Program-made: the position numbers and the translations under genes | Shown here: piece after piece, positions 1 through 64,000 of the stretch | Layout of the letters: every line of letters begins with the position of its first letter | Position numbering within the stretch: position 1 is the stretch's first letter | Notes under the pieces: generated by a model | What the model was told of the DNA's origin: nothing | Database searches by the model: none | Seen by the model: the letters and a program-made list of their open reading frames with translations, nothing else | DNA from: Collinsella aerofaciens | Lineage (GTDB): Bacteria; Actinomycetota; Coriobacteriia; Coriobacteriales; Coriobacteriaceae | Assembly (NCBI RefSeq): GCF_002736145.1 | Contig: NZ_CP024160.1 | Span: forward strand, 1,612,001-1,676,000 | Reading direction: 5' to 3' | DNA: 64,000 nucleotides

Positions 1-2
1 AA

Positions 3-503
3 GGCATCGAACCTCCCCTCGTTCCCTTCGACGACGAAGACGGAAGTTTCTTTAAGGTCTATCTTCTCGATACGGGTCTCATGTTCTACAAACTCGGTAT
101 CAACCCGCGGCTCTGGCTCGACCTCAAAGAGGATTCCGCCATAGCACTGTCTTCCGACTTTCGAGGTGCCCTGGCTGAAAACTCGGTCATGCAGGCATTT
201 TCGAGCAATGGTCTGCGGACGTACTATTGGGTGCCGCCGTCGTCTTGGAAGACGAGCGGAGAGCTCGATTATCTACTTCAGACCGACCGAATGGAAATTG
301 TGCCCGTCGAGGTAAAGTCCGCACGCAACGTGCGCACAAGAACCCTCAGGTCGTTTATGGACAAAGCCCGGTCGCCATATGCCTACATTTTGTCCGAGAA
401 CAATTTTGCCCGCAGCGAAACTGATGACGGGCGCGAGCTACGCCACCTCCCCTTGTACGCAGCGGGTTTTATCGGAGCAAACTGTCTCAAGGGCAGTCTG
501 TAA
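3..503 (+). CDS. DUF4143-domain ATPase, C-terminal part (5' end outside window)
   Basis: An open frame enters the window without a start and ends at TAA 501-503. The visible 166 residues include KVYLLDTGLM near residue 23 and a basic tail segment VPVEVKSARNVRTR. This is the layout of the C-terminal DUF4143 domain of AAA-family proteins of unknown role, whose nuclease-like fold carries an E-x-K pair. The N-terminal ATPase with Walker A should lie upstream of base 1. The next gene starts 33 bases downstream on the same strand. The family is often scattered in accessory DNA; nothing here shows its substrate. Confidence 0.8.
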   Translation, partial: GIEPPLVPFDDEDGSFFKVYLLDTGLMFYKLGINPRLWLDLKEDSAIALSSDFRGALAENSVMQAFSSNGLRTYYWVPPSSWKTSGELDYLLQTDRMEIVPVEVKSARNVRTRTLRSFMDKARSPYAYILSENNFARSETDDGRELRHLPLYAAGFIGANCLKGSL

Positions 504-536
504 GCCCCGCACGACCGCCCAGAAAGGAAACCGCTC

Positions 537-983
537 ATGCAACGCATTCTTTTTATCTGCTATGGAAATATCTGTCGCTCGACGATGGCTGAGTCGGTGT
601 TTACCGAGCTGGTGCACCGCGCTGGGCGCGCGGGCGAGTTTGTCATCGATTCCGCGGCGACCTCGACCGAGGAGCTTGGCAACCCACCGCACCGTGGCAC
701 CGTCGCCAAGCTGCGCGAGGTCGGGATTCCCGTCGTTGCCCACCGCGCGCGACAGGCGCGTCACGCGGAGTATGGCGACTGGGATCACATTGTCTATATG
801 GATGCTGAGAACGCGCGTGGCCTGCGTCGCATCTTTGGCGACGACCCCGACGGCAAGATTACGCGCTTGCTCGATTGGACCGAGCGCCCCGGCGACGTGG
901 CCGATCCCTGGTACACCGGCAATTTCGATGCCACCTACCGAGATGTGCTCGCCGGTTGCACCGCTATGCTCGAGCAGCTGTAG
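537..983 (+). CDS. Low-molecular-weight protein-tyrosine phosphatase
   Basis: The 148-residue protein opens with ILFICYGNICRS, the CX5RS phosphate loop of the LMW-PTP family: Cys8 is the nucleophile, and Arg14 and Ser15 hold the phosphate. The acid-loop motif DPWY lies near residue 124, as expected for the general-acid Asp. Length is normal for the family. AAAGGA lies just before the ATG. In many bacteria such enzymes act on tyrosine kinases of capsule export or on arginine phosphate; no kinase lies nearby, so the substrate is unknown. A large palindrome follows the gene. Confidence 0.92.
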   Translation: MQRILFICYGNICRSTMAESVFTELVHRAGRAGEFVIDSAATSTEELGNPPHRGTVAKLREVGIPVVAHRARQARHAEYGDWDHIVYMDAENARGLRRIFGDDPDGKITRLLDWTERPGDVADPWYTGNFDATYRDVLAGCTAMLEQL

Positions 984-1022
984 GCAAGCGAGCTCGCGGG
1001 CCACGCCTTCGGCGCGAAACAA

Positions 1023-1140
1023 GCGTGGATAATTTCCCCCATGAAAAATGAGCGTGGAAAATCTCCCACTTTGAGCGTTCAAGTGCGCTCTAAACGGGAG
1101 AAAATCCACGCTCATTTTCTCGGTGGGAGATTATCCACGC
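1023..1140. repeat. Large near-perfect palindrome between convergent genes
   Basis: Arms of about 45 bases (1023-1067 and 1095-1140) pair with few mismatches, and the loop itself continues pairing (TTTGAGCG against CGCTCTAAA). Each arm holds two copies of a GCGTGGA-type unit, so the whole reads as a double palindrome. The inner string CCCACTTTGAGCG also occurs in the palindrome array at 38.1-38.5 kb, suggesting one repeat family. It sits between convergent genes and may help end both transcripts, but there is no clear U tract. Confidence 0.85.
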
Positions 1141-1144
1141 TCAC

Positions 1145-1471
1145 CTATTCGTCGACGATCTCGGCAAGCCAGACGTTCAGCGTATCGACCTCGGGGCAGC
1201 AGAACTTTGCCGTACCAGGCTCGTTGCCAGGCACGGTTCCGCCATAGCGCAAGATATCGATATAGGGAAAGCCCACGTGGCAGGCCATGGCGCACATCTT
1301 GCCGCGGTCTCGGTCGAAGTCAAAGACGTCGCCCGGCTTGTGACCATGGTGGCAGCGGCACGCACCCAGCTGGTCCACGCAGCTCACGCGGATACGCGGA
1401 CGCTTGCCGCGCGGCGCGCCGAGCGGCTTGTTCCCGCCCGCAGGCCTGACGCCCTCGCCAGCGTTACTCAT
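1145..1471 (-). CDS. TIGR04076 family protein
   Basis: A 108-residue protein. It holds GHKPGDVFDFD near residue 43, then a segment on a conserved R-x-GG pattern (ILRYGGTVPGNE) and FCCPE near the end. This order (GHK-GD-F, R-GG-x-P, CCP) is what I know of the TIGR04076 family, small proteins of unknown function rich in Cys. The N-terminal 25 residues are basic and glycine-rich and may be non-conserved. It starts inside the last codons of the kinase gene (8-base overlap), so the two are translationally coupled. No function can be given beyond the family. Confidence 0.75.
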   Translation of the reverse strand: MSNAGEGVRPAGGNKPLGAPRGKRPRIRVSCVDQLGACRCHHGHKPGDVFDFDRDRGKMCAMACHVGFPYIDILRYGGTVPGNEPGTAKFCCPEVDTLNVWLAEIVDE

Positions 1472-2288
1472 GGTCGATCACGTCCAGGCAGGCCTCGATG
1501 GGCAGACCGGCCGACTTGTCCTCTTGGTCGGCATTGCGCTCGATAAGCTCGGCTACCACGCGCATGGCATCGCTCGTCGCGCGCTGCAGGCTCCAACCGG
1601 CCATAACGCGACCGACGAGCACCGCCGAGAACGTGTCGCCCGTACCTGGGAAGTAGACCGGGATCAGGTCGAAGGGGATCGTGAAGTACTCCCCCGCCAC
1701 ATGGTCGTAACCGATGACGACATTCGCACCGTCGACCACAGCGCTCGTAATGACCACCGACTTGGCGCCCAGGGCACGCACGGCATCCACAAGAGCGCGG
1801 CCCTCATCGGGCGTGATTTGCTCGGCAATGGGCGTATCGGCGAGCAGACACGCTTCGGTGTAGTTTGGCACCGCATAGTCGGCGCACTCGAGCAGACTGC
1901 GCATGAGGCCGATCGTGGACTCGGGCACGCCGGCATAGAGCTTGCCGTTGTCGCCCATGATGGGATCGACGAACACCTTGGTGCCCTTTTGCGCGCGGCG
2001 GTGGCAAAAGTCCGAGATGATACGCGTCTCTTCCTCGGTCACGATAAAGCCGGTCGAGATGGCGTCGAACTCAAAGCCAAGCTCCTCCCAGATAGCGAGG
2101 CTTTGACGCACGTACTCGGTGGTGTCGTGGATGTAGAACTTGGGGTAGTTGAGCGTATCGGAAACGAGCGCCGTCGGCAGGTTATGGATACGGTAGCCCA
2201 TGTGCGACAGCACCGGCAGCATGGCGGAAAGCGCGACCTTGCCGTAGCCGCACATATCGTTGATCAGCAGCAGCTGAGTGTTCTTCAT
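1464..2288 (-). CDS. pdxY: Pyridoxal/pyridoxamine kinase (PfkB/ribokinase fold)
   Basis: The 274-residue protein begins LLINDMCGYGKVALSAMLPV, the substrate-binding start of PdxK/PdxY-type vitamin B6 kinases. It contains VDPIMGDNGKLY near residue 115 and the ATP and anion-hole motif GTGDTFSAVLVG near residue 222, whose Asp is the catalytic base. It should phosphorylate pyridoxal or pyridoxamine in B6 salvage. PdxY and pyridoxamine-specific kinases cannot be told apart by eye. GGGGGGAC lies just before the ATG. The TIGR04076 gene overlaps its 3' end. A structured non-coding region follows upstream. Confidence 0.88.
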   Translation of the reverse strand: MKNTQLLLINDMCGYGKVALSAMLPVLSHMGYRIHNLPTALVSDTLNYPKFYIHDTTEYVRQSLAIWEELGFEFDAISTGFIVTEEETRIISDFCHRRAQKGTKVFVDPIMGDNGKLYAGVPESTIGLMRSLLECADYAVPNYTEACLLADTPIAEQITPDEGRALVDAVRALGAKSVVITSAVVDGANVVIGYDHVAGEYFTIPFDLIPVYFPGTGDTFSAVLVGRVMAGWSLQRATSDAMRVVAELIERNADQEDKSAGLPIEACLDVIDHE

Positions 2289-2497
2289 GAGAGTCCCCCC
2301 TTAGTTCGGGCGCGGCGCGGCAGCGCCACAGTGCGACTAAGTGTAGCGCAGGGGACGTTGTGAGCGGAGGCGAGCGGTGCGAAGTGCAAATTGTTGCGGA
2401 AAGGTTTCGGAAAATGATCCCTTTTCCTCCGTCCCCAAGGGATCACATGCACCGAAGCGGACCGTGGCTGAATCACAGGTTGAGAACGGACAGCGAA

Positions 2498-2635
2498 AGC
2501 GTTCCTAAGCGAGCAAGGTGACGTGAAAGAGGAGGGCATAGGCCTTGTGGCCATGCCCGACGATTGAACGTCAGATTGCCGCTTAGGAACGCTTGCAGCG
2601 TCGAGCGGTTACGGCGTTTGGCAAAACGCCGTAAC
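2498..2635. repeat. Structured intergenic element: three nested stems plus a separate hairpin
   Basis: The 450-base gap 2289-2736 holds no convincing gene. Within it, 14-base perfect arms 2498-2511 and 2580-2593 (AGCGTTCCTAAGCG) enclose TGACGT/ACGTCA and then GGGCAT/ATGCCC with a GGCC-TTGT-GGCC tip. The result is one long stem with a symmetric internal loop. A second perfect hairpin has arms 2608-2619 and 2624-2635 (GTTACGGCGTTT), right before the marR promoter. It could end minus-strand or read-through transcripts. The first element may be a structured RNA or a repeat. Confidence 0.7.
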
Positions 2636-2652
2636 TTAATAAGTTTGGTACC

Positions 2653-2681
2653 TTGACATTCATTTCTCATGCTCCTAGATT
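2653..2681 (+). promoter_or_regulatory. Sigma70-type promoter of the marR-ABC operon
   Basis: TTGACA (2653-2658) and TAGATT (2676-2681) are separated by 17 bases, upstream of the MarR gene at 2737. The -35 box is perfect. The predicted start of transcription falls inside the inverted repeat described in the next entry, so the regulator could block its own promoter. Confidence 0.75.
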
Positions 2682-2715
2682 GGTTAGGCACAAAACAATT
2701 CCACTACCTAACTAA
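2680..2715. promoter_or_regulatory. Candidate MarR operator (inverted repeat)
   Basis: TTGGTTAGG (2680-2688) and CCTAACTAA (2707-2715) are inverted with eight of nine positions matching and an 18-base spacer. The left arm overlaps the -10 box and the right arm ends just before the ribosome site AAAGGAG (2718-2724). MarR proteins usually bind such repeats at their own promoters; binding is inferred from position. Confidence 0.55.
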
Positions 2716-2736
2716 AGAAAGGAGCAACACTAATTC

Positions 2737-3243
2737 ATGTGCGATGAACCTCTTAACCTTTGTTCGCACGAGCCCGGCGGCGACCCGTCACAGCCGGCGG
2801 ATGCACCCGAAGCGGTTAGCTCAGAAGACAAGCTTGCCAAGCGCATCCTCAATGGCCTGGGCTTTTGCGGCCATTACATGCATTTTCATGGCGGAGGCGT
2901 GTCCGGCAAGGCGCCCATCATCTGCCTGCTGGCCAAGCAACCCGGCGGCGAGATGTCGCAGCAGGAGCTCGGCATGCACTTCGACCTCAAGCCGGGGTCG
3001 CTTTCCGAGATCCTGTCCAAGCTCGAGCTCAACGGCCTCATCGAGCGCAGCCGTAACCCCAAAGATCGACGGCAACTCACCATTCGCCTGACCGAAACCG
3101 GCCGAGAAAACGCCCGCATCGATCAGGCGGCCCGCATTCGCTTTAGAGAGCAGGCCTTTAGCGCGCTCACCCACGACGAGCGCGAGGACCTCGCCGAAAT
3201 GCTCGAGAAAATCCGCGTAACCTGGGAGGAACTGGATGATTAA
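2737..3243 (+). CDS. MarR family transcriptional regulator of the ABC exporter
   Basis: 168 residues. The winged helix-turn-helix is clear: MSQQELGMHFDLKPGSLSEI (about 74-93) followed by LSKLELNGLIERSRNPKDRR and a wing ending RLTETGR. The N-terminal 35 residues are acidic and carry two Cys, which is unusual. The stop overlaps the start of the exporter gene (ATG at 3236), so expression is coupled. With the inverted repeat over its promoter, it is probably an autoregulated repressor that senses an exported compound. The ligand is unknown. Confidence 0.9.
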   Translation: MCDEPLNLCSHEPGGDPSQPADAPEAVSSEDKLAKRILNGLGFCGHYMHFHGGGVSGKAPIICLLAKQPGGEMSQQELGMHFDLKPGSLSEILSKLELNGLIERSRNPKDRRQLTIRLTETGRENARIDQAARIRFREQAFSALTHDEREDLAEMLEKIRVTWEELDD

Positions 3244-5059
3244 AACCCTTATGGGCAGCATCCGCGATTACATGAAGGTCACGATCGCCACACCGCTGCT
3301 GGTGCTTGGCGAGGTAATCTGCCAGATGATGATCCCGTTTATCACCGCCGACATGATCGACGCCATCAAGGACGGCACCGCCGTTACCGAGATGCTGCCC
3401 ACCGCCGGCCTTCTGGTGCTCATCGCGCTGACGTCGCTCGCCTTTGGCGCCGCCGCGGGCATCACCTGCAGCCATGCGAGCTGCGGCTTCGCCAAGAACC
3501 TGCGTCACGACCTGTTCTACAAGATCCAGACGTTCAGCTTTGCCAACATCGATGAGTTCTCGAGCTCCTCGCTCGTCACCCGCCTCACCACCGACATCAA
3601 CAACGTGCAGCAGGCCTTTATGATGATCATCCGTATCGCCGTGCGCGCGCCGCTGGTATTGATCTTCGCCTTTACCATGGCGTTTATCATGGGCGGCAGC
3701 GTTGCCATGGTCTACCTGGTCATCATTCCGCTGCTGGGCTTTGGACTGTTCTTTATCATCTTTAAGGTGCGCCCCATCTTCTCGCGCGTCTTCCACAAGT
3801 ACGACGCGCTCAACGAATCCGTTGAGGAAAACGTCACCGGCATGCGCGTGGTCAAGAGTTACGTGCGCCAGGACTACGAGAAGGAGAAGTTCGCCACCGC
3901 CGCGCGCGACGTCCAGATGGACTTCACCCGCGCCGAGAAGCTGCTCGCCTTCAACAACCCCATGATGAACATCTGCGTCAACGGCGCGTTCGTCGTCATC
4001 ATCTACCTGGGTTCCAAGCTCATCATCACGAGCCAGGGCACCCTGTTCGACGTGGGCCAGCTCTCCTCGACCTTTACCTATGGTTTCCAGATTCTCATGA
4101 GCCTGATGCAGCTGTCGATGATCTTTGTCATGGTGACCATGGCCGACGAATCGGCACACCGCATTACCGAGGTGCTGGCTGCCGAGCCCACGATCGCCGA
4201 TCCCGCCGAGCCCGTGCTCGAGGTTGCCGACGGCTCCATCGACTTTGACCACGTGAGCTTTAAGTATTCCGAGTACGCGAAGCGCCAGGCGCTCGACGAT
4301 ATCGACCTGCATATTAAGAGCGGCGAGACCATCGGCATTATCGGTGGCACCGGCTCGGCCAAGTCGACGCTCGTAAACCTGATCGCCCGCCTGTACGATG
4401 TCACGGAGGGCACCGTGCGCGTCGGCGGCGTGGACGTGCGCGACTACGACCTGGACGCGCTGCGCCACCAGGTAGCCATGGTGCTGCAGAAAAACGTGCT
4501 GTTTAGCGGCACCATCGCCGAGAACCTGCGCTGGGGCGACCCGAACGCCACCGACGAGGAAGTCCGCGAGGCCGCACATCTGGCCTGCGCCGACGAGTTT
4601 GTCGACGGCTTCCCCAAGGGCTACGACACCTGGATTGAGCAGGGCGGCTCCAACGTTTCCGGCGGTCAGAAGCAGCGCCTTTGCATCGCGCGTGCCCTGC
4701 TGCGTCGCCCCAAGATCTTGATCCTGGACGACTCCACGAGCGCCGTCGACACCAAGACCGACGCCAAGATCCGCGAGGGCCTGGCGAGCTATCTGCCCAA
4801 CACGACCAAGCTCATCATCGCCCAGCGTATTAGCTCCGTGCAGGATGCTGACCGCATCATCGTCATGGAGGGTGGCCGCATCAAGGACATCGGCAACCAT
4901 GACGAGCTGCTCAAGACGAGCGAGATCTACCGCGAGACCTTTACCTCGCAAAACAAGATGAGTGCCGAGGGCGAGGAGGCGGCCGAGACCGTCGCAGCCG
5001 ACACCGAGGCATCCGCACCGCAAGCTCAGACCCAGGAAGGAGGCGAGGCACATGAGTAA
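3236..5059 (+). CDS. ABC exporter half-transporter, degenerate-site subunit
   Basis: 607 residues: a six-helix membrane domain (about 1-310) then a nucleotide-binding domain. The signature is VSGGQKQR near 473 and Walker B is ILILDDSTSAVD near 493. An Asp replaces the catalytic Glu after Walker B, the mark of the inactive-site partner in heterodimeric exporters. Walker A reads GGTGSAKST near 368, with Ala for the usual Gly before Lys, which is uncommon. A charged tail of about 40 residues follows. It overlaps marR upstream and its partner downstream by 8 bases each. Substrate unknown; multidrug or lipid export is typical. Confidence 0.92.
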   Translation: MIKTLMGSIRDYMKVTIATPLLVLGEVICQMMIPFITADMIDAIKDGTAVTEMLPTAGLLVLIALTSLAFGAAAGITCSHASCGFAKNLRHDLFYKIQTFSFANIDEFSSSSLVTRLTTDINNVQQAFMMIIRIAVRAPLVLIFAFTMAFIMGGSVAMVYLVIIPLLGFGLFFIIFKVRPIFSRVFHKYDALNESVEENVTGMRVVKSYVRQDYEKEKFATAARDVQMDFTRAEKLLAFNNPMMNICVNGAFVVIIYLGSKLIITSQGTLFDVGQLSSTFTYGFQILMSLMQLSMIFVMVTMADESAHRITEVLAAEPTIADPAEPVLEVADGSIDFDHVSFKYSEYAKRQALDDIDLHIKSGETIGIIGGTGSAKSTLVNLIARLYDVTEGTVRVGGVDVRDYDLDALRHQVAMVLQKNVLFSGTIAENLRWGDPNATDEEVREAAHLACADEFVDGFPKGYDTWIEQGGSNVSGGQKQRLCIARALLRRPKILILDDSTSAVDTKTDAKIREGLASYLPNTTKLIIAQRISSVQDADRIIVMEGGRIKDIGNHDELLKTSEIYRETFTSQNKMSAEGEEAAETVAADTEASAPQAQTQEGGEAHE

Positions 5060-6971
5060 GGCAGCTACCGCCGAGCGCGCACGCAACCGCAAGGGTGGCA
5101 CCATGACGCGCCTCATCAAGATGCTCTTTGGCTTCTACCCGGTGCTTTTGCCCCTCGTCGTCGCCGGCGTGGTGCTCTGCGCCATCATCAATTCCATCGG
5201 CGCGACGTTTCTCCAGAGCGCGCTGCAAGTCATCAGCGAATCATGGCAGTCGGGCGACTGGACGGCCGCGCAGCCCAAAATTCTGAAGCTTGTGACCACC
5301 CTCGGCTGCATCTACGCCGTGGGCGTCACGTCTTCGCTCTTCTGGAACCGCGCCATGGCCGTCATCACGCAGGGCTCGCTCGAGAAGCTGCGCGAGAAGA
5401 TGTTCAACCGCATGCAGGACCTGCCGATTCGCTACTTCGACACGCACCAGCGCGGCGACATCATGAGCCACTACACCAACGACATCGACACGCTGCGCCA
5501 GATGATCAGCCAGTCGCTGCCCAACCTGCTCATGACGATCATCGTCATCGTCACCGTGTTCTTCATCATGCTGTATTACAGCGTGTGGATGTGCCTGGTC
5601 ATCATCGCCGGCGTCACCTTTATGGCCTTTATGACCAAGCTGCTCGGCTCCAACTCCGCGCGCTTCTTTATCGCGCAGCAGACCGAGCTCGGCGTGGTCG
5701 AGGGCCATATCGAGGAAGTCATGAACGGCCAGAAGGTCGTCAAGGCGTTCTGTCACGAGTCCGCCGCCGAGGCCGATTTTGACGAGCGCAACGAGAAGCT
5801 CTTCGAGGTCTCGCAGAAGGCCAACATGTACGCCAACATCCTCATGCCGATCCTCGGGAACCTGGGCGACCTGCTCTACGTGCTGGTCGCGCTGGCCGGC
5901 GGCATCTTCCTGGCGCTGGGCGTGCCCAACCTGAGCCTCTCGGGCATGGCGCTCTCCATTGCCGTCGTGGTGCCGTTCCTCAACATGACCAAGCAGTTCT
6001 GCGGCCAGATCGGCCAAATCTCGATGCAGATCAACGCCGTGGTCATGGGCCTTGCCGGCACCGAACGCATCTTTGAGCTGCTCGACGAGGAGCCCGAGGC
6101 CGACGAGGGCTACGTGACGCTTGTCAACGCGCAGGTGAACCCCGAGACCTGGGAGCTCGAGGAGGCCGACCACCACACCGGCATGTGGGCGTGGAAGCAT
6201 CCGCACCGCGCGACCGGCGAGATCGAGTACGTGCCGCTGCGTGGCGACCTGGTCATGGACAACGTGGACTTTGGCTATACGCCCGACCACGAGGTGCTGC
6301 ACGGCGTGTCCGTGTTTGCCAAGCCGGGCCAGAAGGTCGCGTTTGTCGGCGCCACCGGTGCCGGCAAGACGACCATCACCAACCTCATCAACCGCTTCTA
6401 CGACATCGCCGACGGCAAGATCCGCTACGACGGCATCAACGTCAACAAGATCCGCAAGGCAGACCTGCGCCGCTCGCTGGGCGTCGTGCTGCAGGACGTG
6501 AACCTGTTCACCGGCACCGTGATGGATAACATCCGCTACGGCAACCTGGACGCCACCGACGAGGAGTGCATCGCGGCGGCCAAGCTCGCGGGCGCCGACG
6601 ACTTTATCACCCGCCTGCCCGACGGCTACGACACCATGCTCACCGGCAACGGCGCCCAGCTGTCGCAGGGTCAGCGCCAGCTGATCTCAATCGCACGCGC
6701 TGCCGTCGCCGATCCGCCGGCGATGATCCTGGACGAGGCCACGAGCTCCATCGACACCCGCACCGAGGCCATCGTGCAGGCGGGCATGGATAAGCTCATG
6801 GAAGGGCGCACGACGTTTGTCATCGCGCACCGCCTGTCCACCGTGCGCAACTCCGACGCGATCATCTGCCTGGACCACGGCCGCATCATCGAGCGCGGCA
6901 ACCACGACGAGCTGATCGCCAAGCGCGGGTATTACTACCAGCTGTACACGGGTGCGTTTGAGCTGGAGTAG
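5052..6971 (+). CDS. ABC exporter half-transporter, canonical-site subunit
   Basis: 639 residues from ATG 5052, chosen for AGGAAGGAGG just upstream and the 8-base overlap with the previous gene. Six membrane helices are followed by an extra segment of about 55 residues (about 350-405, rich in Glu and Trp) before the ATPase domain. Such an insert is seen in some of these exporters. Walker A is GATGAGKTT near 432, the signature LSQGQRQ near 536 and Walker B AMILDEATSSID near 556, with the catalytic Glu. It pairs with the 3236-5059 product. A hairpin and a strong terminator follow. Confidence 0.93.
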   Translation: MSKAATAERARNRKGGTMTRLIKMLFGFYPVLLPLVVAGVVLCAIINSIGATFLQSALQVISESWQSGDWTAAQPKILKLVTTLGCIYAVGVTSSLFWNRAMAVITQGSLEKLREKMFNRMQDLPIRYFDTHQRGDIMSHYTNDIDTLRQMISQSLPNLLMTIIVIVTVFFIMLYYSVWMCLVIIAGVTFMAFMTKLLGSNSARFFIAQQTELGVVEGHIEEVMNGQKVVKAFCHESAAEADFDERNEKLFEVSQKANMYANILMPILGNLGDLLYVLVALAGGIFLALGVPNLSLSGMALSIAVVVPFLNMTKQFCGQIGQISMQINAVVMGLAGTERIFELLDEEPEADEGYVTLVNAQVNPETWELEEADHHTGMWAWKHPHRATGEIEYVPLRGDLVMDNVDFGYTPDHEVLHGVSVFAKPGQKVAFVGATGAGKTTITNLINRFYDIADGKIRYDGINVNKIRKADLRRSLGVVLQDVNLFTGTVMDNIRYGNLDATDEECIAAAKLAGADDFITRLPDGYDTMLTGNGAQLSQGQRQLISIARAAVADPPAMILDEATSSIDTRTEAIVQAGMDKLMEGRTTFVIAHRLSTVRNSDAIICLDHGRIIERGNHDELIAKRGYYYQLYTGAFELE

Positions 6972-6985
6972 GACCGGTTACTGAC

Positions 6986-7095
6986 GGAGGGCGCCCCGGG
7001 GGCGGGCGGGGTAATTCCTCCGTGCTCAAACATTCTCGCTTCGCTGCGAAACTGCGCGCGGAGGAAATACCCCGCCCGCCCCCGGGGCGTCCTCC
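6986..7095. repeat. Long GC-rich hairpin element
   Basis: Arms of about 38 bases pair almost perfectly around a loop containing TCGCTTCGCTGCGA. It lies 15 bases after the exporter stop and before the terminator. The loop, read on the minus strand, has CGCAGCGAAGCGAG, which resembles the centres of the hairpins at 9.78 kb and 45.94 kb. Arms differ between loci. Confidence 0.8.
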
Positions 7096-7138
7096 TGCGC
7101 GCGATCAGCCCGTCATTTAGAACGGAATAAAAGTTTGC

Positions 7139-7175
7139 GAGGCCCTGGCCGTTTGGCCAGGGCCTCGTTTTGTAA
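7139..7175 (+). terminator. Rho-independent terminator of the ABC operon
   Basis: A perfect 12-base stem, GAGGCCCTGGCC, with a GTTT loop is followed by GTTTTGT. It closes the marR-ABC transcript before tex. Confidence 0.85.
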
Positions 7176-7192
7176 GGATGATTTTTATATCC

Positions 7193-7262
7193 CCGTCCCA
7201 GAAAAATCATCGCGCAGGCTAGACGACGAAAGTAGCTAAAAAGCCCCGTCCCAAAAAGACTG
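7193..7262. repeat. CCCCGTCCCA repeat pair upstream of tex
   Basis: CCCCGTCCCA occurs twice in direct orientation (about 7193 and 7244). The second copy, with its preceding AAAGTAG and following AAAAGACTG, closely matches the right arm of the inverted repeat at 46225-46260. It probably contributes part of the region upstream of tex; no promoter stands out. Confidence 0.6.
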
Positions 7263-7333
7263 CTTTGGTGGAGTGGCAAGTGGTATCCTTGGTAGCTCTG
7301 TGCTGCAAACGCACCTTAAACGCAAGGAGTCCC

Positions 7334-9481
7334 ATGGATCTTATCGCCCAGCTCGCCCGCGAGCTCAACCTTAAGGCCGGCAACGTCGAGGCGGCTGTCA
7401 AGCTCATCGACGAGGGCAACACCATCCCCTTTATCTCGCGCTACCGCAAGGAAGCCACGGGCGGCATGGACGATGTCGCCCTGCGCGCGCTCGACGAGCG
7501 CCTGTCCTACCTGCGCAATCTTGAGCAGCGCAAAGAGGACGTCATCCTGCTCATCGACGCCCAGGGCAAACTCACGCCCGAACTCGAGCAGCAGATTCGC
7601 GAGGCCACGCAGCTCCAGCGTGTCGAGGACCTCTACAAGCCCTACCGCAAAAAGCGCATGACCCGCGCGCAGAAGGCCCGCGAGGCCGGCCTGGAGCCAC
7701 TCGCCAACATGATCATCATGCAGGCCTCGGCCAAGGGCAGCGCACTCGACGCCGCCGCGGCATACGTCAACCAGGAAGCCGGCTTCGACACGCCCGAAAA
7801 GGCGCTCGCCGGCGCCGCCGACATCGTTGCCGAGACGGTGGCCGAAGACCCTGAGAACGTCGCCGACCTGCGCGCCTTTACGCAAAACACCGCCGACATC
7901 GTCGTCGAGGCCACCGACCCCGCCGAGAAGACCCCCTACGAGCCCTACTACAACTTTGACGAGCCGCTACGCCGTATTCCCAACCACCGCGTGCTGGCTA
8001 TCGACCGCGGTGAGCGCGAGGGCAAGCTCCGCGTGCGCGTGAACGTCGACGGCGCCGCCGCCACGGCACGCCTCGGCAGCCGCTGGCCCCGACGCCAGGG
8101 CGTCTTCGCGCCCGTCTTTGACGCCGCCATCACCGACGGTTACAAGCGCCTCATGGCCCCCTCGCTGGAGCGCGAGGCCCGCGCCAAACTCACCGTTCGC
8201 GCCCAGACCGAGGCCATCAACGTCTTTGCCAAGAATCTCGAGGGCCTGCTCTCGGCGCGCCCCGTACGCGGCGCCCGCGTGCTCGCGCTCGACCCGGGCT
8301 ACCGCACCGGCTGCAAGGTCGCCGTCATGGATGAGACCGGCAAGCTACTCGACCACGGCGTGGTCTACCCCACCAAGCCGCGCCACGACGTCGCCGGCAC
8401 CAAGCGCGAACTCGCCCGCCTCGTCAAAAAGGACGGCGTCAACACCATCGTCATCGGCAACGGTACCGCCAGCCGCGAGACCGAGGAAGTCGTCTCGGAG
8501 TTCATTGCCGAGCAGGCGCCCGGACTGCAATACACCATCGTCAACGAGGCCGGCGCGTCGGTGTACTCCGCCTCCGAGCTCGCCAGCCAGGAATATCCCG
8601 ACCTGGACGTCACCGTGCGCGGCGCCATGAGCCTGGGCCGCCGCCTGCAAGACCCGCTGGCAGAACTCGTCAAGATTCCGCCCCAGTCCATCGGCGTAGG
8701 CCAGTACCAGCACGACCTCGACCAGGCCGAGCTTTCACGCACCCTGGGCCACGTGGTGGAGGACGTCGTTAACCGCGTGGGCGTCGACGTCAACACCGCA
8801 AGCGCGAGCCTGCTGGGATACGTATCGGGCATCACGCCGAGCGTGGCCAAGAACATCGTGGCATACCGCGAGGAAAACGGCGCCTTTACCGATCGCCGCC
8901 AGCTTAAGAAGGTCCCCAAGCTGGGACCCAAGGCATACCTCAACGCCGCGGGCTTCCTGCGCATCAGCGGTGGCAAGAACCCGCTCGATGCGACGAGCGT
9001 CCACCCCGAGAGCTACGAGGTGGCCACGTCCGTCCTGGAGCGTGCCGGCGTTGCGGCAAGCGAGCTCAGCCGCGGCGGCGTGCCCGACATCGAGCGCCGT
9101 CTGGGCAGTATCTCGGCGCTGGCAAGTGACCTGGACTGCGGCACCCTCACGCTCATCGACATTGTCAACGAGCTCAAGAAGCCCGGCCGCGACCCGCGCG
9201 ACGACGCGCCCGAGGTGGTCTTTAGCCGCTCGGCGCTTTCCATCGACGACCTGGAGCCCGGCATGGAGCTCAAGGGAACGGTGCGCAACGTTGTGGACTT
9301 TGGCGCCTTCGTCGACGTGGGCGTGCACCAGGACGGCCTCGTGCACATCTCCAAGCTCGCCAACCGCTTCGTCAAGCACCCGAGCGACGTGGTGCGCGTC
9401 GGCGACACGGTCAAGGTGTGGGTCGAAAAGGTCGATCGCGACCGCAAGAAAATCTCGCTCACCATGGTGCAGGGGAAGTAA
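7334..9481 (+). CDS. tex: Tex family S1 RNA-binding protein
   Basis: 715 residues from ATG 7334, preferred over an in-frame upstream start because AAGGAG (7323-7328) precedes it. Tex hallmarks run in order: an N-terminal helical part with PFISRYRKEATGGMDD near 36; a YqgF/RNase H-like domain with LALDPGYRTGCKVAV near 317; two helix-hairpin-helix motifs near 490-570; and a C-terminal S1 domain, MELKGTVRNVVDFGAFVDVG, near 645. Length fits the family. Tex is a conserved nucleic-acid-binding protein linked to transcription and RNA fate; its exact role is unsettled. It appears monocistronic. Confidence 0.96.
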   Translation: MDLIAQLARELNLKAGNVEAAVKLIDEGNTIPFISRYRKEATGGMDDVALRALDERLSYLRNLEQRKEDVILLIDAQGKLTPELEQQIREATQLQRVEDLYKPYRKKRMTRAQKAREAGLEPLANMIIMQASAKGSALDAAAAYVNQEAGFDTPEKALAGAADIVAETVAEDPENVADLRAFTQNTADIVVEATDPAEKTPYEPYYNFDEPLRRIPNHRVLAIDRGEREGKLRVRVNVDGAAATARLGSRWPRRQGVFAPVFDAAITDGYKRLMAPSLEREARAKLTVRAQTEAINVFAKNLEGLLSARPVRGARVLALDPGYRTGCKVAVMDETGKLLDHGVVYPTKPRHDVAGTKRELARLVKKDGVNTIVIGNGTASRETEEVVSEFIAEQAPGLQYTIVNEAGASVYSASELASQEYPDLDVTVRGAMSLGRRLQDPLAELVKIPPQSIGVGQYQHDLDQAELSRTLGHVVEDVVNRVGVDVNTASASLLGYVSGITPSVAKNIVAYREENGAFTDRRQLKKVPKLGPKAYLNAAGFLRISGGKNPLDATSVHPESYEVATSVLERAGVAASELSRGGVPDIERRLGSISALASDLDCGTLTLIDIVNELKKPGRDPRDDAPEVVFSRSALSIDDLEPGMELKGTVRNVVDFGAFVDVGVHQDGLVHISKLANRFVKHPSDVVRVGDTVKVWVEKVDRDRKKISLTMVQGK

Positions 9482-9492
9482 ACCGCCAAAGC

Positions 9493-9705
9493 AAGGGTAC
9501 CCCCTGCAGCGACGTGCAAAATCGCGAGTATTCTGCAATTTCCACCGTTCCGGATGCCCCTCAGAGACGAAAAAGCAAGAAACAGCCCCCGTTTTAGCGT
9601 CATCAGAGCCAAAACGAGGGCTGTTCCGTGCTTCGGTTAACTGGTAAAAGCCTTTACCTTGCTGAATACTCTCAATTTTGCACGGCGCGGGCGGGGGTAC
9701 CTTTG
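9493..9705. repeat. Inverted-repeat element with CGTGCA...GAGTATTC ends
   Basis: Starting 12 bases after the tex stop, outer arms GGTACCCCC/GGGGGTACC and then CGTGCAAAATCGCGAGTATTC-like arms (9513-9533 and 9664-9684, 19 of 21 matching) enclose an inner hairpin, AACAGCCCCCGTTTT against AAAACGAGGGCTGTT (9581-9625). The same end motif delimits the element at 49947-50150, so this is a two-member family here. No gene is seen inside. It may also end transcription. Confidence 0.7.
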
Positions 9706-9708
9706 TCC

Positions 9709-9883
9709 ACGGCAGGATATGGAAGCCTATCACCAACCTACCGGCAAGCTCGTGTCGGCAGCCCCGGCCTTTCCTTTGCCTAGCGCGACCCTCGCGAAGC
9801 GCGTGAGCGATAGGGAAAGGAAAGGCCGGGACGAGCAGCCCGCGGCGTAGTCAGTGTTCGCGTTACGGCAGGATATGGAAGCC
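9709..9883. repeat. 19-bp direct repeat flanking a long hairpin at the aldolase 3' end
   Basis: The string acggcaggatatggaagcc occurs at 9709-9727 and again at 9865-9883, where it encodes the last residues GFHILP of the aldolase. Between the copies lies a hairpin with arms CCCGGCCTTTCCTTT and AAAGGAAAGGCCGGG and a centre CGCGAAGCGCGTGAGCG. The arrangement looks like an insertion that duplicated its target, or a tandem duplication. Confidence 0.8.
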
Positions 9884-10567
9884 GAGCGAGGCGATATCCT
9901 TGGCAAAGCCGCGGACGGTGTCGAGCGAGACCTCGTACGGATCGCGGCCGATGTTCTTGCGCTTGGCCAGGATGCTGTTGGGCACCGTAATGATCTGACA
10001 ACCGCATCCTTCCGCCTGGTAAATATTGATAAGCTCACGCGTGGACGCCCACAGGACCTCGCAGTTGGGCTTGGCGGCGGCCTTCTTGACCGACTCCGTC
10101 ATAAACGGAATGGGGTCGACGCCGGTGTCGGCGATGCGGCCGGCAAAGAGCGAAATGATGGACGGCGTCTCGGCGTCAACGGCCTCGACCATCTCGTCGA
10201 CCTGCGCAGGCGTAAAGATGGTGGTAACGTTGACCTTGATGCCGTCGGCCGAAAGCTTGCGGACCAGCTCGGCGGTGGACTCGCCCTTGGTGGTCACGCA
10301 CGGAATCTTGACGTAGACGTTATCTGCCCAGGTAGCGATCTCGCGGGCCTCGATCTCCATGGTCTCGACGTCGTCGGCAAAGACCTCAAACGACACGGAC
10401 ACATCGGTGATGTGGGCCAGGACCTCCTTGGCAAACGCGCGGTAATCCGTCACGCCGCCCTTCTTCATAAGGGACGGGTTGGTCGTGAAACCCTGAACGT
10501 TGCCGTTCTCGTACATGTCGAGCATGCCCTCGAGGTTTGCACCGTCAGCGAACACCTTGATTGCCAT
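9863..10567 (-). CDS. Transaldolase / fructose-6-phosphate aldolase-like protein
   Basis: 234 residues from ATG at 10567, chosen over an upstream in-frame codon because AAAGGA sits 9 bases before it. VQGFTTNPSLMKK (24-36) and NVYVKIPCVTTKG, with Schiff-base Lys87, mark the class I transaldolase/FSA family, as does GCGCQIITVP near 195. The size is between FSA (about 220) and short TalC-type transaldolases. It should exchange or cleave dihydroxyacetone units of sugar phosphates. The 3' end was duplicated (see the direct repeat). A TTGATAAACGT motif lies about 60 bases upstream, reading toward the gene. Confidence 0.88.
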   Translation of the reverse strand: MAIKVFADGANLEGMLDMYENGNVQGFTTNPSLMKKGGVTDYRAFAKEVLAHITDVSVSFEVFADDVETMEIEAREIATWADNVYVKIPCVTTKGESTAELVRKLSADGIKVNVTTIFTPAQVDEMVEAVDAETPSIISLFAGRIADTGVDPIPFMTESVKKAAAKPNCEVLWASTRELINIYQAEGCGCQIITVPNSILAKRKNIGRDPYEVSLDTVRGFAKDIASLGFHILP

Positions 10568-10757
10568 CTGCCTGATTCCTTTCGTTTGCACAAGGCCGGT
10601 AAACTGCTAAACACTTTACCTACGTTTATCAAGGTGTGAGCTGCGGTTTTTTATCTTCTCGGCGAACGGTATAAACGCCTCAGTGTTTGGATTGATAAAT
10701 CGATTGAGCATGCAAAAGCAAAGAGTCGCAGTTTGAGCAAACGTCAGAAGGCGAGAT

Positions 10758-11588
10758 TCATGAGATGAGGCCGAAATGTTGCATCGCTGTGACGGTGCCG
10801 TCGTGGACGACATCGTCGGTCACGTAGTCGGCGACTGCCTTGACCTCGGGCATGGCGTTGCCCATGGCTACAGCCGTCTCGACGGCGGCGAGCATGCCCA
10901 GGTCGTTGCCCGAATCGCCAAAGCCAAAGGTGCGCGCGTTGCCGGTGCGGCCCAGATACTCCAGCGCTCGCGCCACGCCCAAGCCCTTGTCGATGCCTTT
11001 GGGGCTCAGCTCGCGATTCTGGCCACCGGTGTTGCACAGCTCAAACTCGCGATCGATAAAGCCATCATCGTTGGCTACGCGAGCCAGGTCGCACGCGTTA
11101 ATGCACACCTTGCCTACGCGCAAGCGGCCATCGACGCGCATCTGGTCAACGCCGTGCACCACGCCGGCGCCTAGCAGAAATGACTGTTCGACGCCAACTG
11201 GCTCAAGTGAATAGGTGGCACCGTTCGTCTCGAACAACGCCTCGCCGCCCGCCACAGTAATACGACGCGCGAGCTCCGCGATAACGTCCTCGTCAAAGCA
11301 ATCCTCGTGCACCACGCGGCCCTCGACCTCGAGCGTAGCGCCTGCCATGGCAACGATACCCGCCGGGTTCAGCGCACGCAGGCCATCGGCAATCAGCCAC
11401 AAGGGGCGACCCGTGCAGATAAATGCCCGGTGACCCGCATTGCGCAGTCGACCAAATGCATCGACAACAGCCTTCGACGGATGGACTGCATTGAAGTCCT
11501 TATCGGTCATATCGTCGGGATCGAACGACGTCAGCGTGCCGTCCACGTCAAAAAAGAGCACGGCGGAATCGGGGCACGCATCAATCAT
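10758..11588 (-). CDS. HAD-superfamily (Cof-type) phosphatase
   Basis: 276 residues from ATG 11588, preceded by GAAAGGAA. LFFDVDGTLTSF holds motif I (DxD near 13-15), FICTGRP is motif II near 58, and FGFGDSGNDLGML near 222 is the motif IV signature of the Cof/YbiV type. Cytosolic hydrolase of sugar phosphates or related phosphate esters; substrate not readable from sequence. It is followed on the same strand by the aldolase, about 190 bases away, so linked roles in sugar-phosphate metabolism are possible but not shown. Confidence 0.88.
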   Translation of the reverse strand: MIDACPDSAVLFFDVDGTLTSFDPDDMTDKDFNAVHPSKAVVDAFGRLRNAGHRAFICTGRPLWLIADGLRALNPAGIVAMAGATLEVEGRVVHEDCFDEDVIAELARRITVAGGEALFETNGATYSLEPVGVEQSFLLGAGVVHGVDQMRVDGRLRVGKVCINACDLARVANDDGFIDREFELCNTGGQNRELSPKGIDKGLGVARALEYLGRTGNARTFGFGDSGNDLGMLAAVETAVAMGNAMPEVKAVADYVTDDVVHDGTVTAMQHFGLIS

Positions 11589-11663
11589 ATGGGTTCCTTT
11601 CGAGGATAAGGGCAAACGAAGCATCCATCATATAATGGAGCGACGCAATCAGAGAGGTCACCC

Positions 11664-14231
11664 ATGGAATTTTATGCAAGCTGCCCCGAGGGCTTTGAAT
11701 CCGCACTCGCCGACGAGCTCAAGTGGCTCGGGCTTTCGCATGTCCGCCGCCTGAAGGGCCGCGCTACGTTTGAGGGCGAGCTCGAAGAAGGCTACCGCGC
11801 CTGTCTGTGGTCGCGCCTGGCCAGCCGCGTGTTTGTGGTGCTTGGGCGCTTTGAGGCGCAGGATGCCGATGAGTTGTACGACGGCGTTTACGACATCGCC
11901 TGGGAGAGCATCGTCCGCCCCAGCGCCACCATCGCCATCACCGCCCGCGGCGTGACCGAGCAGTTGCGCAACACGCGCTTCTCGGCCCTGCGCGCCAAGG
12001 ACGCGCTGTGCGACCGTCTGGCCGAGACCACGGGCCGTCGCGCCGATGTCGATGCCGCCGATCCCGACGTCCACCTGCTGCTTTCGCTGCGTCAGCGCCG
12101 CGCGAGCATCAGCCTGGACCTTTCGGGCGACCCGCTGTTCAAGCGCCTGCCGCCCGCCGCGACCCGCGCCGGCGAGGGCACACACGTGCTGCGCCCCGAC
12201 TACGCCGCCCTGGTGCTGGCGCAGGTCGGCTGGACTGCACTGTGCGAGCGCGAGCTGACGGCCGACGATTACGAGAACGAAGCCCTGCCCACGCTGGTCG
12301 ACGCTTCGTGCGCCGGCGGCGGTCTGCTGCTGGAGGCAGTGAATATCCTAACCGACCGCGCCCCGGGCGCCACACGCGAGCGCTGGGGCTTTGAGGGCTG
12401 GCAGCTGCACGACGCCGCCCTGTGGGAGCAGCTGCTTGCCGAGGCGCGCGAGCGCGAAGCGGCAGCGCGCGAGCGCCAGGCGCGCATCGTGGCCGTAGAC
12501 ATCGACCCCGCCGCCCGCAAGACTGCCGAGCGCATGGTCAAGTGCGCCGGCTACAAGCGTTTTGTCGACTTTTGTGCCGCCAAGCCCGCCACCGTGCTGG
12601 ACCACGCAGGTGCCGTTGCCGGTGCCGCCGTGGTCGCAGACACCACCGAGACCCCGCTTTCGCTCATGCACGACGCCATGACGCTGGTCGGCGAGCTGCG
12701 CCGCGCGCCCGAGCTCGCTTCGGCACCGGTCGCCGCACTCACCCGCGATGGCCTTATGGCCCGCGCGCTCCACGCCGAGCCCGCGCGCTCCATCGCCGTC
12801 ATGCCCAATAATGAAGAGGCAACTATTGAGGTTTGGCCCTCGCTCGACCACGCCGCCGCAGCGTTTGAGGCTGCGACCAGTGCGGATGCCGAGGCCGAGG
12901 CTGCGGATGCCAACGAAGTCAACGATGAAGCCGCCGCTTCCGCCATGCCCGAGCCTGCCGCCACACTCGACTTGGGCGACGGCAAGCCGCTGCCCGTGCT
13001 CATCCCGGAGTCCGAGCAGTTCGCCAACCGCCTGCGCAAGAACGCCCGTCTGCGCCGCAAGTGGGCCAAGCGCGAAGGCGTGAGCTGCTACCGCGTCTAC
13101 GATGCCGACCTGCCCGACTACTCCGCCGCCATTGACCTGTACGAGGGCTGCCCGCAGACGCCGGGCCGCTGGCTCGTCATCGCCGAATACGCCGCGCCCA
13201 AGACCATCGACCCCGCACTGGCCCAGGCCCGCATGCTCGACATTCTGGCCATCGCGCCGCGTATCCTAGATGTCCCGGCCGAGCACGTGCACGCCAAGGC
13301 CCGCATGCGTTCGCGCGGCGGCTCGCAGTACGGCAAGCAAGGCGCCGGCAAGGGCGGCTCGGGCGAGCGTGCCAATATCGCGCGCCGTCGCCTGCCGCTC
13401 ATCGAGGAGGGCGGCCTTACCTTTGCCGTCAACTTTGACGACTATCTGGATGTGGGCATCTTCCTGGATCACCGCGTCACCCGCAACCTAGTGCGTGAGC
13501 ACGCCAAGCAGGCGCGCCGCTTCCTCAACCTGTTTGCCTACACCGGCACCGCCACCTGCTACGCGGCAGATGGCGGCGTCGAGGAGACCGTGACGGTCGA
13601 CCTCTCCAACACCTATCTGGACTGGGCCGAGCGCAACATGCGCCAGAACGGCTTTGTGGGGCCTCAGCATCATTTTGTGCGCGACGACGTACTCGCTTGG
13701 ATTCGCGACCAGCGCCAGACGCGCAACCGCTGGGACCTGATCTTTGTCGACCCGCCCACGTTCTCGAATTCGTCCAAGATGGGCCACCGCACCTGGGATG
13801 TCCAGCGCGACCATGTTGAGCTTTTGGCCGGCGTATCGCGCCTGCTCGCGCAGGGCGGCCATGCCATCTTTAGCTGCAACCTGCGCGGCTTCCGCCCCGA
13901 AACGCGCAAGCTCGCCCGCGCGGGCGTGGTGCTGGAGGACATTACGGCGCAGACCATCCCCGAGGACTTCGCGCGCAACCAGAAGGTGCACCACTGCTAC
14001 ATCGTGCGCCGCCTGCCCATCGAGGACGCCATGGCCGAAGTCGGCTTTAGCGCCGAGGAAATTGCCGAGCGCGTCGAGGAACTGCGCAACCCCGAGGCCC
14101 GCAAGCCCCGTGCGGCAGTACCCGCGCACGCGCAGGCCGGCAACGGCAAGTCCAACTTTGCCGGCAAGCCCTTCCCCGCCGGCAAGCCCAAAAAGAAGAA
14201 GTTCTACGCCAGCAAGCCCAAGGGCAAATAA
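11664..14231 (+). CDS. rlmL: RlmKL-type 23S rRNA methyltransferase with degenerate N-terminal half
   Basis: 855 residues. The N-terminus has a THUMP domain (MEFYASCPEGFESALADELK onward), then an RlmL-like domain with TDRAPGATRERWGFEGW near 230, a low-complexity Ala/Glu linker near 400-430, and an RlmK-like domain with the catalytic string FVDPPTFSNSSKM near 695. The C-terminus is basic (Lys/Pro/Gly). In the RlmL half, motif I reads DASCAGGG instead of PxCGSGT. The segment where NPPYGER should be reads VVADTTETPLSL near 322. Guanine-N2 methylation by that half is therefore doubtful, while the RlmK half (m7G2069 in E. coli) looks intact. Confidence 0.92.
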   Translation: MEFYASCPEGFESALADELKWLGLSHVRRLKGRATFEGELEEGYRACLWSRLASRVFVVLGRFEAQDADELYDGVYDIAWESIVRPSATIAITARGVTEQLRNTRFSALRAKDALCDRLAETTGRRADVDAADPDVHLLLSLRQRRASISLDLSGDPLFKRLPPAATRAGEGTHVLRPDYAALVLAQVGWTALCERELTADDYENEALPTLVDASCAGGGLLLEAVNILTDRAPGATRERWGFEGWQLHDAALWEQLLAEAREREAAARERQARIVAVDIDPAARKTAERMVKCAGYKRFVDFCAAKPATVLDHAGAVAGAAVVADTTETPLSLMHDAMTLVGELRRAPELASAPVAALTRDGLMARALHAEPARSIAVMPNNEEATIEVWPSLDHAAAAFEAATSADAEAEAADANEVNDEAAASAMPEPAATLDLGDGKPLPVLIPESEQFANRLRKNARLRRKWAKREGVSCYRVYDADLPDYSAAIDLYEGCPQTPGRWLVIAEYAAPKTIDPALAQARMLDILAIAPRILDVPAEHVHAKARMRSRGGSQYGKQGAGKGGSGERANIARRRLPLIEEGGLTFAVNFDDYLDVGIFLDHRVTRNLVREHAKQARRFLNLFAYTGTATCYAADGGVEETVTVDLSNTYLDWAERNMRQNGFVGPQHHFVRDDVLAWIRDQRQTRNRWDLIFVDPPTFSNSSKMGHRTWDVQRDHVELLAGVSRLLAQGGHAIFSCNLRGFRPETRKLARAGVVLEDITAQTIPEDFARNQKVHHCYIVRRLPIEDAMAEVGFSAEEIAERVEELRNPEARKPRAAVPAHAQAGNGKSNFAGKPFPAGKPKKKKFYASKPKGK

Positions 14232-14234
14232 CAA

Positions 14235-14301
14235 AGTTGCGGTGGAATACGGACTGTTTTGCCTGGAATTAGGCAAATTTAGACCGTATTTCACCGCAAC
14301 T
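14235..14301. repeat. Convergent-gene hairpin, copy 1 of 2
   Basis: GTTGCGGTGGAATACGG and its near-complement CCGTATTTCACCGCAAC enclose a TTTGCC/GGCAAA inner stem. It lies between the convergent rlmL and kdpE genes. The same arms occur at 46484-46550, again beside a gene end, so it is a repeat that may serve as a two-way terminator. Confidence 0.8.
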
Positions 14302-14325
14302 CATATTGGGATGATGGTTGGCGAT

Positions 14326-15039
14326 CTAGCCTTGGGTGACCAGGCGATAGCCGATACCCACATGCGTCTGGATATAGCGCGGATGCGCGGGGTCGGACTC
14401 GATCTTCTTGCGCAGCGTGCCCATAAAGACGCGCAGGCTCGCCAGGTCGCTCTTGGTCGCCGTACCCCAAATCTCGTGCAGGATAAACTGGTGCGTCAGT
14501 ACCTTGTCGGCGTTATGCGCCAGCAGGCACAGGAGCTTATACTCGATCGGCGTCAGATGCAATTCCTCGCCATCCATCGTGGCGATGCCGGCATCAAAAT
14601 CGATATGCAGCTCACCGGTATCGAACGAGCCCTCGGAGACAACGCCGCCCGTCTGCGCATACGAGAGACGCCTGAGCGTGGTGCGAATGCGCGCGAGCAG
14701 CTCCTCGACCGAAAACGGCTTGGTCAGGTAGTCGTCGGCACCGGCATCGAGTGCCCGGATCTTGTCCGCGTCCTCGCTGCGCGCCGAGACCACAATGATT
14801 GGCATGCCCGACCATGTGCGCACCGACTCCACCACCTTGACGCCGTCCATATCGGGCAGGCCCAGATCGAGCAGAACGATGCTCGGCGCCTGCGACGAGG
14901 CGGCGGCGATAGCGGCATGGGCGGTCTCCACAGCCATATGGCGCAGGCCGTGCGCCTCGAGCGCGGCAACGATGAGGTTGCGAACGGCGGGATCGTCCTC
15001 GACAACCAAGATGAGCGGTTTTACGGCAGAGTTCGGCAC
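14326..15039 (-). CDS. kdpE: KdpE-like response regulator (OmpR family)
   Basis: 237 residues from a GTG at 15039. This start is chosen because AAGGAG lies 7 bases before it and it follows the kinase stop by 4 bases. The receiver domain has VVEDDPAVRN, phospho-acceptor Asp in LLDLGLPDMDG, and Lys in LTKPFSVEE. The C-terminal winged helix has LTPIEYKLLCLLAHNADKVL and VGIGYRLV, close to KdpE. It is encoded with a KdpD-like sensor and faces a Kup transporter gene beyond the IS. It likely controls potassium uptake genes; no kdpFABC operon is in the window. Confidence 0.9.
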   Translation of the reverse strand: MPNSAVKPLILVVEDDPAVRNLIVAALEAHGLRHMAVETAHAAIAAASSQAPSIVLLDLGLPDMDGVKVVESVRTWSGMPIIVVSARSEDADKIRALDAGADDYLTKPFSVEELLARIRTTLRRLSYAQTGGVVSEGSFDTGELHIDFDAGIATMDGEELHLTPIEYKLLCLLAHNADKVLTHQFILHEIWGTATKSDLASLRVFMGTLRKKIESDPAHPRYIQTHVGIGYRLVTQG

Positions 15040-15043
15040 GGCG

Positions 15044-16669
15044 CTACTCCTTATCAAACGAAACATCGGCGACGGGAAGCTCGATCGTAAAGACCGAGCC
15101 GTGCGGGTCCGCCGCGGCAACCTCTATGCTACCGCCATGTGCCAGCGCAATGGAGCGGCAAAGCGAAAGCCCCAGGCCCACGCTGCGGTGGCTGTCGGCC
15201 AGGCCATGGTTGGCGGTGTAGAACGACTCAAAGATGCGCTCACGGTCCTCGGGCGCAATGCCCGGCCCGTCATCGGCCACCGAGCACGCCACGTGCCCAT
15301 CGTCGACGCCAATCGAAATCACGATATGCGAGCCTGCGGGCGTATAGGTGATGGCGTTGTTCACCAGGTTTACCACCAGCTGCACCATCAGACGCGCGTC
15401 GACGTTGACGAGCGCCGGCTCATCGCACGCCACCACCTTAAGGTCGTGCTCGCGCACGGCCGGATTTACATGGCGCAGCGCCTCCTCGACGATATCGTCC
15501 ATAAGCTCGAGCGTTGTCGACAGATGCATGCCGCCGCCCTCGAGCTTGGTGATGGCAAGCAGGTTCTCGACGGTGGCGTTGAGCCACAGCGCATCCGAGC
15601 GAATGGATAGCAGCAGGCCGCGGCGCGTCTGGGCATCGAGCACCGCGGTGCCGGTCGAGCCCTGGTCGAGCAGCACGTCGGCATTGCCCGAAATACTGGT
15701 AAGCGGCGTGCGCAGATCGTGCGAGATCGAGCGCAGCAGGTTGGCGCGCAGCTGCTCGTTTTTGGCGAGCACCGCCGCCTCCTCGCGGGCCTCCATGGCG
15801 CGGGCGCGATCGAGTGCCAGCTCGCCTTCGCTCACGATGGCATCGGCAAGTGCCCGCTCCTCATGCGTCAGCACGTCGGGCTCGGCAACGATAGCCAGCA
15901 CGCCCACCACCGAGGCGGGGTCGCCCGAGCGCACGAAGCCGTCGCCCGCGCGAACCGTCAGGTAGATGCCATAAAACGCCGAGCCGCCATAGGTGGCATC
16001 GAGCGGCGTTCCCACATAGGCGGACGCCGAGAGCCGCGGCGGCATCTGCGGCGCCAGCTCGTGCACCGGCACGGCATCGCCCACGGCCGTGTATGTCGCA
16101 CGCGGCAGCAGGTCATCGCCCTCGGCGTCGGCGCCGTACCACACGACCGGACGGCCCGAAAGACGCGCCAGCTGCGTGGCCATAGCGTGAACGATCTGCT
16201 GCTGATCGGCGCAGCGCTGCAACATGCGGTTGGTCTCGAGCACCATATGCGTGCGGCGGTCGCTGGCGGCAGCCTGTGCCAAGGCGCGGCGCAGGGCCAA
16301 CGCAATCGAGCTCGACACAAGCGAGACCACGAACATGATGAAGAACATGCCGGGATAGACGCGGTCGATAAGCGACAGCGAGTAGCGCGGGTCGACAAAC
16401 AAGAAGTTGTAGAGCGCCACGGCGGCAGCCGAGCTCAGCAAGCAATACAGGCGACTCCAGGTAAAGAATGCGCACAGCTGAACGGCGAACACATAGACGA
16501 TCATGATGCTCGGCGCGAGACCCGGATGGTCGAGCAGCGCGCCCACAATCGTCGCCGCGACCAGCAGCCCCACCGATACGCAGGCGTCATACAGAGGAGT
16601 GCGGCGCGTCAGCGTTGTACGCCGCCACCAAAAGCTATCGGCAATATCGCCGTCCGTACGGACGTCCAT
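15044..16669 (-). CDS. kdpD: Short KdpD-like sensor histidine kinase
   Basis: 541 residues. It begins almost at once with four membrane helices of the DUF4118 type (about 25-125, including NFLFVDPRYSL), then a GAF-like region, a dimerisation helix with phospho-acceptor His in RSISHDLRTPLTSISG near 325, and a HATPase domain with DDGPGIAPEDRERIFESF. The usual N-terminal KdpD and USP domains (about 350 residues) are absent, so ATP or cyclic-di-AMP sensing through them is lost. An IS begins 27 bases upstream of its ATG, probably replacing its original promoter or operon link to kup. Confidence 0.9.
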   Translation of the reverse strand: MDVRTDGDIADSFWWRRTTLTRRTPLYDACVSVGLLVAATIVGALLDHPGLAPSIMIVYVFAVQLCAFFTWSRLYCLLSSAAAVALYNFLFVDPRYSLSLIDRVYPGMFFIMFVVSLVSSSIALALRRALAQAAASDRRTHMVLETNRMLQRCADQQQIVHAMATQLARLSGRPVVWYGADAEGDDLLPRATYTAVGDAVPVHELAPQMPPRLSASAYVGTPLDATYGGSAFYGIYLTVRAGDGFVRSGDPASVVGVLAIVAEPDVLTHEERALADAIVSEGELALDRARAMEAREEAAVLAKNEQLRANLLRSISHDLRTPLTSISGNADVLLDQGSTGTAVLDAQTRRGLLLSIRSDALWLNATVENLLAITKLEGGGMHLSTTLELMDDIVEEALRHVNPAVREHDLKVVACDEPALVNVDARLMVQLVVNLVNNAITYTPAGSHIVISIGVDDGHVACSVADDGPGIAPEDRERIFESFYTANHGLADSHRSVGLGLSLCRSIALAHGGSIEVAAADPHGSVFTIELPVADVSFDKE

Positions 16670-16756
16670 CAGCGCCCCGCCCCTCTCTCAAAAACAAAAA
16701 CCACCACAAAGGGGACAGTGAACTGCGCCCCGAAACTTGGACTGAATAAATAGCGA

Positions 16757-17668
16757 CTACGCCGCAAGGGCCCGGTCCCGGAACTCCTCCGGCGTCAGGC
16801 CCTTCAATCTTACCTGCCTGCGCCGCGTGTTCCAATGGACTATGTACTCCTCCAGGTCGCGCTTGAAGTCCTCGAAGCTGCCCCACTCCCTGCCGCGGTA
16901 GAACTCGTCCTTCACGTGGCCGAAGAGCTGCTCGGTGGCGGCGTTGTCGACGCAGTTCCCCTTGCGCGACATGCTCTGGGTGATGCCCGCCCCCTCCAGC
17001 CTGGAGGTGTAGGACTCGTGCTGGTACTGCCAGCCCATGTCCGAGTGCATGGTCGGTGCCGCCCCGTCGGGCAGGGCCTCGAGGAGCCGGTCGAGCATCC
17101 TGTGCTGCTGGGCGAGGTCCGGCGAGGTCGATATGTCGCTCGCCACGATCTCCTTCGTGCAGAAGTCGAGCACCGGGGCCCAGTAGGCCTTGGCGCCGGC
17201 GACCTTGAACTCGGTGACGTCGGTGCCGAGCTTCTGCCACGGCCCCTCGGCGCCGAAGTCCCTCGCGATGACGTTCTCGAACGTGCTCCCCACGAGCCCC
17301 CTGTAGGAGCTGTACCGGCGGCGGGAGCCCCGGCGGCGTATCCCGCACCGGATGCCCATCTCGCGCATCATCTTGAGCACGGTCTTGTCGGCCACGACCG
17401 CGCCCAGCTCGGCGCGCAGGCACATGGCTATCTGCCGGTGCCCGCAGCCGTTGGCGGTGCGCGAGAATATCTCGGCCGCGGCGTCGCGCAGCTCGGGCCT
17501 GGTCGGCCTCCGCGGGTGCGCCAGCGCGTAGTAGTAGGTCGACCTCCTGAGCCCCGAGCACTCCAGCAGGTGGCGCAGGGAGTGCCCCTCCGCCCTCAGC
17601 GCCCCCACCGCCTCGGCCGCCGCCCTGGTCAGAGCCCGTCCCGCTCGACCAGGGCGCGCAATTTTTTT
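16757..17668 (-). CDS. IS150-like transposase OrfB (DDE integrase), read through frameshift
   Basis: This frame carries the catalytic rve domain: first Asp in LGTDVTEFKV, second Asp in TMHSDMGWQY, and Glu in NAATEQLFGHVKDEFY, with an HTH_21-like segment before it (NGCGHRQIAMCL). It lacks a good start of its own. It is most likely made as an OrfAB fusion by a -1 shift on the A7 run at 17662-17668, which would join AYLKK to IARPGRAGRAL. All catalytic residues are present, so the enzyme should be active. Confidence 0.9.
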   Translation of the reverse strand, partial: KKIARPGRAGRALTRAAAEAVGALRAEGHSLRHLLECSGLRRSTYYYALAHPRRPTRPELRDAAAEIFSRTANGCGHRQIAMCLRAELGAVVADKTVLKMMREMGIRCGIRRRGSRRRYSSYRGLVGSTFENVIARDFGAEGPWQKLGTDVTEFKVAGAKAYWAPVLDFCTKEIVASDISTSPDLAQQHRMLDRLLEALPDGAAPTMHSDMGWQYQHESYTSRLEGAGITQSMSRKGNCVDNAATEQLFGHVKDEFYRGREWGSFEDFKRDLEEYIVHWNTRRRQVRLKGLTPEEFRDRALAA

Positions 17669-18126
17669 AGGTAGGCGACCTCGGCCTCGAGCCTGCGGCA
17701 GCGCTCCTCGAGCTCCTGCTCGCGGGTGCGGGCCCGGGGTTTCGACCTCGACCCCCTCGGCCTGCCCTTCGGTCCGGGCCGCAGCGCCTCGGCGCCGCCC
17801 TCGCGGTAGAGCCTGCACCAGCGCTCCAGCGGGGACTTCGACCTGATCCCGAACTCGGCCATGGCGTCGGTCTTCGCCATCCCGCCGTCGACCACGGCCG
17901 ATGCCGCGGCGACCCTCTGCTCGAATGTGTACCTGGATTGTTTCCCGCCCATGGACAGCAGCGCCTCGCTTCCGAACGCCCGGTATACCCACTGCCATTC
18001 TCTCACGGTCTCGCGGGGGACGGACAGGGCCTCGGCCGCCGGTTTGCAGCCGACGCCGGCGTCGAAGAGCTCGACGGCCCGCCTCCTGGACTCCAGGTCG
18101 TGCTTCACCCTGAGGTCTATACTCAT
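17629..18126 (-). CDS. IS150-like transposase OrfA (helix-turn-helix)
   Basis: 165 residues with two helix-turn-helix segments (KPAAEALSVPRETVREWQWV near 28-47; TDAMAEFGIRSKSPLERW near 88-105) and a C-terminal leucine-rich helix ending AEVAYLKKLRALVERDGL. This is the standard DNA-binding OrfA of IS150-group elements, which binds the terminal repeats and dimerises through the zipper. The A7 frameshift site falls about 10 codons before its stop. Confidence 0.92.
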   Translation of the reverse strand: MSIDLRVKHDLESRRRAVELFDAGVGCKPAAEALSVPRETVREWQWVYRAFGSEALLSMGGKQSRYTFEQRVAAASAVVDGGMAKTDAMAEFGIRSKSPLERWCRLYREGGAEALRPGPKGRPRGSRSKPRARTREQELEERCRRLEAEVAYLKKLRALVERDGL

Positions 18127-18240
18127 GGAAAACCTCCCATTTCCCGATGTCCAAGAAATGGGAGGCAGTTCACAGGCACCTTTGTGGTGGTTTTCCCTCG
18201 TGGTGGTTCTAAGTGTAAAGCCTTCTACGACCGGCAGCCG

Positions 18241-18435
18241 CTAGACAAACAGCACGTGCGCGAGCAGGGCACACACGCACACCGCTCCAAATACCAGTGC
18301 CACGATCGAAATTACGCGATCAGCCATGTCCATGTTGGCACGATTCGTAAAGAACCGATCTTCGGCGGCGTCGGCGCGTGCCTCACGCACCATCTCGGCA
18401 ACCACCTCGCGGCCATCAAGCATCTTTGCATCCAT
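18241..18435 (-). CDS. Small single-span membrane protein downstream of kup
   Basis: 64 residues from ATG 18435, chosen for GGGGAGG five bases upstream; an alternative ATG at 18465 adds ten residues. An acidic/basic soluble half (MDAKMLDGREVVAEMVREAR) is followed by one membrane helix, VISIVALVFGAVCVCALLAH. I do not recognise the family. It lies just after the kup stop on the same strand and directly before the IS, so it was probably the second gene of a kup operon that continued into kdpD before insertion. A role with Kup or KdpD is inferred only from position. Confidence 0.55.
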   Translation of the reverse strand: MDAKMLDGREVVAEMVREARADAAEDRFFTNRANMDMADRVISIVALVFGAVCVCALLAHVLFV

Positions 18436-18496
18436 GTTTGCCTCCCCGGCCCCAATCTTGTCCATCGAAAACCAACTCCATGCAACCCGTCGGCGC

Positions 18497-20524
18497 CTAC
18501 GGGCGCTCGTTGGGAGCCAGGCGCTGCATCTTGCTCACAGCCTTAAACTTGGTGAACAGCGGCACATACTCAAAGCTCACGTTGGAGTTCTCCAGGCCGT
18601 ACCAGCGCGCAGGCGTGCCGGCGGCGCGGCGGATGATGTACTTGAGCGTGATGGCCGTACGCTCGCTCGGCTCCACGTCGCTTTCGGGTGCCAGAAGCTT
18701 ACGGATCATGACGAACTTGAACGTGCCGATGTTGCCCGGATCCTTGTAGACCGAGTAGTCATGCGTCTGCGCCGGCAGCTCGCCGGTGGCAGCCAGGTCC
18801 TGAACGACCTGACGCAGGTAGGCATTGACGCGCTGGTTGATCTTGTAGCCCAGGTACAGATGCACGCGGAACACGTAGTCGGTGCCGAACGTCTCGACCG
18901 AATAGGCAAAGGTATGCGGCTCGTCCATGGTCTCGACATTCACGAACCACCAGGCGCGAGCGCGCTTGGGATGCTTGTCCAAGATCGAGTAGACGATATC
19001 ACGGTCGATGTAGTCGGTATGGGTGTCCTTGGTCAGGTACACGATGTTGTCGCTCAGGCGCTCGTAGCGATCGTCATCGCGCAGCCGCTTGAGCTGCGGC
19101 AGGTAGCTGCGCAGCGGCAGCAGCGTAAACTGGCGCTGCTCGACCGCCGTGCCGTTGTACCAGCACACCATAATGCCCATGATGAGTGCAGCCATGAGGA
19201 TGGTGAAGTAGCCGCCGTGGAAGAACTTGGTGAGCGAGCTCACGAAGAAGAAGCCTTCGAGCAAAAGGAAGAAGGCCGCGAAGATCCACGGAGCAACCTT
19301 GAGCTTGCGCTCCTCGTGCAGGTAGAAGAAGAGCAGCAGCGTGGTGCACATCATAGTCAGCGTAATGGCAAGGCCGTAGGCGGCTTCCATATGCGCCGAG
19401 TTCTGGAACAGCAGCACCACGATAACGCAGCCGACAAGCATGACGTTGTTGACCATGGGAATGTAGAGCTGGCCTTTGGTCTCGGCAGGGTAGAAGACCT
19501 GCATGTGCGGCATGAGGTCCAGACGGCTGGCCTCGGACACCAGCGAAAACGCGCCGGTAATGAGCGCCTGCGAGGCAATGATGGCCGCGATGGTTGAAAG
19601 GCCGACAGCAAACGGGCGCAGGCCCGGGGCGAGCATCTGGTAGAACGGGTTAAGGTCGGCAATGCCCATGAGCTCGGGGTTGGCAGCGTTGTTGATAAGC
19701 CAAGCGCCCTGGCCCATATAGGAAAGCAGCAGGCAGCACTTAACGAACGGCCAGGTAGCGTAGATGTTGCCGCGGCCGACGTGGCCCATGTCGGAGTAGA
19801 GCGCCTCGGCACCGGTGGTGGCGAGGAAGCAGCTGCCCAGAATCATGATGCCCGCATGGTTGTTGGGGCTCAGCAAAAAGGCGATGCCGCGCACCGGGTT
19901 GAGGCACAGCAGCACGGCGGGGTGCTGGAAAACAAAATACAGACCCGTGCCGCCCAGGAACAGGAACCACAGCGTCATGATGGGACCAAAGGCATGACCG
20001 ATCTTGGCCGTGCCGATGCGCTGAACCAAGAAGAGCACGATGATAATGGCGAGCGTAATGGCGACGACGCGGCCCTGGTCATCGCCCAGCACGGTATGGA
20101 CCGCCGGGATGGTGCGCAGGCCCTCGATGGCTGTGGTAACGGTAACGGCCGGCGTCAGGATGCCGTCGGCGAGCAGCGCGGCGCCACCCAGCATGGCGGG
20201 GATGATAAGCCACTTGCCGCAGCGCTTGACCAGGCTGTACAGGGCAAAGATGCCGCCCTCACCATGGTTATCGGCACGCAGCGAGATCAGCACGTACTTG
20301 ATGGTCGTCAGCAGCGTGACCGTCCACACGACAAGGGAGAGCGCGCCAAGCACGAACTCCTCCGTGACGCTTCCGATGCCGCCGTTGCCGGCAACGAGCG
20401 CCTTGGTTACATACATAGGGCTGGTGCCGATATCGCCGTACACCACGCCCAGCGTGACGAGCATCGCAGAGATGCTCACAGGAATCGCAGCGTGCGAGGC
20501 TGCCTCCTTGGCCTTTTGTTCCAT
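18497..20524 (-). CDS. kup: Kup family potassium uptake transporter
   Basis: 675 residues from ATG 20524 with GGGAGG about ten bases upstream. The start MLVTLGVVYGDIGTSPMYV is the Kup/HAK signature, followed by roughly 12 membrane helices (to about residue 450) and a C-terminal cytosolic domain. It takes up potassium, usually with protons. Neighbours on the same strand are a small membrane protein, the IS, and KdpD/KdpE regulators, which suggests kup was under that two-component system. Only about 100 bases lie upstream of the gene, and I see no cyclic-di-AMP riboswitch there. Confidence 0.95.
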   Translation of the reverse strand: MEQKAKEAASHAAIPVSISAMLVTLGVVYGDIGTSPMYVTKALVAGNGGIGSVTEEFVLGALSLVVWTVTLLTTIKYVLISLRADNHGEGGIFALYSLVKRCGKWLIIPAMLGGAALLADGILTPAVTVTTAIEGLRTIPAVHTVLGDDQGRVVAITLAIIIVLFLVQRIGTAKIGHAFGPIMTLWFLFLGGTGLYFVFQHPAVLLCLNPVRGIAFLLSPNNHAGIMILGSCFLATTGAEALYSDMGHVGRGNIYATWPFVKCCLLLSYMGQGAWLINNAANPELMGIADLNPFYQMLAPGLRPFAVGLSTIAAIIASQALITGAFSLVSEASRLDLMPHMQVFYPAETKGQLYIPMVNNVMLVGCVIVVLLFQNSAHMEAAYGLAITLTMMCTTLLLFFYLHEERKLKVAPWIFAAFFLLLEGFFFVSSLTKFFHGGYFTILMAALIMGIMVCWYNGTAVEQRQFTLLPLRSYLPQLKRLRDDDRYERLSDNIVYLTKDTHTDYIDRDIVYSILDKHPKRARAWWFVNVETMDEPHTFAYSVETFGTDYVFRVHLYLGYKINQRVNAYLRQVVQDLAATGELPAQTHDYSVYKDPGNIGTFKFVMIRKLLAPESDVEPSERTAITLKYIIRRAAGTPARWYGLENSNVSFEYVPLFTKFKAVSKMQRLAPNERP

Positions 20525-20648
20525 AAGCCGGTTTCCTCCCAACTTTAATGTTCGAAGGGATTATAGGTAATCGGCCCATGTTTGAATGCACTGTTTTCCC
20601 AGCTAGATAAAGATTTATACAGTCTTTAGACCACCGCGACGATATGGA

Positions 20649-20679
20649 ATGCGGCAAAGGGACTGTCCCTTTGCCGCAT
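20649..20679. repeat. Perfect hairpin with GGGACTGTCCC centre
   Basis: ATGCGGCAAAGGGA and its complement pair fully around a short centre, right after the nitroreductase stop. There is no U tract, so termination is uncertain. The string gggactgtccctttg recurs in the hairpin at 53319-53352. Confidence 0.75.
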
Positions 20680-20682
20680 CCG

Positions 20683-21552
20683 TCATTTTCCGAGCCAGTT
20701 TTTGAACCACCACTCCATGGAACGGCTCATCTCGGCCATAAAGGGGCTCGTGTGCTTGCGGGTGTAGATATCCACCACGCGCTCGCCCACCTCGCGGGCA
20801 TGTGGACGGAACATCGCGTCCATCTCGGCCACCTGCGCGTCCATGGTCGCGGCATCGGCCCGGCGATAGCGCTCCTCGTGCACCAGGTTCACCACGGGAT
20901 GAGCAATCGCCGGGCGCTCTTTGCGAGGCGTGCCGATGATGAGCATCGATAGCGGCATGGTATAGGGCGGCAGATCGAGCAGCTCGGCAACTTCCTCGGC
21001 ATTCTCGACGATATCACCGATGTAGCAGCTCCCCAGCCCCAAGGCCTCGGCGGCAACCACGGCGTTTTGCGCGGCGATCACGGCATCCTGCGCCGCGATG
21101 GCAAAGTCGCCCAAACCCGGCGCGCGGCGGGGCGCCTTGCCCGTGCGCTCGGCAAACTCGGGCTCAAAGCAACCCACGTGCTCAAACAGATCGATCCATT
21201 TGGCATAGTCGACCACAAATATTAGTGCCCAGGGCGCCTTGGCGATCATGGGCTGGTGGTCGCACAGGTCGGCAAGACGATTCAGCGTAGCCTGCTCGCG
21301 AATGCTCACGATGGAATACATCATCATGGCGCCTGCCGACGGCGCGCGACTCGCCGCATGCAGAATCGCCGCCCGCTGCTCGTCGGTCACCGCTGCGGGA
21401 CGGTCGTCGTCATCACGCGCGAAGGCACGCGTAGACGAGCGATGCTCCAAAATGTCCAGCACCGCGTTGCCCGTAGTCTCGACCGGATAGCCGCACGTAT
21501 CGACCGCCGCTCCGTCGCCGCCCATGTCCGCCTTGCAAACCTGCTCGCTCAT
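20683..21552 (-). CDS. Nitroreductase family protein (long form)
   Basis: 289 residues. HRSSTRAFA near 37-45 and SRAPSAGAMMMYSIV near 68-82 form the FMN phosphate-binding start of the nitroreductase fold. GLGSCYIGDIVENAEEV and PLSMLIIGTPRKERP form the C-terminal core, as in NfsA/FRP-like enzymes. A further 60-residue tail rich in charged residues ends SMEWWFKNWLGK. FMN-dependent NAD(P)H oxidoreductase; substrate unknown. Its N-terminal 30 residues lie before the domain and may be partly non-conserved. A weak ribosome site (GGGTAGGG) precedes the ATG. It precedes kup on the same strand. Confidence 0.88.
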   Translation of the reverse strand: MSEQVCKADMGGDGAAVDTCGYPVETTGNAVLDILEHRSSTRAFARDDDDRPAAVTDEQRAAILHAASRAPSAGAMMMYSIVSIREQATLNRLADLCDHQPMIAKAPWALIFVVDYAKWIDLFEHVGCFEPEFAERTGKAPRRAPGLGDFAIAAQDAVIAAQNAVVAAEALGLGSCYIGDIVENAEEVAELLDLPPYTMPLSMLIIGTPRKERPAIAHPVVNLVHEERYRRADAATMDAQVAEMDAMFRPHAREVGERVVDIYTRKHTSPFMAEMSRSMEWWFKNWLGK

Positions 21553-21765
21553 CGCCCTACCCTCGCCATTTCTTTAAGAAGCCTTTACGTTTCCGTGTAA
21601 TTCCCGTCCATTATCGCGCAGGTCGCCGCTACATTGCGCAACACCGCCACGCACGCGCGTTATTATGGCTGGTTGTTGTGCGCAGTCACCAAATGCAGCG
21701 CATATCTTGGTAACAATCGGGTAAACCCCCGCTTTCGTAGGTTTTAGTTTGTGAGGAGTCTCAGC

Positions 21766-24066
21766 ATGTTCGCTGCCGCCATCTCGCTCGTCGGTCTTGC
21801 GGCGACCGTCTACCTTGTCTTGCGCGAGGCCAAGGCCATTCGCGCACAGTCGGGCACCGTCACCAAGGGCGCCTTCGCCTGGAGCGTCGCCTTTGGCCTG
21901 TTCCAGCTCTTTTTGACCGTCTGGGGCGCCGTGGGCCTCGTCGCCCAAAACGAGCCGCTCGCCTTCGTGATGCTCATCCTGACCAATGCCATCCTTACTG
22001 GATGCGCCTGGGCCAGCATCGCCCGCGACCGCATCGCCCCGCGCGTCTTTGCGTTCGCCGGGTCCGATGCCCCCGTCCCCACCGGCAAGCTCGCCCGCCT
22101 GCGCGGAGCCTTTGTGGGCAAACCGCTCGTCGCCGCCGTCCTGTGCCTGCTGCTCGCCGGCGTCTTTGCGCTGCTGGGCATGGAGGTCTCGTCCAACCAC
22201 GACTTTACCTGGGTCTACCCCCTGTGCATCCTGCTCGAGTGGGCCATTATCACCGTGCTCATGATCGGCTTGTTCTTCCTATTCCAGCGCCACGGCGCAG
22301 CTCCCGCGGTCCTGGCCTTTGCCCTCTTTGTCCTGGGCATTGCCGAGTTCTTTGTCATCACGTTTAAATCCATGCCCATCCAGCCGGGCGACCTTTCGGC
22401 CATCTCCACCGCCGCCGCAGTCGCCGGCACCGGCTACACCTTCTCGATCTCGCTGTTCTGCGTGCTATCCATGGGCTTTACCGCCATCGCCATGCTGCTG
22501 TGCGAGTACGCCGACCTGGTCGCGCCGCACCGTCAGAAGGGCGCCGCCAACGCCAAGCGCATGCTGCTCACCAACCTGCTCGTAGCGGTGCTGTGCCTGG
22601 GCGGCGTGACCGCGCACGTCACGCTTATCGACTACTACAACACCCTCGGCATCACCGTCTACACCTGGCGTCCGCTCGAGAGCTACTGGCGCGAGGGCTA
22701 CCTGCCTGCCTTTATTAGCGCGGCACAGTCCATCAAGCCGCCCAAACCCGCCGACTACTCCGTCGACGACGCCAAGGCCACGCTCAAAAAGTACGCCAAG
22801 GCCTACGACAAGTCCGACGCCGCCAAGAGCGACGAGCGCGCCGCCGCAAAGGAGCAGTTCGACAGCGAGAAGCCCACGGTCATCGCCATCATGAACGAGA
22901 CGTTCTCGGATCTGTCGATCTACCAGAACATGCGCGCCGGCTACGAGGGTCCGCAGTACTTTAAGAGCCTGTCCAACTGCCTCAGCCGCGGCAAGCTCTA
23001 TGTGAGCGCCTACGGCGGCGGTACCGCCAATACCGAGTTTGAGTTTATGACCGGCAACTCCATGGCCAACCTGGGCTCGGGCGTGTACCCCTACACCATC
23101 TACAACATGGAAACGACTGGGAACCTGGCAGAGCAGTTCAAGTCGCTCGGATATTCCACCACGGCCATGCACCCCAACCACGCGACCAACTGGAACCGCG
23201 AGAACGTCTACAAGGACTTTGGCTTTGACCAGTTCCTGTCCATCAACGATTTCCAGGGCGCCGATACCCTGCGCGGCATGGTGACCGACCAGGCTACCTA
23301 CGACAAGATTCTTGAGCTGCTCGACCAGAACGCCGATCCGCAGTTTATCTTCGACGTGACCATGCAGAACCACTCGGGCTACGACACGGGCCTGTTGCCG
23401 GTCGACAAGCAGATGCACCTGAACATCGACACGACCGACCTGGACGCCAAGACCGTCGAGGACGGCACGCTCTCCGATGTCGACGAGTATGTCTCGTGCA
23501 TCGAGCAGTCCGATCAGGCGCTTCGCTACTTCCTCAACGCCCTGAGCAAGCTCGACCGTAAGGTGGTCGTGGTGTTCTGGGGCGACCACCAGCCGTTCTT
23601 CCCGTCCAAGTTCAACGACAAGTGGTTTACCGGCGAGGACGACGCCACCCACCAGGAGCGCTTGTGGCAGACCGACTACATCATTTGGGCTAACTACGAC
23701 GTTGCCGGTTGTGACCAGACGAGCGAGGTCGACGACCTGTCCACCAACTACCTGTCCACCCAGCTGATGCAGCTGATCGGCGCACCGCTGACCGACTACC
23801 AGAAAGCGCACATGACGCTGCGCGAGTCACTGCCCGCCATCAACTCCGTGGGCTACGAGGACGCCAGCCTGCGCTGGGCGCTCTCCTCCAACGTCACCGG
23901 TGACGACGCCGCTGCCGCAGCCGCCACCAAGGCGCGCGAGGATTACGCCAAGATGCAGTACTACGAGATGTTCCGTGACGGCAAGAACGTGTACACCGAG
24001 CACTTCCAGACCGAGGCCAACGAGACCGACCCCAACCTGGCACCGGGCACGACCAAGATCAAGTAG
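21766..24066 (+). CDS. LTA-synthase-like sulfatase (membrane phosphoglycerol transferase family)
   Basis: 766 residues from ATG 21766 (GAGGAG upstream; an in-frame GTG 15 bases earlier overlaps this site). About six membrane helices fill the first 300 residues. The extracytoplasmic sulfatase domain starts at PTVIAIMNETFSDLS (metal-binding Glu, near 370) and contains GGGTANTEFEFMTGNSM with the nucleophile Thr, MQNHSGYD near 535 and WGDHQPFF near 605. These match LtaS/MdoB-type enzymes, which transfer glycerol phosphate from phosphatidylglycerol to build lipoteichoic acid or decorate glycans. The acceptor is unknown. An unusual structured repeat follows its stop. Confidence 0.92.
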   Translation: MFAAAISLVGLAATVYLVLREAKAIRAQSGTVTKGAFAWSVAFGLFQLFLTVWGAVGLVAQNEPLAFVMLILTNAILTGCAWASIARDRIAPRVFAFAGSDAPVPTGKLARLRGAFVGKPLVAAVLCLLLAGVFALLGMEVSSNHDFTWVYPLCILLEWAIITVLMIGLFFLFQRHGAAPAVLAFALFVLGIAEFFVITFKSMPIQPGDLSAISTAAAVAGTGYTFSISLFCVLSMGFTAIAMLLCEYADLVAPHRQKGAANAKRMLLTNLLVAVLCLGGVTAHVTLIDYYNTLGITVYTWRPLESYWREGYLPAFISAAQSIKPPKPADYSVDDAKATLKKYAKAYDKSDAAKSDERAAAKEQFDSEKPTVIAIMNETFSDLSIYQNMRAGYEGPQYFKSLSNCLSRGKLYVSAYGGGTANTEFEFMTGNSMANLGSGVYPYTIYNMETTGNLAEQFKSLGYSTTAMHPNHATNWNRENVYKDFGFDQFLSINDFQGADTLRGMVTDQATYDKILELLDQNADPQFIFDVTMQNHSGYDTGLLPVDKQMHLNIDTTDLDAKTVEDGTLSDVDEYVSCIEQSDQALRYFLNALSKLDRKVVVVFWGDHQPFFPSKFNDKWFTGEDDATHQERLWQTDYIIWANYDVAGCDQTSEVDDLSTNYLSTQLMQLIGAPLTDYQKAHMTLRESLPAINSVGYEDASLRWALSSNVTGDDAAAAAATKAREDYAKMQYYEMFRDGKNVYTEHFQTEANETDPNLAPGTTKIK

Positions 24067-24087
24067 CGGGTCTATCGACCTGGTTCG

Positions 24088-24215
24088 TCCGCCCGGGCGG
24101 CGCGGAACGTAAGGTTCCCTGCTCGGACAGTCCTGCTCGCACGGAGAGCACATTAAGTGCTCTCCGGCTCGTGCGGAACTCGCGATGAACCTTACGTTCC
24201 GCGCCGCCGAGCAGA
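24088..24215 (+). ncRNA. Candidate structured RNA/repeat element, copy A
   Basis: Outer arms 24097-24116 and 24188-24207 (GGCGGCGCGGAACGTAAGG and complement) enclose a constant left core (GTTCCCTGCTC then ACAGTCCTGC), a hairpin GAGAGCAC-ATTAA-GTGCTCTC, and a constant right core (GTGCGGAACTCGCGATGAAC). The same cores occur on the minus strand at 24377-24501 and 38604-38732 with different outer arms that still pair. Constant core plus changed but still-paired stems suggests selection on RNA structure. Confidence 0.6.
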
Positions 24216-24270
24216 CGCCTCGGTGTTGAGGCGCGGCTTGTCATGAGAGCATCCGCAACATATGTAAGTT

Positions 24271-24297
24271 GAAGGCCACATTAAGTGGCCTTCTTTG
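24271..24297 (+). terminator. Terminator-like hairpin
   Basis: GAAGGCCAC-ATTAA-GTGGCCTTC followed by TTTGT. It is downstream of the sulfatase gene and copy A of the structured element. The stem and loop are the same as the inner hairpin of copies B and C, so it may be a detached part of that family. Confidence 0.6.
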
Positions 24298-24376
24298 TAT
24301 TCGGAAAGCCCATCCCGCTCTGAATACATCCGGGCATGGAATATCCGCTTATTAGGCCTTCCATCAATAAAGGGGC

Positions 24377-24501
24377 GCCCTCCCGGACGGCGGGCACGAA
24401 GTTTATCGCGAGTTCCGCACGCAAAGAAGGCCACTTGATGTGGCCTTCGTCTTGCGCAGGACTGTAGAGCAGGGAACTTCGTGCCCGCCGTCCGGGAGGG
24501 C
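24377..24501 (-). ncRNA. Candidate structured RNA/repeat element, copy B
   Basis: Outer arms of about 26 bases (start GCCCTCCCGG, ending CCGGGAGGGC) are perfectly complementary. Read on the minus strand, it carries the same constant cores as copy A and an inner hairpin GAAGGCCAC-ATCAA-GTGGCCTTC. It begins about 20 bases after the stop of the LAATG protein, in that gene's direction. From about 24301 onward the surrounding sequence also matches that before copy C. Confidence 0.6.
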
Positions 24502-24521
24502 ATTGCATTTAGAAAATGGAC

Positions 24522-25220
24522 CTAGCGCTTATCCCTCCGGGACAAAAGCAGCGCAGCCATGAAAGCGATAATCGCTAGCGTTAGCAGCGTCAAAAGCAGA
24601 GCGAGCGAGTTGTCGCCCGTCGCAGCCAGGCCAAACAGGCCGGGCTTTTTGGAGCCAGCGGGCTGCACAGGAATTGTTTTGCCATCGTCCTCGGCGGTAA
24701 TCTCCCAGCGAATTGCCTTGTTTGCGTCGGCAAGTTCGTTGCCCACCGACGTCGGGACACTTAGTTGCAAATTGAGCACCGTGCTGCCATCGCTCGTAAA
24801 CGTTGCGACCTGCGTGGGGTAAGCAAACACACTGCCCGGCGTTCCCGTCTGGAGCCAGCCTGCAGACGCATCGCCCGCCGACGCCGTTAAGGTAATGGGC
24901 GACAGCAAGTGTGCCGTCTCGTGATCGACAACGGCCCGCACAAACACGCGTACCTGGGACTTTACGCCCGTGGCACGAACCTCAATCTGCTGCTCACGCA
25001 CATCGCCGGGCATTAGATCTTTAAAGGCGGGAAACAGATCGGGGTCCCCCGAGGAGCCCGTCGCCCCCGAGACCGTCAGCTGACGCGCATTTCCGTCATA
25101 GGCAATCGCGGGAGTATCGGCAAACGCACGGGCGGGAACAGCGAGCGCGACCACGCAGAAAATGGCCGCGACCATGCAACGCAAGGAGCGCGCAACACCT
25201 TTGCGAATTGGGAACGCCAT
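24522..25220 (-). CDS. Secreted protein with LAATG cell-wall sorting signal, last gene of the SipW locus
   Basis: 232 residues. A signal peptide (CMVAAIFCVVALAVPARAFA, about 15-34) precedes a beta-rich domain with DLMPGDVREQQIEVRATG and a sorting signal LAATGD, a hydrophobic span LALLLTLLTLAIIAFMAALL and RRDKR. LAxTG replaces LPxTG; the LANTGD proteins at 33.9 and 43.4-45.7 kb use the same pattern. Strong GGAGG precedes ATG 25220, two bases after the previous stop. It is the only gene in the six-gene group with a wall anchor, so I infer it tethers the fibre. No sortase is in the window. Confidence 0.85.
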   Translation of the reverse strand: MAFPIRKGVARSLRCMVAAIFCVVALAVPARAFADTPAIAYDGNARQLTVSGATGSSGDPDLFPAFKDLMPGDVREQQIEVRATGVKSQVRVFVRAVVDHETAHLLSPITLTASAGDASAGWLQTGTPGSVFAYPTQVATFTSDGSTVLNLQLSVPTSVGNELADANKAIRWEITAEDDGKTIPVQPAGSKKPGLFGLAATGDNSLALLLTLLTLAIIAFMAALLLSRRDKR

Positions 25221-25222
25221 AC

Positions 25223-25792
25223 TTACGCACCTCCATGCGGCGGCACCAGCACGCCATCATTGACCGTGCAGTCCCATGCATCGTGCACGGCCTCATCGGG
25301 CGTCGCCTGGACCGCCTGAGTGGAGATATCAACGACAAGATTGCGACCTTCGGTTGCCTTGAGCTCGGTAACTCTATTAATGAGCACGCCGGTTTCACCG
25401 CCGGGAGCAACGGGCGACGTCCAGTAATAGAACCCGTCGCTCGCCTTAACCCAGTTATCAGCCGAGTTCGCGTCCGAGGCATCAGCCACGCTCCACGCAA
25501 TCTCGTAATCCGCCTCCTCCTTCGGCTCCTCCCACAGGCGGGCACCGTTTCCATCCTGCCAGTAGATATCCACTGCAGCACGAATATAGGCGGGCGCAGT
25601 ACCCGTGTTCTGTGCCTTGACATCGCTTTTCACATTGCCGTTGAGCGTTTCCTGAACCGATGGCGTCACCGATCCGATGCCGAACTGGTTGACCAGCACG
25701 CCCGTAACCGAAAGCCAGGCCAGCGTGCCTGCCGTACCGGCCAGGAGGATAACCCCCACCAGCAAGGCGATGATGCGCTTGCGCTTGGACAT
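25223..25792 (-). CDS. TasA-like protein with SipW-type signal peptide
   Basis: 189 residues. The N-terminus, KRKRIIALLVGVILLAGTAG followed by TLAWLSVTGVLVNQFGIGSV, matches the SipW-dependent pattern: basic start, hydrophobic run, a G-T-x-A cleavage zone, then N-x-F-x-x-G. The rest resembles TasA/camelysin-type beta proteins (KAQNTGTAPAYIRAAVDIYW). AAGGAGG sits just before ATG 25792, one base after the stop of the giant adhesin gene. TasA-type proteins form extracellular fibres in Bacillus biofilm; that this one does so is inferred. Confidence 0.82.
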   Translation of the reverse strand: MSKRKRIIALLVGVILLAGTAGTLAWLSVTGVLVNQFGIGSVTPSVQETLNGNVKSDVKAQNTGTAPAYIRAAVDIYWQDGNGARLWEEPKEEADYEIAWSVADASDANSADNWVKASDGFYYWTSPVAPGGETGVLINRVTELKATEGRNLVVDISTQAVQATPDEAVHDAWDCTVNDGVLVPPHGGA

Positions 25793-25793
25793 G

Positions 25794-28700
25794 CTAATCC
25801 TCCTTCTTTGCTACGTTGTCGTTGCTCCAAACGTTATGGGCACGATCGCTGCCATCGATCCATTTGTCGTTCACACGCGTGTTCGTGCAGGTGAACGTGG
25901 CATCGTTCGCGCTCGATGCAGCGGAGATAGTCGCCTGCGCCTTATCGCCCGGCTGCTTGCCAGGGACGCCGATTTGGCTGCTGTAGCGCCATGCCCACGC
26001 TGAGTCCTCCTCGACGGTGTAGATACCCGCCGGGACCGCAAGCTCGATAGCGCCGGAGTACCAGGCGGAACCGTCCTTCAGCTGCGCATCCGATGACACC
26101 GTTACCTCAACCGTGCGCTCATCCAAGGCGTTGCCGTCCATGTCGGCCCGGGAAACCTTGAAGCGGAACGTCTTGCCCTTCGCCCAGCTATCCTGGGTTT
26201 GCTTGACGATCTTGAGCGTATGCGTAGCGGCGAAATCGAACACCGCATTGCCATCGCCCTGAGTGCCGTCGCCCGTGAGCTTGTAGTCCAAACGGTTCGT
26301 CAGCTCAAACGAGCCCTCGCCCGAACCCGAGCTGTAAAGCGATACATACTTCCCGTTGACAGGCGTAGGAGTCTGGCCAGAAAGACCATAGCCCACACGG
26401 TCAACGTGCACCGTCAGTTGCGTGCCCATGAAGGGCTTTGCAAAGCAAGCCTTGAACGGCGCCTTATCGCTCTTGTCATCTACCGTGTTCGCGGCATTGG
26501 GATCAAGCAGCCACTTGAGCTGCCCGGTCACATTCTTAGGGCTCGCAGCTTCCGACGTGTCGTTAGCGACGACCTTATACGTCACCGGATACAAATCCAT
26601 GTCGGCCTTAACCGGTTTACCCTTGAAGTCGCTCCACGCCACTGCTTCGTCGCCATTAACCCACTGCCACTCCAAGAACAACTCCTTCAAGCTGCTATCC
26701 GCTCGCTCGCCCAGGAATGAGACGATTGCGGAGTAGGCTTCGGGATCGTAGGCCACTTCCTTTGGCTCCATGACGGGTTCACCCTTGTTGTCATAGACCG
26801 GGTTGCCGCTCTCATCCATCTTGGGCACTTCGACCGTCTGAACAAAGCCGGCATTACCATCCTGGCCACGCAGATCCCCCGTATCGTTCGGGTCTACCGT
26901 AGCGGTGTAGATGACCTTGCCATCGGTGTCGTGATAGCGCACTTTAAGCGGCGTCTTCTTGTACACCGCAGTGTAGGTCACGCTCTCAAAGGGCTCGCTG
27001 CCCTCGAGGGGATACTTCTCATCGTCAGTCATCAGGGTGTACTGCCCGTCATTGACATAATCGCGCGACCAGCCGACAAAGTCGTACTTGGTGCCGTCAG
27101 TGCCCTCAACCTCCTCGGCGGCCTTGACCTCAAGAGAAATCTGGTCGTCGGAATCAGTGCGGCCGAGGCTACGGACAAGATCGGGATTCGCAAGTTTAGA
27201 GTCGATGTTCGATTGAACGGTAACCAGGCTGGGACGGTAGACCGGGTACAGCTCCATGGGGGCCTTGACCACGGTAGAAGCACTCACCATACGGATGCCC
27301 TCCGACCAAGCGACATAGCCCTTGTCAGGTGCCGGCTGGGCTTCCGTCCAGCCCACGAAGACGTTGATCTTACCCGTATCCCCATCGATAGTGCGGACGT
27401 CATAAGTAGGCTTCGGGATGCCGCCATCAAGGTTGCCGAGCATATCGCCTTGCTGAGCAACTTTGCCGTCCACATCCGTGGCATTGAGGTGGTACACAAC
27501 CGCCAACGGCGAATAGTACGCCACGAATGTATAGGCTCCGCCAGGTTCCACCGGATAAGAGCAAGTACCATGCTCCACATCGTAGGGAAGCGTCTTGATC
27601 TCGCCGTTCGGAAGCTCGATCTCAACCTTCTGCAACTTATACAGCTCACCGCCTGCTTTATAAACCATCGTTGTAATGTCAGGGGTCACCGTTGCCGTAG
27701 CAGGATCGGTGTCCGCGTTGATAACGGGAGCGATGTTGTAGCTAGGCACATTGACCTTGTCCGTGCCCTTAAAACCTGCGCGATACAGGTTGGTGGTGTA
27801 CCTAACATCGTACTTCGCGTACACCGGATAGGCATCCTGGTACTGGGTGACCTTGAAATCTGGTTTCACCAGATACGGTTCGGCCTTATCCGGGTCGGAC
27901 GTAGTGAAGGAGTCGCCATTCACGTCATAAATATAATTCCAGACCGCAGAGTCCTTCCGAACCTCAGCCGTAGAGATCCAGCCCAGGAACTTATGACCCG
28001 GCACCGCCATCTCGGTATCGGTCGGAGAGGCTTCGAGCGTCAGATTGGGATTGACGTCACCATCCTTTCCGTCGTAGGGCTTTGTATTAACCGTCCTATC
28101 CTTATAGAGATGCGGATAGCAATACAGGAACGTCGGATCACCTTCCGCCGTTTTCTGCTGAAGCAAGTTGCTTTTATAGCGTCGAGTAGCAGCCTGCTTG
28201 ACGTTGCCACTCTTGTCATAGAAGTTGACGTCCGTGGTCACCATAGCACGGACATAATATTGCTCCGTCGTTTCAACAAAACTCGAAAAAGGATTCTTTA
28301 TATAAGTCCAGGAACCGTCGTCGGGTCTTTCGAGCGTCCAAAAACTGAAGTGGTATCTATCATGCGCGGGGGTAAATTGAACTTTAATACTTGAGGCTTT
28401 CCACTCATCACTCAGTTTACCGGCTCCTGGAAAATCAGTGTCGGCAATCATATCCTTGAGAGTGTTTGCGCCAGTGTCATTACGCACATTATGCGAGTAG
28501 GCGTTAATAGGCGCAACGATTTGCGTCGCATCAGAGAGAGCGGTGGTGCACTTATCTGCTGGATTCTTATCATCGTGTAGCACATGGGCGGAGTCGTCCG
28601 CGCCAGCACCCCAATGGATAATGTTTTCACGAACATATGTCGCGCCGACGTTTTCCTCAAAGGGCGACTTGTATTTATTCCAAATCGAGCACAACTTCTT

Positions 28701-31289
28701 GCTGTCCGTTAGACCGCTATTTGTGAATGCCCGAACGTAATAATCCACGCGATACTCAAAGCGCGCCGTATAGGTATGTCGGACGGTCAGATCGACGTTT
28801 GCGGGAAGCGTGTAGCTGAGGTCACGGCTTACGCGGACCTCAACCGTGGACCCATCGGCGGCCTGCTTGTTTTCGTACCAGCCCAGGAAGCGATACCCAT
28901 CGGGCAGCTCGTCGTCTTTGGACAGGGGCGTATCGTTCGTGTCGCACACCTGTACCGTGTAGACGCTGGCGCCGCCCCCGGCAGTCTTGACGTCGACTTT
29001 GGTTGTGCCCACGCCAACGCGCTGACGCACATCATCGAGCTCATCCTGCTCATTGCCCTCGAACACCGTTATGATGTTCGACGCGTAGTCGCTGTACACG
29101 GGATAGAAGTCGGTTGGACGGACAACAGTAATCTCGCTACCCGCAGGATAAAAAGCTCCCTGATTTTTAAGATTGGCTAACTTATCCGAGGTGATGGCAG
29201 CATAGCCACCATTCATCCCCGCCTCGCTGCTAGGCTGCGTGGTCCAGCCGATAAATTTCGCGGTAGGCTTCAACCTGCCGCGATCGTCGGGGGCAGCTGG
29301 CGTCAAACCGACGCCATAGCGGTACCAATCCGTGGACTGATCAGGTTGTGCCTTGCCGTCATTCCAATTGAGCGTCTCGCCCTTAACGTTATAGAACAGC
29401 ACCTGCGCCTCGTATGAAGCGATAAAGAGGTCATTACCCTTGAAGCCCTCACTCGCGTCATGATCCTTGCCGTTGTCGGCAGTATAATAGGTCGGCGTTT
29501 TGTCGTACTCCTCGTTCTTCTGGACCTGCTTGCCAGCAGCCACAGCATCGGCATCGGTCTTGCCGTCAAACCAGCTGTTGTCTTGTCCAATTCGGTTCAC
29601 ACGCACATCGGGCTCGCGGAACCAGCCCATAAAGCGGTAGCCACCGTTAGCCTCGGTCAGGCCTGCGGGCTTCGCCGAGGCATCCTGCTTAAACGTTACC
29701 GACGTATCGCCCGTGGCAAGGCCCTGGGCTGTTCCCGCCAGCACGGCGCTCACGGCAAAGGTGTACGGATCGCTGGTAGATTGATCTTTTCCCAACATGG
29801 TTGCCAGAACGGTTGCCGTACCCGCGCCGGGGAAGTCGGTCGTCGTCTTCACGCTTTTGCCGTGTACGGGGATATTCAGTTTGTAGTCCATCGCCCATTC
29901 GTTTGTATGCTTGTCCCCCAAGAGCAGGTCATTGGCAGTAGAGCGTATGGTGCCGGCACAGAAGTCGTAATCATGCTGCTCCCACAGCTCACGTGTGACG
30001 TAGCGTTCGTCGTCCCAGGGACCGAATCCGGCACCGGATACCGTGCCATCACCCGCAAGGGCGTAAATCTTCTTCTTGGCTGCCGTACCCTGGCTAAACC
30101 CGGATAGGCTGACACTAGGCTTGAAGTAGCAATCAGTGATAGTCGCATCACCCGCGTTAGCGCGTGCAGCAATACCGCCCAGGTTCACGTCGTTTTGAAT
30201 AATGGGGATCACGGCGATGGGGTTGTACTGGCGCGAGCTCAAATCGCCGGCGAAATGGCTGCGAGCGATTTCATTACCGCTCTTAGACAAGATGCGGCCT
30301 GCAAGACCGCCCGTCCAAGCGCGCGTTACGGAAACAACGCCCACGTAAGAAGCAGCATAGCTATAGCATTTCGCCGTTGAAAAGCAGTCAATGACTTTAG
30401 CGCCTTCTGCCATGCAGCCGACGAAGCCCGAAGCGTACACGTTGTTGCCGCCCAGGGCACCAATGGCCACATCGTATTTATTGGTAACGTCGGTCATTCC
30501 CTTCTCGGCAATCGAGCCATCCTCGTTGCGCGTAGGCGTCACACGGCAATACTCGATGGTCGAGTTCTCGACGTAGCCGGCAAACGCCGCCATATACAGG
30601 CCCTCGCCACCGATTGCCTGTACGCCCGAAGTCGTGTTGTTAACGGCGCGGCCACCACGGACCTCGCAGTTGTAGAGGGTGCAACCGTTGAGCTCGCCGG
30701 CAATCAGGCCTCCCTCAAAGCCCGCATTAGTAATCACATTGAGCATGTTGTTGGCGCACGTAACGTGCAGGGTGCTCTCCATGACCATAACGTTTTCGAA
30801 GTGGGTGTTGACGGCCTTGCCCACGATAATGCCGCCGCGGAAGTCAGCCCAAATGTTGGCATCCTTGACCAGGAAGTTCTTGATGGTGGCGCCATCGGTC
30901 TCGGCAAAAAAGCCCGTATCGCGCTCGGGATCCAAGACCTTATTCTCGTAGTTCAGGCCCTTCACGGTATGGTTTTGACCGTCAAAGACGCCCTTAAAGG
31001 GATGCTCTTTGTTGCCAAAGGAGAGGTGCTTGACCGTATCCTCAACAATGGCGTTCATATCATCATCGTTAAGAACGATATCGTTATCGAGATAGACGAG
31101 CCACTTCGACGTGTCGCGCTGTCGCGACAGCGCGACACACGCCAGGAAGTCGTTCCTGTTTGTGATATGGAATTCGGTCTGATCCTCGGCATGCGCCACC
31201 GCCGGCAGCACCATAACGCAGCAAAGGGCGATCGCCGCCACAGCGATCAGCCTACCGAGCACACCTCGGTTTCTGTTCTTGATTTCCAT
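25794..31289 (-). CDS. Giant secreted adhesin: beta-helix plus InlB-type repeats
   Basis: 1,831 residues with a Sec signal peptide (ending MVLPAVAHA, near 33). Residues about 85-430 look like a GLUG/pectate-lyase-type beta helix (PFKGVFDGQNHTVKGLNYEN, GGIIVGKAVNTHFENV, GGLIAGELNGCTLYNC). Residues about 500-1600 hold many InlB/Flg_new-type repeats marked by FMGWF, FIGWT, FLGWY, FLGWI, FVGWT and FVGWS. The C-terminus has a Cna-B/prealbumin-like domain (VPAGIYTVEEDSAWAWRYSS) and ends DKWIDGSDRAHNVWSNDN. There is no sorting signal or membrane anchor. It lies 3 bases after one TasA-like gene and 1 base before another, so it is probably carried by the fibre. Confidence 0.9.
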   Translation of the reverse strand: MEIKNRNRGVLGRLIAVAAIALCCVMVLPAVAHAEDQTEFHITNRNDFLACVALSRQRDTSKWLVYLDNDIVLNDDDMNAIVEDTVKHLSFGNKEHPFKGVFDGQNHTVKGLNYENKVLDPERDTGFFAETDGATIKNFLVKDANIWADFRGGIIVGKAVNTHFENVMVMESTLHVTCANNMLNVITNAGFEGGLIAGELNGCTLYNCEVRGGRAVNNTTSGVQAIGGEGLYMAAFAGYVENSTIEYCRVTPTRNEDGSIAEKGMTDVTNKYDVAIGALGGNNVYASGFVGCMAEGAKVIDCFSTAKCYSYAASYVGVVSVTRAWTGGLAGRILSKSGNEIARSHFAGDLSSRQYNPIAVIPIIQNDVNLGGIAARANAGDATITDCYFKPSVSLSGFSQGTAAKKKIYALAGDGTVSGAGFGPWDDERYVTRELWEQHDYDFCAGTIRSTANDLLLGDKHTNEWAMDYKLNIPVHGKSVKTTTDFPGAGTATVLATMLGKDQSTSDPYTFAVSAVLAGTAQGLATGDTSVTFKQDASAKPAGLTEANGGYRFMGWFREPDVRVNRIGQDNSWFDGKTDADAVAAGKQVQKNEEYDKTPTYYTADNGKDHDASEGFKGNDLFIASYEAQVLFYNVKGETLNWNDGKAQPDQSTDWYRYGVGLTPAAPDDRGRLKPTAKFIGWTTQPSSEAGMNGGYAAITSDKLANLKNQGAFYPAGSEITVVRPTDFYPVYSDYASNIITVFEGNEQDELDDVRQRVGVGTTKVDVKTAGGGASVYTVQVCDTNDTPLSKDDELPDGYRFLGWYENKQAADGSTVEVRVSRDLSYTLPANVDLTVRHTYTARFEYRVDYYVRAFTNSGLTDSKKLCSIWNKYKSPFEENVGATYVRENIIHWGAGADDSAHVLHDDKNPADKCTTALSDATQIVAPINAYSHNVRNDTGANTLKDMIADTDFPGAGKLSDEWKASSIKVQFTPAHDRYHFSFWTLERPDDGSWTYIKNPFSSFVETTEQYYVRAMVTTDVNFYDKSGNVKQAATRRYKSNLLQQKTAEGDPTFLYCYPHLYKDRTVNTKPYDGKDGDVNPNLTLEASPTDTEMAVPGHKFLGWISTAEVRKDSAVWNYIYDVNGDSFTTSDPDKAEPYLVKPDFKVTQYQDAYPVYAKYDVRYTTNLYRAGFKGTDKVNVPSYNIAPVINADTDPATATVTPDITTMVYKAGGELYKLQKVEIELPNGEIKTLPYDVEHGTCSYPVEPGGAYTFVAYYSPLAVVYHLNATDVDGKVAQQGDMLGNLDGGIPKPTYDVRTIDGDTGKINVFVGWTEAQPAPDKGYVAWSEGIRMVSASTVVKAPMELYPVYRPSLVTVQSNIDSKLANPDLVRSLGRTDSDDQISLEVKAAEEVEGTDGTKYDFVGWSRDYVNDGQYTLMTDDEKYPLEGSEPFESVTYTAVYKKTPLKVRYHDTDGKVIYTATVDPNDTGDLRGQDGNAGFVQTVEVPKMDESGNPVYDNKGEPVMEPKEVAYDPEAYSAIVSFLGERADSSLKELFLEWQWVNGDEAVAWSDFKGKPVKADMDLYPVTYKVVANDTSEAASPKNVTGQLKWLLDPNAANTVDDKSDKAPFKACFAKPFMGTQLTVHVDRVGYGLSGQTPTPVNGKYVSLYSSGSGEGSFELTNRLDYKLTGDGTQGDGNAVFDFAATHTLKIVKQTQDSWAKGKTFRFKVSRADMDGNALDERTVEVTVSSDAQLKDGSAWYSGAIELAVPAGIYTVEEDSAWAWRYSSQIGVPGKQPGDKAQATISAASSANDATFTCTNTRVNDKWIDGSDRAHNVWSNDNVAKKED

Positions 31290-31292
31290 GGG

Positions 31293-31940
31293 CTAGTTCG
31301 CCTCCGGCCAGCCCACGACGTCAAGCACGTCGAGGACGGTATCGTTTGCCTGCTGATTTTTGGCCTGCACGGCCTGGACGTCGATATCGAGCCTGTATGA
31401 GCCGCCGCGCGCGGCATCGTGGTAGTCGCCCACAAATCGCAGCGAGTCCATGAGGCTCTCCGTCATGGCGCCGGAATCGAGCACGCCCCCGCGTCCGGCC
31501 AATCCGCGGTAGTAGTACCACCCATCGCCGCCATCGATCCACGGGGACCCCTCGCCCGCGTTCACGTGAAAGGCGACGTTGCCCGAGGCGTCCGCACTCG
31601 TACCGTCGGGCGCCACCGACGTCATGCGCAGGCGAGCGCGAACGTACTCAGGCTGCGCGCCGGCGTTCTCCACGCGCACGATGCGGCTGATGTCAGAGCC
31701 CCCGGCCTCGGTGTCGGGATAGTCCCCGTGCTCGTCGGCCTCAAACGGAATCTCCTCGCCCTGCTCGTTTAGGGTGTATTCGCAGACTCGTACCTTCACG
31801 CTGCCAAACGATAGGACGTTGTTCGCCGGAACCATATCAACGGTGAAAGCCAGCGTGCCACACAGGCACGCCAGGGCCAACAGCGCCATCGCGGCAAGCG
31901 CCAAGGTGCGTTTCTGATTGTCGGAAAGATTGTTGAGCAT
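31293..31940 (-). CDS. TasA-like protein with SipW-type signal peptide
   Basis: 215 residues from ATG 31940 (an in-frame TTG at 31952 is possible; the ribosome site is weak in both). The hydrophobic run LALAAMALLALACLCGTLAF is followed by VPANNVLSFGSVKVRVCEYT, the SipW-type cleavage and mature-start pattern. The mature part has SRIVRVENAGAQPEYVRARL, typical of TasA-like beta sandwiches. It is three bases before the giant adhesin gene, whose GGAGG site lies in its last codons, indicating coupling. Likely a minor fibre or adaptor subunit (inference). Confidence 0.8.
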   Translation of the reverse strand: MLNNLSDNQKRTLALAAMALLALACLCGTLAFTVDMVPANNVLSFGSVKVRVCEYTLNEQGEEIPFEADEHGDYPDTEAGGSDISRIVRVENAGAQPEYVRARLRMTSVAPDGTSADASGNVAFHVNAGEGSPWIDGGDGWYYYRGLAGRGGVLDSGAMTESLMDSLRFVGDYHDAARGGSYRLDIDVQAVQAKNQQANDTVLDVLDVVGWPEAN

Positions 31941-31970
31941 TACGTTCGCCAATCGTCAATCAAAGGGGGA

Positions 31971-32019
31971 CCGAGATCCCGACCCGAAAATGGGGATGGG
32001 GAGCGGGCCGGGATCTCGG
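31971..32019 (-). promoter_or_regulatory. Intercistronic hairpin within the fibre operon
   Basis: CCGAGATCCCG and CGGGATCTCGG, extended by CCCG/CGGG, form a strong stem between the main TasA-like gene and the next subunit gene. On the minus strand it is followed by a C run and TTTGATT, too few U residues for a clear terminator. It could stabilise or partly end the upstream message, allowing more of the first subunit than of the downstream adhesin. Confidence 0.6.
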
Positions 32020-32033
32020 TGGAGGGGGTTGGA

Positions 32034-32747
32034 TTACTTCAGGTGGTTATTCGGGTCGTTAACCCAAGCCTTGGCCTGCTCGATGGCGTTCTGGGCATCA
32101 CCCTGATCAGCGCCGAAAATGTAGCAGGAGACCGTCATAGCGGGATCGGTGACGACATCCGTGCTGTTCATAGCAGCCGGGATATGCACGGTGCTGAACA
32201 GCTCACCGGTGTAAGCGGCCTTGCCATCAGCGGGAGTAAGCTGGGCGGGCTGGCCGGTGCCACCAGCGGTATACATAAACAGACCGCTCACGTACTGGCC
32301 ACCGGTGCCGTTGGTCGTCACCTGGTCATCAGCAACCGGCTTCCAGTTATTGTTAAGCGTGAAGTACGGGGTCTTGGCAAGCGCGCCTTCACCGTCCTTC
32401 ACGATGGCGTTCTTGACGTAGATGAACACATAGGACTTATCAGAGTCCTTGCCGATACCGACGTTGGGGTTCTTATTGATGTCGGTGTCGGGAATCATCT
32501 TGGATTTATTGGTCCAGTTGGTCTCGAACAGATAACCATCCACTGAGGGGTTCGTGGGATCAGTGCCGGGCTTGTCCGGATGATCGGGGTCGGGCTTCAC
32601 ATCGGGCTTGTCGATGCTGCCAACCGTGAACTCATTCTTCACCTGATCGGTTGCCGACAGCCATGCGTAGGTGCCCACGCCGGCGGCCAGTACCAGCAGC
32701 AGCAAGGCGGCAATGATGCCGTAGCGTTTTTTCTTCTTGCTTTCCAT
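32034..32747 (-). CDS. Main TasA-like fibre subunit candidate (SipW-type signal peptide)
   Basis: 237 residues from ATG 32747, with AAAGGAAGAG before it. KKKKRYGIIAALLLLVLAAG leads into VGTYAWLSATDQVKNEFTVG, an almost textbook SipW substrate start. An Asp/Pro-rich stretch (PDVKPDPDHPDKPGTDPTNP) follows, then a TasA-like domain with DKSYVFIYVKNAIVKDG and a C-terminal AWVNDPNNHLK. It is the first gene after sipW, as TasA follows SipW in Bacillus. Its simple size and position ahead of a stem-loop suggest it is the abundant subunit (inference). Confidence 0.85.
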   Translation of the reverse strand: MESKKKKRYGIIAALLLLVLAAGVGTYAWLSATDQVKNEFTVGSIDKPDVKPDPDHPDKPGTDPTNPSVDGYLFETNWTNKSKMIPDTDINKNPNVGIGKDSDKSYVFIYVKNAIVKDGEGALAKTPYFTLNNNWKPVADDQVTTNGTGGQYVSGLFMYTAGGTGQPAQLTPADGKAAYTGELFSTVHIPAAMNSTDVVTDPAMTVSCYIFGADQGDAQNAIEQAKAWVNDPNNHLK

Positions 32748-32818
32748 CGTTCTCTTCCTTTCGAAAATCGACTTCCCCGGCAACGGCCCTTGCCGTTGCC
32801 GACACCTCTCCCCTGCCG

Positions 32819-33373
32819 CTATGAACGCCGCTCCCTCGCATGCGTGCGGGCATGCTTGTCCGCAGGCTCGTCGGGAACCATCCGATCGAGCACTATCGAC
32901 GCCGCGACCAGCAGCGCCAGAACGGCCACCACAACAAGCAAACCGGGCATCGTCGTGCAATATGCGTTAACGAAGCCCAGGTAAGGGACACAAAAAGAAA
33001 CGACACCGATCACGCGTGAAAAAGGCGTCTGCTCGGCGTCGTGCATGATGGTTCCATCTGCATTTTTGTTTGCGATTCCCTGCGTGCTGATCGTCCGCGC
33101 CACAGGGTCGACCTCATATACCTGGTGCGTCACCACGGCGCCGTCGGATCGGTAAAAAGTTACACTGTCGCCCGCGGCAATATCCGTCGGCTCAACTTGG
33201 CGAACAAACACCATGGAGCCAACGGGCAACTCGGGCTCCATAGAGCCCGAGAGCACGGCGAAGGGCATGTAACCAAATGCACGGGGAGCGAAAGAAACGA
33301 CGGCAAGGGCTATGACAAGCGCGAGCGCCATGCCACTAAGAAGTGAAATAAATCGTCTGAATCCGCGCGCCAT
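32819..33373 (-). CDS. sipW: SipW-type (ER-type) signal peptidase I
   Basis: 184 residues. An N-terminal helix is followed by the catalytic-serine box AVLSGSMEPELPVGSMVFV (near 40-58) and GDSVTFYRSDGAVVTHQVYE, where His replaces the Lys general base of ordinary bacterial enzymes, the SipW/archaeal type. A later segment, STQGIANKNADG, supplies the acidic part. A second helix (LLVVVAVLALLVAASIVL) and a basic tail end the protein. ATG 33373 has only a weak ribosome site; a TTG precedes it in frame. It should release the three TasA-like proteins encoded downstream. Confidence 0.92.
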   Translation of the reverse strand: MARGFRRFISLLSGMALALVIALAVVSFAPRAFGYMPFAVLSGSMEPELPVGSMVFVRQVEPTDIAAGDSVTFYRSDGAVVTHQVYEVDPVARTISTQGIANKNADGTIMHDAEQTPFSRVIGVVSFCVPYLGFVNAYCTTMPGLLVVVAVLALLVAASIVLDRMVPDEPADKHARTHARERRS

Positions 33374-33504
33374 CAAAATGATTATTTCATCCCCATCGAA
33401 GCTACATTCGATCCCTTCAAGGATCAGACACTTTCCTCAAACAGCGCAAGGCCCTTAAAAATTAGGTTCGAAAAAAGCCAATTTGAAATCCTTTTGTAGT
33501 AAAA

Positions 33505-33533
33505 ACCATAGCGATGTCCTACACGTTTATCAA
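33505..33533 (-). promoter_or_regulatory. Candidate promoter of the sipW locus
   Basis: On the minus strand, TTGATA (33528-33533) and TATGGT (33505-33510) are 17 bases apart, about 130 bases before sipW. The -35 box lies in TTGATAAACGT, which recurs upstream of two other genes. Small inverted repeats (GATCC-GGATC, ATCGAA-TTCGAT) lie in the leader. The -10 box is imperfect. Confidence 0.4.
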
Positions 33534-33618
33534 CGTTTTAGCGCCAAATGCTACTATTTTTGGCGTAAGCGGTCATTTATACACATATTCGTCTGCTTTG
33601 TCCCATACCCGCGGCTAA

Positions 33619-33735
33619 CCCCCCCCTGCGCAACTTCTTCACAGAGGGTACAATATTTGCATAGCTCAGATATCGTACCCCCCCCCCCACATTAAATTTA
33701 AACTGCTTCAGGTACCATTTATTTTCAACCCCCCC
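33619..33735. repeat. Three poly-C tracts upstream of sipW
   Basis: C8 (33619-33626), C11 (33678-33688) and C7 (33729-33735), about 55 bases apart, in an otherwise AT-rich gap without a gene (33374-33884). Tracts of this length are prone to slippage. They lie about 245-360 bases before sipW, beyond the candidate promoter, so an effect on expression would need another promoter or a regulator site. Confidence 0.85.
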
Positions 33736-33818
33736 TTCTTCGGTAAGCTCCATGCGCCTTGCCCAACCGCCGCTCGACGGCATGCCGAAGCCCGCCGCAA
33801 CTTGAGCCGCGCAAAGAG

Positions 33819-33858
33819 AAAACCCGGGTAGCCAAGTTGTTTGGCTACCCGGGTTTTT
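33819..33858 (-). terminator. Terminator of the FG-GAP surface protein gene
   Basis: AAACCCGGGTAGCCAA and its complement pair around GTTG, and the minus strand continues TTTTCTCTTT. It lies 27 bases after the gene stop and separates it from the sipW locus. Confidence 0.85.
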
Positions 33859-33884
33859 GGGTTGTCGATATGTTCGACTGGCTA

Positions 33885-36800
33885 CTAGTGGGTCTTGCGG
33901 CGCTTGATCAGCATGATGAGGGCTATCACTACGAGCGTTGCTCCCGCTGCTGCTGCGGTGGCGACTAGGGCGAATGTTTGGTCGCCGGTGTTTGCGAGGT
34001 TCTTCGCTGTGGTCGTAGTCTTGACCTTGGTGTCGGTCTTAGCTCCGTTGTCGGACTTGGGCTTGTCCGGGTTCGTCGGGGTCTCAGGAGTCTCGGGGTC
34101 CTTTGAGCCTTCGGAATCGGTTGGGCCGGCGGTGTTTACCAGCGTATGGTCCAGGAACTTCTTGGCGCCCGCACTTGCCTGTGAGAACAGGCGGCGCGTG
34201 CGGATCGGGGTGGCGTTCACCGTTGTGGGCGCCGTCTCCTCGGCCTCGATATTCACGAGCGTCGTGCCGGTGTCGAGGCCCACGTCGTTGTATCCCACGT
34301 GGCAGTAATACTGCGCACCGTCATCGTCTGCGGTCAGGTCAATCTCGAGCTTTGAGGCCGTTCCAGCCGCGAGGTTGCCATCGGCACCCACGAGCTTAAA
34401 CTCTGTCTCGCCGCGGCCCTTGCGGTACCACATATAGGTCGGTGCCAGCCCTGTTTCGCTATCGTCGGCACCGAGTTGCTTCACATGGCCAATCGCCGAG
34501 AGCGTCAGGTGGCTTCCCGCCGTGCGCTCAACCGAAGAGTCGTATCCAAAATCCGGCCCCTCCGCAGCATCCGCCGCAGGTCCGCTCACGGTCATCGTCA
34601 TGCCATCGGGCATGGTCTTGACCGTGATGATTGCCGAGCGAATACCTGTTTCGGTCGTGGATCCATTCTTAACGGCGGCGATGGCGAATCGATACTCCGT
34701 ATTGGGCTGCAGCCCATCCCACTTGAGCGAGGTCTGCGTGTTGTCGGCAATCTTCCAGCTATTGACGACCGCATCCGCCGCATTGCTCTGCAGCATGCCC
34801 ACGCCGTAGCTAAAGCCACTCTTGTTTGCGAGTACATCGTCCCAGCTAAACGTAACGCTGGTCGAATCGACGGCGTTTGCCGTAAAGCCCGTCACGGCCG
34901 GCGCGTCGGGCATCTCGACGTCCTTAACGTCATAGCCCACGATCCAGAACTGGTCGGTGTCCTTGGTGCCGAGCTTGTCGCCCGAGTCTGCCTCGAACTT
35001 GTCGACATCCACCGCGTTGACGCCCAGACGCCACACAAAACCGTACTTGCCCTGCGCGGCCTCGGGCAGGTTGTCGACGGTGCCGCCGTATTCGGTCGAT
35101 TCACTCGAGGAGTTACCCGTAGTAAAGCCGGCGTTGGCACCAAAGCACAGGCCGCCAAACAACTCGTGCTTTGCGAGCTTCGCGCCCATGACAACGCTGC
35201 CGTTCAGCGTCAAGCCGAGCTCGAGCTCCTGCTCCTTGCCCTCCTCGACTTCGATGGTCTGCTCAATGCTCGCCCCCGACTGCGCGGCGGCGCCGTTAAA
35301 CCCATCGTGCGTGTAGGCGCGCGTTACGCCAGGCTTGCCCAGGCCAAAGGAATCCCCAACGGGAGTCTCGCCGTTGAGCGTCGTTTGATAGGTTCCGGGT
35401 TCTCCCGACCGGTTGGTCAAAAAGTAGCTGAGCGGCGTCATATTGTGCTGTTTGGCAATGCGGTCATAGGCCTCGACATTAACGACCGAGGTCTGCGCGC
35501 CGAGCGACACGGGCGCCGCCATCACGCCCTTGCCACCAGTTTCCTCATTTTCGATCTCATACTCGTAATAGACCATCGGAATCGTGTAGAGCACGGCCTT
35601 GTCACCCTCGCCGGCATGCGACTCATAGCTTACGCTTGTGCTGACCGTGCGCTCGCTCCGGTAGTCATAGCATCCCTCGGCGGCAAAATCGACTGAAGCA
35701 TTCATCGCGACCAGGGGCGGACCGGTCTGCACCTCGACGGCAACGCCCAACTCGGCGCCAATGGTATAGCCCTGGGATGTCCCCGTGCCCTTTTCCTCTC
35801 CGTATGACGTGCCGCCCAACACCAGATAGCCGTATGCCTGCTCCAGATCCTCAACATAGGGCGCATCCTGCAGCACGGCAAGCACGCGCGGGTTGGTATA
35901 GACCTTGTAGCGGTCCTTGTACGTGATCTTGACGCTGTCGTTGTCGACATCGGGCAGCGCGAGCGAGATAAATGTGCCGTAGGTAGTGCCGCGACGGTTG
36001 CTCTCGCTAATCACCTGCTCCTCGCCGCGGCGCACCTTTCCGTTCTCGTCGAGCGAAAAATGCGAGGCGGTCATCCAATAGTAGTCATCGTTCTTGCGCA
36101 GGTCCTCGTCGCGGTGCTTGCCCACCACGGCGATAAAGCTCTCGTTATAGCGGTCCGAACCCGAGACGCTGCCCGCCTTGACGTCGCTGATCCACACCTG
36201 CTCTATACCCTTGTGGTCATGCTTGTTGCTGCTGTTGTATTGCTGACCGCTCATGCTCATGGTTCCGACCATGGACCCCAAGCCCTGAGCCCCGCTCTGT
36301 GCCGTGTTGCAGGCAAAGTCGCGGAACACATCGCCGCCCACGAGCACCTCGTCGACCGCCAGCTGCTCGGACAGGCCGTCAAGGTTGGCAGTGGCAAGGG
36401 CAATAGGCGCCAAGGTGCACGGATAGCGCTTATCCTGAACGCTATCCTTCCATGCGCTGTTGGGCACATGCATCAGCCCATAGGAGGCGAGGAGCCCGTC
36501 TCTGTATTCCTTGCAATCGGAAAGCTTGAACTCGCCAGACTCCGAGTCAAAATACGCGTAGCGGTACAGCGCGCCGTACAGCCCCTTGCTGCCGTCAGAA
36601 GCGCCGTAATCAAAAGCGCTGCGTTGCCAGTCATAGCCCGCAAGAATAAGGCCCGTGACGGTTTCACCCGTCTTCTTTCCTTCTTCATCGTAGGCGGCAA
36701 ACGTGCCGAACGTCGCATTCGCAGCGACCATGGTCTTGCCGTTCGCGGAGAGGGAGATTGCGCCCGCGTCGCCCAGAGCATCGACATGGACGAGCGCACC

Positions 36801-37973
36801 CTTGGATGCATCCCACGAAAACAGCTCGCAATGCGTCGACTTATCAATATTCTTCTTGCCGTAGGGTGCCGAGACCACGATGGCGAGGTCATCGCAAAAA
36901 TCGCGATCGAGGTCGCCGGCCGCTAGCGAAACGACAGGAGCTGACTGAAGCTGCGTCCAGGAGTCGCTCCCGCCCTTGTTGTGCGTGGTGTAGTCCGCGG
37001 CGTTACCGGCATCGATCTTGACGACGCTTTGCTTCCAGTTGCCGCCCTCCAAGTCATACATGTCGACTACAGCCTTGCGCACGCCGTTCTCGTCGACATA
37101 GCAGCCCGCGTAGACAAAAAGCTCGTCGACGCCGTCGCCATCGACATCGCCCGCCTCGACATCAAAGACGGCGTCGTGCTCTTGCAGGTAACCGGCATCC
37201 AGGTACTTAAAACGGCCTTCGTACATCATATTAGTGTTGACCGTCACCGGCAGGTGTGTGTCGAGAGTGCGCGTACGCCCGTTGCTAAACGAGTAGAGGA
37301 CCAGCTCAACCTTTCCGGCGTATGACTTGCCGTCAATCGTCGTGGAGGAACTGTCGCCGTAGGCACGGAGCTCGGCAACGCGGCTCTTTTTGCCCGTGCT
37401 GGCGTCGCTGCAGAACTCAACACTCGTGGCGTGAATGCCCGAGAAACCGTTGTTGTCGTTGGCGAGTACTGTTGAGGACTCATTGTTGCTTAGGTACGAC
37501 CAGGTGCCGCCACCGTAGTCGCTATGCTTGTAGAGATCGCTGTTCGTATCGAAGTTGTTGACGTTTTGCCAGAACTTTGCGGCGCCCCACACACTTCCAT
37601 AGCCATCGGTGAGTTTGCTGCTGCCGCCAATGTCACCGCGCTCGACGTTCTCGAGCTTGTCGCGCAGAGTGTAGCGATTGCCATGGCTACCGTTAGCTGC
37701 CATATAGACCTCGCTGCGCGTGGCAAACGTCGTGGGGGTATCAGTGGAATAGGGGCCAACGGTATCGGCCGGAATGTCCTCGCTCGTGCCCAGACCCAGG
37801 GCTTGATAATCCTGCTCGGTCATATCGGTGATTGCGGGCGCGTCTGCCGCCTGGGCAACCTGGGGCGTGGCCGTGAAGCAGGCGACGCTCGTGGCGATCA
37901 ACGCAGCAAGCGCCGCCGTCCCAACAAGCGGGATTTTCGACAGCCTACGGATACGGGAGTGTGGAACGTACAT
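33885..37973 (-). CDS. Large LANTGD-anchored surface protein with FG-GAP-like repeats and fibronectin III domain
   Basis: 1,362 residues from ATG 37973 (GAGG six bases upstream; an earlier in-frame ATG lacks a site). The signal peptide ends about AQAADA. Calcium-type FG-GAP/VCBS motifs occur, such as DVDGDGVDELFVYAG and DLDRDFCDDLAIVVS. A fibronectin III domain (DSTSVTFSWDDVLANKSGFS ... LQPNTEYRFAIAAV) lies near 1,060-1,150, then an Ig-like domain (TYMWYRKGRGETEF), a Pro/Lys spacer and LANTGD with a membrane span and KRRKTH. It is probably wall-bound and binds a ligand or glycan. It is upstream of sipW but separately terminated. Confidence 0.88.
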   Translation of the reverse strand: MYVPHSRIRRLSKIPLVGTAALAALIATSVACFTATPQVAQAADAPAITDMTEQDYQALGLGTSEDIPADTVGPYSTDTPTTFATRSEVYMAANGSHGNRYTLRDKLENVERGDIGGSSKLTDGYGSVWGAAKFWQNVNNFDTNSDLYKHSDYGGGTWSYLSNNESSTVLANDNNGFSGIHATSVEFCSDASTGKKSRVAELRAYGDSSSTTIDGKSYAGKVELVLYSFSNGRTRTLDTHLPVTVNTNMMYEGRFKYLDAGYLQEHDAVFDVEAGDVDGDGVDELFVYAGCYVDENGVRKAVVDMYDLEGGNWKQSVVKIDAGNAADYTTHNKGGSDSWTQLQSAPVVSLAAGDLDRDFCDDLAIVVSAPYGKKNIDKSTHCELFSWDASKGALVHVDALGDAGAISLSANGKTMVAANATFGTFAAYDEEGKKTGETVTGLILAGYDWQRSAFDYGASDGSKGLYGALYRYAYFDSESGEFKLSDCKEYRDGLLASYGLMHVPNSAWKDSVQDKRYPCTLAPIALATANLDGLSEQLAVDEVLVGGDVFRDFACNTAQSGAQGLGSMVGTMSMSGQQYNSSNKHDHKGIEQVWISDVKAGSVSGSDRYNESFIAVVGKHRDEDLRKNDDYYWMTASHFSLDENGKVRRGEEQVISESNRRGTTYGTFISLALPDVDNDSVKITYKDRYKVYTNPRVLAVLQDAPYVEDLEQAYGYLVLGGTSYGEEKGTGTSQGYTIGAELGVAVEVQTGPPLVAMNASVDFAAEGCYDYRSERTVSTSVSYESHAGEGDKAVLYTIPMVYYEYEIENEETGGKGVMAAPVSLGAQTSVVNVEAYDRIAKQHNMTPLSYFLTNRSGEPGTYQTTLNGETPVGDSFGLGKPGVTRAYTHDGFNGAAAQSGASIEQTIEVEEGKEQELELGLTLNGSVVMGAKLAKHELFGGLCFGANAGFTTGNSSSESTEYGGTVDNLPEAAQGKYGFVWRLGVNAVDVDKFEADSGDKLGTKDTDQFWIVGYDVKDVEMPDAPAVTGFTANAVDSTSVTFSWDDVLANKSGFSYGVGMLQSNAADAVVNSWKIADNTQTSLKWDGLQPNTEYRFAIAAVKNGSTTETGIRSAIITVKTMPDGMTMTVSGPAADAAEGPDFGYDSSVERTAGSHLTLSAIGHVKQLGADDSETGLAPTYMWYRKGRGETEFKLVGADGNLAAGTASKLEIDLTADDDGAQYYCHVGYNDVGLDTGTTLVNIEAEETAPTTVNATPIRTRRLFSQASAGAKKFLDHTLVNTAGPTDSEGSKDPETPETPTNPDKPKSDNGAKTDTKVKTTTTAKNLANTGDQTFALVATAAAAGATLVVIALIMLIKRRKTH

Positions 37974-38089
37974 GAGGGACCTCGCTTTATTCGAATGGAG
38001 TGGACTCATTTTTGCAAATGATACGTCCGATGCCCGATATCACGTGTCTCATTTTCGCCAACGGCGTGTCTCATTTTTGAGAATCCGAG

Positions 38090-38560
38090 ATGCCGCGGAA
38101 ATCTTATCCCAGCTCAAAGGCCATTTCTGGGATGTATTTTCCGTCGAGTGCCTCATCGGGAAACTGCATCCCATTTCAAGCGTCGATTCTGGGACGCACT
38201 TTCCCCTTAGACCCTCAACCGGAAACCGCATCCCACTTTGAGCGCAAATTCCGGGATGCATTTTCCGCTTGAGCCTCATCGGGAAACGGCGTCCCACTTT
38301 GAGGGCTGATTGTGGGATGCATTTTCCGTTTTTGCTCTCATTGGGAAAATGCATCCCGTTTCTTGACCGAATAATGGGACGCAATTTCCCGTTGGAGCGC
38401 CTTTGGGAAAGTGTGTCCCACTTCGACCGCCCAGAGTGGGATGCACTTTCCGCAAAGCACCTCAACGGGAAACTACGTCCCATTCCAAAGGCAAATTCCG
38501 GGACGCATTTTTCGAAAGCCTGCCCATCCGGAAAGCCCGTCCCACTTTGGACGCATCCGG
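38090..38560. repeat. Tandem array of about eight palindromes, period near 62 bp
   Basis: Each unit reads GGGAAA-nn-GCATCCCA, then TTTGAGCG-like bases, then TGGGATGCATTTTCC, so every unit folds on itself. Left arms begin near 38097, 38158, 38221, 38280, 38343, 38406, 38468 and 38530. Units differ by substitutions in both arms while most pairing is kept. There is no gene in the 800-base gap 37974-38774. Not CRISPR: units are palindromic throughout and there are no equal spacers. Related single units occur at 1023-1140 and near 24300. Confidence 0.85.
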
Positions 38561-38603
38561 GCACGGAACCATCGACCTATCAGGCCTCCCATCAATAAAG
38601 AGG

Positions 38604-38732
38604 CGTCCTCCCGGACGGCGGGGCACGAAGTTCATCGCGAGTTCCGCACGCAAAGAAGGCCACTTAATGTGGCCTTCGTCTTGCGCAGGACTGTAGAGCA
38701 GGGAACTTCGTGCCCCGACGCCCGGGAGGACG
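38604..38732 (-). ncRNA. Candidate structured RNA/repeat element, copy C
   Basis: Outer arms of about 29 bases (CGTCCTCCCGG ... and complement, two mismatches) enclose the constant cores described for copy A, read on the minus strand, and an inner hairpin GAAGGCCAC-ATTAA-GTGGCCTTC. It lies after the palindrome array and about 40 bases downstream of the flavodoxin stop in that gene's direction. Sequence from about 38527 closely parallels 24301-24520. Confidence 0.6.
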
Positions 38733-38774
38733 TTTCATTTAGAAAGATGGACCAATCGCCGTCAGCGATGGGAG

Positions 38775-39326
38775 CTACTCCCCCAGCACGGCCTTTTTGG
38801 CGGCTGCAGCCATGTTGTCCAGATCCTCCTTGGTGGGGTGATCCTTTGCGGCAACCCAGTTGTCGAGCAGCATCTTAAATCGGGCGTTGTCGGGATCTTG
38901 CTCGAGCATGGCCTCGTAGCGCTGCTTGACCGCGGGGCCCATCTTGCCCTGGCACATCGCCCAACCCGCAAGCTCGGCATCCCCAGCCAAATTGGAAGTT
39001 ACGCGGTCGATAATCTGCTGATAATAGCTCTGGTCGGCCCCAAAACCGCAGGTGCCAAACAGAAAGACGCGCTTGCCGTGCAAGGCGGAGAGCAACGCCG
39101 CGACCGAAGGCGTGCACGCGCCCTTGTCGCACCAAAAACCGACGAGCACTGTGTCGGCCGCGCAGGCGCCCTGCGCCTCGAGCGCAACCTGATCTGCATC
39201 CGCATCGTCGCTCAACGCCGCGGCATGGACAAACTCAACGCCCGCAGCCTGCAGAGCGCGCTTGATCGCGCCCGAAACCATCCTGGTATTACCGCTCTTG
39301 CTGTTAACCACCAAAGAGCACGTCAT
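38775..39326 (-). CDS. Flavodoxin-like protein
   Basis: 183 residues from ATG 39326; a GTG at 39332 lies closer to GAGG and is an alternative. LVVNSKSGNTRMVSGAIKRA is the FMN phosphate loop (S-x-x-G-N-T) of flavodoxins. DTVLVGFWCDKGACTPSVAAL near 60 and RVFLFGTCGFGADQSYYQQI near 87 hold the isoalloxazine-side loops with two Cys. The tail (LEQDPDNARFKMLLDNWVAA) is helical. Such flavodoxin-family proteins act as electron carriers or small reductases. The gene stands alone, upstream of an ABC pair on the same strand. Partner unknown. Confidence 0.85.
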   Translation of the reverse strand: MTCSLVVNSKSGNTRMVSGAIKRALQAAGVEFVHAAALSDDADADQVALEAQGACAADTVLVGFWCDKGACTPSVAALLSALHGKRVFLFGTCGFGADQSYYQQIIDRVTSNLAGDAELAGWAMCQGKMGPAVKQRYEAMLEQDPDNARFKMLLDNWVAAKDHPTKEDLDNMAAAAKKAVLGE

Positions 39327-39453
39327 AGTCACGTTGCCTCGTTTCCCCCAAAACTAAAGCCACTAATGCAATTTATTAGATGAATATCTTAGTACTAACG
39401 TGACAGATGTAAACCACCGTCTGTCGATTGATTAATTTGCCCCACGGGCTTGC

Positions 39454-41313
39454 TCACTGGGCGAATTGGCTGCGGTAGAGCTCGGCGTAGAAGCCGCCTG
39501 CCGCCAGCAGCTCGTCATGCGTGCCGCGCTCGATAATCTGGCCGTCGCGCATCACCAGAATGCAGTCGGCGTTGCGGATGGTGCTCAGGCGGTGCGCCAC
39601 GACAAAGCTCGTGCGACCAGCCATGAGCTCGTCGAATGCCGCCTGCACCTGCAGCTCGGTGCGGGTATCGATGCTCGACGTTGCCTCGTCCAGCAGCAAA
39701 ATCGCCGGGTCGGTGAGCATGACGCGCGCGATGCACAGCAGCTGTTTTTGACCCTGGCTAAACGTGCCGCCGTCCTCGCCGATCACTGTGTCGTAGCCTT
39801 TCGGCAGCTGCACGATAAACTTGTGCGCATGCGCGCGCTTGGCCGCCTCGATAACCTGTTCGCGTGCGGCATCGGGACAACCGTAAGCGATGTTTTCCGC
39901 CACCGTGCCCTCGAACAGCCAAGTGTCCTGCAGCACCATGCCAAAGGCACGGCGCAGGCTTGCGCGCGTGTAGTCACGCGAGGAACGGCCATCGACCGCA
40001 ATGCGACCGGCATCGATATCGTAAAAACGCAGCAGCAAATTGATGAGCGTTGTCTTTCCGCAGCCCGTGGGGCCAACGAGGGCAAAGCGCATGCCGGGCT
40101 TAGCCTCGATGCAGATGTCCTGCAGCAGCTTGCGGTCGGGCACGTAGCTAAAGTCCACATGCTCAAAGGCGACCTCGCCCTGCGGCGCGGCAAGCTCTAC
40201 AGCGTCCGACGCGTCGGGCTCCTGTTCGCGCGCATCGAGCAGCGCAAACATGCGGCGCGCCGAGGCGTACGCGGTCTGGATCTGCGTAATGACGTTGGTG
40301 ACCTCGTTGAACGGCTTGGTGTACTGGTTAGCATAGGACAGGAAAATCTGCACACCGCCCACCGTAAGCGCCGCGGGCACGCCCGTGATCACGCCCGCGC
40401 AGCCGATCACAGCGACCACGGCATAGATGATGTTATTGATAAAACGCGTGCCGGGGTTGGAGAGCGAACCCATAAACTGCGCGCACTCGCCCGCGGTGTA
40501 AAGCTCGGCATTGAGGGCATCGAAGCGCTGCTGAGCGTGCGGGCCGTAGGCGAAGGCGTCGACAAGCTTCTGCTCGCCTACGTACTCCTCGATATGACCA
40601 CCGAGCTGCCCTTGAATACGCTGCTGCGCCGTAAAGCTCTTGTTGGAGAGCTTGGCAATAGCACCGGCTGCAAAAATGGAAAGCGGCGTGACGAGCACCA
40701 CCACGAGCGTCATGGTCAGGTTAATAGAGAGCATAAACGCGAGCGTGCCAACGATGGTGATAACGCCGGTAAAGAGCTGGGTAAAGCCCTGCAGCAGACC
40801 GTCGCCGACCTGGTCGACGTCGTTGACCACGCGACTCATAAGGTCGCCGTGGGCATGGCTGTCGATAAAGCTGAGCGGCATACGGCTGAGTTTGTCGCTC
40901 GCCTCCACGCGCATGTCACGCACCGTCTCGTAGGACAGACGGTTGACGCAGTAGCCCTGCAGCCACTGGAAGGCCGCGGCTCCCACCACGACGAGCGCTA
41001 ATTTGGTAACGAGCGGCAGCAGCGCATCGAAGTCCACCTGCCCGGTGGCGACGATCAGGTCGATGCCCTCGCCGATGAGGATGGGCGTGTAGAGCTGCAA
41101 GATCACCGAGACAGCGGCACTCACAAACGATGCCGCAAACGAAATGCGGTGCGGTCGGACATAGCCCAGCAGGCGGCGGGTCACCGCGCCCACGGGATAG
41201 CGCTCGGGATCGCCGGGCTGGCGCGGACCGTCGCCCAGGTCGTTAAGGTTATCGTTACCGGACACATTGGCCGTCATCGTGGCGACCGAACCGGAAGAAG
41301 TATACGGATTCAT
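39454..41313 (-). CDS. ABC exporter half-transporter, canonical-site subunit (second pair)
   Basis: 619 residues. About 40 polar residues precede six membrane helices. Walker A is GPTGCGKTT near 412, the signature FSQGQKQ near 517 and Walker B AILLLDEATSSID near 541, with the catalytic Glu; a typical H-loop, VVAHRLST, follows. It starts immediately after the stop of its partner gene (TAG then ATG), so they form one heterodimer. Multidrug-type family; substrate unknown. Unlike the other two pairs it has no MarR gene next to it. Confidence 0.93.
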   Translation of the reverse strand: MNPYTSSGSVATMTANVSGNDNLNDLGDGPRQPGDPERYPVGAVTRRLLGYVRPHRISFAASFVSAAVSVILQLYTPILIGEGIDLIVATGQVDFDALLPLVTKLALVVVGAAAFQWLQGYCVNRLSYETVRDMRVEASDKLSRMPLSFIDSHAHGDLMSRVVNDVDQVGDGLLQGFTQLFTGVITIVGTLAFMLSINLTMTLVVVLVTPLSIFAAGAIAKLSNKSFTAQQRIQGQLGGHIEEYVGEQKLVDAFAYGPHAQQRFDALNAELYTAGECAQFMGSLSNPGTRFINNIIYAVVAVIGCAGVITGVPAALTVGGVQIFLSYANQYTKPFNEVTNVITQIQTAYASARRMFALLDAREQEPDASDAVELAAPQGEVAFEHVDFSYVPDRKLLQDICIEAKPGMRFALVGPTGCGKTTLINLLLRFYDIDAGRIAVDGRSSRDYTRASLRRAFGMVLQDTWLFEGTVAENIAYGCPDAAREQVIEAAKRAHAHKFIVQLPKGYDTVIGEDGGTFSQGQKQLLCIARVMLTDPAILLLDEATSSIDTRTELQVQAAFDELMAGRTSFVVAHRLSTIRNADCILVMRDGQIIERGTHDELLAAGGFYAELYRSQFAQ

Positions 41314-43158
41314 CTAGCAGCCCTCCTTTGCGCAGACGGATGCGGGGACGGTTGGGGCAGACGCGGGCGCCGCACTCCCCTGCTGGCCCTCGAGCTCCTC
41401 GCGGCGAAGCTGCGACTGGCAGATCTCTCGGTAGAGCTGGCAGCTTGCATACAGCTCGTCATGCGTGCCCAGGCCCGCAACCGAGCCGTGATCGAGTACG
41501 CAGATCATGTCGGCATCGCGCACGGTCGAGACGCGCTGGCTCACGATGACGGTCGTGAGCGGCAGCCCGCCCTCGGCGGCACCGCGCACGCTACGCTCGC
41601 GGACGGCATGGCGAAGCGCCGCGTCGGTCTTAAAGTCGAGCGCCGAGGCGGAGTCGTCCATGATCAGAACCTGCGGCGAGCCCACTAAGGCGCGCGCGAT
41701 GGTCAGGCGCTGGCGCTGGCCACCGCTAAAGTTCTTGCCGCCCGCCTCGACCGGGGCGTCGAGCCCCTGCGGCTTGTTGCGCACGAACTCGCTCGCCTGC
41801 GCCATATCGAGCGCCGCCCAGAGCTCATCGTCGGTCGCCGACTCGTCACGCCAGGTCAGGTTGCTGCGAATGGTGCCGCTCACCAGCGACGTGCGCTGCG
41901 GGACGGTCGCGACCACATGGCGCAGCTGGTCGAGCGGCCAAGTGCGCACGTCGGCACCCATCACGCTCACGCTGCCGGTGCCCGCATCGTACAGGCGCGG
42001 GATAAGCGAGACGAGCGTAGACTTGCCGCTGCCCGTGCCGCCGATAATGCCGAGCGTTTTGCCCAGCGGCAGCTCCAACGTCACATCGCTCACGGCATTT
42101 GCCGCGCCCACGCCAAACGAAAAGCTCGCATGGTCAAAGCTCAACGCAGGAACGGGAGCGACATTGCCCGGCTCGGGCAGCGCGACCGGCTCGTTGTCCT
42201 CGTCAGTGATGCTCGGCACGCAATTGAGCACCTCGTTGATGCGCGACGCGCTGGCGCTCGCCTTGGTAAAGACCACGACCAGGTTGGCAACATACACGAT
42301 GGAGGTGAGGGTCTGCGTCATGTAGTTCACAAACGCCATGACCTGACCCTGCGTGAGCTCGCCCACGTTGACCTGGATGCCGCCGACCCACAGGATGGCG
42401 CACACGCCCAGGTTCATCACAAGAAACGTGACGGGGTTGAGAATCGACGAGAGCTTGCCCACCGCGATGGCAGTATTGGCCTGGTCATCGGCGGCCTGCG
42501 CAAAGCGCTCGCGCTCGTGATCTTCACGCACAAACGCACGGACCACGCGAGCGCCCGAAAGGCCTTCGCGGCAGATAAGCGCGATGCGGTCGAGCTTTGC
42601 CTGCAGCTGCTTGTAGTACGGAATACAGCGCGCCATGACAAACCAAAACACCAGGCCAATGGCGGGCGTGCAAATCAAAAAGATGATGCCGAGCTTAAGG
42701 TCGATGGCAAGGGCCGCGCACATGGAGCCCACCGCTAGAAAGGGCCAGCGGATGAGCATGCGCACGCCCAGCGCCACGGCAAGCTGCACCTGGTTGACGT
42801 CGTTGGTGATGCGGGTGATAAGCGACGGCGTGCCAAAGCGGTCGAGCTCGGCATAGCTCAGCTTATTAATGTGCTGGTAGAGCGCGCCGCGAATGTCGGT
42901 GCCCATGCCCTGCGAGGTGAGCGCCGCCATCTTTTGACAGACGAGCGTAAACGAGATGCCGATCACGGCCATGGCGGCGAGCACCACGCCGTAACGGACA
43001 ACGGCGTTGACATCGTGCGCGCCGATGCCCTTATCGATCATCTGGGCAATCACCAGCGGCGTAAGCAGGTCAAAGATCACTTCAATCAGCTTGCACGCAG
43101 GGCCAATCACCATATACCGGCGAAACTTACCACCAAAACGCCTGAGCAGCTCAATCAT
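41314..43158 (-). CDS. ABC exporter half-transporter, degenerate-site subunit (second pair)
   Basis: 614 residues from ATG 43158, preferred over an in-frame TTG because AGGGAG lies nine bases upstream. Six membrane helices are followed by an ATPase domain with Walker A GGTGSGKST near 372, FSGGQRQRLTIAR near 477 and VLIMDDSASALDFKTD near 499. The post-Walker B residue is Asp rather than Glu, and the H-loop reads VSQRVST without His. Both features mark a non-hydrolysing site in a heterodimer. The 3' neighbour supplies the active half. Confidence 0.92.
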   Translation of the reverse strand: MIELLRRFGGKFRRYMVIGPACKLIEVIFDLLTPLVIAQMIDKGIGAHDVNAVVRYGVVLAAMAVIGISFTLVCQKMAALTSQGMGTDIRGALYQHINKLSYAELDRFGTPSLITRITNDVNQVQLAVALGVRMLIRWPFLAVGSMCAALAIDLKLGIIFLICTPAIGLVFWFVMARCIPYYKQLQAKLDRIALICREGLSGARVVRAFVREDHERERFAQAADDQANTAIAVGKLSSILNPVTFLVMNLGVCAILWVGGIQVNVGELTQGQVMAFVNYMTQTLTSIVYVANLVVVFTKASASASRINEVLNCVPSITDEDNEPVALPEPGNVAPVPALSFDHASFSFGVGAANAVSDVTLELPLGKTLGIIGGTGSGKSTLVSLIPRLYDAGTGSVSVMGADVRTWPLDQLRHVVATVPQRTSLVSGTIRSNLTWRDESATDDELWAALDMAQASEFVRNKPQGLDAPVEAGGKNFSGGQRQRLTIARALVGSPQVLIMDDSASALDFKTDAALRHAVRERSVRGAAEGGLPLTTVIVSQRVSTVRDADMICVLDHGSVAGLGTHDELYASCQLYREICQSQLRREELEGQQGSAAPASAPTVPASVCAKEGC

Positions 43159-43367
43159 AAAAAGGCGCTCCCTATCATCATTCACACTCAATTCGAACCA
43201 TGATAGTACGGTGAGCCCAAAAGAAGCGTAAACAACTCGTCATTTCTAACGGGATTCAGTTTTCAGAGGGGTATACGCGCACGCCCGATCAATGGCGGGC
43301 AAACCGCCTGATATACTTACATTAGTGCTACCAGCTGAGTCGCCAACCCTTGAAATGAGGTGCCGAG

Positions 43368-44378
43368 ATGAACGACATTCTCGCAAGAAGAGCAAGACGA
43401 GCAACCGTGGGCATCGCCCTTTCCGCGGCACTTGTCGCGGGAATCGCCCCCGTAACGGCGATCGCGGCAGAAACCAGTTCCCCCACCGGCGCAGTTGCCT
43501 TGCAGACGGAAGATGCGGCCGCCGCAAAAGAAAAAGCGTATGCAGCCATGCAGGAAGCGCTCAAAAACCTCGAGGCCGCAAAAGACGCCGCAAGTCCCGA
43601 GAAAATTGCGAGATTCAATGATGACATTGCCCGTTTTCAAGAGCTCCACGACAAGATGGCGGCGCAAGCCACCGAATTGAGGGAATCCCTTCCCACCATG
43701 CAAGCGGACGTCGATGCAGCCCAAGCCAAATACGACGAGGCCATCAACCGGGTAAGCGAGCTCCAGGCAGAATTAAAGGCACTTGAAGCACTCGGCGACG
43801 AGGAGCCCAGCATAACTATTAAAGAGCATATTAAGCAGTTGCGAAGTGAGATCATGGCGGCAAAAGCGCAAGAAGACTCTTGCGAAACGGAGCTCCGCGA
43901 GCGCCGCGACGGCCTCAAAAAGCAGGAAAGACGAGTTAATGACTGTGAACTTGCTGCAGAGAAATATAAAGCCCATATCGACCAGTTCATAGCCTGGCGA
44001 GATGCGCTCCTCGACAATTTGAAAAAAGCGCAAACGGCCTATGACGACGCCTGCAAGGCATACGAAGAGGCAAAGGCCGCGGCAGACAAGGCCACCTCGC
44101 CCGAGATAACGCAACCGACCGAGACGACGCCTCCCTCCAACTCGGCGCAACCGGCCGAGGCGACACAGCCCACCGGCTCGTCCGCGACCGGCAAAAATAC
44201 CCCGCCAAGCTCCATCAAGCAGGCGAACTCGAGCAGCGGCAAGCAAGCAGATACGACCGCTGGCAAGCTCGCGAACACGGGCGACGCAGCGCCGAGCGCA
44301 ATCGTACTCGCAGGAATCGCCGCCGCAGGCCTCGGAATAACCGCCACGGGTGTACGCCGCCTCAAGAACTCAAAATAG
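43368..44378 (+). CDS. Coiled-coil LANTGD-anchored surface protein, copy 1
   Basis: 336 residues. A signal peptide ends near TAIAA (residue 34). Residues about 50-245 form a charged coiled coil (ALKNLEAAKDAASPEK; RELRERR-type heptads) with Tyr-Asp-Asp-Ala repeats (KAQTAYDDACKAYEEAKAAA). A Thr/Pro/Ser-rich spacer follows, then LANTGD, a hydrophobic span and RRLKNSK. GAGGTG lies before the ATG. Such proteins extend from the wall as rods; no ligand domain is visible. The next gene is a diverged duplicate. Confidence 0.88.
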   Translation: MNDILARRARRATVGIALSAALVAGIAPVTAIAAETSSPTGAVALQTEDAAAAKEKAYAAMQEALKNLEAAKDAASPEKIARFNDDIARFQELHDKMAAQATELRESLPTMQADVDAAQAKYDEAINRVSELQAELKALEALGDEEPSITIKEHIKQLRSEIMAAKAQEDSCETELRERRDGLKKQERRVNDCELAAEKYKAHIDQFIAWRDALLDNLKKAQTAYDDACKAYEEAKAAADKATSPEITQPTETTPPSNSAQPAEATQPTGSSATGKNTPPSSIKQANSSSGKQADTTAGKLANTGDAAPSAIVLAGIAAAGLGITATGVRRLKNSK

Positions 44379-44423
44379 CCGCCAGAGCATACCACCTTCG
44401 CCAATCCACAAACCCAGAGACAA

Positions 44424-44466
44424 AAGAGGCCCGTCTCCCCAACCCAGGGAAACGGGCCTCTTTACT
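44424..44466 (+). terminator. Terminator of copy 1 surface gene
   Basis: AGAGGCCCGT and ACGGGCCTCTTT pair, extended by TCCC/GGGA, followed by TTTA. An equivalent stem follows copy 2. Confidence 0.8.
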
Positions 44467-44677
44467 TGAAAAAACAGATGGTAATGCCGCCGTCTCTTGA
44501 ACCGCGCAGCCATCAATGCCCAGACAACACTAGCAAGCCGCATTCCTTAAGGGATAGATTTAATGGCCGTTAATCAAGGGGTATACGCGCACGCCCGATC
44601 AATGGCGGGCAAACCGCCTGATATACTTACCTTAGTGCTACCAAGTTAGTCGCCGACCCTTGAAATGAGGTGCCGAG

Positions 44678-45670
44678 ATGAACGACATTCTCGCAAGAAG
44701 AGCAAGACGAGCAACTGTGGGCATCGCCCTTTCCGCGGCACTTGTCGCGGGAATCGCCCCCGTAACGGCGATCGCGGCAGAAACCAGCTCCCCCACCGGT
44801 GCAGTTGCCTTGCAGACGGAAGATGCGGCCACCGCAAAAGAAAAAGCGTATGCAGCCATGCAGGAAGCGCTCAAAAACCTCGAAGCCGCAAAAGACGCCG
44901 CAAGTCCCGAAAAACTTGCGGAAATCGATAATGACATTGCCGCATTTCAAGAACTCTACGACATGGTGGTGGCGGAAGCCGCCAAACGGAGGGAACCCCT
45001 TCCCGCCATGCAAGCGAACGTCGATGCAGCCCAAGCCAAATACGATGAGGCCCACAACCGGACAAGCGGCCTTCAGGCAGAATTAAATAAGGCAATCGAC
45101 GACGGAGCTTCTAGCGAAACTATTAAGCAGTTGCGAAGTGAGATCATGTCGGCAGAAAGGCGAGAAAAATCTTGTGAAGATGATCTTCACTCCTACCAAC
45201 ACCGGCTCGAAAGCCAGGAAAGACAGGTTCAGCATTTCGAAAGTGAGGCGGAGGAAGCTAAAGCCCACATCGATGAGGACATAGCCAAGCGAAATGCGCT
45301 CCTCGGCGATTTGGAAAAGGCGCAAGCGGCCTATGACGACGCCTGCAAGGCATACGAAGAGGCAAAGGCCGCGGCAGACAAGGCCACCTCGCCCGAGGTG
45401 ACGAAACCCGCCGAGACAGTGCCTCCCTCCGGCTCGACGCAACCCGCCGAGACGGCACAGCCCGCCGGCTCGTCCGCGACCGGCAAAGACACCTCGCCAA
45501 GCTCCACCAAGCAGGCGAACTCGAGCAGCGGCAAGCAAGCGGATACGACCGCCGGCAAGCTCGCGAACACGGGAGACGCAGCGCCGAGCGCAATCGCACT
45601 CGCAGCAATCGCCGCCGCAGGCCTCGGAATAACCGCCACAGCCACACGCCGCCTCAAGAACTCAAAATAG
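44678..45670 (+). CDS. Coiled-coil LANTGD-anchored surface protein, copy 2
   Basis: 330 residues. The first 75 residues are nearly identical to copy 1 and the last 110 very similar, but the central coil (about 85-215) differs: AAFQELYDMVVAEAAKRREP instead of ARFQELHDKMAAQATELRES, and different spacing later. The same TAYDD/AAYDD repeat, spacer and LANTGD anchor follow. Identical ends around a variable centre suggest gene conversion of the ends or selection for change in the exposed coil. Confidence 0.88.
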   Translation: MNDILARRARRATVGIALSAALVAGIAPVTAIAAETSSPTGAVALQTEDAATAKEKAYAAMQEALKNLEAAKDAASPEKLAEIDNDIAAFQELYDMVVAEAAKRREPLPAMQANVDAAQAKYDEAHNRTSGLQAELNKAIDDGASSETIKQLRSEIMSAERREKSCEDDLHSYQHRLESQERQVQHFESEAEEAKAHIDEDIAKRNALLGDLEKAQAAYDDACKAYEEAKAAADKATSPEVTKPAETVPPSGSTQPAETAQPAGSSATGKDTSPSSTKQANSSSGKQADTTAGKLANTGDAAPSAIALAAIAAAGLGITATATRRLKNSK

Positions 45671-45718
45671 CTGCCAGCGGCTATTGTCTCCGCCAATCCA
45701 CAAGCCCAGAAACAAAAG

Positions 45719-45756
45719 GAGGCCCGTTTCCCCACCTAGGGAAACGGGCCTCTTTA
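45719..45756 (+). terminator. Terminator of copy 2 surface gene
   Basis: AGGCCCGTTTCCC and GGGAAACGGGCCT pair around CACCTA and are followed by CTTT. It is the counterpart of the stem at 44424-44466. Confidence 0.85.
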
Positions 45757-45877
45757 ACTGCAAAAATTCAAGCAACAGCACCGCCGCCTCTTGAACCACA
45801 TAGCCACCGCGCTCCAGACAACGCCAACGAGCAGCAAAAGGCACGGGATTAAATTATTCAGATAAATGTGACCCTTC

Positions 45878-46014
45878 AGGCGGTTTTGGTCGGCTACCCG
45901 CGAGTGCCGGCAGGGCGCTTGGTAGTCGAGCGATCCCGCAGGCGAAGCCGAGGACCAGCGAGACACCAAGCGCCCTGCCGGCACTCGCGGGTAGCCGCGG
46001 CACCAAAAAACGCC
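45878..46014. repeat. Very long perfect hairpin next to the SRP RNA gene
   Basis: Arms 45891-45922 and 45966-45997 are 32 bases and perfectly complementary (starting CGGCTACCCGCGAG). Outer bases GGCGGTTTTGG/CCAAAAAACGCC extend them with small gaps. The centre holds CCCGCAGGCGAAGCCGAGG, similar to the centres at 9.78 and 7.04 kb. It lies right after the 3' end of the SRP RNA on the minus strand. Confidence 0.85.
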
Positions 46015-46022
46015 TGCGCACT

Positions 46023-46113
46023 CGATGGATTCGGATGCCCGACAGAGGCTCCTTATGGCTGCTTCCTTCCGGACCTGACCAGATTCGGAACATGTCGTCA
46101 TCCGAACCCATCG
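46023..46113 (-). ncRNA. ffs: Signal recognition particle RNA (4.5S type)
   Basis: The minus strand carries GGTCAGGTCCGGAAGGAAGC, the hallmark helix 8 with GGAA tetraloop that binds Ffh. Flanking bases form the long closing stem CGATGGGTTCGGATG against CATCCGAATCCATCG. Size (about 91-100 nt) fits the small bacterial form without the Alu domain. T6 follows about 10 bases after the 3' side. Ends are approximate by a few bases. The RNA scaffolds co-translational targeting of membrane proteins to SecYEG. Confidence 0.93.
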
Positions 46114-46171
46114 AACGCGCTAGGCGCTCGGTATATCTTACCTGCTCCCGCCCGATGGGGCAAGACAGCTA

Positions 46172-46253
46172 ATTTGGGACGGGGCCTTTTTGACTACTTT
46201 TTGACTGGGGGCATCAGGGTGGCGAAAGTAGTCAAGAAAGCCCCGTCCCAAAT
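46172..46253. repeat. 29-bp inverted repeat of the GGGACGGGG family
   Basis: Arms 46172-46200 and 46225-46253 (ATTTGGGACGGGGC... and complement) enclose 24 bases. The right arm and following AGACTG match the repeat upstream of tex at about 7236-7260. It lies in the gene-free stretch 45671-46567, which otherwise holds the SRP RNA and other palindromes. Confidence 0.8.
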
Positions 46254-46271
46254 AGACTGATCCGGTGCTGC

Positions 46272-46431
46272 GCCACGAAAAGGGCCTATCTACTACGTTT
46301 TGGTCGCATGGGTCGACCATAGCCGACTTTTTCGGAAATCGGCAAGCTCTCTACCTGCAGTTTTAATTTCACAAAATCCGGGATGGTCGAGGTAGCTCGG
46401 TCAAACGTAGCAGATGGCCGCATTTCGTGGC
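46272..46431. repeat. Wide inverted repeat
   Basis: GCCACGAAA...GGCC-ATCT-CTACGTTT arms (46272-46302 and 46401-46431) pair with a few mismatches and one gap around about 100 bases. That interval includes a small CCGAT-ATCGG-type hairpin. A second pair of arms (TGGTCG-CATGGGTC) overlaps it. No gene is seen here. Confidence 0.6.
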
Positions 46432-46483
46432 AAACGGTCCGACTCGAGACCCATGTCGACCAGCCTCGGATAGCAATTCACGA

Positions 46484-46550
46484 AGTTGCGGTGGAATACG
46501 GACTGAATTGGCACCTTAAAGGCAAAAACACTCCGTATTTCACCGCAAGT
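46484..46550. repeat. Convergent-gene hairpin, copy 2 of 2
   Basis: AGTTGCGGTGGAATACGG and CCGTATTTCACCGCAA, as at 14235-14301, with a different centre. It ends 18 bases from the stop of the TadA fusion gene and may terminate it. Confidence 0.8.
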
Positions 46551-46567
46551 TATTGGGGGGATTGGTT

Positions 46568-48349
46568 TTAGAGGCGACCGAGGTCGTAGGCTCGCGCGGC
46601 AGACTCGCCGGCGCAGATGAGGTTGGTTGTGGCTTCTTGCGGATCGAGTGCCCGCTCCAGGTCCATGGGCTTGCGACAGATCGGCAGTACAAGGTCGATG
46701 CCCTGCTCGTACACCGCATCCAGGTTGTCGGCGCGACCACCCACGACGGCGACTACCGACTTGCCATATCGCTTGGCGCGACGCGCCACGCCCACCGGCG
46801 CCTTGCCGGCGGCGGACTGCTCATCCATATTGCCCTCGCCCGTTATGACCAGGTCGACATCGCGCACGTGCTCGTCAAACCCAATCAGATCGAGCACCGT
46901 CTCCACGCCCGAGCGTAGCTCCGCGCCGAGCGCCAGCAGCGCGGCGCCCAAGCCACCGGCAGCGCCCGCACCGGGCACGCCGAGCACCGAGCCAAATGTC
47001 CGTGCGCTCTCAGGTGTGCGCAACAATCCCTGGGCTCGAGCTCCGGCAATCGCAGCGTCGAGCAAGCGACCGTAGCCGACCATCCAGCTGTCGCACCTGT
47101 TCAGCGCCTCGGCATCATCCGCCGGCAGGCCTTTCTGCCCACCGAACACCGCCAGAGCGCCTCGGCGTCCCACGAGTGGATTCTCTACATCCGAAAGCAC
47201 AACGATACGAGTGCCATCCAAAGCCTGCAGCGCTGGCGCCAAATCAACGCTCGCCACCTGCTCGAGACCCGCAAGACCGGGGGCGACAACGCAGCCCCGA
47301 TCATCGACCACACGCGCGCCCAGCGCCTGCAGCATACCGGCGCCGCCATCGTTGGTAGCACTGCCGCCCAAGCCAATATAGATAGTCTTTGCGCCCGTGC
47401 GAACCGCGCGAAGCATGAGCTCGCCCACGCCATAGGTTGTAGCGGCCAGCGCCGACGACTCCGTGCAAGGCGAATACCCAATGCCGGCGGCCTCGGCCAT
47501 CTCGATGACCGCGGACTCGCGCTCGACATCAACCAGCATCCGGGCAGGCACACGCTCGCCCAAGGGACCTGCAACCTCGCAGGTCACAAGCTCGCCACCG
47601 CAGGCGGCAACGGCGTCGAGCGTTCCCTCGCCGCCATCTGCCAGCGGCAAAGCGGCCACCTGGGCATCGGGCCACACACGGCGCACGCCTTCGGCAACCG
47701 CCGCCTCCGCCTGCGCACTCGAAACGCTGCCCTTAAAGGAATCGATCGCCAACAGCACACGGCGGGGCCGGCGGCACGCGGCACCAAAATCGACCGCCTC
47801 AACGGCGATATCTTCGGCACACGCGAGCGCCTCAGCGTGAGCGGCATGTGCCTCAAGATCGTCCCCACAACCGCAGCCAGCACCATCGTTGCCACGCAGC
47901 CCACTAAAATAGCTGCTCAACACCTCACGACACTCGTCTGCCAGCACGCCGGCGGTCACATTAAACCGGTGATTCAGGCGCGAGTCGGCATTCAAATCGT
48001 ACAGGGATCCCAACGCGCCCGCCTTGGCGTCGCTCGCGCCATACACGCAGCGCCCCACGCGCGCGTTAACCATAAGCCCCGCACACATGCAGCAGGGCTC
48101 GAGCGTCACGTAGACCGTACAGTCGGAAAGGCGCCAGCGGCCAAGCACCTGGGCAGCGGTGCACAGGGCCGCGAACTCTGCATGCGCCGAAGGGTCCTGG
48201 TCGAGCTCGCGACGATTATGCGCCCTCGCGACGACCTCGCCGTCGCACACCACTACGGCTCCGATGGGCACCTCGCCCACCGCCGCGGCGGCTCGCGCCT
48301 CCGCCAGCGCCTCGCGCATGAACTTCTCGTCGATTTCGGTGATCGTCAT
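46568..48349 (-). CDS. tadA: Fusion of tRNA adenosine-34 deaminase (TadA) and glycerate kinase
   Basis: 593 residues from ATG 48349 (GGAAGG six bases upstream). Residues 1-150 are a complete TadA: zinc ligands His56 (in SAHAEFAAL) and Cys86/Cys89 (in LEPCCMCAGLMV), catalytic Glu58. After a Cys/Gly/His-rich linker of about 45 residues, a complete type II glycerate kinase follows: LLAIDSFKGSVSSAQAEAAV near 199, PLADGGEGTLDA, GLGGSATNDGGAGMLQALG, and VITGEGNMDEQSAAGKAPVG. TadA converts A34 to inosine in tRNA-Arg(ACG); glycerate kinase makes phosphoglycerate. The reading frame is continuous. tRNA-Ser lies divergently next to it. Confidence 0.93.
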   Translation of the reverse strand: MTITEIDEKFMREALAEARAAAAVGEVPIGAVVVCDGEVVARAHNRRELDQDPSAHAEFAALCTAAQVLGRWRLSDCTVYVTLEPCCMCAGLMVNARVGRCVYGASDAKAGALGSLYDLNADSRLNHRFNVTAGVLADECREVLSSYFSGLRGNDGAGCGCGDDLEAHAAHAEALACAEDIAVEAVDFGAACRRPRRVLLAIDSFKGSVSSAQAEAAVAEGVRRVWPDAQVAALPLADGGEGTLDAVAACGGELVTCEVAGPLGERVPARMLVDVERESAVIEMAEAAGIGYSPCTESSALAATTYGVGELMLRAVRTGAKTIYIGLGGSATNDGGAGMLQALGARVVDDRGCVVAPGLAGLEQVASVDLAPALQALDGTRIVVLSDVENPLVGRRGALAVFGGQKGLPADDAEALNRCDSWMVGYGRLLDAAIAGARAQGLLRTPESARTFGSVLGVPGAGAAGGLGAALLALGAELRSGVETVLDLIGFDEHVRDVDLVITGEGNMDEQSAAGKAPVGVARRAKRYGKSVVAVVGGRADNLDAVYEQGIDLVLPICRKPMDLERALDPQEATTNLICAGESAARAYDLGRL

Positions 48350-48400
48350 CGTTCGCCTTCCCTGTTGCAAATTCAAAACGATGCTATCATTACGACTCAC

Positions 48401-48490
48401 GGAGAGATGGCAGAGCGGTTGAATGCGGCGGTCTTGAAAACCGTTGAGCGCGAGAGCGTTCCGGGGGTTCGAATCCCCCTCTCTCCGCCA
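48401..48490 (+). tRNA. tRNA-Ser (anticodon UGA)
   Basis: A 90-base tRNA with CCA encoded. GGAGAGA pairs with TCTCTCC; the anticodon stem-loop GGCGGTC-TTGAAAA-CCG gives anticodon TGA. A long variable arm (GAGCGCGAGAGCGTTC) and T-loop GGGGGTTCGAATCCCCC follow, all as in class II serine tRNAs. It reads UCA and, by wobble, other UCN codons. A TATCAT box lies 10 bases upstream. Confidence 0.97.
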
Positions 48491-48493
48491 CTT

Positions 48494-49090
48494 TTAGTGA
48501 TGCACCGGCGTCATGGTCCGCTCGAACAGCGCATCGACCACGTCGGCCATCTCGGGTCGACGCTCAAGATCGTGGCCCGATTCCCACCATATCGTGAAAA
48601 GTCGAATAATACCGCCGGCGACAAACTCAGACGTCGTCTCGAGCGACACGGGGGCCAGGGCATCCTCGGCAAGCACGTTCATCACACGCTCGCGGATGGA
48701 GCGGGCAATACGGTCGCAAATAACGTTGGTCAACATACCCGACATGCTGCTAGCCAAAATGTTATCCATGAGCTGCTCGTGCGCCAGAATCAAATCCATG
48801 GCATCGTCCAAAATCGCGTGCCGAAGCGCGCGCACGTCCTCGGCAGACACTGTGCCGGCCTCATCGGGCTGTTTTTGCGGCAAACCCGACATGAGCTCAT
48901 CGATATAAAAGGCAAAGTAATCGTTCTTGTCGCGAAAGTGCTTGTAGAACGTCGTGCGGCGAATCATGGCGCGGTCGCACAGCATGGCAACCGTCAGGTC
49001 CTCAAAACGATGCTCCTCGAGAAGCTCGGTGAAGGCATCGAATAGGGCGCGGTAGGTTTTCTTAATGCGAAGGTCCACTGGTATCGCCAT
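48494..49090 (-). CDS. TetR family transcriptional regulator
   Basis: 198 residues from ATG 49090; a GTG four codons later may be the true start because GAGG overlaps the ATG too closely. Helix-turn-helix: FEDLTVAMLCDRAMIRRTTF followed by YKHFRDKNDYFAFY, as in TetR/AcrR proteins. The C-terminal helical ligand domain is not recognisable, with a FTIWWESGHDLE segment near 170 as in TetR_C-type domains. It is divergent from lemA across 200 bases that hold an inverted repeat, so it may control lemA or itself. Confidence 0.85.
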   Translation of the reverse strand: MAIPVDLRIKKTYRALFDAFTELLEEHRFEDLTVAMLCDRAMIRRTTFYKHFRDKNDYFAFYIDELMSGLPQKQPDEAGTVSAEDVRALRHAILDDAMDLILAHEQLMDNILASSMSGMLTNVICDRIARSIRERVMNVLAEDALAPVSLETTSEFVAGGIIRLFTIWWESGHDLERRPEMADVVDALFERTMTPVHH

Positions 49091-49220
49091 CCTCAGGGCA
49101 AAGACAACACTCGTCAATCTGTCGCATATCTTACACCTGTACCTCGCGCGTTTTACCTCGGTGCCGACCCCGCCGAAAACATAACGCTTACCGGAAAGTT
49201 CGGCACGGCAAAACGTTGCG

Positions 49221-49242
49221 GGTATACTAGTAGCGTTATACC
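49221..49242. promoter_or_regulatory. Inverted repeat with TATACT box in the tetR-lemA gap
   Basis: GGTATA and TATACC face each other over 10 bases and include TATACT, a possible -10 box for lemA, about 50 bases before its ATG. Candidate operator by position only. Confidence 0.35.
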
Positions 49243-49289
49243 AACGGCAGCTGGCGCATGCCGCCGCGGCCATTCGAAACGGAGACATC

Positions 49290-49841
49290 ATGATTACCGT
49301 CATCATCGGCATCGTTGTTGTCATTGTGATTGTCTGCGCCATCGCCGGCATCTACAACAACATGGTCACCAAGCGTAACCGCATCGATAACGCCTGGCAG
49401 AACATCGATACGCAGCTGCAGCGCCGCAACGACCTGATCCCCAACCTGGTCGAGACCGTCAAGGGCTACGCCAAACACGAGCAGGAGACGCTCTCCGCCG
49501 TGATCAGCGCGCGTAACACCGCCGTCAAGGCCACCACGCCCGAGGCCAAGATGGAAGCCGACAACGTGCTGACCGGTGCGCTGCGTCAGCTCTTCGCCGT
49601 AGCCGAGGCCTATCCCGATCTTAAGGCAAACACCAACTTTACGCAGCTGCAGGCATCGCTCGAGGATACCGAGAACAAGATTAGCTATGCACGCCAGAGC
49701 TACAACGATTGCGTGCTCAGCTACAACAACGCCATTCAGACGTTCCCGGCTGTCATCTTTGCCGGCATCTTCCAGTTTAAGGAGCGCCAGGGCTTTGAGG
49801 CCGCCGAAGCAGCCCGCCAGGCCCCGACCGTCAAGTTCTAA
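49290..49841 (+). CDS. lemA: LemA family membrane protein
   Basis: 183 residues: one N-terminal membrane helix (VIIGIVVVIVIVCAIAGIYN) and a cytosolic-or-outside helical bundle with NRIDNAWQNIDTQLQRRNDL and IPNLVETVKGYAKHE, the LemA signature. It ends with FPAVIFAGIFQFKERQGFEA, also typical. Length fits the family. A good site, GGAGA, precedes the ATG. LemA proteins are widespread and of uncertain function; some occur with HtpX or TPM-domain proteins, but neither is next to it here. Confidence 0.95.
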   Translation: MITVIIGIVVVIVIVCAIAGIYNNMVTKRNRIDNAWQNIDTQLQRRNDLIPNLVETVKGYAKHEQETLSAVISARNTAVKATTPEAKMEADNVLTGALRQLFAVAEAYPDLKANTNFTQLQASLEDTENKISYARQSYNDCVLSYNNAIQTFPAVIFAGIFQFKERQGFEAAEAARQAPTVKF

Positions 49842-49878
49842 CAGATCCGCAGCGTATCCTTAATCGGGTAGATGCATA

Positions 49879-49923
49879 AACCGCCCCGTCGAATGCATAC
49901 TTCGACGGGGCGGTTGCTTTTTT
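49879..49923 (+). terminator. Terminator of lemA
   Basis: AACCGCCCCGTCGAA and its perfect complement with a 7-base loop are followed by GCTTTTTTT. Confidence 0.9.
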
Positions 49924-49946
49924 AGCGAAGGTCCCCCTCTAAGCAC

Positions 49947-50150
49947 CGTGCATTTTTGGGAGTATTCAACATAACCAAGAGCTTCGGGCGCCACGATAAA
50001 TGCCAAAGACCGCGAATATCCCTGCAAATCAAGCGCTGTCGGCCCATAACCCCGCCTATTATTCGCGAAAAGCATCGACGAGCACGGATTTTTGCCCGAA
50101 CGTCGGTATGCAGGGGCCTTCGATTGCAGAATACTCGCAAAAATGCACGT
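49947..50150. repeat. Second element with CGTGCA...GAGTATTC inverted ends
   Basis: Arms 49948-49967 and 50129-50149 (GTGCATTTTTGGGAGTATTC and near-complement, 19 of 20) share the terminal string with the element at 9493-9705. The ~160-base interior has no gene. The gap 49842-50320 otherwise holds the lemA terminator and the long hairpin described next. Confidence 0.7.
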
Positions 50151-50190
50151 CGCCACCACCCCCACATGGCGCGAAGCAAAACAAATGCGC

Positions 50191-50293
50191 AACCTTCCTT
50201 TTCGGCGCACTCCGCAGGACGAAAGAACCTCCGCCGCACGAAGTGTGCAGCGGAGGTTCTTTCATGTCCGAGGACGCGCCGGAAAGGAAGGTT
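50191..50293. repeat. Long hairpin downstream of ilvE
   Basis: AACCTTCCTTT/AAAGGAAGGTT, GGCGC/GCGCC, GGAC/GTCC and then AAAGAACCTCCGC/GCGGAGGTTCTTT stack into a stem of about 45 base pairs with small bulges and a GCAC-GAA-GTGT tip. It starts about 30 bases after the ilvE stop in that gene's direction and likely ends or protects its transcript. Confidence 0.75.
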
Positions 50294-50320
50294 GCCCTCG
50301 GGCCGAACAGCTATGGCAGC

Positions 50321-51373
50321 TTACGCGACGGTGTAAACCCAGTTGTGCTTATCCTCGACAGCACCGGACTGGATACCAGTCAAGGTCTCGCGAAGCTTCT
50401 TCATCACAGGGCCGATCTCGGTGTAGCCAGCCGGGAAGGTCACGGTCTCGTCGGCGCCATAAACCTTGTTGTCGATCTCGCCAACCGGGGAGATGACGGC
50501 AGCGGTGCCGCACAGGCCGCACTCGACAAAGGTACCGGCCTTGACCTCGGCCCACTCGACGGGACGCTCGTCGACGGTGATGCCCAGGTCCTTGGCGACC
50601 TGAACGAGCGAACGGCGGGTGATGGAGGGCAGGATGGAGTCGGTGTGCGACTGCGGAACGACGAGGGTGCCATCCTCCTTCACGAACAGGACGTTAGCGC
50701 CACCGGTCTCCTCGACATAGGTGCGGGACTCGGAGTCGAGATACAGGTTCTCGGCATAGCCCTCGCGATGAGCCTCCATCGTGGGCTTGAGGGACATGGC
50801 GTAGTTCAGGCCGGCCTTGATGTTGCCGGTGCCGTGCGGTGCGGCACGGTCATACTCGGAAACGCGCAGCTTGACGGGCTTGAGGCCACCCTTAAAGTAC
50901 GGACCGACCGGGGTCACGAGAATGCGGAACGTGTACTCAGGAGCGGGAGCCACGCCGATCACGTCACCGGAGCCGATCATAAACGGACGCACGTACAGGG
51001 TCGCGCCGGAACCGAAGGGCGGAACCCAGGCGGCGTTGGCAGAAACGACCTGCTTGACGGCCTCAACGAACTTGTCCTTGGGGAACGGGGGCATCTCGAG
51101 GCGCTGCGCAGAGTTGTACATACGCTCGGCGTTCATGTCGGGACGGAAGCAGACGATGCTACCGTCCTCGGCGGTGTAGGCCTTCAGGCCCTCAAAGACC
51201 TCCTGGCAGTAATGGAAGATGCCACCGCACTCGGAGACATGCAGGGTGTGGTCGGTGGTCAGGCCGCCCTCGTCCCACTCGCCATCCTTCCAATGAGCCT
51301 CGTAACTGTAATCGGTCTTCATGTAGCCAAAGCCGAGGCTACCCCAATCGATATCCTTCTTCTCGACAGTCAT
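50321..51373 (-). CDS. ilvE: Branched-chain amino acid aminotransferase
   Basis: 350 residues from ATG 51373 with TAAGGAG eight bases upstream. It shows class IV aminotransferase features: HYCQEVFEGLKAY near 58, YVRPFMIGSGDVIGV near 135, GTGNIKAGLNYA near 188 whose Lys binds pyridoxal phosphate, YVEETGGANVLFV near 224, and ECGLCGTAAVISPVG near 295. It transfers amino groups between leucine, isoleucine or valine and 2-oxoglutarate. It belongs to the longer BCAT group of about 350 residues. Its 150-base leader has a CGTCCGG/CCGGACG stem; I see no T-box specifier region. Confidence 0.95.
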   Translation of the reverse strand: MTVEKKDIDWGSLGFGYMKTDYSYEAHWKDGEWDEGGLTTDHTLHVSECGGIFHYCQEVFEGLKAYTAEDGSIVCFRPDMNAERMYNSAQRLEMPPFPKDKFVEAVKQVVSANAAWVPPFGSGATLYVRPFMIGSGDVIGVAPAPEYTFRILVTPVGPYFKGGLKPVKLRVSEYDRAAPHGTGNIKAGLNYAMSLKPTMEAHREGYAENLYLDSESRTYVEETGGANVLFVKEDGTLVVPQSHTDSILPSITRRSLVQVAKDLGITVDERPVEWAEVKAGTFVECGLCGTAAVISPVGEIDNKVYGADETVTFPAGYTEIGPVMKKLRETLTGIQSGAVEDKHNWVYTVA

Positions 51374-51596
51374 ATGTCGCTCCTTACATACACAGTTGCA
51401 AACTCGCGAACCCGCACGCGAGGACCGAGGCCGACCGCGTCGCAACGTCGCACGTCCGGAGCGTAGAGCCGGACGGGACACGCGAACGGCATCAAAGCCG
51501 ATGGCACGTCGATTCGCATGCACGAGATTGTACTCCCCGTACGCGTCTGATAAAACGCTTTTCTTTAACTAAGTAAAGTATTTTCATTTGACCGAA

Positions 51597-51634
51597 GCAA
51601 AAAGGCCCGCCACCGTAAGCGGTGACGGGCCTCA
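51597..51634 (-). terminator. Terminator of the DedA-family gene
   Basis: AGGCCCGTCACCGC and GGTGGCGGGCCT pair around TTAC on the minus strand, followed by TTTTGC, 28 bases after the dedA-like stop. Confidence 0.85.
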
Positions 51635-51661
51635 ATGGCACGGTTTGCGCGCTGGCTCGAG

Positions 51662-52309
51662 CTACGCGTTCTTTTTGCCCAGCTTTGCCTTAACCAGACC
51701 GACCACGGTCGGGATGATCGACACGGCGACGATGCCGATAATCAGCAGCTCAAAGTGGTCCTGCACAAAGGGAATGCCGCCAAAGAAGTAGCCCAGCAGC
51801 GTAAAGAGCGTTGACCAGGTAATGCCGCCCAGCACGTTAAAGATGACAAAGTTGCGCCAGTGCATGCCGCCCATACCGGCAATAAAAGGCACAAAGGTGC
51901 GGATAAACGGGAAGAAGCGGCCCAGGAAGATGGCCAGGTGACCCCACTTGTCCAGGAAGTCCTCGGACTTTTTGATACGCTCGGGCGTCATGGCCTTGAC
52001 CTTGCCCGAGGCAATGATCTTTTTGCCAAAGAAGTGACCGATCATAAAGTTGCACTGATCGCCCAAGATGGCAGCGGCCCATGCAACGGCCAGCAAAGCC
52101 ACGATGTTAAAGCCACCGTTGTGGGCAAAGAAGCCCGAGGCAAACAGCAGCGAATCGCCGGGAAGGAACGGGAAGAACACCACGCCCGTCTCGATAAAGA
52201 TAATCAGGAACACGCAGCCGTAGGCCATAAGCGGGCCGGCGGCAATCCAGCTAGCAATCGCGGTGCGCGGGTCTTTGAGCAGCTCGGCGATAAAATTAAT
52301 GAAACCCAT
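51662..52309 (-). CDS. DedA family (SNARE-associated) membrane protein
   Basis: 215 residues from ATG 52309 (GAGAGG upstream). It contains FIETGVVFFPFLPGDSLLFA near 40-60 and GRFFPFIRTFVPFIAGMGGM near 125-145, the paired re-entrant motifs of DedA proteins, with the conserved F-x-R-x-x-P/R pattern, and four to five membrane helices. DedA proteins act in lipid-carrier flipping and membrane homeostasis. The C-terminus KAKLGKKNA is basic. It is divergent from cysE across about 220 bases and stands alone in its transcript. Confidence 0.93.
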   Translation of the reverse strand: MGFINFIAELLKDPRTAIASWIAAGPLMAYGCVFLIIFIETGVVFFPFLPGDSLLFASGFFAHNGGFNIVALLAVAWAAAILGDQCNFMIGHFFGKKIIASGKVKAMTPERIKKSEDFLDKWGHLAIFLGRFFPFIRTFVPFIAGMGGMHWRNFVIFNVLGGITWSTLFTLLGYFFGGIPFVQDHFELLIIGIVAVSIIPTVVGLVKAKLGKKNA

Positions 52310-52532
52310 GAAGTAAAACCTCTCAGTTGTGGGCGCGGACACGTCCAAGTTGACCAGTATACGGTCGCAGCGCCCCCTCGTGCGCAACCCCACAAAAGCA
52401 TGACTCCATTACCAGCAAGTTTGCATAACTGACACCTGTTGCGCAATGCCGCCAAGATTGTTCTTCCTAATCCCTAGCGAATCGCTATACTTTATTGAAT
52501 CGCATTGCCTTGGCGCTAAGGGAGGGCGGCCG

Positions 52533-53237
52533 GTGAGCTTTATCAATACCATTCGCGAGGACATCAAGACCGTCCAGGCGCAGGACCCCGCCGCGCAAAA
52601 CGGCCTGGTCATTTTCCTTTCTTATCCCGGCCTGCACGCCAAGTGGAACCACGTACCCGAGCACTGGCTCTGGGAGCACGGTCATCGCTCGCTCGCCCGT
52701 GTGCTCTCGCAAATCACTCGCCATATCACCGGCGTCGAGATTCATCCCGCTGCAAAGATCGGCAAGCACTTCTTTATCGACCACGCCATGGGCGTCGTCA
52801 TCGGCGAGACCACCATCGTGGGCGACAACTGCGTGCTCTACCAGGGCGTCACGCTCGGCGGTACCGGCAACGAGACCGGCAAGCGCCACCCCACCCTGGG
52901 CAACAACGTCACCGTGGGCACGGGCGCCAAGGTGCTCGGCAACATTCGCATCGGCAACAACGTCAAGATCGGCGGCAACTCGGTCGTCGTTAAAGACGTG
53001 CCCGACAACTGCACCGTCGTGGGCGTGCCGGGACGCATCATCAAGCGCAACGGCTGCCGCGTGTTCGAAGAAAGCTTCGATGCCAAGCAGCATCGCGAGT
53101 ACATGCCCGATGACGCCGCCGAGCAGAGCGCCCTCAACCGCCAAGGCATCACCGAGAATGCCCGCCGCGTCAAGGAACTCGAGCGAGAGGTGGCCGAGCT
53201 CAAGGCCCTCGTCGCCAAGCTCGTGGACGAGCACTAG
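52533..53237 (+). CDS. cysE: Serine O-acetyltransferase
   Basis: 234 residues from GTG 52533, chosen because GGGAGG lies seven bases before it; the open frame extends 29 codons upstream without a site. [20 protein letters not shown] then [20 protein letters not shown] is the catalytic His-Asp part of the left-handed beta helix, and [20 protein letters not shown] continues the hexapeptides. A C-terminal helix ([20 protein letters not shown]) is a coiled coil, longer than in short EpsC-type enzymes. It makes O-acetylserine for cysteine synthesis. A TATACT box lies at 52486-52491. No cysK is adjacent. Confidence 0.94.
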
Positions 53238-53278
53238 GAACGCGAGCGGCACAAAAACAACATCGACACCGACGCAAA

Positions 53279-53317
53279 AGGCGCGCCAGGGAATCAATCC
53301 CCGGCGCGCCTTGTTTC
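53279..53317 (+). terminator. Terminator of cysE
   Basis: AAGGCGCGCC and GGCGCGCCTT, extended by GGG/CCC, with GTTT after the stem. Confidence 0.85.
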
Positions 53318-53318
53318 C

Positions 53319-53352
53319 AATGTGACATGCGGGACTGTCCCTTTGTCACATT
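53319..53352. repeat. Hairpin with GGGACTGTCCC centre at the ABC gene end
   Basis: AATGTGACA and TGTCACATT close a stem containing GGGAC-T-GTCCC. It overlaps the stop of the minus-strand ABC gene and shares 15 bases with the hairpin at 20649-20679. Confidence 0.75.
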
Positions 53353-55363
53353 ATGCGAACTGACTCAGATAGAGGTCGGCGTAAGCACCCTCGGCAGCCA
53401 GCAGTTCCTTATGCGTGCCTTGCTCGATAATGTTGCCGTGATCCATGACCAGAATCAGGTCGGCGTCCACGATCGTCGACAGACGATGTGCGATCACAAA
53501 GCTCGTGCGCCCATGCATGAGCGCGTCCATGGCACGGCCGATGGCAAGCTCGGTACGCGTGTCCACGCTCGACGTCGCCTCGTCCAAGATGAGAATCGCC
53601 GGGTTGTTGAGCAGCACGCGCGCAATGGTCAGCAGCTGACGCTGGCCCTGGCTGATGCTTTCGGCATCATTGGCCACGCGCGTGTCGTAGCCCTGCGGCA
53701 TGGTGCGCACAAAGAAGTCGACCTGCGCGGCACGGGCAGCCGCCACGATCTCCTCGCGCGTTGCCTCGGGGCAGCCGTAGGCGATGTTCTCGGCAATCGT
53801 GCCGTCGAACAGCCAGGCGTCCTGCAGTACCATGCCAAACTGCTGACGGAGCTCACCGCGGTTCATGCGGCTCGTATCCACACCGTCGAGCGTAATGCGG
53901 CCGCCGTCAATCTCGTAGAAGCGCATGAGCAGGTTGATGAGCGTGGTCTTACCCGCACCCGTGGTTCCCACCACCGCAATCTTCTGACCCGGTTCGGCGG
54001 TAAACGACACGTCGCGCATGAGCGGCTTTTCGGGCGTGTAGCCAAAGCGCACATGCTCAAAAGCGACGCGGCCCTCCACGCGACCCGGCAGATTGGCAGC
54101 CTCGCCCGGCTGCGGATCGGCCTCCATCTCGGGCTCATCGAGCAGGTCGAACACGCGCTCCGCACTCGCCAGCGCGCTCTGCAGCGAGTTGAAAGTGAAC
54201 GACAGCTGCGTCATGGGTTCGGACGCCTCGTAGATAAACTGGAAGAACGCCTGGAACACGCCGACGGTCATATGACCGGCGACCAGCATGCTGCAGCCCA
54301 CGAGCGCAATCACGATCTGCGCCAGGCGACCAATAAAGCGAACCGCGGGTCCGACGGCGTTGATCATAAAGTCGGCCTTGGTGCTCACGCGGGCCAGCTC
54401 GCCCGAGGCCTCGTGCACCTCGGCAGAGCTCTGGTGCTCGCGATTGAATGCGCGAATCACCAAGCGGCCCGAATAGCCCTCCTCGACCGCGCTCGTGATT
54501 TTGGACACCCATTCCTGACGCTCGCCCGTCACATCATGCGTACGGCGCGAAACCACCTTGGTCACCAGCAGCGATACCGCCGTAAAGCCCAAAAAGACCA
54601 ACGTGAGCTTGACGCTATAGACGAACATCATGATGATGGCACCCGTCACGGTACCGATCGATACCAGCAGCTGCAGCAATCCGCGCTGCATACTCTCGGA
54701 CATCTTGTCCAAGTCGTTGGTCGCGCGGCTGACCACTTCGCCGGGGCGATGCGCGTCAAAGTAGGCGAGCGGCAGGCGGCTGAGCTTTTGCGCGATGCGG
54801 TTGCGCAGACGCAAGTTGAGTCGCTCGGCGACGCTCGACATCAAAAAACTCTGCAGCGCATAGAACGATCCGGCGGCCGTCCAGATCAAAAAGTAGACAA
54901 AGATGGTCTTGCCGCATTGGTCCCAGGTGATGCTGAAGGTGGTTCCGCTGGCAAACGCCACCTGTATATGGCCCCACAGCTCGTCGATAACATGAGCGCT
55001 ATATGCCGGCGCGGCGGTGTTAAAGATGACGTAGAACACGATGCTCGCAAACACGATGTAGAAGCGCCAATGGTCGCCGGCGGCCTCGCTCCACAAGCGG
55101 CGCGCCGTCGCCCAGGTATCCCGGGGTTTCTCGTCCTCTTCTTCGTCGTCCACGTCGCGCATACGCTCCGCTTCGGCACGGGCGCGCTCGTCCTCGGCAC
55201 GCTCGTTTTCCTCGTACAGCGCTTGGCGGCGAGCCTCACGCTCGGCCGCGGCCTTGGCAACGTCATCCAGCTCGGTCGACGTGGCAGCCTGCTCGACCGC
55301 TTCGACCGCGTCCACAACGACGGCATCGATAGCGTCGCTGCGCTTCTTGAGCTCCCCGGTCAT
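53351..55363 (-). CDS. ABC exporter half-transporter, canonical-site subunit (third pair)
   Basis: 670 residues from ATG 55363 (GGGAGG eight bases upstream). The first 85 residues are a highly charged, probably helical cytosolic extension (ERAEDERARAEAERMRDVDD) not found in the other pairs. Six membrane helices follow, then Walker A GTTGAGKTT near 462, signature ISQGQRQ near 571 and Walker B AILILDEATSSVD near 594 with catalytic Glu, and H-loop VIAHRLST. It pairs with the gene just upstream, one base away. Confidence 0.93.
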   Translation of the reverse strand: MTGELKKRSDAIDAVVVDAVEAVEQAATSTELDDVAKAAAEREARRQALYEENERAEDERARAEAERMRDVDDEEEDEKPRDTWATARRLWSEAAGDHWRFYIVFASIVFYVIFNTAAPAYSAHVIDELWGHIQVAFASGTTFSITWDQCGKTIFVYFLIWTAAGSFYALQSFLMSSVAERLNLRLRNRIAQKLSRLPLAYFDAHRPGEVVSRATNDLDKMSESMQRGLLQLLVSIGTVTGAIIMMFVYSVKLTLVFLGFTAVSLLVTKVVSRRTHDVTGERQEWVSKITSAVEEGYSGRLVIRAFNREHQSSAEVHEASGELARVSTKADFMINAVGPAVRFIGRLAQIVIALVGCSMLVAGHMTVGVFQAFFQFIYEASEPMTQLSFTFNSLQSALASAERVFDLLDEPEMEADPQPGEAANLPGRVEGRVAFEHVRFGYTPEKPLMRDVSFTAEPGQKIAVVGTTGAGKTTLINLLMRFYEIDGGRITLDGVDTSRMNRGELRQQFGMVLQDAWLFDGTIAENIAYGCPEATREEIVAAARAAQVDFFVRTMPQGYDTRVANDAESISQGQRQLLTIARVLLNNPAILILDEATSSVDTRTELAIGRAMDALMHGRTSFVIAHRLSTIVDADLILVMDHGNIIEQGTHKELLAAEGAYADLYLSQFA

Positions 55364-55364
55364 G

Positions 55365-57089
55365 CTACTCACCTCCCTTCATTTGCGATTCCGCGATGGC
55401 GCGGTATACCTCACAGGTTTCCATAAGTTCGCCATGCGTGCCCAAGCCCACGACCTCGCCATCCTTGAGCACGACAATCTGGTCGGCGTGCAGAATCGTC
55501 GAGATGCGCTGCGCGATGATGAGCACCGCGGCGTCGCGCGTCTCGTCCTGCAGCGCATGGCGCAGGGCCGCATCGGTCTTAAAGTCTAGGGCCGAAAAAC
55601 TGTCGTCGAAGATATACAGGTCGGCACGCTTCATGAGCGCGCGAGCAATGGCCAGGCGCTGGCGCTGACCACCCGAGAAGTTCGTACCGCCCTGGGCAAC
55701 CGGGGTATCGAGCCCCTGCGGCTGATCGAGCACAAAGGTGCTCTGGGCAGCCTGCAGCGCATGAAGCATGTCCGCCTCGGTCGCGTCCTCGTTGCCAAAG
55801 CGCAGATTGCTTGCCACGGTGCCCGAGAACAGCCATGCCTTCTGCGGCACATAGGCGATGCGCCCGCGAATCTCACCTTGCGAAAGCTCGCGCAGATCGA
55901 CGCCGTCCAGGCGAATGACGCCCTTGGTGGCATCGTGAAAGCGCAGCAGAAGCTTTGCCACCGTCGACTTGCCCGAGCCCGTCGAGCCCACAATCGCGGT
56001 CGTCTGACCGCGACGACAGACAAAGCTCAGGTCGCACAGGGTGTCCTCATCGGCATCGTCAAAACGAAACGACATGTGATCGAACTCAGCGACCGCATCC
56101 GCATCGCCCCCGGAGGCAGGCGCTCCGTCACCCAGCGTACGCTCGCCGTCCACGATGCTCGGCTTAATCTCCAGCACCTGCTGTGCGCGGTTCAGGCACG
56201 CGGCAGCACGCGGAAGCGTCAGCACCACCATCTGGGCCATCATCACAAAGAACAGGATCAGAAGCGCGTACTCCAGCACCGCCGAGATGCTCGCGATCTG
56301 CATGGCGTGGGCACCCACGCGGTTGCCGCCCACCCACAGTACCGCCACCTCGGCGATATTCATCAGAAAGAAGGTGGAGCTGTCGAGGCCCACAAACAGA
56401 TGGTTGACTTTTATGGCGTTGGCGGCGTAGTCGCTAAACACCTCGTCCAGGCGCTGTTCCTCACGACGCTCCTTGTTAAACGCACGGATGACGCGCACGC
56501 CCACGATGTTTTCGCGCAGCACCACGTTCATGCGGTCGATAAAGCTCTGCAAGCGCATAAAAATCGGAGCCGCGTTGGCAACCGTAAAGACCGCCGCAAC
56601 CAGCACGATCGCAACCACGACGCCCAGAAGCATGCCCATGGCCGGATCGATGAGCCAGGCGAAGATGATGCCTGCCACCGCCAGGAACGGCACCGGCAGC
56701 ACCAGCTGAATGGTCTGCAGAATCGCCTGCTGAATCACGTTGATGTCGTTGAGCGAGCGCGTGATCATCGAACCCGTGCCAAAGCGCTCAAAGTCACTGG
56801 CAGACAGCTCGAGCGACTTGTCGTAGACGGCATTGCGGATATCGCAGGCCACGTTGGCGGCCAGGCGCGCCGAAAGATAGCAGCCCAACACCGCGCCGCC
56901 GCTGGCCATGCCGGTCGCGATAAGCATGTAGAGACCGTTGCGCAAAATGTAGTCGACATCGCCCGTGGTGATACCGGTGTTGACCATGTTCGCCAACATC
57001 GTGGGTACCAGCAGTGTGCCAACGTTGTCGATTAGCAGCACCAACAACGTCACCGCGACAAGCCTGCGATACGGCTTCATAAACCTCAT
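55365..57089 (-). CDS. ABC exporter half-transporter, degenerate-site subunit (third pair)
   Basis: 574 residues if it starts at ATG 57089, which overlaps the MarR stop as TAATG; a GTG at 57101 is in frame and also possible. Six membrane helices are followed by Walker A GSTGSGKST near 368, FSGGQRQRLAIARAL and Walker B LYIFDDSFSALDFKTD, with Asp replacing the catalytic Glu and Gln replacing His in IIAQRIST. Translational coupling to marR upstream and its active-site partner downstream gives a three-gene operon. Substrate unknown. Confidence 0.92.
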   Translation of the reverse strand: MRFMKPYRRLVAVTLLVLLIDNVGTLLVPTMLANMVNTGITTGDVDYILRNGLYMLIATGMASGGAVLGCYLSARLAANVACDIRNAVYDKSLELSASDFERFGTGSMITRSLNDINVIQQAILQTIQLVLPVPFLAVAGIIFAWLIDPAMGMLLGVVVAIVLVAAVFTVANAAPIFMRLQSFIDRMNVVLRENIVGVRVIRAFNKERREEQRLDEVFSDYAANAIKVNHLFVGLDSSTFFLMNIAEVAVLWVGGNRVGAHAMQIASISAVLEYALLILFFVMMAQMVVLTLPRAAACLNRAQQVLEIKPSIVDGERTLGDGAPASGGDADAVAEFDHMSFRFDDADEDTLCDLSFVCRRGQTTAIVGSTGSGKSTVAKLLLRFHDATKGVIRLDGVDLRELSQGEIRGRIAYVPQKAWLFSGTVASNLRFGNEDATEADMLHALQAAQSTFVLDQPQGLDTPVAQGGTNFSGGQRQRLAIARALMKRADLYIFDDSFSALDFKTDAALRHALQDETRDAAVLIIAQRISTILHADQIVVLKDGEVVGLGTHGELMETCEVYRAIAESQMKGGE

Positions 57090-57589
57090 TAAGAGTCGCA
57101 CGACTCCCCCTCACCTTGATTCTCGGCCTGGCTCTCGGCAGCGATATGCTGCTTAAAGGCATCGCACTCATCGCCGAGCGCATGGGAAAATTTTCCGATC
57201 AAGCGCATGATTTCGCGTTGCTCACACGGCTCAAGCGCGCCAAAGGCTCGCTGCTCGGCCTTGAGTGCCGGCAGCGCATAACGCTCGGCAAACCGCATGC
57301 CCGCTTCGGTCAAACGCACAACCTTGTTCTTACGGCTGCCTTCGGCAAACTCCAACGTTGCAAAGTCCCGCGCCGTCAAGGTTTTAATGGCCGAGTTGAT
57401 GGTCTGCTTGCTGTAGAACCATTCGCTCGTCAGGCGGCTTACGGCAATACTGCCGCCCGCCGTGCTGGTATCGACGAGCATCCAGTAAGCGCAGTCCGAA
57501 AGACCGCAGGCGCGCGAGAACTCCGAATAGATATGGTCGAGTCCATTGAGCAACCGGTCGAAGTCGACCAGCGTAACCGCACTATTCAT
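57089..57589 (-). CDS. MarR family transcriptional regulator of the third ABC pair
   Basis: 166 residues. The winged helix covers SRLTSEWFYSKQTINSAIKT (about 51-70) and LTARDFATLEFAEGSRKNKV with wing VVRLTEAGMRFAERYA. It differs in sequence from the MarR at 2.7 kb, so the two operons respond separately. The acidic C-terminus ends ENQGEGESCDS. The gene has its own strong promoter with direct repeats around it, and ends overlapping the exporter start. Probably an autoregulated repressor. Confidence 0.9.
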   Translation of the reverse strand: MNSAVTLVDFDRLLNGLDHIYSEFSRACGLSDCAYWMLVDTSTAGGSIAVSRLTSEWFYSKQTINSAIKTLTARDFATLEFAEGSRKNKVVRLTEAGMRFAERYALPALKAEQRAFGALEPCEQREIMRLIGKFSHALGDECDAFKQHIAAESQAENQGEGESCDS

Positions 57590-57603
57590 CTATCCCACCA
57601 TTC

Positions 57604-57665
57604 GATTGTCCGATTTTTGACCAATTTTGTATCTCTAGATTAGTCCGAGTTTTGACTATCGTCAA
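57604..57665 (-). promoter_or_regulatory. Promoter and candidate operator of the marR-ABC operon
   Basis: On the minus strand, TTGACG (57660-57665) and TAATCT (57637-57642) are 17 bases apart. A near-identical direct repeat of GTCAAAA-TCGGAC-AATC occurs at 57639-57657, inside the promoter, and at 57604-57622, just before the ribosome site. The repeats are likely regulator sites. Confidence 0.65.
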
Positions 57666-57706
57666 CAGGCTCTCCGCAAATGCTTGCACTTTTATGGCCT
57701 ATCGGC

Positions 57707-57744
57707 ATAAAAAGACCGCCGGCGCGGGGACAGCGCCAGCGGTC
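57707..57744 (-). terminator. Terminator of the 96-residue protein gene
   Basis: GACCGCTGGCGC and GCGCCGGCGGTC pair around TGTCCCC on the minus strand, followed by TTTTTATG. Confidence 0.85.
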
Positions 57745-57770
57745 ACGTGAAAATCGGGTTTTATTGCCCG

Positions 57771-58061
57771 TTAAGCGGCGACGGCCTCATAGACCGTAGC
57801 GCCCGAGAAGCTGTCATGCAGGCTCTTGCCAGCAATCCACGGCAGCTCGACGACCTCGCAGACCGTGTTGACCAGCTCGGAGCAGTCAGTAAAGTGGCCC
57901 TTATCGTTGAGGGCCTCGCAATCCTGAACACGCCAATAGCCATCGGTGTGCGTGATGTAGTACTCGTGATCATCAATCGTCACAAAAGCGCGCGTCTTGG
58001 AACGCAGCAGCTTCAGAAATCCTTCGAAGTCGGTCTCGACGACATCTCCAGCCTGGAACAT
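57771..58061 (-). CDS. Hypothetical 96-residue protein
   Basis: Starts at ATG 58061 with an excellent AGGAGGT site eight bases upstream; an earlier ATG at 58097 is in frame. Sequence MFQAGDVVETDFEGFLKLLR ... DDHEYYITHTDGYWRVQDCE ... ELPWIAGKSLHDSFSGATVY. It is acidic, soluble, has three Cys and no membrane span. I do not recognise the family. It stands alone with its own terminator, indicating a real, expressed gene. The EYYITHTDGYWRV stretch looks like a small beta domain, but no function can be proposed. Confidence 0.75.
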   Translation of the reverse strand: MFQAGDVVETDFEGFLKLLRSKTRAFVTIDDHEYYITHTDGYWRVQDCEALNDKGHFTDCSELVNTVCEVVELPWIAGKSLHDSFSGATVYEAVAA

Positions 58062-58355
58062 GATGTTACCTCCTGGCCCGGCGCCACCACGGCGCATTGA
58101 TAAACGTTGGTACTCCTTTAGTAAAACCTTTATCAGAGGTTATGCGTTCGTCATTTAGGCAAGTGGTAAAAAACCGCAGGGTAGACGGGATAAAACGTTT
58201 AACCATCCCATTTGTTTGTCACATTCTGAAGGCACTTTTATGCAAACCTACTTTCCCAATTGGAATCTATCCTTTTGGCCGGGCAATTGACCGTCTATCG
58301 TTTAAGCCCGACGGGTATGAACGGGGCATCTGCAACGCCACTACAAGGAGACACC

Positions 58356-58877
58356 ATGGAGACTATCGAAGCGCTCATCCACCGCCGCAGCTGCCGCAAA
58401 TACAGCGATCGTCCCGTCGAGGCCGAAAAGCTTGCACGTATTATCGAAGCCGGCCAATATGCACCGAGCGGCATGGGCCGCCAGCCGGTGACGTTTGTCG
58501 CCGTCACCGACCCCGCGACCGTCGAGCGTCTCTCACAGCTCAACGCCCAGGTCATGGGCGGCAGCAGTGACCCCTTCTATGGCGCCAAGACCGTTGTGGT
58601 GGTGCTGGTCGACCGCAGCGTGCCCACGCATCTGGAAGACGGCTCGCTCGCCATGGGCAACTTGCTCAACGCCGCCTATGCACTGGGTGTCGATTCGTGC
58701 TGGATTCACCGCGCGCATGAGGTCTTTGACTCGCCCGAGGGCCTGGAGCTGCTGGCCAGCTGGGGCCTGCCCGCCGACGGCAGCCTGCGCGGTGTCGGTC
58801 ACTGCATCCTGGGCTATGCCGATGACGCGTTACCCGAGCCCAAACCCCGCCGCGACAACGTGGTGTACGTAAAGTAG
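58356..58877 (+). CDS. Nitroreductase family protein (short form)
   Basis: 173 residues from ATG 58356 with AAGGAG five bases upstream. IHRRSCRKYSDRPVE near 7-21 and GQYAPSGMGRQPVTFVAV near 35 form the FMN pocket; GVDSCWIHRAHEVFDSPEG and VGHCILGYADD complete the fold. It is a typical short nitroreductase as found in anaerobes, sometimes paired with ferredoxin domains, which are absent here. The 290-base gap before it has no gene but includes a TTGATAAACGT motif at about 58098-58108. Confidence 0.9.
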   Translation: METIEALIHRRSCRKYSDRPVEAEKLARIIEAGQYAPSGMGRQPVTFVAVTDPATVERLSQLNAQVMGGSSDPFYGAKTVVVVLVDRSVPTHLEDGSLAMGNLLNAAYALGVDSCWIHRAHEVFDSPEGLELLASWGLPADGSLRGVGHCILGYADDALPEPKPRRDNVVYVK

Positions 58878-59005
58878 GAAGGTCCGCCGTTCTACCGAAC
58901 GGCGAACGCTCGCTGTTGGTGACTGACATCGGGTGCGCCACTGGTGACATCTGGCACTTGAGCAGCTAAAAGGCCCAATCCCAAATTTGCTGTCCCGCTC
59001 GCAAC

Positions 59006-59581
59006 TTATCTTGCCGATGGAGTTGTCGTCGTTTCGTTCGTTTGAGTCGTTTCGGCGCCGTCGCCCTGTTCACCCTCGTCCTTTTGAGCGTCGACGATGG
59101 TGGAGGCTGCCGCAACGATACCGCGTTGGGGCGCGACGCCCGTCTGGGTCTGAGCGCCCTCGACAACTTCTGTGCCTGCATGCGCGAGCTCGGGCGATTT
59201 AAACATCGCGTCCAAGTTGGCACCGCCGCCGGCGTAGCCAAGCGCAGCGAGTGCGATGACGATCACTGCAACGACGACCGCGATCGGAACATAACGATGC
59301 CAACCAGCCGGATTGAGTCCGCTGCGACGAGCCGCCCCGCGGCTGATGTAACCGAGCGTTCCGTCGTGCTTGAGCTTTGAGCCCACCACGCGTTTGCGGC
59401 CCCACAACGAGGACTCGGCCTGCATGGCCAAGCGAGCGCTTGCCGAAGGATAGCCGTATTTAGTGCGCTTGAACGAGCCATCAAACCCCGAGGCGTGTTT
59501 GCCCCACGTCACCGATGTCGTGCGTCGGTTGACCGGCGCGGCACTCCGCCTTCTGCGGCTCGGTTTTGTAGTCTCAGCCAT
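59006..59581 (-). CDS. Single-span membrane protein of unknown function
   Basis: 191 residues from ATG 59581. A basic N-terminal half (KPSRRRRSAAPVNRRTTSVT) with WGKHASGFDGSF precedes one membrane helix, YVPIAVVVAVIVIALAALGY (about 96-115), then an acidic, Thr/Gln/Glu-rich tail outside (GEQGDGAETTQTNETTTTPS). I do not recognise a family. The topology (long basic inside, short acidic outside) recalls cell-division or wall-associated single-span proteins, but this is only a resemblance. It follows the regulator gene at 59666 on the same strand by about 85 bases. Confidence 0.7.
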   Translation of the reverse strand: MAETTKPSRRRRSAAPVNRRTTSVTWGKHASGFDGSFKRTKYGYPSASARLAMQAESSLWGRKRVVGSKLKHDGTLGYISRGAARRSGLNPAGWHRYVPIAVVVAVIVIALAALGYAGGGANLDAMFKSPELAHAGTEVVEGAQTQTGVAPQRGIVAAASTIVDAQKDEGEQGDGAETTQTNETTTTPSAR

Positions 59582-59665
59582 ACGCCCCCGCACGCCGTAA
59601 CCAAATCGAAACAATAACGCTTTGGACTGTAGCACACGCGTCGCGCGCGGTCACGGGCGCCTCGC

Positions 59666-60883
59666 TCAACGGTCATCGTCCTTCAGCAAGCGCCACAGCG
59701 TTGTTCGGCTTATGCCCAGCACCTCCGCCGCACGGGTTCGGTTGCCATGGAGATGGTCTACAACCAGATGCGCGATATCTCGCTCGGTATCGATCAACGG
59801 TCGCAGGATATACAGGTCGCTTTCGAGTGTCGGGGCGCCAAAGGTTGCAGTCTTAATCACGTCCTCTTGGGCTAGCACTTCCTCCGCCACAGCGCGATCC
59901 ACCGTGCCCGCCCCCACCAATATATACAGTCGTTCCGAGACCTCGCGGAGCTGCAGATAGTTGCGCGGCCAGCGGTAAGCATCGAGCGCCTTCGTCGCCG
60001 CGGCAGACAGCGTGGGCGCTGCCGTCCCAAATGCATCAGCGAGATATTCCAAATACCGCGCAACCTTCGTCGACGCGGCTCCCTGCTCGGCGATTGCCGG
60101 TGCCACGCCCACCGCACAGGCGAAGCGCTCGGTCACAAAGGCGGCTTGATCACTTTCGCTGCCACCCGGCATGTCATTCGCCGTCAGCACCACATGACAG
60201 CGCGTCGCCAACGCGGTGTCGGCCATCGTGGAAACGAGCTCGCGGAGGCGCTGGGGGCCAACCGCATTCCAGCCCGCAATGCAAAGTGTCAGCCCCGTTT
60301 GGAACAGCGGCGATTCGGCGCTTTTGAGCACGTGGCGCCAGCCGCGATCGGTGAGCTCATCGAGCGCAACGGCAACAAAGGGCTGATCGGCAAAAGGGCC
60401 ATCCAGATAGAGGCGCTTGGCAATCTCGACCTGGCCCGCGCCCAGCTCGCCCTCGAGCATAAGGGGCACACCTCGCGCATAGCTCTCGGCGACCGGCGCA
60501 GCCACCGCGGCCGCCCCCTCAACGATGCCGTACGCGCTCGATTCGTAGCGGGCCTCAACTTCGTCGGCATTGAGCCACTCGACGCCCGCATGTGCCGCGG
60601 CGCCGCGCACCTCGCGGACCACGACGACCCAAAGGCCCCCGCCCTCTTTGTCGGTGGGGCGAACGGTCAGGCTCAAGCGCGTACCCGCACGTCCCATAAC
60701 CAGACGCGCGCCGTCTCCTATACGGTCGAGGCGTTCGGCAACAAAAGCCGCCACACCCCGCTCAAGCGCCGCGTCATTCATGGTCGAAATCGCGACGTCC
60801 CCACGCGCATCAATTGCCAATGCCGAGGCCCCGGCAGCAGCCAGGGCCTCGGTCAAGATGTTCAGCTTGGCATCGCTGTCCAT
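59666..60883 (-). CDS. NtrC-like regulator with degenerate AAA+ domain and Fis-type HTH
   Basis: 405 residues. The C-terminus, GNRTRAAEVLGISRTTLWRL, is a clear Fis-type helix-turn-helix. The middle has the order of a sigma54 activator but eroded: LEGELGAGQVEIAKRLYLDG replaces Walker A GESGTGKE, no GAFTGA loop is seen, and YRWPRNYLQLREVSERL replaces WPGNVRELRN. The N-terminal 130 residues resemble a PAS-like or PrpR-type sensory part (AIDARGDVAISTMNDAAL). ATP hydrolysis and sigma54 contact are therefore doubtful; it may act as a plain DNA-binding regulator. Its gene lies downstream of yeiH on the same strand. Confidence 0.8.
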   Translation of the reverse strand: MDSDAKLNILTEALAAAGASALAIDARGDVAISTMNDAALERGVAAFVAERLDRIGDGARLVMGRAGTRLSLTVRPTDKEGGGLWVVVVREVRGAAAHAGVEWLNADEVEARYESSAYGIVEGAAAVAAPVAESYARGVPLMLEGELGAGQVEIAKRLYLDGPFADQPFVAVALDELTDRGWRHVLKSAESPLFQTGLTLCIAGWNAVGPQRLRELVSTMADTALATRCHVVLTANDMPGGSESDQAAFVTERFACAVGVAPAIAEQGAASTKVARYLEYLADAFGTAAPTLSAAATKALDAYRWPRNYLQLREVSERLYILVGAGTVDRAVAEEVLAQEDVIKTATFGAPTLESDLYILRPLIDTERDIAHLVVDHLHGNRTRAAEVLGISRTTLWRLLKDDDR

Positions 60884-61032
60884 GGTTCGCCCCGTCTCCA
60901 GCCACGACCCTTATCTGTGGCTTGGCATCTCAAGTGTTTCAAAATTGAACGATATTGCTCACCAAACACTATAGGGCAGAAAGCGCCGTCCTGCGAGTAT
61001 AGGTGTTGCCCCGCATCGCCATCCTGGCGGGG

Positions 61033-61095
61033 CGATAAGAGCTCTTCGGGACTTATAAACCTGCGGACAAGCCATACCCGCAAGAGCTCCTATCG
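61033..61095. repeat. Stem-loop region between yeiH-like gene and regulator
   Basis: CGATAAGAGCTCTT and AAGAGCTCCTATCG pair around about 35 bases, next to a CCCCGC/GCGGGG hairpin at 61011-61034. It occupies most of the 265-base gap 60884-61148, which has no gene. It could be the 3' end of the transporter transcript or a leader for the regulator. Confidence 0.5.
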
Positions 61096-61148
61096 CTCCA
61101 CCGCAAGCTTGCGCTCACCGGCAACCAGCACGCAAATAAGCTACTTCT

Positions 61149-62183
61149 CTACCAGATTCCCAGCACGTGCTGCATTCCCAAACTCATGCACGCAATGCCA
61201 ATCCAGCAGCAAAAGCCCAGCGCGATGGGCTTGCCGCCCTTTTTGACCAGCTCGACGATATCGGTATTAAAGCCAATAGCCGCCATGGCCATCACGATAA
61301 AAAACTTCGACAGCTCCTTGATGGGCGCCGTGATGGACACGGGAAGCTGAAGCACCGTGGTGATTACGCTCGCCAGCACAAAGAACAGCACAAACATGGG
61401 AAACGCGCGTTTCAACGAGAACGTGCTTTTGGCGTCGCCCCCGGCCTTGCGCGCCAGATGCATCTGCCAGCACGCAAGGACCAACGTGATGGGGATAATG
61501 GCCAACGTCCTGGTGAGCTTGACCACCGTGGCGCTCTCGAGCACATTGGCGCCGGGATGCATGCTGTCCCAAGCGCTCGCCGCAGCCGTTACGGACGAGG
61601 TGTCGTTGATGGCGGTGCCGGCAAACAGGCCAAAGCCCTCGTTGGTCAGTCCGAGCATGCCTCCGAGCGTTGGAAACACGAGCGCCGCGATAACGTTAAA
61701 CAGGAAGATGACCGAAATAGCCTGGGCAATCTCTCGATCGTCGGCATCGATGACGGGTGCGGTCGCGGCGATGGCCGAACCGCCGCAAATCGACGAACCC
61801 ACACCCACAAGCGTCGCAATCTTGCCCGGCACGTTCATGACGCGGCAGAGCACAAAGGCGATGACAAGCGAGGTCGAGATCGTCGCCACGATAATCGGCA
61901 GCGACTGGGCGCCCTTGGACAGAATCTGGGAGAGGTTCATGCCAAAGCCAAGCAGGATAACCGCGTACTGCAAAACTTTTTTGGACGTATAGGTAACACC
62001 GGCGGCGAGCTGTTCGCGACGATTCTTGGGAAAGACAAGCGCCAGGACCATGCCAAAGAGGATGGCAAATACCGGCCCGCCGACCACCTCAATCTGTTTG
62101 CCGAGCAGCGTTGCGGGGATAGCGATGATCAGGCAGAACAAGACACCCTTCCAGCGCTCGCGTACGGTATTCGCCAGTTGCAT
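61149..62183 (-). CDS. YeiH family putative sulfate exporter (UPF0324)
   Basis: 344 residues with about ten membrane helices. VTYTSKKVLQYAVILLGFGM near 63, VGVGSSICGGSAIAATAPVI near 125 and LFAGTAINDTSSVTAAASAW near 184 are the conserved parts of the YeiH/PSE family. GAAGGAA lies before ATG 62183. Members are proposed anion exporters; some occur with sulfonate or cysteine catabolism. A GntR-type regulator gene is divergent from it 190 bases away and is the natural candidate to control it. No metabolic genes are beside it. Confidence 0.9.
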   Translation of the reverse strand: MQLANTVRERWKGVLFCLIIAIPATLLGKQIEVVGGPVFAILFGMVLALVFPKNRREQLAAGVTYTSKKVLQYAVILLGFGMNLSQILSKGAQSLPIIVATISTSLVIAFVLCRVMNVPGKIATLVGVGSSICGGSAIAATAPVIDADDREIAQAISVIFLFNVIAALVFPTLGGMLGLTNEGFGLFAGTAINDTSSVTAAASAWDSMHPGANVLESATVVKLTRTLAIIPITLVLACWQMHLARKAGGDAKSTFSLKRAFPMFVLFFVLASVITTVLQLPVSITAPIKELSKFFIVMAMAAIGFNTDIVELVKKGGKPIALGFCCWIGIACMSLGMQHVLGIW

Positions 62184-62376
62184 ATGGGATTCCTTCTTTC
62201 TATTTCACGTTTGCGACGGCTTATGATACGGCAACATCGAGCACAGTCTCGCGCAAACAAAGACTAAGATGCCGCAATAGTTCTCGGGCGACAGTCGAAT
62301 TACTCACCGCGGAGAGCTGATTCGCGGCATAATAAACAACTGACATATGAGTTTGATAGAACGGTTGCGAGGCACT

Positions 62377-63078
62377 ATGGAAGAATCGATGCACGTCGGC
62401 GAGCAAGAAACAAGCCTACAAGACCAGTCCTACCACACCATTCGACGCAAAATCGTCTATCTGGACTATAAGCCGGGCGAAAAGCTAGGCGTCAAGCAGC
62501 TTTGCGACGACCTAGATATGGGGCGCACCCCCGTGCGCGAGGCTTTGGTTCGTTTGGCGCAGGAAGGCCTGGTGCGTACCGTGCCCCAAAGTGGCACCTA
62601 TGTCTCGCCCATCAACCTCACCCTTGCCGAGAGTGCCTGCTACATTCGCGAGCACCTGGAAAAGCAGGTAATTGTGGAGTGCTGCGCCCGTGCCACCTCG
62701 GCCGGCATCGAGCAGCTCGACCGCGCCATCGTGCTGCAGGAAAAGGCCATGGCCGAAGAGGATCGCATCGGCTTCTTTTTGAGCGACAACCTCATGCATC
62801 ACATGATTTTTAGCATCGCATGTCGCAGCACCGTGTGGTCGTGGCTCGAAGAGACCAATGCCGACCTGGAGCGCTTCCGCTGGCTGCGCGCCGCCACGCA
62901 GGTTCTCGACAATCAGGACATCGTGAACGAGCACAAGCAGATTCGCCGCGCTATTGCCGGTCGCGACCCCATCGAAGCGAGCTTTTTGGTCAGCAAGCAC
63001 CTGCACATGATGTTCCGCAACCAAACCGAGGTTCTGGACCAGTTCCCCGAGTACTTCGAGACCAGCAAGCTCCGCTAA
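62377..63078 (+). CDS. GntR family regulator (FadR/FCD type)
   Basis: 233 residues from ATG 62377, preferred over ATG 62347 because GAGG lies five bases upstream. The winged helix has DYKPGEKLGVKQLCDDLDMG then RTPVREALVRLAQEGLVRTV and PQSGTYVSPI. The C-terminal FCD domain has IREHLEKQVIVECC, FFLSDNLMHHMIFSIACRST and EHKQIRRAIAGRDPIEASF, with the Asp/His positions that bind a metal or acid ligand. Divergent from the YeiH-like gene, which it likely regulates in response to an organic acid. The second IS copy lies six bases after its stop and has not damaged the frame. Confidence 0.9.
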   Translation: MEESMHVGEQETSLQDQSYHTIRRKIVYLDYKPGEKLGVKQLCDDLDMGRTPVREALVRLAQEGLVRTVPQSGTYVSPINLTLAESACYIREHLEKQVIVECCARATSAGIEQLDRAIVLQEKAMAEEDRIGFFLSDNLMHHMIFSIACRSTVWSWLEETNADLERFRWLRAATQVLDNQDIVNEHKQIRRAIAGRDPIEASFLVSKHLHMMFRNQTEVLDQFPEYFETSKLR

Positions 63079-63084
63079 CCTGCC

Positions 63085-64000
63085 AAAACCACCACAAAGG
63101 GGACAGTGAACTGCGCCCCGAAACTTGGACTGAATAAATAGCGACTACGCCGCAAGGGCCCGGTCCCGGAACTCCTCCGGCGTCAGGCCCTTCAATCTTA
63201 CCTGCCTGCGCCGCGTGTTCCAATGGACTATGTACTCCTCCAGGTCGCGCTTGAAGTCCTCGAAGCTGCCCCACTCCCTGCCGCGGTAGAACTCGTCCTT
63301 CACGTGGCCGAAGAGCTGCTCGGTGGCGGCGTTGTCGACGCAGTTCCCCTTGCGCGACATGCTCTGGGTGATGCCCGCCCCCTCCAGCCTGGAGGTGTAG
63401 GACTCGTGCTGGTACTGCCAGCCCATGTCCGAGTGCATGGTCGGTGCCGCCCCGTCGGGCAGGGCCTCGAGGAGCCGGTCGAGCATCCTGTGCTGCTGGG
63501 CGAGGTCCGGCGAGGTCGATATGTCGCTCGCCACGATCTCCTTCGTGCAGAAGTCGAGCACCGGGGCCCAGTAGGCCTTGGCGCCGGCGACCTTGAACTC
63601 GGTGACGTCGGTGCCGAGCTTCTGCCACGGCCCCTCGGCGCCGAAGTCCCTCGCGATGACGTTCTCGAACGTGCTCCCCACGAGCCCCCTGTAGGAGCTG
63701 TACCGGCGGCGGGAGCCCCGGCGGCGTATCCCGCACCGGATGCCCATCTCGCGCATCATCTTGAGCACGGTCTTGTCGGCCACGACCGCGCCCAGCTCGG
63801 CGCGCAGGCACATGGCTATCTGCCGGTGCCCGCAGCCGTTGGCGGTGCGCGAGAATATCTCGGCCGCGGCGTCGCGCAGCTCGGGCCTGGTCGGCCTCCG
63901 CGGGTGCGCCAGCGCGTAGTAGTAGGTCGACCTCCTGAGCCCCGAGCACTCCAGCAGGTGGCGCAGGGAGTGCCCCTCCGCCCTCAGCGCCCCCACCGCC
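63085..64000 (-). mobile_element. IS150-like insertion sequence, second copy (cut by window end)
   Basis: The left terminal repeat (CCACCACAAAGG, from 63089, with AAAA before it) and the following about 910 bases match 16697-17612 by eye without difference. The rest lies beyond base 64000. Insertion is six bases after the GntR stop. Confidence 0.93.
63145..64000 (-). CDS. IS150-like transposase OrfB, partial (5' end outside window)
   Basis: Same frame and residues as the first copy: catalytic Asp in LGTDVTEFKV and TMHSDMGWQY, Glu in NAATEQLFGHV, ending RDRALAA. The start and the A7 frameshift site fall beyond the window. It should be functional if the rest of the copy is intact. Confidence 0.92.
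   Translation of the reverse strand, partial: AVGALRAEGHSLRHLLECSGLRRSTYYYALAHPRRPTRPELRDAAAEIFSRTANGCGHRQIAMCLRAELGAVVADKTVLKMMREMGIRCGIRRRGSRRRYSSYRGLVGSTFENVIARDFGAEGPWQKLGTDVTEFKVAGAKAYWAPVLDFCTKEIVASDISTSPDLAQQHRMLDRLLEALPDGAAPTMHSDMGWQYQHESYTSRLEGAGITQSMSRKGNCVDNAATEQLFGHVKDEFYRGREWGSFEDFKRDLEEYIVHWNTRRRQVRLKGLTPEEFRDRALAA

Follow-up and report, generated by a model that had tools for sequence, protein, structure and literature searches.

The six-gene set on the minus strand of Collinsella aerofaciens at positions 24522-33373 of the window (the whole 64,000-nucleotide stretch of DNA analyzed here) rather probably encodes a dedicated SipW-dependent appendage, in which small subunits would form a donor-strand polymer, a giant adhesin-like protein would dock by its tail, and a tether of TasA fold would accept a strand. 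Most of what is known of SipW/TasA-type fibers comes from Bacillus and Clostridium perfringens, where they form biofilm matrix. With its own giant surface protein and tether, the fixed set of six genes would represent a kind of adhesive appendage in common gut Actinomycetota and in Bacillota, about whose surface structures little is known. The locus also suggests, in a form that can be tested directly, how an adhesin lacking an anchor could be held. The new element, as judged from sequence, is an adhesin tail that appears to repeat, with the same spacing, a motif present at the mature N-termini of the subunits. A literature search for SipW together with Collinsella found no paper, although this is no proof of absence elsewhere.

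Layout of the six-gene locus

All six open reading frames reported in the sequence-only reading were found, intact and at the same coordinates. In the sense of transcription, their order is sipW, g2, g3, the adhesin gene, g5, and the gene of an LAATG protein (the anchor or tether). The last four genes had been described as 1-3 bases apart, and their three junctions indeed measure 3, 1, and 2 bases; the sipW-g2 gap is 71 bases and the g2-g3 gap about 93 bases. The window lies in a single 2.3-Mb contig with one SipW above the cut-off. SipW-type signals were detected in two proteins of the genome, g2 and g5, both in the locus, and the ER-type SipW peptidase adjoins its substrates, as in TasA/camelysin systems.

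The sipW gene (32819..33373, minus strand, as are all genes of the set) encodes an ER-type signal peptidase I (TIGR02228, E = 7.5e-21, over the cut-off). Its Ser (SGSM) and His (THQ) are conserved among relatives in the ortholog alignment. It is followed by g2 (32034..32747), a predicted SipW-processed subunit matching TIGR04088, the SipW-cognate signal model, over the cut-off (4.7e-7), and by g3 (31293..31940), a SipW-type, BsaA-like subunit. The g3 gene probably starts at the ATG at 31940, a TTG at 31952 being a possible start. The giant adhesin-like protein (25794..31289) has exactly the 1,831 residues given earlier, begins with a Sec signal, and lacks a C-terminal anchor, also as described. 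The set ends with g5 (25223..25792), another SipW-type subunit, and the tethering protein (24522..25220). Neither the adhesin nor the anchor of the window genome gave a Pfam or NCBIfam match over the cut-off.

Several features of the surroundings were noted. The gene upstream of sipW in the window (up1374, 33885-38009) encodes a 1,374-residue FG-GAP/fn3 LANTG protein. Its membership as a seventh component was weighed and dismissed, since most orthologous loci have no copy next to them and since, in genome G037, the counterpart (L051:8238-12359, 99% identity) is at the opposite end of the set, downstream of the anchor gene. up1374 has moved recently, and its flank carries shared repeat sequence. 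Between genes, at window positions 38066-38576, an array repeats about every 62 bases (GGAAA..TGCGTCCCA); related copies occur at several other genome sites, and similar sequence comes after the anchor gene in relatives. An invertible promoter upstream of sipW was likewise rejected, as only one inverted repeat was found (33819-33857), best read as the up1374 terminator. Further along the window, a tandem pair of LANTG-anchored proteins with identical N-termini (43368-44378 and 44678-45670) lies in a region of strong AT skew.

Conservation and probable transfer of the set

The same gene order was found in nine more genomes of the window's family, some broken across contigs and three diverged (about 27-50% identity per gene). 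A wide scan of 84,980 species genomes with an adhesin alignment returned 17 full-length relatives, followed by a sharp fall to matches on the N-terminal repeat region only. All 17 records, with identities down to about 20-40%, retain the order and strand of the set, and no partner is missing for which the contig has room. This recurrence of the six-gene order in diverged loci places the presence of the set beyond chance. The carriers among the Coriobacteriia are the C. aerofaciens group, C. stercoris, C. phocaeensis, Eggerthella sinensis, Paraeggerthella, Rubneribacter, and Slackia; those among the Bacillota are a Clostridium, a Clostridia MAG, and two Bacilli MAGs. The search for the same order in other Coriobacteriia, proposed earlier as a check, was thus positive. 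The set is not confined to that class, since Clostridia and Bacilli also carry it.

Within 298 Coriobacteriia genomes, 32 contain anchor-family matches. Most of these matches (27/36) lie within 10.1 kb of a sipW match, the remainder being mostly contig breaks or very weak. About 14 of the anchor-bearing genomes have the six-gene set; others of them have compact SipW loci that encode several BsaA-like proteins and an anchor-like protein without the giant protein.

The adhesin tree nests the C. phocaeensis copy (L079 versus L078), with full support, among those of Slackia and separates the C. aerofaciens group from the other Collinsella copies. These placements suggest that the set was probably transferred between genera as one unit. 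Two deviating loci were also observed: in G037, sipW (L052:887-1441) has one in-frame TAG, the other genes of the set being open, and in G307, from another family of the order, a g5-anchor pair (L180:11330-12686) has neither sipW nor the giant protein nearby.

Subunits, adhesin tail, and tether

The three small proteins had been read as TasA-like, each with a SipW-type signal. The signals are supported for all three: g2 is over the TIGR04088 cut-off, g5 is below it, and g3 is counted as SipW-type through its profile match to g5, to which it is homologous over the full length (99.7%, E = 3e-25). The profile of g2 matches that of g3 (95.9% over 174 columns) and that of g5 in the signal region. 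The three proteins are therefore mutually related with SipW-type N-termini, but the TasA fold match is that of the LAATG protein, g5 having only generic Ig-like and pilin matches. Residues 11-144 of g5 match TIGR04090 (E = 2.9e-6), i.e., its mature domain is homologous to the BsaA family. The same model matches 8/8 g5 orthologs (best 2.9e-12), and the scores of g5 (27.2 bits) and g3 (18.4 bits) are both under the curated cut-off of 60 bits. On these profile matches, g5 is BsaA-like. The camelysin family (PF12389) was not found in the mature domains of the SipW substrates; g2 alone matches it, at residues 4-46, in the signal region.

In the model of g5 (mean pLDDT 87.3), a segment of low confidence that lies free after the SipW cut leads into a beta-sandwich. 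Fold searches with this model returned generic Ig-like domains (best Z 5.2) and, at Z 4-5, the donor-strand pilins AggA, PsaA, and MyfA; Foldseek gave weak mixed matches. TasA was not among the matches listed, which is no evidence of differing folds. The matches are compatible with a fiber subunit, which falls short of proof of a TasA fold. Solved structures were also searched by sequence, with profiles built for the anchor, g5, g2, and the adhesin, and no match was credible.

The mature N-termini of the subunits share the motif A-[WY]-[LFY]-x7-N-x-F-x-x-G. In g2, a donor-type motif (compare the TasA donor strand, PMC9674648) reads A-W-L-x7-N-E-F-T-V-G and lies around the predicted SipW cut (32619..32666, minus strand). 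In g5, it reads A-W-L-x7-N-Q-F-G-I-G (25673..25720, minus strand) and falls in the free segment of the model.

Closely related strains differ most in g2 (mean identity of 66% versus 79-93% for the other proteins of the set). The g2-g3 gap contains a hairpin (31970..32020, minus strand; -35.2 kcal/mol, z -3.7, 0/200 shuffles) that is kept in close relatives, and several distant lineages have hairpins there too. It probably limits read-through or stabilizes the sipW-g2 mRNA. In C. perfringens, a short sipW-bsaA message is found plus a read-through message (PMC7395162), and a short message of sipW and the first subunit with read-through is plausible here too. Given the variability of g2, the hairpin behind it, and this precedent, g2 is probably the major fiber subunit. 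The sipW-g2 gap (32748-32821) likewise has a strong hairpin (z -3.1).

The giant protein, a putative adhesin, has a GLUG/beta-helix-like N-terminal part after the Sec signal, InlB-B-type repeats, and a CnaB-like C-terminal domain. The GLUG-like and InlB-B-type repeats are clear in orthologs only. Its C-terminal tail (WIDGSDRAHNVWSND; 25818..25862, minus strand) matches the donor motif of the subunits, weakly in this copy and strongly in relatives. The conserved tail motif is W-[LIVF]-D-[GS]-x5-N-x-[FYW]; it is often the very end of the protein, and the subunits show the same spacing at their mature N-termini (W-L-x7-N-x-F-x-x-G). The likeness was scored with a weight matrix for which only N-termini of g2 and g5 from other lineages were used. 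The tail was the best-scoring segment of the whole protein in 11/15 adhesins (8/12 non-redundant), and none of 3000 column-permuted matrices did as well as the real motif. With the full matrix, 7/15 adhesin tails reached at least 5 bits versus 0/182 other large ORFs, taken as controls. In the window's own copy, W replaces F and the tail ranks only 7-11, so that the tail claim for this genome rests on orthology. The motif is weak or absent in a few lineages (weak in L076, truncated in L081, rank 2 in L080). The tail gives a specific mode to the earlier suggestion that the anchorless adhesin is carried on or in a fiber, the fiber being a structure that we infer.

Tails were also compared with their cognate subunits in compact SipW loci. 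The matching is suggestive in L181 (11/2000 shuffles) and L183 (41/2000) only, L187 giving no support. Tail imitation may be wider than this locus type. Of note, L181:3295-5040 encodes a 581-residue protein that ends in LSDVVSVSNHIGS, resembling the N-terminus of the neighboring subunit, LSTDLTVTNHLS.

The last gene of the set encodes a protein with an ordinary signal peptide, a predicted TasA-like domain, and a C-terminal transmembrane helix (model pLDDT 76). Its C-terminus reads LAATG-DN-transmembrane-RRDKR, with the sorting-type motif, recognized in the sequence, at 24615..24629 (minus strand). The transmembrane tail is kept in every locus, and the TG motif is lost in distant orthologs. The earlier proposal of an LAATG wall anchor fits the window copy, which has the LAATG-transmembrane tail, but the LPXTG-type motif is not universal, distant copies keeping only the transmembrane part. 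The three best solved matches of the model are all TasA (Z 8.7, 8.4, and 7.5). The first of these, with 5of2 (134 residues, Z 8.7), barely exceeds what unrelated models reach, though the top rows point to a single family. The next solved match is an archaeal bundling pilin (Pyrobaculum, 7ueg; Z 6.2), and the nearest clearly unrelated rows score 5.8. As TasA provides the three top matches, the TasA fold within the locus is, according to this model, that of the tethering protein and not, so far, of the SipW substrates. Profile comparison of the anchor with g2, g3, and g5 gave no link. The tether has an ordinary signal peptide in place of a SipW-type one, and none of its orthologs has a donor motif at the N-terminus. 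In the model, the first strand begins about 2 residues past the likely signal cleavage site, too close for a donor strand like that of TasA to fit in between.

Proposed assembly and comparison with known systems

TasA subunits are linked through a donor strand at the N-terminus (PMC9674648); TapA has a copy of this strand, a TasA-like N-terminus that it donates (PMC10151520); and the BsaA polymers of C. perfringens get outside only with SipW (PMC7395162). The subunits of the present locus have a donor segment and a sandwich, the adhesin a donor-like segment only, and the tether a sandwich only, and a fiber built by strand donation is the simplest reading of this distribution. From the computed gene order, homologies, signal types, predicted folds, and tail motif, we infer polymerization, docking, polarity, and sorting as follows. 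SipW would cut g2, g3, and g5, and the freed N-termini would serve as donor strands for polymerization by strand complementation, g2 probably being the most abundant subunit. A fixed, non-polymerizing stalk, in which single copies of the SipW-cut proteins link the adhesin to the TasA-fold anchor by strand insertion, seems unlikely: there is one gene of each in a fixed order, with three distinct subunits instead of one repeated, as such a stalk would have, but g2 varies like an exposed major subunit, the strong hairpin behind it suggests an excess of g2, and the related TasA and BsaA polymerize.

In the polymerizing fiber, the adhesin-like protein would leave by the ordinary Sec/SPase I route and, having no anchor, would join through a C-terminal tail imitating the donor strand of a subunit, at the fiber end with a free groove. 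The tether, with a TasA-fold domain and no donor strand of its own, would accept a strand at the opposite end. The subunits and the adhesin might instead be shed as a soluble matrix, the anchor being merely a surface assembly chaperone like CapP of B. cereus, as BsaA polymers are mainly extracellular (PMC7395162) and CapP is wall-associated and steers polymerization (PMC13082335). We regard this as quite improbable, given that no locus has lost the tethering C-terminus, not even those without the TG motif, and that the fold of the tether is that of the fiber subunit TasA.

In the tethered fiber, the transmembrane tail would hold the tether in place, probably joined in the window species by sortase attachment via LAATG. 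This motif, three sortase genes elsewhere in the genome, and the CnaB-like end of the adhesin could recall a classical Gram-positive sortase-assembled pilus; such a pilus is highly improbable here, as the three sortases are all outside the window, with none in the locus, and a sorting signal is absent from g2, g3, g5, and the adhesin. That g2, g3, and g5 are camelysin-type proteases of a locus degrading or remodeling host matrix is hardly credible, as the match to Peptidase_M73, just over the cut-off, is limited to the signal region of g2 (residues 4-46).

Within the strand-donation reading, we propose more tentatively that the adhesin is mounted by imitation: its C-terminal 15 residues may copy the donor strand, and a donor-less, wall- or membrane-held TasA-fold protein may close the other end. 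If so, the donor-only, donor-plus-acceptor, and acceptor-only roles would make up a chaperone-free and usher-free adhesive pilus common to two phyla. Of the sequence-only reading as a whole, the dedicated SipW locus, the related small subunits, the giant surface protein, the tether, and the order kept in Coriobacteriia stand, with parts reassigned.

The sipW-bsaABCRSD locus of C. perfringens (BsaA, TIGR04090; PMC7395162) resembles the present one in having sipW first, a SipW-cut small subunit second, and more secreted proteins after, as well as in the relationship of g5 and g3 to the BsaA family. It differs in that the BsaA-family scores here are below the curated cut-off, no ORF for a bsaRS two-component regulator is present in the six-gene set, and the Collinsella locus has a giant adhesin and a tethered TasA-fold protein. 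SipW, a TasA fold, and donor-type N-termini are shared with tapA-sipW-tasA of B. subtilis (PMC9674648, PMC10151520), and TapA is a precedent for an accessory protein bearing a copy of the donor strand. Here, in contrast, it is a tethered protein outside the SipW substrates that has the TasA fold, a 1,800-residue protein bears the donor-motif copy at its C-terminus, and no TapA was seen. The B. cereus locus sipW-tasA-capP-calY (PMC13082335) also groups several SipW substrates with a wall-associated accessory protein, but CapP attaches to the wall by a disordered C-domain without a transmembrane/sorting tail, and there is no giant adhesin.

Chaperone-usher pili with a tip adhesin are likewise strand-donation fibers with the adhesin at one end, except that the present locus has no chaperone or usher and its adhesin would donate a strand rather than accept one. 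The archaeal bundling pili of Pyrobaculum have a pilin whose fold resembles the tethering protein; we know of no SipW-adhesin-anchor set for them. Since the BsaA family scores stay under the cut-off and the TasA-fold protein has neither a SipW signal nor a donor strand, the locus is best described as working like the TasA and BsaA systems and filed as neither.
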